From assembly GCF_036417845.1 (NCBI RefSeq), contig NC_089981.1, positions 80,021,268 through 80,085,267 of the forward strand: 64,000 nucleotides of DNA. Reading direction: 5' to 3'. The notes below the pieces were generated by a model. The model saw nothing but the letters and a program-made list of their open reading frames with translations, was not told where the DNA came from and did no database searches. Of the stretch, positions 1-64,000 are shown in pieces. The DNA comes from Apteryx mantelli. Its lineage: Eukaryota > Chordata > Aves > Apterygiformes > Apterygidae. Both the position numbers and the translations under genes were made by a program. The stretch's first letter is position 1. Each line of letters opens with the position of its first letter.

Positions 1-3000
1 TCGTGCCGCACCTCTGACAACATGTGGTGTACATTGCTCTCCTGCTTTACATATCTTCACCTGCCTAGCAGGTGGGCTCCAGACCAGTCACCAAGAGTGC
101 AATAGCCTTGAATACCTACTGGGATAACTTACTCTGCTCAGACAAGTGCTTTATGGGAATGTGGAAAGGAAATAGTGCAAAAAAATCAAACACAAAAAGG
201 TAAATGCATTTCATTAGTATTGTCACTTGTGTTTCTGCCTGATTTCTTTGGTTTCCTGACATAAGTAGGGTGAAATCACCATGTTATATGTGCAGCATAG
301 CTTGTGCAATGCCTGGACTGCCTGCTGCTTCATATTTATTAATTGAGAAATCCTTGGGCAAATTGCCACTAGAACCATGACACTCTTGATAAACTCAGCA
401 GTTGATAGTATTCCAACAGCCCGCAAAGAAGCTGAAGTAGACTGATTACGCTGTGCAACTATATCTGCAGAAGGTTGATTATATGGTTTGCTTCCTAATT
501 AAACATCTAAACATCCATTTACCGAATAAAGTGAAATTGAGGGATCTTCAATTACAGCAGCCTGATGTGGAATAAGAGAACCAATGCAAAAATTCCTGGA
601 CTACAAAGACATTTTGCATGCCAAGCCCTCTCCAAAGAGCTGGCTAGAGCTCACATAGAGTTTGACATAATGAACATATCCTAAACCTTGTCACTCATTT
701 ATGAACAAAGGTGAAATGAAATCAAATGCTGAAGAAGTAATGAAATTAACATCTGTCTAAGCTTCTAGTGTGGAGTGGGAAGGAGCTATGATCATGAGCG
801 TGAGATGCCTCAGCATCATATCTGCTGGCATATTCACAGGGACTGTTCAGAAAGCAGCAGCATGACTTTCTGAAATGACTCCTCAATAGAATGAAAATCT
901 CTGTTCCAATAATTACGCCAACTGCTCCTGAAGGACTGAGAGCAATAAGCTCACCACTTAGAGGAGGAAAGGGGAGGGGAGGGAGGGACAATCTCTCCTT
1001 TGTCTTTCTTCTTGTTCCCTAGCTACTTTGTCTCTCCCTGACACTGAATCAGACATTCACTGGCATATCCAAACACAAAAATTACCATTTGGACTCAGCA
1101 GGATATCTGGGAATGATTTTCCCCATCACAGCTACACATTAGGTCTCATCCTGATCTTTAGGATTTAACAGCATTATTTCTGATGTGAGTAATTACAAAG
1201 CAAAGTAAAACGGCACTGTAGTTTCTTCTGCGGAGGAGCTGTAGAAGCTGAAGGATGTTGTCATGAGCATGAATGCATGCAAACTAGCCATGAATAAATT
1301 TAGACTGATGATTAGAAGAAGAGAGGGTCTGGAAAAGATTTCTTTTGGATGATGAGAGACCAGAGTTACTACACTGTTGTTTGAATTAAAGCTGGTGCAT
1401 TTACAAATGGAATCATATGATGCGGCAGGGGATGGAATTTAATGCCTAGTACATCCCTATGCTTCTTGGTCACCATTCAGCAGGTCTCCAAGTTCATTTC
1501 TTCATCATCAGTTTTCAGGACTTTTGTTTTGAGACAAACACAATTCCATGAATGCTGTAATGTCCTGTCCAGTCAGAGGGTTCTAGGGAAAAAGTAGTCA
1601 CTAAAGAGTTTGGAAACACAGCAAATAACTTTGTGTTGGGTCAAGACAAACATCTTGCTGGAGCCAAAACAACTTTTTATTTTATTTTTACTTCACCTGG
1701 GTGTACCTGTGCCCTGACACTTTTTTATTATTAATTTTTAGTTTCAGCTAAGTCACTTGCACAAGCCTGGGACAGTTGGTGGAAATGGGGCAAGTAAAGG
1801 GTTAATGGATAGAAAGTCTGAGCAGGGCAGAACATTACTGATGGTGATCCCAGGAGGGTGGGAAGATATATCATGGAGGTAGTTTGGGATCAAAGGTAGG
1901 ACTGGGTGAAGGAGCTGGATCCTGAAAGTAAAAGTGACAGATACAGTTCAGGTGAGAAACTGCTCTCCTGTGTTTTCCATCCCATTGGCTGCTGAAAATA
2001 ACAGCAAAGTCCTGAAACACTTTTCAAGAAAAATGACCCATAACACACTACAAAATCTCAAACTTCTTTATATCTTTCTGTTAGGAAGATAGCTATTTGT
2101 TTTTTCCTTATGTCCGTATCACTGAAATAGAGAGAGAGTGCCTTAGCAGCAGCTCTGGTAGACTGCGATATCCCCCACCAAGCATCAGAGGAAAGAGACT
2201 CCTCACAGTGTTCAAGTACACATTTTAGCTGCATATGTGAAAGTCAGTTTCCCTCTTAATCTTTTTGAGATCATATTTATTCCTATCTAGACTAGAATGG
2301 AAGCTTTGCACCAGCTGCCTTAAGAATAGGTTTATATCTTCTAACAGATAATGTCTTATTTAACTACAAAGAAGGAAAACTAGCTTTTCAGCAGCACTTT
2401 TTTTGTTTGTATTGTGTGATTATTGTGTATTGCTGTGTGATAATTCTCAAGTTCATATTTGGGCCAGTTGGTCTAAATTAGCACCTTTTAGAGCTACATC
2501 CATTTGTAGCTGAGGCCACGTGAGGATCTGCTGAACTGCTTCACAAAAGTCCACCTCTTACTCCAAGCGTACCATCTCGCTTCTACTTTCCATATGGCTT
2601 TTTGTTAGAAAAAAGGCCACCACACAGACACAGCCCATCATTACAGTGTCTGTGGTAGACCAGATGGCACTTGCAAAATTAGGGGGAGGATCTAAGCACC
2701 AAACAATTAGTACCAGACACAATCAATTCACAAGAAATGCATATCATTTAGTTCCAAATTTAGTAGTGAGAAGAATCAGTAACACATCAGAACTGAAAAG
2801 AAATGACAAAAATAAGAAAAGAAATGCATAGTATTGGCCTATTAATGGGAGCCCAAAGTACGGAATATTAAGTGCAGACTATATGTGGCTTTCTATGAAT
2901 GAAAAGCATATGGTTTAAAGGAACCCAGATTCACTTAAAGCTATCAAGTTTATCTAAATAAAGAAAACAGATACAATCGAGTCTTAAGAGCAAGTTTCTC

Positions 3001-6000
3001 TAAGAATAAGCAGGCCACAAATGGTTCAGTAATTCCCAAGGAGCTGTTTGGGGCTGATTGTGCTATTTAAGCAATGTGTCTCACAGGTTACTAATGCAAG
3101 CACAGTAGTCTGCCTGCTGCATTTTAAATTACCAGCCACTGCCAGCCCATTGTTTTATGTGATTCCCACTCTGAATAGATACGTTTATTCATAAATTACT
3201 GGCTGTTCAGAGAGTCTCAGCTTTGCGAAACTTACCACAGAGTATATTTCTTTAGTCAACTTATACCAAACACGCCCTATACAAGCTTCTGTGAGCTTCA
3301 TTCAGGCATACCAAAAGCAGATCGCTGTTGATCTGGGAAGCCTGAAAGTGTGTCAGGAATCAGCTGCTAAGTGTAGTCAGTCACTGAACCTCAGTTAAGA
3401 GCAGGAGGGCAACAGGTCTGTTTCAGGAAGCAGTGGGTAACATGCCGTAGCTCACTCCAGGCTCCTCTCCGGGCCAAGGGTTCTGGTTAAAAGCCACCCT
3501 TGGGGATACGGCTGTGTTTGCCACAAGCTAGTGTCATAGCAATGACACCAGCACAGTCCAAGACTGACTGCATGTCAGAAAATACCATTATCTGAAGTCA
3601 TTTCCTGCACTGCAAGAAAATGTACGGTATATTCTGATAAATGAAGAGAAACCTCAGAAGTGGGGAAAGATCCTTGATTTATATTTAAAATGAGCTCTCT
3701 GAGATGCAAGCACAGAGAGAGATGTAAAGTGATGCCCATGTCCAGTGGGGCGTGCACAGCTTGTCTCAGTAGTTCTGCACCAGGACTTTGACATGGGGGC
3801 AAGTTTTCGCTGTGGAAAATCCTCCTTGTCCTTCCCAATGCAGCCCAACAAATTCACCATAAGGAATTCACATTCAAGGCAAGGTCACTCTGAAGAAGTC
3901 TCCTCCTCCCATGTCTCCTGGTGGTAGGTATTAAAAAATTCCTCTGCCTTAGAATACTGTAGGGGTGATTCACTGGGCAAGTGGAGGTGTTCCCATCAGA
4001 GCTAGTCCTCTCAGCTCCCTTCATACCAAGGGGAGAGAAATAGACACTCATAAGGTGTATCATCTGCTTCTAAATTAAACACCTAAATTGCAGGGGGAAG
4101 GGGAATTGACCCCTAAAAACACTTGTTTCTGTCCTTTGAATATAGCAGGACCCTGGGGTGGCTACTGACATGGAGATATCTACTCTATAGGCAGCTAATG
4201 TCAGAGAAGCTGAATGCCAGCTTTGCAGTTAGTGAGAGAAACTCTGCTCTGTGGGGACAATCCTACACGGATTTAAAGTCTCTCTCCAGCTCCTTGGAGA
4301 GAAACTGTCATGGGCTGTTACCTCATCTGTTTTAGAGCTCTTAGGATGGGATGAATTGCTCCCAGGGACTGCCTAGGTCTCTCCCATTGACTGTACAAGG
4401 AGGCCTAGTTTGGGCTTTCATACAGCCAGCAAGTTAGGTGAAATGAGTTCCACATGAAGCCACCTCACCTGAAGGTGCTATGAAACTGCACCAGTAAGAG
4501 AATCAAGGGGTTCTGGCTACTCCGTCACACCTTGGTCTGCGAAGCACAATCAATTCCTCTAAAAAAAGTTGGCAGAATACTTAGAACATCTTTGAATACG
4601 TCTACCAGTTCAAAGCAGGTTTTATTTAGCCTATCATCCCAAAATGCTGCTATCCTTGCTTTGGCTGGGCAACCCTCTGCTCCTTCCTCTCATGTCAGCC
4701 CTTGATAGGAGCTGGAGGTAACACAGACTCTCCAGTGCTCAGTGGGTGGTTTCTGGAGCAGAAAGCATAGGCAAACAACATAAATTAAAGGAAACCAAGC
4801 TGTATTAACTTGTCCTGGGGTCTAGGCTGAACCAGCAATCTGCATGGTCAGCCACAGCCTGCCTGCATGTTCATATAAATCAAACCCAATGAAATGTCGA
4901 CAGAAGAGCCAAATTTCGTACATCTGCTCCAAACCCAGGGTTTGCACTGTGCAGTTCCTTTCACAAACAGACAGGGACTCAGGCCTTGGCTGAGCCCTGC
5001 TACTTCAAGGAGCCTGCGTGATGGGATGTCGGATTAAATTGAAATGCATCCTTCACCCAGCTCCCCATTTCACCCAGCCCTACTGTTCCAGAAGTGAGCA
5101 GGAGCACAGCCAGCGTCATGTAACATAGGTCTCTGTGTGGGGGGACCCGGGTAATATTCGGACATAGACTGCATGCCAGACACACACAGCCAAAATGCAA
5201 AACCCCTCGTCCGCTCTATGTGCTTGCTTTGCGTGGGTGAGGAGCTGGTGTGCGTGACAGATGAGGAGAGCTGCAAAGCAGGCAGGTCAGTTCTGTGATG
5301 AGGGTCAGTGCTATTTCGATGGCTGCAAGATGCTCTAATTATAGTGTTGGGAAGGCTGGAAGCTGCCAGATTTGATTCGGGAATATAGAATCCTCCTGTG
5401 GCACAGGAGCTAGAGACTAAAAACACTTGTTGTTTTGTTTTGCTCTTGTTTTCTTAACCAAGTGAGAGACAAAAACCTCTGAGGAAGGAAAGGCAACTCT
5501 GAGGTTATAATAGAGCCCCAGGAATCCTGAACATATATATAATTAGACACTCAGAAAAAAGTCAAGGCAACCTCGTGTTTATTGCGCTGGCTCCATCTCC
5601 TGTGCTTTTGGCACTGTGTTTTTTTACTTGCGCTTCAGACAATTGACCGGGCCATTAAACATTCTTCACCAGTATAAACAGAGGAGGAAGCTCTGTGGCT
5701 CATTCAAGCGCAGAGCCTTTGGTGGGTGTTGCTCTTCAAGAGGGTTCAGGCAAGTACATGACTTTATATATACTGAGATATTCCTCTCTGCTACCTTCTC
5801 TGTGCTCTGCTCTGCCTTCCTGAAAAACTGTTGCAGGGTTGCTCGTCGGATATTAGAGGATTTACAGCAGTATTTCCTTCAGTTTTTATGCTCTGATTAA
5901 TCCCCACATAGCTGTGAGCTACGCAGCCCGCAGAAGCCTTCGGTCACAGCAGCGCAGAGCAGTCACCTCCCCGGGAGCGCGAGGGGGGTGGTATTTGTGA

Positions 6001-6015
6001 GAGGTGGGATGAGGA
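1..6015. other. Non-coding stretch, no gene recognised
   Basis: AT-rich, stop-dense sequence in all frames. Open frames here are short (about 118 codons or fewer), overlap each other on opposite strands and encode nothing I recognise. By synteny this should lie between KIF26A and NRAC or hold 5' parts of NRAC. I looked for an exon matching the N-terminal part of NRAC and did not find one. A GC-richer patch at about 5925-6000 is too short to call a CpG island. Confidence 0.6.
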
Positions 6016-6140
6016 ATCGGTCAACCCCAGCTCTGAGCTCTGCTGCTGGCTTGCTAAGGAGCCCTGGGCAAGTCACTTTGCAGCCTGTTGCCTCAGTTTC
6101 CCCCTCTGACAGGTGGAAAAAGTAGCACAGAGCCAGTAGG
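6016..6140 (-). repeat. MIR-like SINE relic
   Basis: The + strand reads gggcaagtcacttt, then gcctcagtttccccctctga and a g/a-rich tail. This is the diagnostic MIR core in reverse orientation (gggcaagtcactta ... cctcagtttcctcatctgta). It is a degenerate ancient insertion with no coding potential. Ends are approximate because the flanks have decayed. Confidence 0.75.
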
Positions 6141-9100
6141 GTGAAACGCTCTCAGAGACTTTGATGAAAACAGCAATCAGATATGGGAAACGAGTTCTGT
6201 GTTATCACTAATGATGCTAGCAACAGCTTAATGAACCAACTTCTGGGAACGCTGCCCATTCCTTGCCTGCACCGACTTTCTCTATGCCTTACTCCTCTAG
6301 GGTCTCTAATTGCTTTAGAGATCACCGTGCCCCCATGACGTGCTTGCATCTCTCCTGCACTTCAGCCACCTCTCCTCCAGCTATCTCCTTTGGAAGCTCA
6401 GTTGAGCACGTTACCTTCTTTTTCCCTTTTCCCCCTGAAGATCCCCACTTTACATACTTGCTCTTGTTTTAGGCTTAGGCAGCCTCGCATACTCCCTCCT
6501 CCCCTCTCTCTTGTCCTCTCCAGTGGTCAGGGTGCTGCTTGGTGGTCCTGGCCAGCTGAAAGCTCAGCAGTGCAGAACAGCTGGCCAGATCACCAGCACA
6601 TCAAGTGTCAGGTAAATCAGACAGTGATTTGTGCTAGCTATTCCTGCTTGGGAGAGAGGGTGCTTGCTCTCATTTTTTCTGTAGTTGTCCAAGCACTTGC
6701 ACCACACATCAGGATGATTTCTTTTTTGCATCTGAGAGAGAGGAAATAGTTGGGAACCAGTAACTGGTGCAATGCCAGAGCAATGGGGCAGCATCCAGGA
6801 CACATTGTGATCTATTCGCTGTATCACTACTCCTCAAGCAGGGATCCATCACCTAAATTCAGATGTCCTGTAAGCAATACACTGTAAAAACATCTAAATT
6901 CAGATACATTGATACCCTTTAATTTTATCCAGGATTGTGTTTAATCAAATCCAAGACAAATTTATCCCAGATAACAGTAATAGCATTAAATATTGAACCA
7001 GAGAGGAATTCAGTCCATTTTCTCTTCCTTACAGACAGATGATTTATGCAAACTGCAAAACTGCTGAGGCAAACACAAATACAAGAGAAGATACAAGTGC
7101 ACAGCAATCCCCTCTCAGTGGTGACCATGCTGGCTGTAGTGCTTTATTCCAGTCTATTTACAAATTATTAAACATATTGACTGCAGCTTCATGTTTTGAA
7201 ATCAAGAAGACAAAGAATCCATTTTTATTACTTTATTAACCTTTTTTATTTAACCTGGTAATAAAACTACTCAACTGTGTGGTGAAATCTCGATTAAAAT
7301 TTGCCTTAGCTCCAGGAGCCACACAGATAAATGCTCCAGTAGTTATCTAAGTTGGTTTCCCAGTAAAAGCTTTGCTCTGCTATCAGATTCTGTTATGTGG
7401 CACATAGATCCCTGCTTTACAGCCAGCATCATTTCAGGAGGTAGTTTGAAAGCTTTCAGGCTCTTCCAATGATTGCTTTGCTTTTCTTTCACAGCAATTA
7501 CAGTCCCTTCATTTAATTTCAATGGAAACTTTAGTGTTTTAGACCTTGCCCATGTAGCTGAATGCCATGAGCATCTCTGGATCTTATTTCCAGTCCTCAG
7601 GAGGACCGGTTTTGATGACCTAGTCTGATTACAGCATCTTTGACAGCTTTAAAGGAATTTGCTCGGAGGAAGGAGACAGCTGCTGCTCTGATGAAGGATT
7701 TTTCTGAGCAGGCCTCCCAAGCTGGCCGTGTCAGTATGAGATGCTGCCTGCACTTTTCATCATGACCAACAGGTACGTCCAAAAATGGTTTTGTGTTCTT
7801 GCCCTACATAGGCCAGTGTAGAGAGAGCTTCTATCATAAAACTGCTTAAACTGGTTCTGTCAAAATACTGCAGCTTCTTGGCTTCTTTTCCCTTGTGTAA
7901 TATATTCAGTCTCTCCAGACACTGTGGGCTGGATCTTTAGTCTGCTGTAAACTGGCATTGCTCCTTCAATTTATACAGTTTCCAGGGCGGGAACTGTCTC
8001 TTTACCAATGTCTGTAGGTGTTATACAGACCTGGTCTTAAAGAAGACTAATGAAAACTAGCATATTATTTATGATCAATAATAATCATTGTTAGGAGCTG
8101 ATATCATTAACAGGTGATGCAATAAAATCTATTAATGGACTTTGGGGGATTGAATCAGTATAAAAGCAATACAGTAACCTGCTCCTTTAGACCTTACTTT
8201 GCCATTAATGCTAAAGAGGTTGATAACAGTTCAGATCCCCAGGAACCCACTTTATGCAGAAAGAAGGTCTAAGCCACTTGCAGTGTGTGGAGCAGGAAAG
8301 GTCTATGACACCTGCCCAGTGCCATTCCCAAGCCCAAGAACTGACCTCTATTTTGTTCCTATAAAGCACCTAGAGTGAACAGGCCATTATTCAGATAGGA
8401 GTGTTTTGTAATAAAAGTTCTTGACAATTTTCTGAAATTAGAAAGTATTAATTATATATGCATCCCAGAGGAGCTGCCTGACTTTTTTGGAGCAAATAAA
8501 TCAAAGATTTCAGACAGAAGGGGTTTGGCTGTCCTTTTAGGGTTACACACTCCTAGGGCCAGAACTACTGCTATATAGACTGTTGTGCAAAGACAAAATA
8601 TGGGGGAATTCTTCCATAAGACATCTCCAGTCCTCTTTCTGTGCAAAGTGACCCCTGTGTAAGCTGGTGGCCTGAAGAACTGAGGACTGGTTGGTACACT
8701 GGAGTGCTAGCTTCTTGCCTCCAGGGCCCATCTCCTCTGCTACATGCTGCCCCCCAAATCTGACTCCAGATCAGCAAGTAAAGGTGACATAGACCACCAG
8801 TTCCACCTGCTCCAAATCCCCCTCTTTCTTCTCCTCTGTCACACTTATTTAAGTTGCACATTCCTAGAAAAAAGGAAGTGGAGTCATTATGCTGTCATGC
8901 AAGTGGTTGATTTCCATTCAGTGAACCCAAAGGAGCTGAAAGAGTGCTCTCTGAAATGGCAGTGGGGAGCACAGAAAAGGTCTTGTCTCACAGCCATGCA
9001 AACCTACCTGGCTCTGTTGGCCTGGTGCTTACTTGGTCTCCTTCTCCAACACTGATGCTGGTTCACACAAAGTCACGGTCTTCCCAGATCCTCCTGAGAG

Positions 9101-9507
9101 ACATGACAGAGTAGTTGCTCAAGGAGCCACCTTTTTCCTATGAGTTACTTTGAGGATGCTCTCTCGTGCTCTAGTCTCAGATGCACTTTCCACCCATGCT
9201 TTTGCCAAAGGACACATTTTGCATCCGGTGAAAACGTGCAGACTTCAAGAAAGTGTGTTCTTCTCCACATGCCCACCTACCTGAAACAGGAGAGGTACCT
9301 CGTCTGGCTCACCCACCACACTCTGGTAGTGGATTGAAGCCACGTCTGCAGCATTTGCTGCCACTATGGCAAATGCCAGGTAAAAATTCTTCTAGCACAG
9401 CCTGATAAATCTAGGCCAGAAGAGCAGATGAGAAGTAGACAGACTACAAGGCTTAGAAATGGGAACCAGGTGCCTTTGTGCAGTGACTGGTGGATGTGGG
9501 AGAAATT
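6141..9507. other. Non-coding stretch, no gene recognised
   Basis: No recognisable exon, RNA gene or young transposon. The longest frames (87-103 codons) have low-complexity, unfamiliar translations and are treated as chance. Weak MIR-like phrasing around 7980-8030 (gggcgggaactgtctcttta) is too short to call. Confidence 0.55.
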
Positions 9508-9655
9508 CATTTAAGGAGAAGGAAGTGTGAGGTAGATATTTTATTTATTATTTTAAACTATTTTTAAATTATTTCTAAATTATTTTTATTATTATTTATT
9601 ATTATTATTTCTAAATTATTTATTTATATCATTTAAAGAGAAGGAAGTGTGAGGT
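9508..9655. repeat. AT-rich tract flanked by 26-bp direct repeats
   Basis: A 26-bp sequence (catttaaggagaaggaagtg..., 9508-9533) recurs with one mismatch at 9630-9655. The 96 bp between are almost entirely A/T and made of tta/ttta/ctaaatt units, with tatttctaaattatt itself repeated. This is a local duplication by slippage or unequal exchange followed by AT expansion, or less likely an AT insertion with an unusually long target duplication. Confidence 0.8.
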
Positions 9656-12600
9656 TCATGTGCTGCAAGCAAAGAGTGTATTATTCAGAAGATTATGCTG
9701 TGTGTAAGTGACAAAAGGCTGGAAATTCACCACTCATAATAAGCTAGTGATAGCAGACAAGCCAGTGGAAATGGGACAGATGAAAGACCTTGGCCATTTG
9801 GCAGAAGTCAGTAAAACTATAGCTCAAGAGAGCAGAGTGGCAACCTTACAGTCAGATTGTGCCCCTCACATTAAAGTGACTTTAATCAGAGGGAAATAAA
9901 TTATTGCTCTAGTCAGAGAAGAAACTTGATATGTTGTTTTGGGATCAGCAGTTTTTTGCCCCATCTTTGTGTTTTACATGACTTCACTTGACTGAAGAGC
10001 AAGTTCTGGTAATACACATGCACCAGCAAATTTCCACTGACTGCAATATTTTTGCATGGGTATAAGAGGAAGACAACTTGACCCAAAGTGCCCTAACAAA
10101 TAAGTTTTGCTTTTTTAATAAAAATCTATTAGTCTCATAGATTACAAAAGCAGAGGTCAAATCCTGCCTGGTTTCTGCATGCAAAATTCTTCAGTGGAGT
10201 CAACATCCCTGGTTATGGAGCGGAGGCAGGATTAGGCCTCCTTTTACATTTTTTTAGAAATTTTGCACAGAAAAGATTTGTAGGGAAAATACATCTCATT
10301 CAAACAGACAGCAGCTTTCCTGGAAAGCAGTCCTATAGCATCCCATGCTAATAGCTTCTTGTTTTGGACTTGACAGATACGTCTGTCAATGAAGTTGACA
10401 ATTTCCCAGCTTCGGCACTGTCTATGCAGCAAGTGACAAAGCTTGCCAAAAACAGGAGTGTCACAGAAAGGTGTTTTAGATGTACAGCCTGAGGGCTGCT
10501 GAGCTGGAATCACAAAAACAGGAGAGGTTGTCTTCTGGAAGGAAGTGTTGTTGCATCAACTTTCCATCACCTTTATTTCAGAGTGGAATGAACCTTTTGG
10601 CCTAGTGTGGTACAAAAGGGAACAATTTGTTTTCAGTTCCCCAAAACACAAGGACACGTGCTAACCCTAGGTGGAGAGTGCAAGAGCACTCCAGTTTCAG
10701 TTCCCCCTAGAAACCCTAGAAATGCTTGCTAGAAACTGGTATAATGTGAGCGCAAGAATGCAAGACACTGAACCAGCTCACAGATTTTACTTTTGTCAAG
10801 TTGTAGCCACATAGCCAGAATCATGATAAAATGAGAGCTCAGTTCCAATCCTCCTCTCTTCAGACACTATTAATTCACCATCTGCCTCACCTGTGAAGCT
10901 TATTCCTTGCCCTTGCATTTGTCTATCTTTAAAAGAAAAGGTGAAGTAATTTCCATTGTTTCACTGAGGAGACTGATTGAAAGGCTCAAATATCTGAGAT
11001 GATGAAAAGTATGCTGATGAGAATTCCCCACATCAGAAAAAAGCTGATTTGTCGAAACAGAAATGATTCCCACGAGTATATAATTTAGGCTAAAATGTTT
11101 CTTGGTCCTGTACTAAATTTCTGATAAAAATGAAAGAGAGAAAGGAAAAAAGATGAGAGTGAGCCATAACTGTTACAAGGCAGCTAGTGATAACTTGCTA
11201 AGGTCACTGGAAGGGGCATCCCATTTTAAAGATCTGATCCAAACCTGTTGGGGATAAGAGCTGGACCTTGGTTTCACATTCTCCAGTAAAAGCCTATCCT
11301 GTTCTCAGCTCTTCCTTCATAAGACACAGACCTTCTGGGAGGGAGCAGGTCCCTCTGACACTCCTGCAGACATGCCAACATGTCCAATGATGCTCTGCTT
11401 TGGAATGAAAACACAGCTCAAACCATCCATTTGGTTGTGCAAAACAGAACTGGCTTTCTGCCTGACTTGCCAGTAGATCCTGAAGTCCAAAAGTGTTCTT
11501 TGATGTGCTGCCTGAATTTTCCCATTTTTAATTTCCTCACCTCTGTTAAAATTGAGAGTTAATTGAATATAGGCTCCAGAAGCACTTGGACAGTTTTGAA
11601 AATTGTACAGGTTACTCTTTGTTAAAACTACTTGTTCTACTCTGAAAACACCAGCCTCCAAGGCTTGCAGAGGTGGAGGAGAAAGACTCGCATACTAATT
11701 ACAAGAAATTAAATCCAGAACAAATAACCTCTTTAGTGGACTTTAATATAATTAACATTAGTGTAAAGCAGCTACCAATGACAGAAGGATTTGCCACTTG
11801 CTTTTTACATTCTTCATCCACTATCATCCTCCAAGCTATTTCCAATTCATGTGTATTTTATTCATTTGGGCTTTTCTCAGGCTTCTATCTGTCCTTCTCT
11901 GCAGTTTTCTGTTCTTCTTTCATGTCACTAATCTAATCTAATCCCCCTCCAAGGTGACTCTGCAAATGGAGCTCAAGAACATTTGCATCAATGCCTTCAA
12001 ATGATCTTATTCAACGATGCCTGTGTCTAGGTGGTTTACAATTCCCTTGGCTTCTTCTTTTCCCACTGCCTTGCAAAGCTTATGTCCCACTTGCTGCCTT
12101 CTCAGGACCAATCTGGGCATTAATGGCTACCAGTTTTCTCAAATCCATTAAGCGGCCCACTGAAGTCAACAGGAGCCTTTTGATATCTCCACAATTTAGG
12201 CGAGACTGCTAATCCCCATTTTAGACTATATCCTGCAGTTATCCTAGCCTGAATTCTCCTCAGGCCAAAATTCACTTGGGGAAATCGGTAATCATTAAAA
12301 AAAGCACCAATCAGCACAACACAGAACACAAAGTGATTGCTGCTATAATGGAACTCCTAAAGATAATTCTGTTCTTGCTTTTCCTGCTGGTTTTTATTAT
12401 CATGCTTTTTTGCCTCCCCTTTTATTTTATGCCAGCTCAGCCATCCACCTTCTGGCAGTTGGTTCAGTCTTCTCGTTTGTCTCATGGCTGGTAGCAGCCC
12501 TGCCATCAACAACAGCCCAGGATGCTTTAAGAAGAGGTTCTATTACCACTCCTTTTAGTTCCTAAAATATGATGACTGGGTGATAAAAGGTCTTTCAGAA

Positions 12601-15600
12601 TCACCATACTCACTTCAGCTCCCTCCGTCTCCTACATTCAGCTCAACAGGATTGACTGATGTGGAAAGAATGAGCCAACAGTAGATATTAGCATTTGGTT
12701 ACTTGGTAATTCTCCCTTAATCAATACATGCCTTACATTTTAGATCCCAGTGGCAGGATGAACAGAATGGAGGAGAAAACCTCAGGTGGAATAAATCTAA
12801 TAGCTTATGGGACATTTCCAAAATAAAAACACATTTGGATCACAAATAGTAGCTTGACTGTAATCTCAGGAGTCTAATTACGAAATGGATGTGGAAACAT
12901 TCTGTAACTGTTTAGAAAGTTCATTTCAGCAGCACAGAAATTCTCTCTGTATTTACTATATATCATCACGAGTTCTCTGAGGTTATGTGTAATATCTACC
13001 CAGAAAGACACATGAATAAGAGAGGCAATTTTAAGAAGTGGAGACAGATCCATGCCTGTTATAAGTCAATGGATTCGTGCCAGAGATGAATTGAGACCAG
13101 ATTCTTCAAGAGTGTTAAATCATTTCTGGACAGTCCCAACAGAGCAGGAATCACTCTGCCCTGCAGTGGGGATGTTCTCACCACAACACAAAATCCTACT
13201 ATCTATTTTGCTTGGTGTTTGTGTCTTTGTATTAAAGAAGAGTACAAACTCCTGCGCACCATGAATTCAAAACTGCTGCCACAGAGCCGGGAAGAGAATC
13301 ATGACTCAGAAGTGCCTGCTACATCCAGAAATAAAGCCTTTGCTCTGCCCTCAGAAATAAATCTTGCTGTGTTGAATCAGATGGCTGCATGCAATATTAC
13401 CATACCTAATCTAATATTTGCAAACAGTGGCAATCCCAGCCTGCAATTCATGGATGAATGGCTCCAGGCCTGCGTACCTGCATCAAAGGGGAACCTATAC
13501 ATCTACACAATCATGAAGACTTCCAAAGCCAGCTAGTAATATGTAAAGGGGAAAGTGAGGGGCTCTCAGGGAGGATAACCTTGTGGGTCCTTTGTGGAGC
13601 ACCATAGCAAGAGTAGATGTTGTGCTTTGTGCTGAGCACACTGTCCTTCCCTGTCGGCAAACAGACCTGGATACAGGAGGTCTGTAGGCATCACAGGAAT
13701 TCAGGAACATATGGAAAGGAAAACTGATTGCTTTCAGTGTAGTTGGCTACACAAAAGTATCAAGCATTATCAAACTACCTGACCATTCACTGCTTTGGCT
13801 TCATCATGCTTCACTGTTGATTTTTTTTCAAATCCATAAAAATGCCTCCATTTGGGAGCAACCATCAGAAGAGAGATTAACCGTGACCATTCTGATTATG
13901 GAATACACATGGAAATGCACAATCCAAAGGACAGATTTTTGTCCTAAGGATGGAATTTATACAGTGCTTTCCTTTCTGGAAGGTCTGAGGAGGACAAATG
14001 GTGCTGCACGACACCTCATGGGTGTTCTCCATCTTTCAACAGCAAATCCATTTCTCCAGAGGCAAAAAAAGGAAGAAGGCACATGTCTAATTACGCTCTG
14101 TGGAGCAATTCGCCTTTTTATTTCTTGATGTATTGCATGACTGGTGGAAAATCACTCTTGGCAAACACAAAACTTACCTTGCTGCCAAAAGGTGCGTCTC
14201 TAAATTATTAATCAAGAGCACACAGAACCACGAAAGGTGGAATATTGAACAAAGGCTCAATTGACACTCTGGAAGTTGAGGAAGATATGGAAGACTCCCT
14301 TCTAATTTATTTATTCCTTTTCTGTTCTGTTATCCTGATATGCTGCTTCCAGTTACCACTGCACCCCAAACTGTATGGTATTACGTGATTTTGTTTTCAG
14401 ATTGTTGGAGATAAAGTTACTTCATTATTAATATATATGCACTGTGCATATCCATAAATATTGTATATATACGTGTGTGTAAACCTACTGGAAGTGTTAA
14501 TAGTTAAGATAAACTAAGTCCATTATTGCAATGAGTGACTATTTCTATGACCCTATTTGCAATAAAACCAGATTCAATGATATGAGAAAATTGCTAGGTT
14601 TCGAAATAATTGAACCAGGCCAGACGAATCCCCACAAAGGCATCATTTACAAAGTACTTTGCTTGTCTAAAATATTTATTCCTGCAGAAGGAAATGGAAA
14701 AAGAGTTCGTATGGTTACACAGCTATCCTCTGAGCATAAAATTGTTTTATCATGTTATGTTTATTTCCTAGACATCTTCCATTGGGGTATTGCAGGAAAA
14801 TACTGGCTGTGCAGTTAGTTCCTTTGTGTGGACTGTTCATATTTATTCCCTGGGAAGTCAATCATGTTTTGTTCAGGCTTGTTTTGTTTTTCTGCTGAGC
14901 AAACACTTAAGCAACCCTTTTCATGCAAAAACTTATTTGCATATACAATGTGAATGTACCATTCAAAGTCAGTACTGTGCAGATATTTGAGATATCTTTG
15001 CTTTTTCTGCTATGTAACATAGGAAGTAGCAGTGGAGTTCACCCTTAAAACATTGGCTTTGCTGATTAACGCTGCGGTGGTCATGCTTAAGGACTCCATC
15101 AGTAGTTACAGATATTTTTATTCTGTTTTATATTGAAAGCCTGGATAGATTTTTACTATTAAATCCTTCCAGCAAAAAGCTTCCAAGCAATCTACAGACA
15201 AAGAATTATTCCCAACAATTATCCGCTAAATAAATCTGAATAATGAATATGTTCACAGAAGTCACTATCTATTTGTGAGCAATTAACCAAAAGAAAAAGA
15301 GGTGACATTCATAAACTAAATAATTCATTTATGAATTCTTTGTCCAGCTTCGGTTCTGACACATGTTGCATGAAATTAGATCAAAGCTTAGATGAAAAAT
15401 TACTTTAAATAAGAGGGTAATATTAAGGAAAATTCTTCCAACTTCCAAAGCAGATTATCCCAATATTGTACCAATTACTCATTACTAGTGATTTAAAAAA
15501 CTACTGAAGTTGTTCTCCTGGAATCTTTCACTTCATGCATTAAGTTGTGTTTTATTCCTATCATATATTCAATTTTAGGTTGTTAAACTGCAATCAAAAG

Positions 15601-15930
15601 CACTTAGTAGGAATGGATCTGTCCCTGTTATGAGGTTTGAACTTCTGACACCTTTAGCCACTGGAACTTGAGTGCCCAGGTAACTACTAATTATTCAAGC
15701 ATTTACAACCGTTACTATCAATTTAATTAGTATGCAATGGAAAAAATGTGATAATGGCACTATTAAATGATCATTCCTGGCATTTAGATAGCAAGCTTGC
15801 ATGAAAACATTTATAAGCTGCCCTATAATTTTTCAATCAAATGAACAGAAAAAATGTGTACATTTAGTCTCTAGAACAGAAAAGAACTGGTTTTCTGGTA
15901 CCCAAAATGATAAATATTGTCTCCACACTT
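9656..15930. other. Non-coding stretch, no gene recognised
   Basis: AT-rich sequence with only chance-length frames. It contains a perfect 17-bp palindrome at 14435-14451 (atatgcac-t-gtgcatat) inside an AT/TG-rich patch. No exon, RNA gene or young repeat recognised. Confidence 0.55.
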
Positions 15931-15931
15931 T

Positions 15932-15982
15932 CATTTCTTGAAAACTAAAAAAAAAAAAGAGTTTTTTTTTTCAAGAAAATCT
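15932..15982. repeat. Poly-A/poly-T foldback
   Basis: The left arm (atttcttgaaaac followed by an A run) pairs with the right arm (a T run followed by caagaaaat), giving a stem of roughly 20 bp with a small gap and a short loop. Each half reads as a homopolymer tract plus a ttcttgaaaa/ttttcaagaa arm. It could be a tiny foldback element or a templated slippage product. Confidence 0.65.
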
Positions 15983-18580
15983 CAATAATTTCTGACCAAT
16001 TGCTTAGAAAAACTATGAGCCTTGCTTTAAATAAAACCAGAGTTAGTGAAAAAGACAGGAACTTAGGTTTCTTATTCAAGTCTAAAAGTTCACAAGATCT
16101 CTGCAACTTTCTGCAGGAAAGTCTAAAGGAGGCTACAAAAGACCTTTTTATGTGCCTTGATGGATTACGCTAGTGAAAAGGAATGAGACATTTCACTTAG
16201 AGAAAGTGAAGGGTAGGTGAACACTAGATTTTGACTTCCTTCTTTGCACCTCCACCAATTTCACTGGCCAGAGTAGACTAATAAATTCCTTCTTATAATA
16301 ATTAGTAGCAAGTGATTATCAAGGAGGAACAAGAGTAAAAGCTGGCAACCACGGTTTGGAAGGCTTTGTCACCTTTCTGCCTAGGATCTGCTGTGAGCAA
16401 AGTATTAAAGAATGATATTTCCCTACCAAAAGCTCAGTTCAGGTATTCCTAAACTAACTGCTGTGAAATGCTTGCAGGATGCATCGGGGAGTTTTACAAG
16501 CCCTGCAGCTGTGAGCTGGTTGCAGCATGAGGAAAAGCCCTCCATCACCCCAATGCACAGGCAAGAGAAGGTAAGGTGAATCTCTCCAGATGGCTTTTAG
16601 AGATGGTCCATCAAGTAGAGAGCCCCAGGCCAGCAAAACGTGTCCTCCTCCACACTGACACTGCTCTCACTGCTGGAAAGGGAAAGGCTTGAAGACCGCA
16701 GCCCCGCAAAGCACTGAGGCTCTGACGCAAAGGCTGAGCTGCTGGAGGCAGCAAGGCACCAGGAGACTGCTGGTCCCACAACTGCTGTGGGGGATCCCCT
16801 GCTGTCCTGGCCCGCTTGTGCTTTCCAGGGCAGGAACCTTTCCCAGCTACTCCCCAAATCCCTGAAGGGAAGATTAAAACACTGCGAACGGCAGATCTGC
16901 TTTGCCCTGTTTTTTTGTGCCACCACAAGCATCTCACCTCCCTTGCTCTACTGGGTCAGTGTGAAACGAGGGCCCCAGTCTGAATGGCCCAAGACCCTGC
17001 ATAGGCGTAACACCGAAGGTCGTTGAAGTCTTTCCTCCCCCTTTGCAAGAAAGTTGCCCCTTGTGAAAGGAGCAATCACAAGGTCCTGCCATGGGAGACT
17101 CCATCTAGCCACCTGGAAAATAATACAGACCTGGAGTAGTTTAGACATGTCACAGCAAATAAATAGCTCCAGGAGAAGAAAAACAAAAAAAAACTCAAGC
17201 TTGTGCTTGTAGAGACAGTAAACCACCATATTTCAGCAATCATGGCAGGTATTTTTGACTGGAAATTGTATATTTAATGATGACCAGCCTTCAGCATTTG
17301 ACAAGGGGTTGTTAAAGCCTCTTGAACAGTAAATCATCTCTCTTGCCTATCAATAATCTTATTATAATATCCATAGAAATGTCTAAAGTAAAAATCCCAC
17401 TTTATTACTATAATAATGGATCTAATTTGTAAAACATATAAAGTGAAGCCATAACTGTACTGGAGGGAGATATATGCGATCCCACTGCATCTATATCATT
17501 TCCTGATGGCTTTTGCCCACATATTTTCAGCAGAAGAAGGATTAAAAGCAATGCTACTTTTAATATTTTTGAGATTGGGAATGGTTTCTGGAAAGAAAAC
17601 CAAAATGCTTATGGAACTGCAACAACCATTAGAAAAAGAACAGCCTTAACTTTACATTTATGTATATAAATCTGCAGGTGTTTATCTGTGATTTGCTCTA
17701 TTCAGCCCCTTTCCAGTTGCCAGGAAAGCCCTGCTTTCCAGCTGCATATCTAGTATTATCACTACGTGCTATTTTTGGCTACCGAGTACATTTCAAGTAA
17801 CGTCATTCTTCCCAAGCCAACAGTGGTATGAAGGGTGGAAACTCATCTTTCCACTCCTCTCTGTCATTTGCTGCTGCTTCCGCCGGCTTTGTGGCACTGC
17901 CTACTCTCTCCAGAGGTCTCCAGAGGGGTCTCCAGACGCTTTTCCCTGGTCCTCCCCATATTCTTGAGCAAGTCGCTTTCCAACTGAAGCTTCGTGTGGG
18001 AGGCTTCATGTTGGCATTCAGAGTACATGTCCCAAATATGTCCAGCCCCACCTTCCGATTCTAGCACAGAGGAGCTCCTGGTAAGTAATTTCTTGATGCG
18101 TGATAGAGTCGTTCTGTCCAATGCCCAGAGCTTTTCACAGGTGCATTGTTTTTAAGGGCATATAATTTTCTGACTAATACTTTGGTAGATTTCCAGCTCT
18201 TGCCACAGTATGTTAACACTGGGCTTCTGTCTGAGGGGAATATGCATCATTTTGTTTTGACACTGTGTAGCTTTGATTTTCATGTTGTTAAGCCTGGTAA
18301 ATATTGCAAATGCCACTTCATTTTTAAGGTCTTCCCTGGCTACATGCTACCCAACCAGCTAATTTTTTAACATTATTCCCTTGTGATGTGATGTTGCTGT
18401 GAGGTGTTTGGTAAAGCTTGCATGGACAGGAGCAGCTTGGGAAGTTACAAATCTCTTCAGATATAAGGTTCAGTTTCCTTCTCTCTGCCACTGGACCAGA
18501 CCTCCCAGCAAAATCTCTAACCACTGCTAGTCTGAGCTGGGCATCTTCCATTCTGTGTCCCCGAAGCTGTCTCACTTTAC
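15983..18580. other. Non-coding stretch, no gene recognised
   Basis: No exon recognised on either strand. A moderately GC-rich patch at about 16450-17030 carries overlapping frames of about 110 codons on the - strand, but their translations are unfamiliar and mutually overlapping, so they are treated as compositional. Confidence 0.5.
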
Positions 18581-18586
18581 ACAGAA

Positions 18587-18835
18587 TAATTAAATATTTA
18601 TTGGGCCAGAAAGTGTGTGCATGTGCATGGCTATAGCAGAGTGCTTAGGGCACTCACCTGGTAGATGAGAGACCCTGTTCCCAGTGCCTGCTCCAATGAA
18701 TAATTAAGTATTTCATATTAAGTATTCATTGAAGCAAGGACAGGAGCAGACCTCTCCCACCACCAATGAGCACCGAAACATCAGGCTATAAAGTCTTTCT
18801 CTCATTCTTTGGCCCAATGAATATTTAAGTATTCC
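18587..18835. repeat. Palindromic tRNA-like repeat with AT arms
   Basis: An outer inverted repeat pairs 18587-18607 (taattaaatatttattgggcc region) with 18810-18830 (tggcccaatgaatatttaag). Inside it is a second inverted pair at about 18693-18710 and 18717-18733 (caatgaatanttaa). The left inner half (18637-18690, gcttagggcactcacctggt ... gagaccctgttcc) resembles a decayed tRNA gene, and the right half (about 18735-18790) reads as its reverse complement. The whole is a nested foldback, probably a tRNA-derived SINE dimer or a MITE built from one. Confidence 0.6.
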
Positions 18836-18907
18836 TTGCCAAACGAGATGGTTTCACTGGGAGACACTGAAATTCCTTACTCCCGCTTCTGCCCCACGAC
18901 TCTGATG

Positions 18908-19040
18908 ATGAGGCTGTGTACATAGGAGAGGTGGGTTCATATTCCCTTGGACTCAGAAGGAAGTTGAATCCAGGTCCCCCAAACCTTGGATGGGTCTTCT
19001 AACTCCTGAGCTGCACACAGAGCTCCACCATATTGCTCCC
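18908..19040. repeat. Palindromic tRNA-like repeat, second copy
   Basis: The left half has gaggtgggttcatattccc (B-box-like ggttcatattcc at about 18933-18944). The right half, gttgaatccaggtcccccaaa at 18963-18983, is close to its reverse complement, and the element continues into cttctaactcctgagctgc. It shares the head-to-head tRNA-like layout with the repeats at 18587-18835 and 32705-32815. Boundaries are approximate. Confidence 0.5.
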
Positions 19041-20599
19041 AGACCACAAAACTGAGGTGGTATTGGTGCTTCTCTGACCCAGGCTCAGAAAAGTGTCCTC
19101 CTAAGTGAAAAGTTAGGTCAAAATTTGGCTTCTAAATCTCTCAGGAGAAGGTATCAAATCTGAAGACACTCCTCACTCCATGGCAGGTCCTACTGGCTAT
19201 GTTATAGCCTGCTCAATGGGCCAGCTGCTGTGGATGCCATTTTTAAGCATATAATTCTCTCATGAATCATGTAGGAAGCCCAGGCATCTGACTGAAAATC
19301 ACACTGGCAGGCTGGATCTGCCCAGCAATGTCCCCACTAAATCCCCTTCTGGAACCAGCCGATAGCGATATCTCTTCCGCAGTTGATGTGTGGTGAGCCT
19401 GGGTTCAGCCAAGGGGCTAATCAGAGAGGGCAGAAGGCAATGCTTGGCAAAATCTGCTTATTCTCCACACTCTGGGGTCTGCCACCCCCCAGACTGTAGA
19501 CAACGTGACTTAATCCTGCCTCTGCAGCCCAGGGAGCACCTGTGTGAATGGCTGAATGCAAGGGAACTTTCTGAAAGACAAGGTGTAGGGCAAGGATATA
19601 TGCTCTGTTTACTGGGCAGTAGAAAGATTAAAGCAGGAAGAAAACCATGGAGGAAAGAGTGTTCAGTTACCGTCTGGGGAAGACACACATAAAAAGAAAG
19701 AGGAACAGAGATAGTAACCAACAGGAATAAACAAACCACCTAAGAAATAACACCTTTTACTTAGCAGAAGAAGGGAGGGAAGAGGGGATAGAGCGCTGGA
19801 GAAGATGACTTTGATCTTAAAGTAAAAATAAAATGTGGAGAATCTCTGCCACCCACTTAGGCCTTTGAAAAGTAGAGAACTTGCCATCTGCTACTCCACT
19901 TTCTGAGGACAGTGGGTGTCTCTGAACTGAGCTGCTTTGGATTCACTTTGGGGATTTGACTCTGGGAGCATTCCTACGCAGAAAAGGGATTTATTACTGC
20001 TGTTGCAGATCTGGTTTTTGTCATTTGGCAGAATCCACAACAATCTGATTCCATAATCAAAGATTGAGTGTTGCTTCCAAGCAAAAATCAAACCAACAAC
20101 ATAATTAGGATATCAAAGTGCAAACGAATTACCTTCTCTCATGCCTCATAATAGTGTCCAAACACAAGACTGCTGTGTAGTCTCAGCTGCTGAAATGATA
20201 ACACCATCATTCAGGATGGGGCTGCTTAGCTCAGAACACTTGGAAAGTATGAATCATATGTTTCATATCACATTTATGTTTTTCTAGCTCAGTCTGTTGA
20301 GCAGCCACCTTCAGTAACTGTTCACTCCAATTTAGAGAAATCCTTTCTGAACACCTTTCTGCCCTTACTTTAACAAAGTGTTTTCCTGAGAAAGCAGCTT
20401 TAGAGTACTAAAAAGCTATGACGATATTGCCTTGCTGTCAATATTACAGTGATCTGAGTGTAAACATCACAACAGGTGTGTTTCATATCATGACTTTTGA
20501 GGGTCATGGTAAAAATATAGCCAGAAAAGTTCAAAACTTTACCTAGATTCATTACTCCAGTTTGAATGGCAACATTTTGTGTTTTGATCAACTCCTTAG
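19041..20599. other. Intron or upstream sequence of NRAC
   Basis: No exon recognised. The sequence runs into the pyrimidine/AG context (actccttag) directly before the NRAC exon at 20600, so at least its right end should be intronic. The missing N-terminal coding exon(s) of NRAC could be here or further left. Confidence 0.5.
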
Positions 20600-20726
20600 A
20601 CAGATGATAGTAGCTGTCCTCCTTCAATACTGAGGAAAAGGCCACCTGTGGACCAAGCTGTGGGGGAAAAGAGAAAAGCAGAGAGAAGAGTTCGATTTCG
20701 TGAGCCAGAAGAAGTCATTGAACATG
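20600..20726 (+). CDS. NRAC: NRAC internal exon with SILK and RVxF motifs
   Basis: A 127-nt exon: 42 codons plus one base. It starts after the acceptor actccttag and ends at the donor CATG/gtacga, a middling splice site. In-frame landmarks are CPPSILRKR (SILR codons at 20624-20635) and RRVRFREPEEV (RVRF codons at 20687-20698), separated by a lysine/arginine-rich linker. An in-frame TAG right before the exon sets its left limit. An acceptor 6 nt further in (gacag/at) is a possible alternative. SILR and RVRF fit the protein phosphatase-1 docking consensus [GS]IL[RK] and [KR]Vx[FW]. Confidence 0.87.
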
Positions 20727-23700
20727 GTACGAATGTTCATGCTACTAAGCCTTCTGGCATGACCTTTCTAGTTCCTAACATTCACTCTGTCTATCCTCAT
20801 TAGCCTCCCCCTCTGCTAACATTATCTGTTGCCCTGTGCTCGGCACGAACCAGAACAGCTGGAGGAACAGACACCTTTTGTGACATGCTTTGCAGAAGTG
20901 CTTCTGATCCTCCTGCCTGCCTGCCCTGGGAAAACAGAGGGTCCTCGATCAAAATAGAGCAACTCCAGGGCTGTTCTAACTGTGACCTCCTGGATCAGCC
21001 CCCGCAGGGAGCATTGCAGCACCATGGTTTAGTGGACACCATGGACTCTCTTGTTGCGTCCTTCTCTGCCCCAAATCTGCCCCAAAGCACTGCTTTCATT
21101 CAGACCATATTTAAATGTGCTCATGTCATTCTGGGTAACTGGGATGTAATACCAGTGGAGGGAGCTGGCCCTTTCTTATTTCATGTTTCTGAACAGCATG
21201 CCAATTAACTAAACACTAAAGGGACGCCTGAGCCTAGCTGGCCCATTGGGGTTAAAAGCAACCAAGTCACAACCATTTCTGTCAATGAGAGCACACAAGG
21301 AATAAAATAGCTAACGTAACCTCTGGTCTCTAATGCATGAGCCACAATAAGCAGTTTGCAGGTAGGTCAACTGGGAGTAACCTTAAGCAGGAGTCTAGCA
21401 CAAAGGATCTAATTTGCACTTCTGTACATGGCTATATTCAATCCATAACCTAATAAGGACTATCACGTTATTCTGACTTTCACAAGCTGGCCCAACTAAG
21501 AAAAAATGTATTTCTTGTTAGGGAACTAACACTGTATGGTTTTGGTATGTCTGTCAGTAAAAAACACTGTGACAGGATGGTGCAATTTCTGTGATGTCAG
21601 CCACATGTTCAGACTACTGATTCAGCTTGGCACCCGCCACTACGTCTGTGTGCAGACCTTGCATTGGTTTTGCAACATGCTGTTTCTCGTGCCTTCTAAT
21701 GCAGCAGTGAAACACTCCATCTTGATAAAGACATGGCCCGAGCTTTCCAGTCAAAACTGAATTCATGGAAAGGCTCAGAGAGGAAGCCCAAAACTCTTGC
21801 AAGCTCATTTGACTGCTCAAGAGCAGGATTTTGACGAGCTGCTGTACCTCCCTCAGCTCACTGCCAGAGTCTGCAGGCAGACCAGCACTGGTAACTCTGC
21901 AGTCGGTACAACTCAGGGGAACCTGGTTCATCTCCCACTGACACTGACCTCAACTCAGTTACACTTGAGTCACACTGAACTGCAAGGAGGGAGAAGACTC
22001 GGACACTGTTTGTTCCATTAAGACATGAAAGATGTCCCAATCTATAATTAATATTTTTATTACAAACAGCCTGTGATTTAGATGACTTGCTGTTTGTACA
22101 TACAGCAGTATTAATATAGAGACTGGTAAGGGGAAGGTTGCTGGCACCACTGAAATTTTTCCATTCCCTGGACTTTTCATCCTGGATTGCATCTGGGCCC
22201 CAGCTGCCAAGCAGAGGCTGTTCCAGGACATTGCTGGATGAAGGTTGTATCTTACAGTGGGGTTTGTTTTCTAAACTTAATTCTTGTCTCAGCCTCCTGG
22301 CCTTTCTCATTTCCCTTCTAGAAATGATTCAGAATAAGAAGCTCTTTTTTTTTTTTTTTTTTTTGGTGAGAGTTAGCCGATTCCTGATCTCCCTACAACA
22401 GAAGCAATCTCTGTCTCTGAAATCCCTCATGCAGCAATTGTTACTCACTTTTCTGAAGTGCACTTATATCCGCATGTTTCTATGGAGTGGGCAAATCCTC
22501 ATCTGGCATAAACCTCTGCAGCCAAAAGCAGTGTGAGAAGTGGCCCCGTGTCTGTAAGGCAATAGGCAATTTCAGAGATACCACCCGGCTGCCAAGTATG
22601 CTTGCTTTCCTATTCACCTGCTGCACAGAGGCTTTTCCAGGCATGTAATAACATTTTCATTCTGTTTTCTAGCCATTTCCTGCTGTGACTACGTAGTGGG
22701 TAAGTTGAAGATTGCCTTTATGACTGTGAGCCATCCATGGCACTAACCTGAGGTTGCTTTGTGGCTGCGGGGATGCACTGTGCAAATTACCCTCTAAATG
22801 TGAAGCATTTCATACTGTCCCTGGTGGTTGCTTTTTCTTTTTTGGCACGTGAAGCACAGGGTGTTGATGAGGTCTGGTAGGGTATATTAAACACAACATT
22901 TAGTAAGACAAATAGTGGAAACAAAAATTAAATCCCTGAAGCTATTTTTAATTTAAAGACAATTAATATTTTTATGGCAATAAAATAGGTACAGGTTTTT
23001 CACTAAGATATGCAGGGAAAGCACCCCAAGCGAAACAGCAGTGCTCCCCACTGACTTTCATGTGTGGGGAATAGACAATTCATTTGTATGCTGGCAGCAG
23101 GGTAGAAATAATAAAAATAATATGTTTCTTCTTTTTGTTTGCGAGGATATTTGAGGCCAAACAGCCTCACAGACCCTCAAGGAAATGTGTGTATATGGAT
23201 GTTATTACTACGATGATCGTTTCCAGAGGCCCCAGCCAGCCTCCAGGTCCTACTATATGCAGTGCAATAAGAGGGGAGGGGATACATATATACGTGTATG
23301 CACACACACACAGCCATAGTTAGCTTTATCGCTAATGACTTGCCTCAGGTGACAGCAAAAATGCATAGCCAAGGCAGGAACGAAACAAAAATCTCCTGTA
23401 TCTCAGTCCAGTGCCTTTCCCACAGAGGAGTTGTCCTCTTCCTCGTCTAGGCACTTGGCTAGGGCTGAATGTCCTGTTGTAACAAATAACTTAACTAGCA
23501 AATTTAATCCTTGGTTTTGTATTTAGAATTTAGAGAAAATCATGACTGCATTTGAGATCGCCTGGAAATTTCACATGGAAAGTAACATCCATGAGATGGA
23601 AAAAGGTTATAAGCACTTCATTGAAAAGGGCTGCTGTTGAAAGCTGTTCTGCATTCACAGAAAACCTGCTCTATTATAAGATATGCTTATCAGACAGGCC

Positions 23701-25675
23701 CTGTCTTCTGAAAGACAGATAGGCACCCAGCTGAGAGCCACGAGCTGTCTCATGTGGTCTGGGAGATGGCAAAGGGGAAATATCTGTTTCCAGTTGCAAA
23801 TCTCTGCAAAAGCAAAAAGTGATAAGTGATTCCCTGGCTAAGTATCTTCATATAAACTATTCATAAAATAATTCCAAATAAACAAATTTATAAAAATTGA
23901 AGTCTGCTCATGGATAATTTGCAAACAGAGAGAAGGCCTTAAATTCAAATGAATAAATTATTTGCTGCAAATAATTCACTCAGCTCTGTTATGGGACATT
24001 GATTTGGTTTCTGGTTAGCTCTAAAATGACTGCTTATTAACATTCTACCTTTTCCCCATACACTTTTTGATACATTATTATGTGTTTCTTGCTTGGTTTT
24101 ATGATTTCTACCTTCTTCTCTGTACATCTGTATGACAGTTTAATTGACTGCTGTGTATTGCAGGGCTGGTAATAGCAGCTAATTTAAATATGTTACAGCT
24201 AATGTTGACCCTTTACCCATAATAATGCACACTGCATTTTTATCTTCTTATTGATTATATGCATATGGCAGGAAAATAGCTGCATGCTACGGGTTTTTAT
24301 TTGGGCATGAATTTGGTTTTATACTGCACATTTAAGGTGCAAAGCGTGCTATAAAATAATACTGATTGTGCAACAACCACGCAGTCGAGCAGAGCAGCCG
24401 TTACACTCTCTGGAGTGGCTCCCAGGAGCACAAGCAACCCAGAGCGGTGAGTCTGTGGCTTGGGGACCAGCCTGTGGGGCAGCGCGGGCCCCAGAGAAGG
24501 TCCCACTGCCTCGGTGGCAGGGAGAACTGCTGCCCTGGCTGCTGCCGGCGGGGAGCCACCGTCCCGCCTCCCACGCGTCGTGCGGTGCTCAGGACGCGGG
24601 ACCTTCTTCTCTGAGACCGAGCAGGGTTGAGTGGAAGGCATCAATGTTTTCCCATCGTGGAAGCAGTCTGCAGGTAGCCCCAAATTGCTCAGGCTAGCTG
24701 AGAGGGGAGGGGACGCTTTAAAGTGGCCAAATCTCTGTCAGAGTCGCACCTTAGAGCTGCTTGGATGTTGGAGAGATAAACATAGCCCATTGATTTCCAC
24801 ACTTGTACTATGTCTGACCTAGGACACTTTAAACATGCTTGAATTATATTTTAACAGGCCAGAAAAAATGTTTACAATGCTCTCCTGCTTAAGAGCAAGC
24901 ACTGAGGACATTCCAGTGTAATTAGCACACCTAGCACTTAGAGAGAGGTTAAACCTGCCAGGGCTTTCTAAATACGCCTCTTGGTTAATAGATTCTCACC
25001 TCGGTTCTTACTATAAATAGCAGGGGCCCTGAACAAGCTGAGTTATCAGGGAAAAAGACAGAAATCTACATCTCCCTTTATAGAACATTTGTGAGCATTA
25101 AATAATTAGATGTAGTTGCTTAATGTCCTCCTAGTATTTAACCCAGTGTTTAGCTTAAATATATAAAAAATAATTGCTGGAAGGAAATTTGAGATTATGC
25201 ATTAGCTATGGTAATCCTGTTCTTATTGTATATAATTAAACTCTTGTAATGCTCCATTAGATGAGATCTTTTATATTCACTACCCTCCATCGGGAGGTGT
25301 GACTCACTATCACTTAACTGATGCCTACAGAAGTTTTCACAACCACAGCCCCGTGTATCCTGCTGTTCCCAGAAAAGCAGGACAAAGACATCAGCAGGGG
25401 GTCAAATTTGGGAAGTGTTTAAGATGACACTTAAAAAATGCTGCTTTCTTTCTCCTTCCCACCCCCTTTCAGTACATGACAGGTCATCATCTGGATTGCC
25501 TGTGTTCCTGTGGCTTTCATTTTGTGCCGTGCTGATCCTGGCTGTGAGTCTCTACTACACCAGCACAAAGCAAGATTTCAAAGTCCTGGAAGAATTTCAA
25601 TCCCGACTCGTTATCTTCTTTCTTCAGATAAGACACATTGCTCAGAAATGCTGGACTTGGTTTACAAGGCAATAA
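20600..25675 (+). CDS. NRAC: NRAC (C14orf180 orthologue), 3' coding part, two exons
   Basis: A small single-pass membrane protein (nutritionally regulated adipose and cardiac enriched). Two exons are visible, 20600-20726 and 25473-25675. They join in phase (CAT G + TA CAT) to give 42 codons, one split Val codon and 66 codons before the stop. Recognition rests on three blocks shared with the human protein as I remember it: CPPSIL, a basic RRVxFREP block, and a C-terminal hydrophobic segment followed by a leucine-rich amphipathic stretch ending RHxAxxCW. One predicted transmembrane helix lies near FLWLSFCAVLILAVSLYY; the preceding part is hydrophilic and basic. The N-terminal exon(s) and the start codon were not found. 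A small extra exon in the 4.7-kb intron cannot be excluded, because the human linker there is longer. The gene converges with TMEM179, as in human. Confidence 0.85.
22345..22364. repeat. Poly-T tract (20 nt)
   Basis: An uninterrupted run of 20 T in the NRAC intron. There is no identifiable retroelement body beside it, so it is recorded as a simple repeat. Confidence 0.95.
23315..23435 (+). repeat. MIR-like SINE relic
   Basis: The sequence tgacttgcctcaggtgacag, then gccaaggcaggaacgaaac, then tctcagtccagtgcctttcc follows the order of the MIR 3' half (tgacttgcccaaggtcacac ... ggcagagccaggaatagaac ... cccagtccagtgcc). Strongly decayed. It lies in the NRAC intron. Confidence 0.6.
24400..24620. 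promoter_or_regulatory. Small GC/CpG-rich islet in the NRAC intron
   Basis: About 220 bp with clearly raised GC and several CpG (gcagcgcggg, gctgccggcgg, cccacgcgtcgtgcggtgct, ggacgcggga) in otherwise AT-rich intron. It could be an alternative promoter, an enhancer or an unrecognised exon. Frames of 80-128 codons cross it on both strands, but their translations are unfamiliar, as expected from composition. Confidence 0.35.
25473..25675 (+). CDS. NRAC: NRAC terminal coding exon (transmembrane and C-tail)
   Basis: Begins after a strong acceptor (ccaccccctttcag) with TA completing the split codon, then 66 codons and a stop at 25673-25675. It encodes a short serine-rich linker, a single hydrophobic helix of about 20 residues (FLWLSFCAVLILAVSLYY), a polar YTSTKQD turn and an amphipathic C-terminal helix (VLEEFQSRLVIFFLQIRHIA) ending KCWTWFTRQ. 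This matches human NRAC position by position in charge and hydrophobic pattern (ALEDLRARLL...LRHVALTCW, from memory). Confidence 0.87.
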
Positions 25676-27387
25676 CAATGTTCTCCATCTGCAACGGGCC
25701 TGACAAACATCTCCGAGCACTGCTAAGCAGCATGTGGCCACAAAAAGCTTCCAGTCCACTCCAGCCATATGCCAGGGAAGGTGTGAGCACCCACCTCGAA
25801 GAACGGTAAAACCACCCCTGTCGTGCACTTCCTGGAGCCATTTGTTCTCTTTTCTCTTTTGTCATTACCATGTGGTCACAGCAGCAACTAGAGGTCTCAG
25901 CAAACCTGGGCTTCATCATCCTGGACAGTGAACAAGCATCTTAATTTTGTCCCCCAAAGAGGTTACAAACTGTAGATCTGAGAAGCAGATAGAGAAATTC
26001 ATTGATATGTACAGGCAGCAGCAAGCTCTGAAAATAAGTCTGTGGAGTCTCAGATGAAGGCATTAACTACCAAACCATCTTTCTCCTCAAGTCTCCTAAG
26101 GGCAATTCTGCAAAAGTTAAAATAAGGCTGAACTATTGCACAAACACTACTGTTGTGGCCAAAGGCTTGGCAAGTTTGTTATATTTCTACACCTGTGAAA
26201 TGATTGTTAGTAAAATCCTGGCAAATGGCTTTCTTCTTTCCCTTCATGCATTTTTGCCTCCATGGGCAAAACCTGTTTCTTAATGTTTCACTTGACTCCC
26301 AGGTGTGAAAAAGAGCATGAAAACTCATTTAAACGGTAAATAGTGTATTTGCCTAATATCATGCACAACAGCCTTGAATCCCAGGTTAATTATCAAATCA
26401 GTAGTTTAATCCTCTGTGTTTGATTCAGTCCATAAACCCCACGAGCTGAGCTTACAAGGTTTATGACAGCGCTTGCACTCAGACAGAGATTATGCATTTA
26501 CACCTGTGTGTTCAAGGCCTTATATAATGGTAGTACAGACTGTTTATGAAGATGTGGGGGATACAGCCCTACTATCCCTCCACTATCAGACCATAGTGTG
26601 CATCCCTCTGAAGGGAATCATTTTAGTGGAGCTCATGCAACAAATGCGGAACATTGCCCTGCTCATCTGAGAGGAGAGCAAGCACACGCAAGCTTATGAA
26701 CAGCAGCTTTCTCAGCTTTATTTTCTTCCTTGACAAAAATATCATCATCAGCTTTTTAGGCCTTAAATTCTTTTCAAGTGACATTAAAGAAATGCATATG
26801 ATGCGTGCTTGGTTTTATTCAGTATGATAAGGACGACATCAGAACCTGTTAAAGCTGAAGAAAACAAAAAAGAGAGAAAACACTGCAGAGACAAGGAGAG
26901 TGACATTTGCAAGACCATGTCTTGAACTCCCCTGCCATTGCAACCAACCAAAAAGAAGAAAATCTGGTGCTTTATTTTTAATTGACTTTTTGAAAAAAGA
27001 GAGGGCAACATTTCTCTGCCACAGCAGTCTTCTCCCAAGCAGTCCACAGACTTAAACTAGGCAAAAGACGAAACAGGAACAAAATATGCAGCCTGCGCTC
27101 AAGAGGAAGGTGGGCAGCAATATGATTGAAAATGGATCCAAAAAGTTGCAGTATCAGAGACAAAAAGAGGTCACTTCGGGAGCTATTCTCATGCTCATCC
27201 TGAGATATCAAAAGCCCATAGCAATTGCATATGATGAGCCGTCAGAGACTGGGAACCAGAGATTGTTGCAGGAGGCACTTAGCTCAGCGGCTCTGTGCAC
27301 AAACCCATCATGTACCTCGAGCTTCCAGGGTAAGTTCCACCAACGCTTCCCTACCCTCTGCCCCCACCTCTGCTCTGCTTTTTAGAT
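25676..27387 (+). other. NRAC: Probable NRAC 3'UTR
   Basis: Non-coding sequence from the NRAC stop to the first good AATAAA. It contains AATAAG near-misses (about 26033 and 26121) and one ATTAAA (about 26783) that could serve as earlier signals. A 99-codon frame (27086-27385) ends just before the polyA signal and is treated as chance. Confidence 0.45.
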
Positions 27388-27393
27388 AATAAA
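27388..27393 (+). terminator. NRAC: Candidate NRAC polyadenylation signal
   Basis: A perfect AATAAA followed about 20 nt later by a G/T-rich stretch (cttgtgtgctggtc), the usual arrangement for cleavage and polyadenylation. It would give a 3'UTR of about 1.7 kb. No transcript evidence is available to me. Confidence 0.45.
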
Positions 27394-30154
27394 GAAGAAA
27401 GATTTTAAACTTGTGTGCTGGTCACTCTCTGATGAAAAAGTTGAGAATGGTGTATTCATGGGGCAAGTGGGTCATCAAAACCTTTGTTTTACTTTTTTAA
27501 TGTTTACGATCTTTTTAATGCATATGCTTTTAACCCTTTGGCAAGTCAGCAGGCTTCCTTTTTTGGATGTGGACTGACACGTCTGTAGCTAGCACATTCA
27601 AAACAGGAGCCTTTCTTTGAAGGAACAGTGCACTCCCTGAAACTCACTGCATATTAAAGCAAGTAAGCAAAGCCTGGACTGACCTCAAAAGGTTAAGATG
27701 AAATGAGATCTCCTCTGAAGGAAGGGCTCTGAAGGAAGATGAGGATGTAGCTTGAAATCCATGTGAAGGTTCACCTTCCTGCACTGCTTGCCAAGAGATG
27801 GACCCTGGGACCACCTTTCCCCAGGCCTGGTTTAAACAGAAAATGGCCGCATCCACCTTGCTGGGGCCCAGATTTATCAGTGTGAGTGAGGCACGCTCTG
27901 AGAAACACTATTGCATCAGGGCTGTCAGGGAAATTAAACAGAGGAACAGCTATTCTTGGCTTCTGCCGAGGCTCTGATTGGGACAGTTTTGGACATTGGC
28001 AAAAGCAGCACTTGAGTTGTCTGCTGAGTTTAGGCCATGGCCTTGCAAGGTCTCCTGGGTCAGGACTGTTTGCTGCAGTCAGTCAGATACATGGCAGATT
28101 GCAGAAAGCCGAAACAAATTAATTTCAAAGCATGACCAGAATGTTTGAAATAACTAAAAGCTTAACCCTATCCCTGTGAGAGTGGTGATATTTTGCAGAT
28201 GAAGAAACTGAAGCTGAGAAAACCTATGGATGTGGGTGAATGAAGCAAGTCAATAACAGGGCTGGGAATAGGACCAAAAATCTTGATTCCTGATCTGCAT
28301 TTAATTGCTGGAACACACCTAATTGCGAACTTTATTTCCCCCTCACTCTGGAACTCATGCCACATCTATCCATTCTCCTTAAACACACACTTACACACAC
28401 ACACCCTATCTCAGCCCTTTTTCCCACTCTGCCCCTTCTTTCTATTCTTTATCCAACACCAGATCTTTTTCCATTGCTGTGAGCTGGACAGGATTTCTCC
28501 TTACTCTTGTTCAATGCTGTCTTTCTATGAGCGACCCCTTTAAGAGTCCATGTGGAAGAGCTAAGAGGAGCTCTAAAATTATATGAAATTGGCCGTGTTG
28601 GGTAATATTTCCCTTCAGTACAACTCCAGAGAATTGCCCATAAAGAGAAACAAAGGAGAGGGAGTACATAATTTATTACAAATGGTCAGGATGCTCACAT
28701 AAATTTAATCTGGTGCCAGAGTAGTGTACCCCTTTAGAAACCAGGAGACCTGAAGACAACCAGCTCTGAGCAATTATTTAATCTGTCTTGGAAATGGTGA
28801 GGATTATACTTCAAAGGACAGAAAGAGAAGTGGCAGAGGAGAGGACTCCTGCAGCAATTTTTGAAGCAGACAACGGATAGGTGGGCTTCCCAGAAGCAGT
28901 GTCCAGGGTGGCAAGAGTCAAAGGGCCAGAAGACAGCAGAAAGAGGTCCATGCATGGAAATGGGCTAGTGAGAGGGCCTAGGGGTGCAGGGGTAAAAGTG
29001 CTGCCTAATATCCCTTATGCAATGGGTATTAAATTCAGGCACAACAGAAATCAGCAGACCACAACAGCACAGGATACTTGCTATCTGACAGTGTGCAGCA
29101 CATTCCTGCAGCAGGAATGTAGCGCAGCTGCCAACACCCTCTTCAGGGAGGCTCACCACATCAACAGCACCTGATTACACCAGCAGGCATATCCATACCC
29201 CTACGATAGAAGGGGATAGAAAAGAACACAGCAAGACGACACTAGATTTTTCTACATTAACCTTTTATGCACCTAGCATTAGCGCTGGTAACGAGCAACA
29301 CCAAAGGCTTCTGCTTCTAGTCCTTCTTCCTTGTTTCATCTCTCCAACCCTGCTAGCCTGAAAGCAAGCTAATGGAGCAGGAGCAGCCCATAGCAGCAGT
29401 TTTAGTTGTCACTTCTGCCTTTTGCCACTTGGAAGCAAGTACAAGAGCTGAAGCATGTGACTAGAAAAAGCATATTACCAGCTGCCCTCAAGAGATAACT
29501 CAGGAACCCCTAAAATAACAAAGTGGACTTGTTTCTTATTAATTCCCTGCTACAGAATAGTTGGGCCCACCCCTAAAGAGAAAGGTTGGTGCTACAAAAA
29601 GAAAATTGACTAGTTGGCATTTGGAAAATGAACTTGCCCATGCAGCCTGTAGTACCCCTCTACACTGGGTAACAAGCTGGTTCACAGCTGCATGTTGACG
29701 TTGTGGCACCTTCTCCTTGTCTGCTACAGTATTAGGACTCACCACTGGAAGGTGGTACTCAAAGGACTCAGGCAGGTGAGGATGGTTGGTGCTATCCTTG
29801 GCCATGCAAGCCGTGGCATGGAGAGGCTCCTGTTAACCCTGCCCAGAGTATATGTGACCTCAGCAGTGCTGCTGAGGGAGGTTCTCCTCCATGACACGAG
29901 TCCTGACAGAGGATCAAGTCAAAGTCTGCAGCGTCTGTATCACTAGGAGGACTCCACAGTGTGTTTGCAATGCATTGGCTCCACAAGTCACGTTTCTGAA
30001 GAGGACGAGAAGTAGACAGTGGCAGGACCAAATGGGGAATGAGTACAATGGACCAAGGTACCACTGCTGACTTTGGGGGCTTTTTTAGCTTACATTGTAA
30101 CAATTTCAACTGACCTTGAAAAGACAGGCACAGAAATATTGAATTTTCAAATAA
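27394..30154. other. Intergenic stretch
   Basis: Lies beyond the putative NRAC 3' end. It holds one MIR-like relic (28185-28310) and a short CA-rich run at about 28384-28402. Frames up to 105 codons on both strands around 28.9-30.1 kb are unfamiliar and overlapping. Confidence 0.5.
28185..28310 (+). repeat. MIR-like SINE relic
   Basis: The sequence attttgcagatgaagaaact, then gaagctgaga, then aacagggctgggaataggac, then gattcctgatctgc follows the MIR order (attttacagatgaggaaact ... gaggcacaga ... gcagagctgggaatagaacc). Old and gapped. Confidence 0.6.
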
Positions 30155-30160
30155 TTTATT
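30155..30160 (-). terminator. TMEM179: Candidate distal TMEM179 polyA signal
   Basis: TTTATT on the + strand is AATAAA on the - strand. It is followed in - direction by a U/G-rich stretch (tttctgtgcctgtcttttca). A second - strand AATAAA is at 31286-31291. I saw no perfect AATAAA on this strand closer to the TMEM179 stop (39526), so either the 3'UTR is very long or a variant signal is used. Confidence 0.25.
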
Positions 30161-32704
30161 TGTATGTCACCAAATCATAAAAAGCCAATGCACTGTCCAG
30201 CGAAAAGCATTCAATATATAAAACACATTAATTCATTATCAGTTACACTAGAATATATCACCTATATTGAACTCATTCCAGCTCCTATTAAAGCCAAAGG
30301 AAACTTTTTTCAATGGCTTCATTAGTAGGAGGATTGGACTTACAATTTTTATTTGCCAGATGTTTACAAATGGCTATATTAAAAATGTTAATAAAAGACT
30401 TCCCTTTTGATACTGTATCAAAACAATAATAAACATAACTCCAACTCTGTTTCTGTGGAAATCATGCAATTAATGCTCCAAATCAGCAGTCATTACACTG
30501 CAAAGGACCATACAAAGCATGAGAGAGAATATTCAAAATACACCAAGCTCTATTCTCAGCTTGTGCAGGCTGGCATGGCTCCAGTATGGCTCACAAAGCT
30601 AAACTATATACACCAGCTAAGGATCTGCCCCTCTCCTGCTTTCAGTGCTTAAACAAATTATACAAAACTGTTCTATTGTTGCTCCAAAATATCCATTATG
30701 CAGGGACCTCTTTAGCAGCATAACATGGTGTTTAATCTAGACTTTTATAAAGCTTTTCTCAAGTGGCTATAAGAGACAACAGTTCACAAATATATAAGTC
30801 ACAGGACATACATTTTCAGAGAAGCTGAAATGCTTTCAGGTCCTGCTCTGAATGTAAGCAATAAAGATCTACTTCAGACCTTTGCAGGTGGTACCACACG
30901 ACAGACAAACCTTTTAAAACTATAGCAAGGGTGTTAACGTGCTCTTTTCACTAATGGCAAGTCTACAGTGATTTGAGAACAGTCCACAACAGGCTTGACA
31001 CCACACAAGTCACGAGCTGCACAGGGCAATGGGCCAGCTGTGGGGGTTGGGGAGCCACCAGCACTGAAAGCAGAGGTTTTCTGAAGCAATTTGCCCAAAC
31101 CTTGTGCCACCAATGTTCTGCGGTTTATGAAGCTGCGTGAGTTGACTGAGACCAAACAGGCCGAGCTAAGCCCAAAATCAGCGTCAGCTCTGCCAGCACG
31201 GGCGCTGCCATGCTGGGTCCCTCTCCTCAGAGCCTGAGTGTTGAAATCCCTCATAGCAAATGCACTAACAGTTTTCCTCACTGATTTTATTCTGATTTGT
31301 GGCACTCTCCTGTCCCCCTCAGCAGTGCTTGTCTGTCTCTGACAGAAAAAGACGTGAGAAATAAGGCTTGATCAGTCTGATGTCAAGAAAGCCCTCTTGA
31401 AACTTTGCAGGAGTGTTTTTAGAGAAGCAGCGACTCAGGGGAAGGAGATGTCAGTGGAACTGATTTTTTTTTTTTAATATAAACCTGCAAAAACCTTTTA
31501 GCAGTGTACTTTAGATCACAATATATTGATTTCTCAGTTGTGCAGCTTGGGCTGAGAAACAGCACTGGTTTTGTTTGGAGAGTGTTTGAGCAATACCACT
31601 CGGATGCCACCGGTGTGCACCGGTCACGGACCCCAGCGCAGTCCTCCTCCTCCCCACCCTGAAGGATGCTGCTCAGCAAGGATCTCCTCAGGATGATTTG
31701 GCAAAAAGACTGTTTTCAGCTCTTAAAGACTGTGGTTTGATAAGGGGATTGTTAGCACCTTCTGAAGTCAAATACTGAACACTGTTTTAACAATGAGGGT
31801 TAAAACCACGGCAGCAGCCTTGAACGTGGAAGTGGTTAATTCGTTAAATCAAGATCCGGCATGTTGTAGAAAGATGTGCTGTATTTTAGACACAAATTAT
31901 TCAACTTCTCAGTGTTTACAGGGAAAAATAATTCCCTTTGCTGTAGGAATCAGTGGATGAAAAGCTCTGGTCTGTATCATGTGGAATACTATGACAGTTG
32001 ATTTTCAAACACTTTACTGCCTTACTTTCCTGATCTATGGTCTAATATTTCACTAGTTTAAAGCCACTGGGTTCCTCGAGGGAATGCTGGCACCAGTCGT
32101 GTGAATCTGTTAAAGTAATGTGTCACCAGAATTGGGTCTGGCTTATGTAAAAGGAAGGATTTGGCGCCAGACTGTAAAGAGCCCGAGTGATAAAACAGAA
32201 AAACTGGGAGACTTTTCTTTTTTCTTTTTTTTTTTCAAAAAGCAAAATTTGCCATAGGAACTTCAGTTTCATTCACATTCATAAACCCTGTTCAGAACCT
32301 GTTTACACAGTCAAGTCAAATTTGCCCTAATTTGGGGAAAATGGGGGAAAAAACAGGGAGGAGGTGAAGCATAGCTTCCTCATAGGGCTATTTACCCACT
32401 TATGTGAGCATTCACCCAGGAGGTCAATGGTAAAATTGAACTTCGTTCCCACCTCCTTGTAGGTTATCTCAGCCCTCACTTTACAATAAAATCCAGTGGA
32501 AAGGCAGGGGTAAAAACTTCTCAAACTGAGTTTCCACGTTATACAAATAATTCAAGCTATTTCAATGAGCATTTCTTGTTGCTAAGTGCTTTATCTCCTT
32601 GATACACATCACAACCATGAGGCTAAAAAGTCATTATTTCAGAATTTTAAGCCAAGTGGAAAAAGCTCCACTGGGAGGATTTGAGGAAGATCTAGAATAA
32701 CATT

Positions 32705-32815
32705 GTGGTGGGAGCATTTGCCCTGTAGATGGGGTTCATATCTCCTCAGCAGAGGAGGGGATTAAACCAGCACCTCTCACATTTGGGGTGACTGCTCTGT
32801 AGGTATCTGACTGTG
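32705..32815. repeat. Palindromic tRNA-like repeat, third copy
   Basis: The left half gcatttgccctgtagatggg + gttcatatctcctc is answered by a right half gaggaggggattaaaccagc + acctctcacatttggggtga + ctgctct, near its reverse complement. A B-box-like ggttcatatctcc is at about 32733-32745. Same head-to-head tRNA-like plan as the repeats at 18.6 and 18.9 kb. Confidence 0.5.
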
Positions 32816-33563
32816 GGAAAGGCCTCTTTGAGCCGTATTAACAAGACAGCTCATCACTCTGGCCCCCAGTGAAATGCAACATTTCAGGTAACCCATAACC
32901 TTCTACGTCTAATAAATCAAGGTTGCTGGCTTTTCTTTTTGGTGAGAAAAAACTAAACGTGTCATTATTTGACCAATCAGAGGATTCTTTTCCCCCAACT
33001 TCTAATTTGGTTCCAAAACCACCACAGCCCTTCTTAGGTGTCTATGCCCATTTCTAAGGGAATATGATCTCACAGTAAACTAGTAAGAGTTAGTTCCTAA
33101 ATCCTTAAGTCATCTATGAAAATAGGATTTAGACTCGTATATAGATCCAGTTCTTTTGACTATTGTGTGCAACAACAGTTCGAGCAATTATAGCAGCTAT
33201 GAGAGGTAGAAAAGTTTAAGCATTCAGGTGCATACATTCACATTAATCTGTGTTTGCAATATCAGTTCAATTAATTACACTCTTTGGCCTGGACAAAAGA
33301 AACTAAATTTCAAGAGAAAGCATTGCTATATGAATATTCTTCCCAACAACAGAACAGAAAGATACTATTAATTATATGCCTGCATTTAAATAAACAGTAC
33401 TTACTATATATTAAGCAAACTGCAGTCTAACCTATCAGAAACAACCATAAAGTGTTTTGAGAGTGCACTTGTGATTTCTCCCTTCTATGCCAGGATTATT
33501 TCAAAGTGCTGTCTTCTATGCAGTTGTTGATTCAGAAATTACTGAGTGGAATCTTGCCACTTC

Positions 33564-33585
33564 AAAAAAAAAAAAAAAAAAAAAA
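33564..33585. repeat. Poly-A tract (22 nt)
   Basis: An uninterrupted run of 22 A. The upstream sequence is not a recognisable retroposed gene, so it is recorded only as a simple repeat. Confidence 0.95.
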
Positions 33586-36500
33586 CACGAAAAAACTCTT
33601 GGGTGTATATCTGTGAATACTAAAATACAGTTCAGAATAGATTTACTCTTTCTTATGGAGGACAGGAATAGAAACATACACTTTAGGGGATAAGGTGAAA
33701 ACTATGAACAGAAATATCTCTAAAACAATGTCAGCACTCCTGAAGCTCTATGAGCATTTTCTCACTGTATGCAGGTGTGGAAACTAGCCATGCAAAAGCT
33801 GAGTCTCTTCCCAAACTGCCTAAGCATAAGGAAAGAATATTTATGGTCTCCAGGGTCTTCCCCTGAAAGCAAAAATTCCAATGAGATAAAAATGGGTTAT
33901 TTCCATCAGCAGAGGAAATGATCTGAGATGCAAATTTAGGATCTGGATACAGACAGGATTCTCATTAGTTCAAGGATGTTCACACCCAAGCGGATTTAAA
34001 AGCAGAGACAAAAGTTTCACCAAAATCCAAATCAGATTATAAACTGTAAATCTGACCAGTCTACATGACTGTCTGAATTTTTGTCAGAAAAATGCAAAAG
34101 TGATTTTAGATACATTATGTATGGGGTGTGAGCTTTGGAGAAGAGGGATGATAAAAGCCACATTCACTCAAACACAAGGTTTGCATGTTCTTTCTTGTAC
34201 TGAACATTTTGCAGGTGACATCAGTTTTGAATTAGCACATCTGATTCTGTGTTTTCTAAGACCCATAACACAGACTGATGTGTGTTTAGAGGTTGTTCTG
34301 AAAACCCGGTTCTAACATAAAGTCTACATGATAGCATGTAGTGTTTCTGTCTTCAGGAAATGTATACCAACTTCCTACACCAAATATATGCTTGAGTTTC
34401 TTCTCTGAATAAGAAAATAAAAAAATTTTGAAATGAATTCTCCCGTCTAGGCTCCTACCACTATGTAACTATTTTAAATACATCTTTTTTTCCCCTTTGT
34501 CACCTTATCTTTTCTTCCACAAACAATTGACTATCTATTAAAAACAGGCTAGCTGTTTTGAGTCAGAATATTGCATTGTGTTGCAGAAGAATATGGTTTG
34601 CAAAATGAGGTGTTGAGACTGTTTTCAAAATATATTCTGTTTGTCTCCTGCATGTCTGTATTTTAAATTATCTTGAATTCATGACAGGATCATGTCCATG
34701 ACAGGGTCACTTGTCATTTAGGAGACCACAGGGCAGAATTCCTGAATTGGGAATATTGTTCAGAGTGAAATGTACCCTCTGGTCATGCAATAAAACTGTA
34801 AAGTGCGTGCTCCTATTTCCTTCAACTCTGCTTCCTTCCTGAATTCTACACAGGGTAAATCTCCAATGTTTTGTGTAGCTGAGGGAAGGCCATGAAGAGA
34901 ACTGCAACTCTTTGTTCCTAGCAGGACAGATGCTGGATAACATCAGAAGGGTAGTCGGAGGCAGGAGGAGTTAAAGCACCTGCAACCCCCCGTTAGAAAC
35001 ACACCCGAGCCCTTCGGAGCTAGTGCACTGCCCAGTGCTTTCCCACTCCTCTCACATCGCAACCACATCCACCTTTGGATATCATATCCGAAGTGTCACT
35101 TCACAGATACTAAAGCTAAGAAAAAGGCAGTGTAGAAAGTAAAGGCAACCTAACAACTACTCTGACCCACTCTACCTGTTAACAGGAGAGTTTATACCCG
35201 TATCATAGTTAAGCAATGGGATTTGTCTCTGGTATATATCTGTGTGTATGCTACATACACACATATGTCACCTCCCTGACACTAAATGCCTTCATGAATG
35301 AGGTCTACGTATTCAAGCATCTGTCACTGATTATTATAATGATTATTTTTCTAAGCAAAATGATTATTTTCCATAGCAAGCATGTGTTCTTCAGTTTTTA
35401 AAGTGACTCATCAGGCTGTTGTCTTTGTGATTCCTACTGAAAGTCCACAGATGAAAGATGTCTCATGGATTCATGGGATAAGATGCTATGAGCCTTTTTG
35501 CCCTCAGGAGAAAATTCTATTCCAAAAAATGGCTTCAATTGTTTCTTTAAGAAAATAAAATAAAAAACTAGCATTGATCTAAAAACTCAACCAAAACTTT
35601 TTAGCTCATATTTTTCTAACCCAATGTGCACTGCTGACAGGGAATTGACAGGGAAGTTAAACACAGATGGTAGCCAGGACACGTGTAATATTTTCAGTAT
35701 AACAAAATACTTTTGTGGCAATACTCCAGTGTGTTGGAGAGCAGCATCAGTTTGCATTTGACAATGTAAGGCTCTGTGAAAACTCTCACTCTCCTACTGG
35801 TAATTTACACAGGCCAAAGCAAAGGCTCATTGAATCACAGGGAATGTAGCATCCAAATGACTGCAACCCGCAGTCTGCATCGGCGTGGCCCACAGCTTTG
35901 CTACGGGCAGCAGCAGGAGGGGCTGCATGGGCAGAGGCCACAAAGATTTTCCCTTTGTATCATATAACAATAAAAAAATACAAACATAGATACCACACAG
36001 GGTTCAACTTCTTTAAATACCCTTCCTGCTAGAGTGTTCCCAGAGGCCTGCTTTTGGAGAAGGCAGGTTAAAGAAGCCTTTGAAATATCACTAAGACAAA
36101 CTCCTACTCCAGCCAAACTCTGCACTGTTTGGCAACAGATAAGTACAAGCAGAGGTTAGAATGGTGCAAAAGAGATACATGCATGTGTGCATATGTGTGA
36201 GTGTATTTATAAATAATACTGTCTTTCTAACACATTTTCAGCCTGGCTTCTCCAGGTTGGTCTGGGTGTCCAAGCTTTAGGGGAAGAGTTTGCAGAAATC
36301 TACAAAAAAGCTCAAGCAGGCTCAGACACAGCATCCTTGCACTATATGCATTTCCTCCCTCAAACCAGCCAGAGAGCTGCTCACCGCACACTCTTGCCTC
36401 TCACCTGCTCGGAGGTTTCCTTCAAAACTAGTCTTGCTTTTAAACATCGCTGATGCTCCCTAGCTGGCTGCCTGCCTCACTCCACCTGGTTGAGTGTGTG

Positions 36501-39500
36501 AAGCTGGGGAGGAGAAACCTTTTGCACGCGGGACTCAAAGTAGAGCCTCAACATATTTCCATCTTACAAGCCAACTCCAACAGCCAAGGCATCGTTACAC
36601 TTGCAGATAAATGCAACTGGCTATAGGAGAATTCATCTAGGTAAAGGAATCGAAGAGACTTAGCATTGGTGTCAAAGCTAGTATTTGAGTTTGTACATGT
36701 ACTTGTTTTGGGCTGGGATTTCCAAAGGCAGCTAAAGAAGTGAGGTATCTCATTCCTATTGAGTTTTACTTGGAGATGGGATCCTGCCTGCCCCAGGTGT
36801 TTTTAAAAAAACACTTTTTGTCTTTTGAGCTGCAGAACAGCGAAGACTGTGTAAGGGTGACAAATACTAGTGAAAACACTACCCACAAAACCCAGCAAGA
36901 CTAGAAACTCCAGGCTGAGTGTTTGCTGCTTCTCATGGAAGTGGAAGGAAAAAAAGACCCAGAGACCTGGGGAAAGAGTAGACAAGAGCATCAGCTCTGG
37001 ACAAGCTCACCAGAAAGCAGGATCCTCTTACTCCTCACAGACAGTGACTGAGCTCTAGCTCTTGTGCCTCAGAGGAGAGACAATGAAAAGGCACTTGCTG
37101 CCCCCTGCCTCCCAGTTCTCTAAACCATCAGGGAAGGAAAAGGGAACTCTGGTCCCAACCCACAAGTTACTTCAGCCTAAGTCTGATTTGGCACCTGCAA
37201 AAACACATTATACAAAGCAGCAGCATGGTCCCATGAGAGGAATTAGGCATGCACTGAGGTAATTTGTGGGAGGAGACATCACTGCTGACTCTGAAATTCA
37301 AGGCAAGTTTGGAAGGAGAAATAAAGTTTTCTACAGTTGGAAAAATAGTTGGGGAAACAGTCAGCTGAGGAAACAGGATAACTGTCAGGCCCCAAGTCTT
37401 TCTTCAGGACATGAAGGGGAAGGCTCCCTGGCAAAGCACTTAGGTGTCTGCAAGAGTCTCTCTCTTATTAGACCAACTGAATTTAAAAAATATTCCAGCA
37501 GTCCTGATCTTTTTGAATTTTAAATTGGTATTAATTAACTTGATTTCTAATTCTCTCTCTCTGAGGATTGCCTCTCTCTTCCTCTGATATCAATTCACAA
37601 CTGCAAAGAAGCCCCAGCTGTAAAGCTTTCAAAGGAATTGTATTCCATTGTGGGCAGAAATCAATGCTGAAAAACAGGATCTCTCTATAGGCAGCCTTGA
37701 CCAGCTAGGATTATAAGCGTTGTAGGTTAGCAGGGCGTGCTTCCTGCTTATAACCCATGGAGGGTTTTTTTCCTAAACCTATGAGAGCAATTTGGCTGTT
37801 AAATGTAATCTTGGATTTTATGCCCTAAAACGCTTAGAAATTCAGGGGCTTATTATGCTTCCAAATTCTGATTCAGCCAAACATTTAAGCAGGTACTTAT
37901 CTTTAAGCACCAAATAGTTCCCAGAAGACAATAGTAAATCTGCATAGTTGTGCCAGCTACAGGCTGGAGCTCTTGTTCAAAGCCAGAGTGCCTGTTCATC
38001 CAGTCTGCCTGCATGCTGGCTTGCACAAGACCTCAAGTGTGGAGCAAGCAGCTGGCTCTCTAGACAGGGAAACTGAGGACGGATGGGGTAGAAGTCTGCT
38101 ACCTTCTTTCCCTCCCTCCCCACATACCAGGCAATATAGATGCAAATGGTTTGCACTCATGATGCAATAAATTCAGTCTCAGCTCAAGCAGCAGTGTCAG
38201 CATACCCACCAAAAATCTTCTTGCACCTAAACTTAGCTGTTTACTTAAGTTTTCTGCTGAATCATGGACTGCAGTGTATCTTGTGCCTGGGGATAACTGC
38301 CTATATTCTAGCACAACATTTGTTCTCTGCCATGCAAATCCCACACTCATCTGAGGGATTCTTCCTAATTGTTGGATCTCCTTCTCAACTCAAACAATTC
38401 ACCTTTTTCATTGAAGCACTGGCCAAAAAACCCCAAAGCAACAACAAAGTCACTAGTGAGCTTTGTGAAAATTACAATTCTTCTCCCTTTTCACAGCAAA
38501 AATCGTTAGCACTGGTACTCCTCCCTGTGAGTGGGGAGAATGGGCCTATTCAGAACTGAACTACCTATGCAAATGTTCACAATAATTTTGCATACCTTCT
38601 ATGAAATGAACATCATACATAAATTCTAATACTCAAAATTGAATAGTATACAGTAATAGGGACCAAGTTATACAAATGAATGTGCAAGCATTAATATTAT
38701 CTATTTAGCTTAATCTCTTACTATGCAAATTTCAGCAACTGCTAGCTACACTACATTTTAGGAAGTCATAATAAATGTTGGTCATGCAAAAATCTAAGAA
38801 GAAACAAAAACACAAATATTCTCCACCATCCCTCCAAATGATATACAGCTTTTTACAGATACTTTAAGAATATAGTGGTCTCATGAAATTCACTACAACT
38901 GTCTAAGATTAAGAACAAAGTCAGGAACAAAGGTCCCTATGTTCTAAACTAACTCATATTTGGAGCAGGAGCAACAGGTTTGTCAGCACTGTGTCCACAC
39001 ACAGCAAAAGCAGAGACAGCAAAAGCCCCATCTGTACCTGGATCGGAGCAGCAGTTACCTAGAATAATGTGAGAATAGGGGCAGCATTACTGGCAAGAGG
39101 AGGGAGAGGGAGAGAGAAGGAACTGGACACAGCCCCAGTTACAACTGTTGTTGCAGTATAGTTTGAAGAAATAGTCTAGATTGTGTAGTCTGGTCTTGCT
39201 AGCAAAGTCCTCAAAAGTGGTCACTTCCCCCAAAGGTCAGCAATAGCACATGGGAACTCTGCTTGCAACAGCCAGTTACAACTAGTGCTGCTCCCTGCAT
39301 GTTCAGGACAGAGTTTGCTGCATTAATGGCACATGGGACAGTTCATTGTCTGTGTCCTAACAAAAGTATGTCTGCCCAGAATTTGTCATTAAGGAACTGA
39401 GTGGTTCCCAAATACACATCTTTTCAGGAAAAAAAAGATCTCACTCACTCAATTCTCTGACTCAACTTTAGCTTGCACTACTGAATTACAAAATCTAGAA

Positions 39501-39525
39501 CCTGCCCTGGAAATTCGCTTACAGT

Positions 39526-58689
<19,164 letters not shown>

Positions 58690-58826
58690 GTTTTCTGAGT
58701 GACCTTGGCCAAGTCAATTTATTGCTGTCTCCCCCTGCCACCCACCATCATTTCCTTGATTTGCCTGCAATGACAATAAGCTCTTTGGGACATTTATTGT
58801 GTGCTATGCAGCACCCAGTACAGTGA
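58690..58826 (-). repeat. MIR-like SINE relic
   Basis: The sequence gagtgaccttggccaagtca, then ctgtctccccctgcc, then caatgacaataagctctttg, then ctatgcagcacccagtacag follows MIR in reverse orientation (ctgtgaccttgggcaagtca ... attgtaagctctttg ... acagcacctagcaca). Confidence 0.7.
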
Positions 58827-60794
58827 GTGAAACATCTGTCTCATAGTTTTATCCCACTCTTCAATATTTCAAGCCATAAGGCTGTTCCTTTGATCTCCTT
58901 CAGTAAGCAAAACCTCTTCTTGAACATAACCAGTGCTGAGGCCCAGGCCTGGCAGAAAGGGGGAATAAGAATCCATTAGGCAAGTAATTGGTTAGGGGGA
59001 ACAAACATTTCCACCAATTTTTCACAGTTTCTAAACAAAAGATATTCCAGTCACAGCCTCATTCATGCTTCACGACCACTATTGCAGTGTCTGGGCACTG
59101 ACCTCAAAGGGCATCATCTAAGCGAAGCTGGCAAGAAAACTTTCAGAAGGCGCTCCAGCTGGGGTCAGCTCACCTAGCTGAAAGGAGATCGGGACTGGTA
59201 GGCAGAGACTTTCTTTGCTCAACAGCTACAGCATGCCTGCTTTTCACCTGTTGCTGTTTCCACAGGTGGCGCAGCAAAAGACATCTCCTGAAAACTCCCC
59301 GGAATAAGGGAGTGCTGTAGAACATCCAAAGGACATGGCTTATGATTGAAATCAACTCAATTTTAAAAACCTGGGGTTTTCAGTCTGGGTGAAAATGACT
59401 GTGACTGAAATCCCATTGGCTTCCTCTGGCAAGGTCTTTCCTTGGTTTCCCCGTTTAAGCTCCCCTAGGGGGAATTGAGTGGTTGCAGTTTGATCTATGC
59501 CTGTAAGTTAGTCAAAGTGCTGTAAGCTTCACTCATGGGGTAGAAGACTTCCTTTATATGTGTGGCTATTTTTTCCATGCAAGCTGCTATGTAAATTCTT
59601 GTTGTTTTAACAAATGCTCTGTAACCCAAAGTAATACAAAATTTGGCTCTCAGTTAGGAAGTTTCTTCATTCTAAAAAAAATGTTATATAAATGTGAAAT
59701 ATTTTTATTAACATTTAAGGGAGAATTGAGTGCTATATTGACACTAGAAAATGGACTGTATTATTTTTATACTGTGATATGCAAATATGTTCTATGTTAC
59801 TGCAGATTAAGAGACTGAATTTGCTAATGTCTTTTAATAATGTTTATTATATTTCTCTGACAAAAATACCCATTAAAATACCACTTAAAGAGCATGAAGA
59901 CTGCAGACATCTGAAATGAATTCTGATATTTAAGAAAAAAATAAAGTTTTAAAAATTCAAATATGCATTTTTCTGTTTTACAAATAGCCCACCAAATCAA
60001 TATTTCAGGAGAGTGAATCAATATTTCAGTACACTGTGATATAAAGTAAAAAAAAAAAAAGGTCTATTAACATCTTTTTATTAGCGTGTCAATTGCAGTG
60101 TACCAAATTTGCACATATGGGTAAAGAAATTGTTTCCTGAAAATGTGCAAATTGCTACTTCACTGAATGTAAATGAAGTGCTAATTGCTCTTTGCAAATA
60201 ATATTTATGCAAATTATACCCTACTATTTCCCTAGCAGTGCGGATTTTACATTTACGTTTGTCACATTTTTTCTTCACCCATCTGACAGTGCCTGGACAT
60301 CAGGACTTGAGCTATTACTCACTTTCTCTTCAAGACATTTTATGGAGATGTGAATGGGTGAAGAATGGGAAAGGACCTGCAGGCAGCAATATACTGTGAC
60401 CTAGAAGGGCAGAAGATCTAAATCTGTTTTGTTATTCTGCTTCATCATTCACTAAGCAAAGTATTTGCACTAAATGATTTATATTAACATTTGCCTTTTA
60501 TTCTGTTTGTCTTTGACCCCCCAATATGTTGGGGGAATTCTCTGGTAAGGACATTTAAAAAAAAAAATGCTTCACAAACACCTTCCATGGGCAGTCCTTC
60601 CTCTGCAGAATGCTCCTAAATGAGCAGCCACGGTTTGTGAGATTTTCACTAGTTAGTCCTTCGTTGTGGCTCATCTTCTGTGAATGAATATTTGTTTAAA
60701 TAATCAACACAAACTACATGATACGAAATTTTATAGCCGGTGATGCTGTCACAAGTTCCTTCTGTTGGAAGTTGATGCATGAGAGTTGAGGTTC
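58827..60794. other. Non-coding, AT-rich stretch
   Basis: No exon recognised. From 59.6 to 60.3 kb the sequence is very AT-rich with several octamer-like motifs (ATGCAAAT at 59779-59786 and 60207-60214; related tttgcaaata at 60191 and gtgcaaatt at about 60144), which looks more like conserved regulatory DNA than decayed repeat. This is judged by eye only. Confidence 0.45.
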
Positions 60795-60893
60795 CAGGAC
60801 AATCTGCCCTAGGTGACTCTGCTTGAGCTGGGTGACTGGATTAGATGATCACCAGGGGTCCCTTCCAACCTCAACTATTCCATGATTCTGTGA
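60795..60893 (+). mobile_element. CR1 LINE 3' end fragment
   Basis: The sequence ctgccctaggtgactctgct, then ggtgactggattagatgatc, then accaggggtcccttccaacc, then tcaactattccatgattctg ends with the tgtga 3' terminus. This is the conserved tail of chicken-repeat-1 LINEs in its avian form, heavily 5'-truncated as usual. No reverse transcriptase remains. Confidence 0.93.
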
Positions 60894-63800
60894 AAATACT
60901 TTTTTTTTTTCTGATGAGAGATCATTCTTAAAAAACCTCTGCTACAGAAAGTAGATTCAAGTAACAAACACTATCAGACCAAACATTGAATTCAAATGAG
61001 CACATTCGGGTTGGATTTTTTTTTTTTTTGCTAATGTTAACTTATTTTTAATATTTTGTTCCATTCTTTTTTTCCTGTTAGTGTATCATTAATTAAACAT
61101 ATCTTGTCTAGAATTTCAGTCGTAAGTAAGCAGAGCCTTTAATCACTTAAGGAATATCTGTTTTGAAGCATTCATGAACAATGACTGGAAATTCTCATCC
61201 TGAACCCTTGAAAATTCTCTACATACTTCCCAACATTGTATTTCCTGAGGTGAAATCCTTGTCTACTTGATTTCATCAGTTTTGCCACTAACTTTGGTGG
61301 AATTTCATAATTTAGATTCTTGAAACTTCTGCTCTGATATAAAAAATGATTTTTTTTCTTTTTACAGTGTTTTTTATTGGCTGCAAGAATTTCAAGATCT
61401 CTACTAGTAGGACAAGGTTGCTTTATGTTCAAGGACCTGACATTCATTAATCTCTAGGTTTTTAATCTTGGCAGCTGGGATTTTGAATGAAGCCTTGAAA
61501 GACTTTGCTACAAGTTTCCTTTAAATGCCAGAGACAATCATTGAATTCAGTTAGCTCCTTTAAAATTCCTGCTGCAATAAACTTATGCAGGCGTAACTAT
61601 CCTAAAGCAATGGAGTTACATCACAGAATTCCAGATGTATGGAAGAGAATCAACCTCACAAACATGGTTATATATATATATTTTTTAATACATGTGTCTA
61701 TTTATTTACAATATTTTAAATGATTCCTAGTTGTGCTGGGGTTTGGCCTACTTTCCAAGAACCCTGCAGGAGTGCGTGTCAGTGACTTGCACAATACCAA
61801 TTCCTTCTATGGAAACAGGACAGTAAGATCTTCATGTTGTACAAATGACATGAAAGATGGTCTCTGTCTTTATTTTCTCAAGTAAAACATGTTTCTACAG
61901 GAATTTATTCATGCAATTAGATTTTTTCATGTGAACATCCCTTTATAGTCCTTGGGGAGTGAGGCTCATGTGAGTGAAGACAGGCAAGTCACAGGAAGGA
62001 GGACATTCAAACAGATCTGTTCACCACACAAAGTACATTTGAAGGAACACCTCATGCAGGCTTCAAATTTCTCTGGCACCTTGTTCCTTAAAGATGGAAG
62101 GCAAAACTGAGCAGCATGGGTTGGTTTTATCTCTTTTCAGGTTAAATGGATAGGACACATCTACATGCCACTGAGAAGCCATATAAAACACAATTTAAAA
62201 GTAAATACAACTGGGGGAAAAGAACAAATAGACCCAGGCGAGCTGGCCAGGACTCTCACAAATAATTTGGATTTGCTTTTATTGCTCTCTTGAGGCAGGC
62301 AAGCTGCCTTCTCCTGGCACTGCCATATGGCCTGGGTTACCCTTTCCAGCTCCACTTCTATTCTTGGCTAAGATTGGGCACGTCATCCATGCCAGCAGGA
62401 TTAAATGTCAAATCCTTCCTCCTTTTGTGACACTGACAGGTTGCGCTCCATCCTGTGACCACAGGATCCCTCCCAGCCTAGCCAGCAGCCCTCGGAGAGG
62501 TGATCTCCCAGCGGTGACCCCCGCAAGGTTTCCGAAGAGTTCCAAAGAGAGGGTAGAGAACTATCATGTCTTGAAACCCTGCCTTACAGGACAGAAGGAA
62601 AAAACAAACAAACAGAAAAACAAATGCAAAACCCCAAAGAGCAGCCTTCAGTCTGCCTTCAATTTGAAGAGATTTCTCTGAAGCAGAGGGGGTCTGTCAG
62701 GTACAATGCATCCGAGTGCAAGCAATGCTGCTGAGTTAGCAAACTGCCTCCTAGCCAGAAGGACATCCTGGCTGAGGAGTTTCTCATTGCGTGTTAGTGT
62801 GGTCGCAACATGCTGGTGTGCTCCTCTAGTGAGGCATTTAGTGTTGCCACAGCTGGTTCAACATCAGCGAGTGACAATTTGGACGCGGGTGGGAAGAAAC
62901 ATTTTCCAACAGTTGTTCTTTTTGTTTTCCATAGCTAATAGAGTCTCATGATGAAAGAAAAGGAAACAAAAAACTTTGAAAGCTGAAATGTCCCCACATA
63001 AAAAAAATGACATAAGAATAACCAGTCGTCAAAAACTGCAACATTTTTAATTTCTTAGACAAAAAGGAACTCTAGTTCTCAACAATTCTATTGTTAATAT
63101 CTGACTAATTATTGGAGTTTTAGATTCTTTTGCCAGAGCATCAAATTTCCCTTCCCTTAAACTGATGAAAATAGAGCAGACATCCTGTCAAAATATTCCA
63201 TGGGGGAAATCCCTTCCTTCCCAACCGAAAGGCAAGCTAACCAAGTGCAAACACTGTGCACGCCCACAAACAAGGACTGTTTCTGCTCTGCTTCCATTTT
63301 AATCAAATCCTTCTTATGGATGAGTTGAACACATGGTCAGGATAAATAGAAAGTCAGCCATTTTGCAAACAAACAAATCACTCAGGAAGTCTGTATTTGT
63401 TCACAGAAGAGGGAAGACTGAACAGGGTGGGGTCTCGCCTGCGATGTTTGCAACTCCTGGTAGAAACTTAGCCATTCTGAAGCCAGTTTTCTCCTCATCT
63501 CCCCCCAGCCTAGACTTTAAACAAGGGTTCGATTAGCATGATCCCCACCAGGCTTGGACCTGGGGTCAGAATAAAAGTCCTTGCGGTGCCACAGAGCACA
63601 GAGACACAGTTGTGCTATCATCCCAAATTCAGAGACACCTATTTCTAATCCCAGGTGAAGGAGACCTTAAAAATTAGCAAGATGCCTCAGCAGCTCTGAA
63701 GATATGCACACTCTTGAAGAGGAAAGCACCCAAAAAACGAGTCATACTGATTCACCAAAGAAGGTTGCACTGTTGGGAGCTCTTATGAATTTTCATTTTG

Positions 63801-64000
63801 GAGTGTCTCTGAAGGTTTCTCACTCTAAAGAGCTCTCCCGCTGTGGGCAATTTCACCCCAGTCAGTTCTTCCTCAACAGAGCTGGGAGACAGCAAGCTCC
63901 TTCCCTTTTTGCAGAGCTTTCCCAGATGTGATGCTTGAACTTCTCTCAGGAAGTATTGTGTCTTTTCTTATAATGCTGCTGCCGGTAGAGTGAGTCCATG
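60894..64000. other. Non-coding stretch to the window end
   Basis: Contains poly-T tracts (about 60901-60911 and 61018-61030) and a tatatata run (61671-61680). No exon recognised. A tRNA-like ggttcgatt at about 63525 was examined and not called. Confidence 0.55.

Follow-up and report, generated by a model that had tools for sequence, protein, structure and literature searches.

The last two coding exons of NRAC (C14orf180) are found on the plus strand of the window, the whole 64,000-nucleotide stretch analysed here (contig C4 of a 1.504 Gb assembly). The penultimate coding exon occupies positions 20600–20726 (127 nt) and is entered in phase 0 and left in phase 1. From 25473, likewise in phase 1, the last coding exon encodes a transmembrane helix and a C-terminal tail up to a stop codon ending at 25675. 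Joined, the two exons match the Pfam family DUF4658 (PF15555) over profile positions 7–122 of 123 with 64.7 bits (E = 1.2e-17), above the curated cut-off of 27 bits, and each exon also matches on its own (E = 1.9e-8 for the penultimate exon; E = 2.2e-9 for the last, over 25493–25672). A human NRAC sequence served as query and reference; in tblastn it placed its two best matches in the window on these exons (E = 1e-7 and 6e-6, the next being 0.19), and it scores 190 bits against DUF4658. Four pieces of TMEM179 were found on the minus strand at 39529–48081, with 61–84% identity to a human query, and TMEM179 is presumably the neighbour of NRAC in human as well. The DUF4658 match and the nearby TMEM179 bear out the gene call made in the first-pass annotation. 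No Rfam family reached its gathering score anywhere in the window (1–64000). The human NRAC sequence has 160 residues, the length published in PLoS One 2012 (PMC3459823), and it carries R98, G102, G123, and R124, which are named in a legend of EMBO J 2025 (PMC12436663).

Translated in frame from 20600, the penultimate exon reads TDDSSCPPSILRKRPPVDQAVGEKRKAERRVRFREPEEVIEH (20600–20725) plus one nucleotide. SILK-type docking motifs for protein phosphatase-1 (PP1) follow the pattern [GS]IL[RK], and this exon encodes one, SILR (20624–20635), N-terminal to an RVxF docking motif, RVRF (20687–20698). The two are separated by the basic linker KRPPVDQAVGEKRKAER (20636–20686), which has 17 residues and a net charge of +3. 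RVRF agrees with the RVxF consensus given in PMC6406801. The reading frame, the positions of SILR and RVRF, and the 17-residue basic linker, all proposed earlier from the letters alone, were reproduced by translation. The exon is bounded by an acceptor in which ctccttag precedes ACA and a donor in which ATG precedes gtacga. An in-frame TAG just 5′ of the exon closes the frame, and there is no in-frame start codon 5′ of the motifs within the exon, therefore a further upstream coding exon must exist. A search of 8000–20590 gave no convincing candidate for the start-codon exon.

The transmembrane helix LPVFLWLSFCAVLILAVSL (25496–25552) of the last exon has a mean hydropathy of 2.5. The 102 residues of the joined exons span 116 DUF4658 positions, so that about 14 are missing, and in the alignment these fall between RVxF and the helix, a stretch some 14 positions longer in human NRAC. 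Consortin, discussed below, is similarly short in this region. A missing middle exon encoding the human stretch YIADKNATATVR was sought within 20726–25473, where 265 phase-1/phase-1 candidates were scored; only two had good splice scores, and both were dissimilar. An identical junction in consortin speaks against such an exon as well, and the idea was rejected.

With the DUF4658 profile as a stand-in for individual vertebrate orthologues, constraint was examined by substituting residues of human NRAC (43–82 singly to alanine, with alanine changed to glycine, and 83–98 in pairs) and recording the loss from the unchanged score of 84.2 bits. Human NRAC had been said to carry SILK and RVWF at the same places as here, and the sequence used agrees. 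Within SILK the losses were 2.4 bits (S46), 4.0 (I47), 4.2 (L48), and 1.4 (K49), and within RVxF they were 1.5 (R68), 3.4 (V69), and 5.5 (F71), so that K49 and R68 are motif positions with only modest constraint. SILK together with the Arg, Val, and Phe of RVxF (thus excluding W70) averaged 3.2 bits, compared with 1.1 for linker positions 50–67 (one-sided rank test, P = 0.003) and 1.7 for all 33 other single positions (P = 0.019). P62 (4.0 bits) is an exception within the weakly constrained linker. The largest single losses were found at Y81 (5.8 bits), F71 (5.5), H80 (4.9), and L48 (4.2), followed by I47, P44, P62, and P74 (4.0 each), I82 (3.8), C43 (3.5), V69 and V79 (3.4 each), and R67 and E73 (3.3 each). 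C43, P44, P62, P74, and V79–I82 are thus constrained as strongly as the PP1 motifs. The suggestion that the PP1 motifs would be the most constrained residues stands for the comparison with the linker and fails for the Cys-Pro before SILK and the VHYI after RVxF, which equal them. Three substitutions raised the score: W70R by 2.9 bits, T78A by 2.6, and R57A by 1.9. The gain with W70R shows Arg at x of RVxF, as in the RVRF found here, to be the residue preferred by the family, and the human Trp is probably derived; human NRAC, with RVWF in place of RVRF, may bind PP1 differently.

Further profile searches revealed a relationship to consortin (CNST). The joined NRAC exons match Consortin_C (PF15281) with 27.8 bits (E = 2.7e-6) nearly end to end, residues 9–106 of NRAC lying on profile positions 10–113 of 114. 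Since this is below the curated cut-off of 30 bits, NRAC is termed here a consortin paralogue and not a member of the family. The docking exon alone matches weakly (E = 0.0077), and the last NRAC exon alone was absent from the Consortin_C matches. Replacing SILR and RVRF with alanine left 15.8 bits (E = 0.013), removing the tail left 21.2 bits, and scrambling the linker (in a hand-typed version one residue longer) left 26.9 bits. Reversed joined NRAC gave no Consortin_C match, and neither of the two N-termini tried, those of KNL1 and inhibitor-2, matched DUF4658 or Consortin_C. Among eight shuffles that kept the motifs and the composition of each segment, one reached Consortin_C (14.4 bits) and one reached DUF4658 (18.5 bits). 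Human NRAC was absent from the Consortin_C matches even with E values of up to 10 admitted. A human consortin C-terminus was confirmed in its identity by the same profile (E = 6.9e-56); its score falls by 12.7 bits when SILK is broken, by 10.7 when RVRF is broken, and by 13.6 when the linker of 20 residues is scrambled, which argues that the consortin linker is not free to vary. In the DUF4658 search the consortin of this genome was marginal (E = 0.64 for both exons and 0.049 for the docking exon), and human consortin was not listed. In a single BLASTP comparison NRAC matched human consortin with 31.6 bits (E = 3e-7); motif-keeping shuffles equalled the score of this NRAC against the human protein in 11 of 3000 cases, and that of human NRAC in 48 of 3000.

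When Consortin_C was searched against the same genome, two matches were found (E = 5.2e-33 and 3.6e-10), and these are the last two exons of consortin on the minus strand of contig C3. The consortin docking exon lies at 48663694–48663559 (136 nt) and the last exon from 48658080 onward. Both docking exons start in phase 0 with eight codons before SIL, and in both genes the donor is in phase 1, nine codons and one nucleotide after the Phe of RVxF. The last exons encode 67 residues in NRAC and 68 in consortin, with the helix near the start and the tail running to the stop in both. Intron positions and phases are thus identical between NRAC and the consortin C-terminus. Collinear similarity also extends beyond the motifs, as the NRAC–consortin alignment score of 86 was reached by none of 5000 shuffles made within segments with the motifs kept. 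For the helix and tail on their own the signal is weaker, with the score reached by 56 of 5000 shuffles, and human NRAC is weaker still against consortin (24 of 5000 motif-keeping shuffles, and 344 of 5000 for the helix and tail). Across the docking exons of two NRACs and two consortins (one of each being human), nine residues never vary (S, I, L, R, R, R, V, F, and E), and seven of the nine belong to SIL and RRVxF. The question of paralogy is regarded as settled because consortin exons of the same genome share boundaries and phases with NRAC, and NRAC and the consortin C-terminus are almost certainly paralogous. This kinship is a new result and contrary to a 2025 paper, in which NRAC was described as having no related genes. 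A third paralogue was sought in the same Consortin_C search, which gave nothing beyond the two consortin exons within an E limit of 0.001 and from which NRAC itself was absent. In the literature searched, no link of NRAC to PP1 or to consortin was found among the matches listed.

Inhibitor-2 had been put forward as the known system to compare, and consortin takes its place as the nearest by shared motifs and exon structure. Consortin resembles NRAC in having SILK followed by RVRF, a basic linker (20 residues, +4), and one hydrophobic helix with a C-terminal tail, within the same exon boundaries and phases. Its long N-terminal part is absent from NRAC. Consortin also carries the designation PPP1R64, a name that gave no match in the literature searched. 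Inhibitor-2 and KNL1 share the order and type of SILK and RVxF; unlike NRAC, neither is known to have a membrane anchor. Taken as a whole, the interpretation offered in the first-pass annotation holds for gene identity and motif fit, and gives way on the sole constraint of the PP1 motifs and on inhibitor-2. Consortin is a trans-Golgi connexin receptor in membrane traffic and binds GGA1 and GGA2 according to PMC9157791; it acts at the trans-Golgi network, in contrast to NRAC at the plasma membrane.

In EMBO J 2025 (PMC12436663), residues 1–112 of mouse NRAC are assigned to the inside of the cell and two transmembrane segments are described, a topology that is itself largely a prediction. Both docking motifs fall in the part assigned to the cytosol. 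By hydropathy, a single strong helix (2.5) is seen in NRAC, whereas its tail (0.9; window positions 25559–25672) is weak and amphipathic, and the consortin tail is lower still (0.4). A second true membrane pass is therefore doubtful, and the two-pass topology may be wrong. The single transmembrane helix claimed earlier agrees with the one strong helix and conflicts with the published two-pass model. Counted over the two NRAC exons alone, the net charge amounts to +1 ahead of the helix and +3 behind it, so that a cytosolic N-terminus is not favoured by the positive-inside rule.

From these observations it is proposed, with a probability of roughly two in three, that NRAC is a membrane-anchored protein that docks PP1, originated from a consortin-like tail, and acts in the CD36/caveolin-1 complex; PP1 docking as such is judged likely to about the same degree. 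The proposal joins the gene identity, motifs, family constraint, and consortin homology observed here with the published topology, CD36/caveolin-1 complex, and oleate effect; PP1 binding, PP1 activity, and the substrate are inferred in it. NRAC would be a small membrane protein made of a two-exon module as in the consortin C-terminus, one exon serving cytosolic docking with SILK, a basic linker, RVxF, and perhaps a PhiPhi motif, and the other encoding the transmembrane helix and tail. On the surface of PP1, SILK and RVxF would each occupy a pocket, and the basic linker would cover the acidic surface between them and leave the active site free. The linker charges fit such a mechanism (+3 in NRAC, +4 in consortin, and +4 in human NRAC). 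Targeting rather than inhibition is suggested because no element that would block the active site was recognised in NRAC. In inhibitor-3, loss of RVxF raises the KD from 15.7 to 3460 nM and its non-canonical SILK mattered little; by analogy, RVxF may carry most of the PP1 binding in NRAC.

According to PLoS One 2012 (PMC3459823), NRAC is expressed in fat and heart and resides at the plasma membrane. EMBO J 2025 (PMC12436663) reports 13 NRAC partners, with CD36, caveolin-1, and cavin-1 named, and finds that without the first transmembrane segment (tm1) NRAC neither binds CD36 nor restrains fatty acid uptake; oleate leads to ubiquitination of NRAC and its loss from the surface. In this way NRAC could retain active PP1 at the plasma membrane, within a CD36/caveolin-1 complex bound by its first helix, where local dephosphorylation would help keep CD36 on the caveolar route. 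Candidate substrates would be proteins of the caveolae or factors that regulate the route of CD36, and when high fatty acid causes NRAC to be ubiquitinated and lost, PP1 would go with it. In the same source, NRAC 1–112 with a CD36 helix in place of tm1 left fatty acid uptake unlowered (PMC12436663), so the docking part alone is insufficient.

Other explanations of the conserved docking exon differ in how much of this they accept. An unlikely reading, yet the weightiest of them, keeps the paralogy and lets the block bind another factor, such as a clathrin or caveolar adaptor, with the PP1 likeness incidental. It would account for the equal constraint on residues outside the PP1 motifs and for the role of both NRAC and consortin in steering membrane cargo, and no phosphatase is named among the NRAC partners in the text of EMBO J 2025; against it, seven of the nine invariants are SIL and RRVxF, and each motif agrees with its consensus, the two standing in their usual order around a basic linker. 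In the main text of that paper, 'PPP1' does not occur and 'phosphatase' appears solely for inhibitor reagents (PMC12436663). That NRAC acts only through its first helix on CD36, its N-terminal tail being passive and the motifs leftovers of a consortin-like ancestor, is improbable: the dependence of CD36 binding and lowered uptake on tm1 agrees with it, but leftovers would decay, and in the profile several motif positions rank with the most strongly constrained.

The least credible explanation, with hardly any weight, is that short patterns came together by chance in a basic exon. SILK followed by RVxF 5–60 residues on was found in one of 1344 six-frame stop-to-stop stretches (at least 30 aa, whole window), and shuffling all 1344 gave 0.15 such pairs on average, so the mere occurrence of the pair in 64 kb is only mildly improbable. 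When the residues of the docking exon itself were shuffled, the pair arose at a rate of 1.5e-5 (200,000 shuffles). Stronger evidence than the occurrence of the pair comes from family constraint and from retention in consortin: chance would have to act in a real exon and to be matched by a paralogue with identical exon boundaries. The descent of NRAC and the consortin tail from one module carrying the docking pair is more solid than PP1 docking by NRAC. The homology and the conserved pair together give NRAC an evolutionary origin and a directly testable mechanism. A more speculative extension, tentative at best, is that NRAC and consortin belong together in a vertebrate family, so far unrecognised, whose members are PP1 scaffolds anchored in membranes and would steer the route of cargo membrane proteins, CD36 in fat and connexins elsewhere, by local dephosphorylation; fatty-acid-triggered loss of NRAC would then remove the phosphatase and switch CD36 from caveolar to clathrin uptake.

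A possible third PP1 motif of the PhiPhi type is suggested by the sequence 5–7 residues past RVxF, namely VIEH (20714–20725) here and VTVH in human, the register being uncertain. Human NRAC offers V-T or V-H for it, and the NRAC of this genome V-I or E-H. Substitution of human V79, H80, Y81, and I82 cost 3.4, 4.9, 5.8, and 3.8 bits against DUF4658, and the human Tyr and Ile of this block are not kept in this genome. Searches of solved structures gave one match for the exon, none for the human RVxF-PhiPhi stretch, and two weak matches for the joined protein, with nothing meaningful among them. GADD34 (PPP1R15A), which, unlike NRAC, is not known to have a SILK motif, offers a comparison for this segment. 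GADD34 resembles NRAC as a membrane-linked PP1 regulator with a KVRF motif, and human NRAC has a comparable V-x-V-H past RVxF. PhiPhi stands at a similar distance in known PP1 partners, as EL (515–516) after RVSF (505–508) in Ki-67 (PMC5005033) and as V564-H565 after KVRF (555–558) in GADD34, whose His is stacked against a tyrosine of PP1 (PMC10743859). The V-H of human NRAC lies seven residues past RVxF, compared with five in GADD34.
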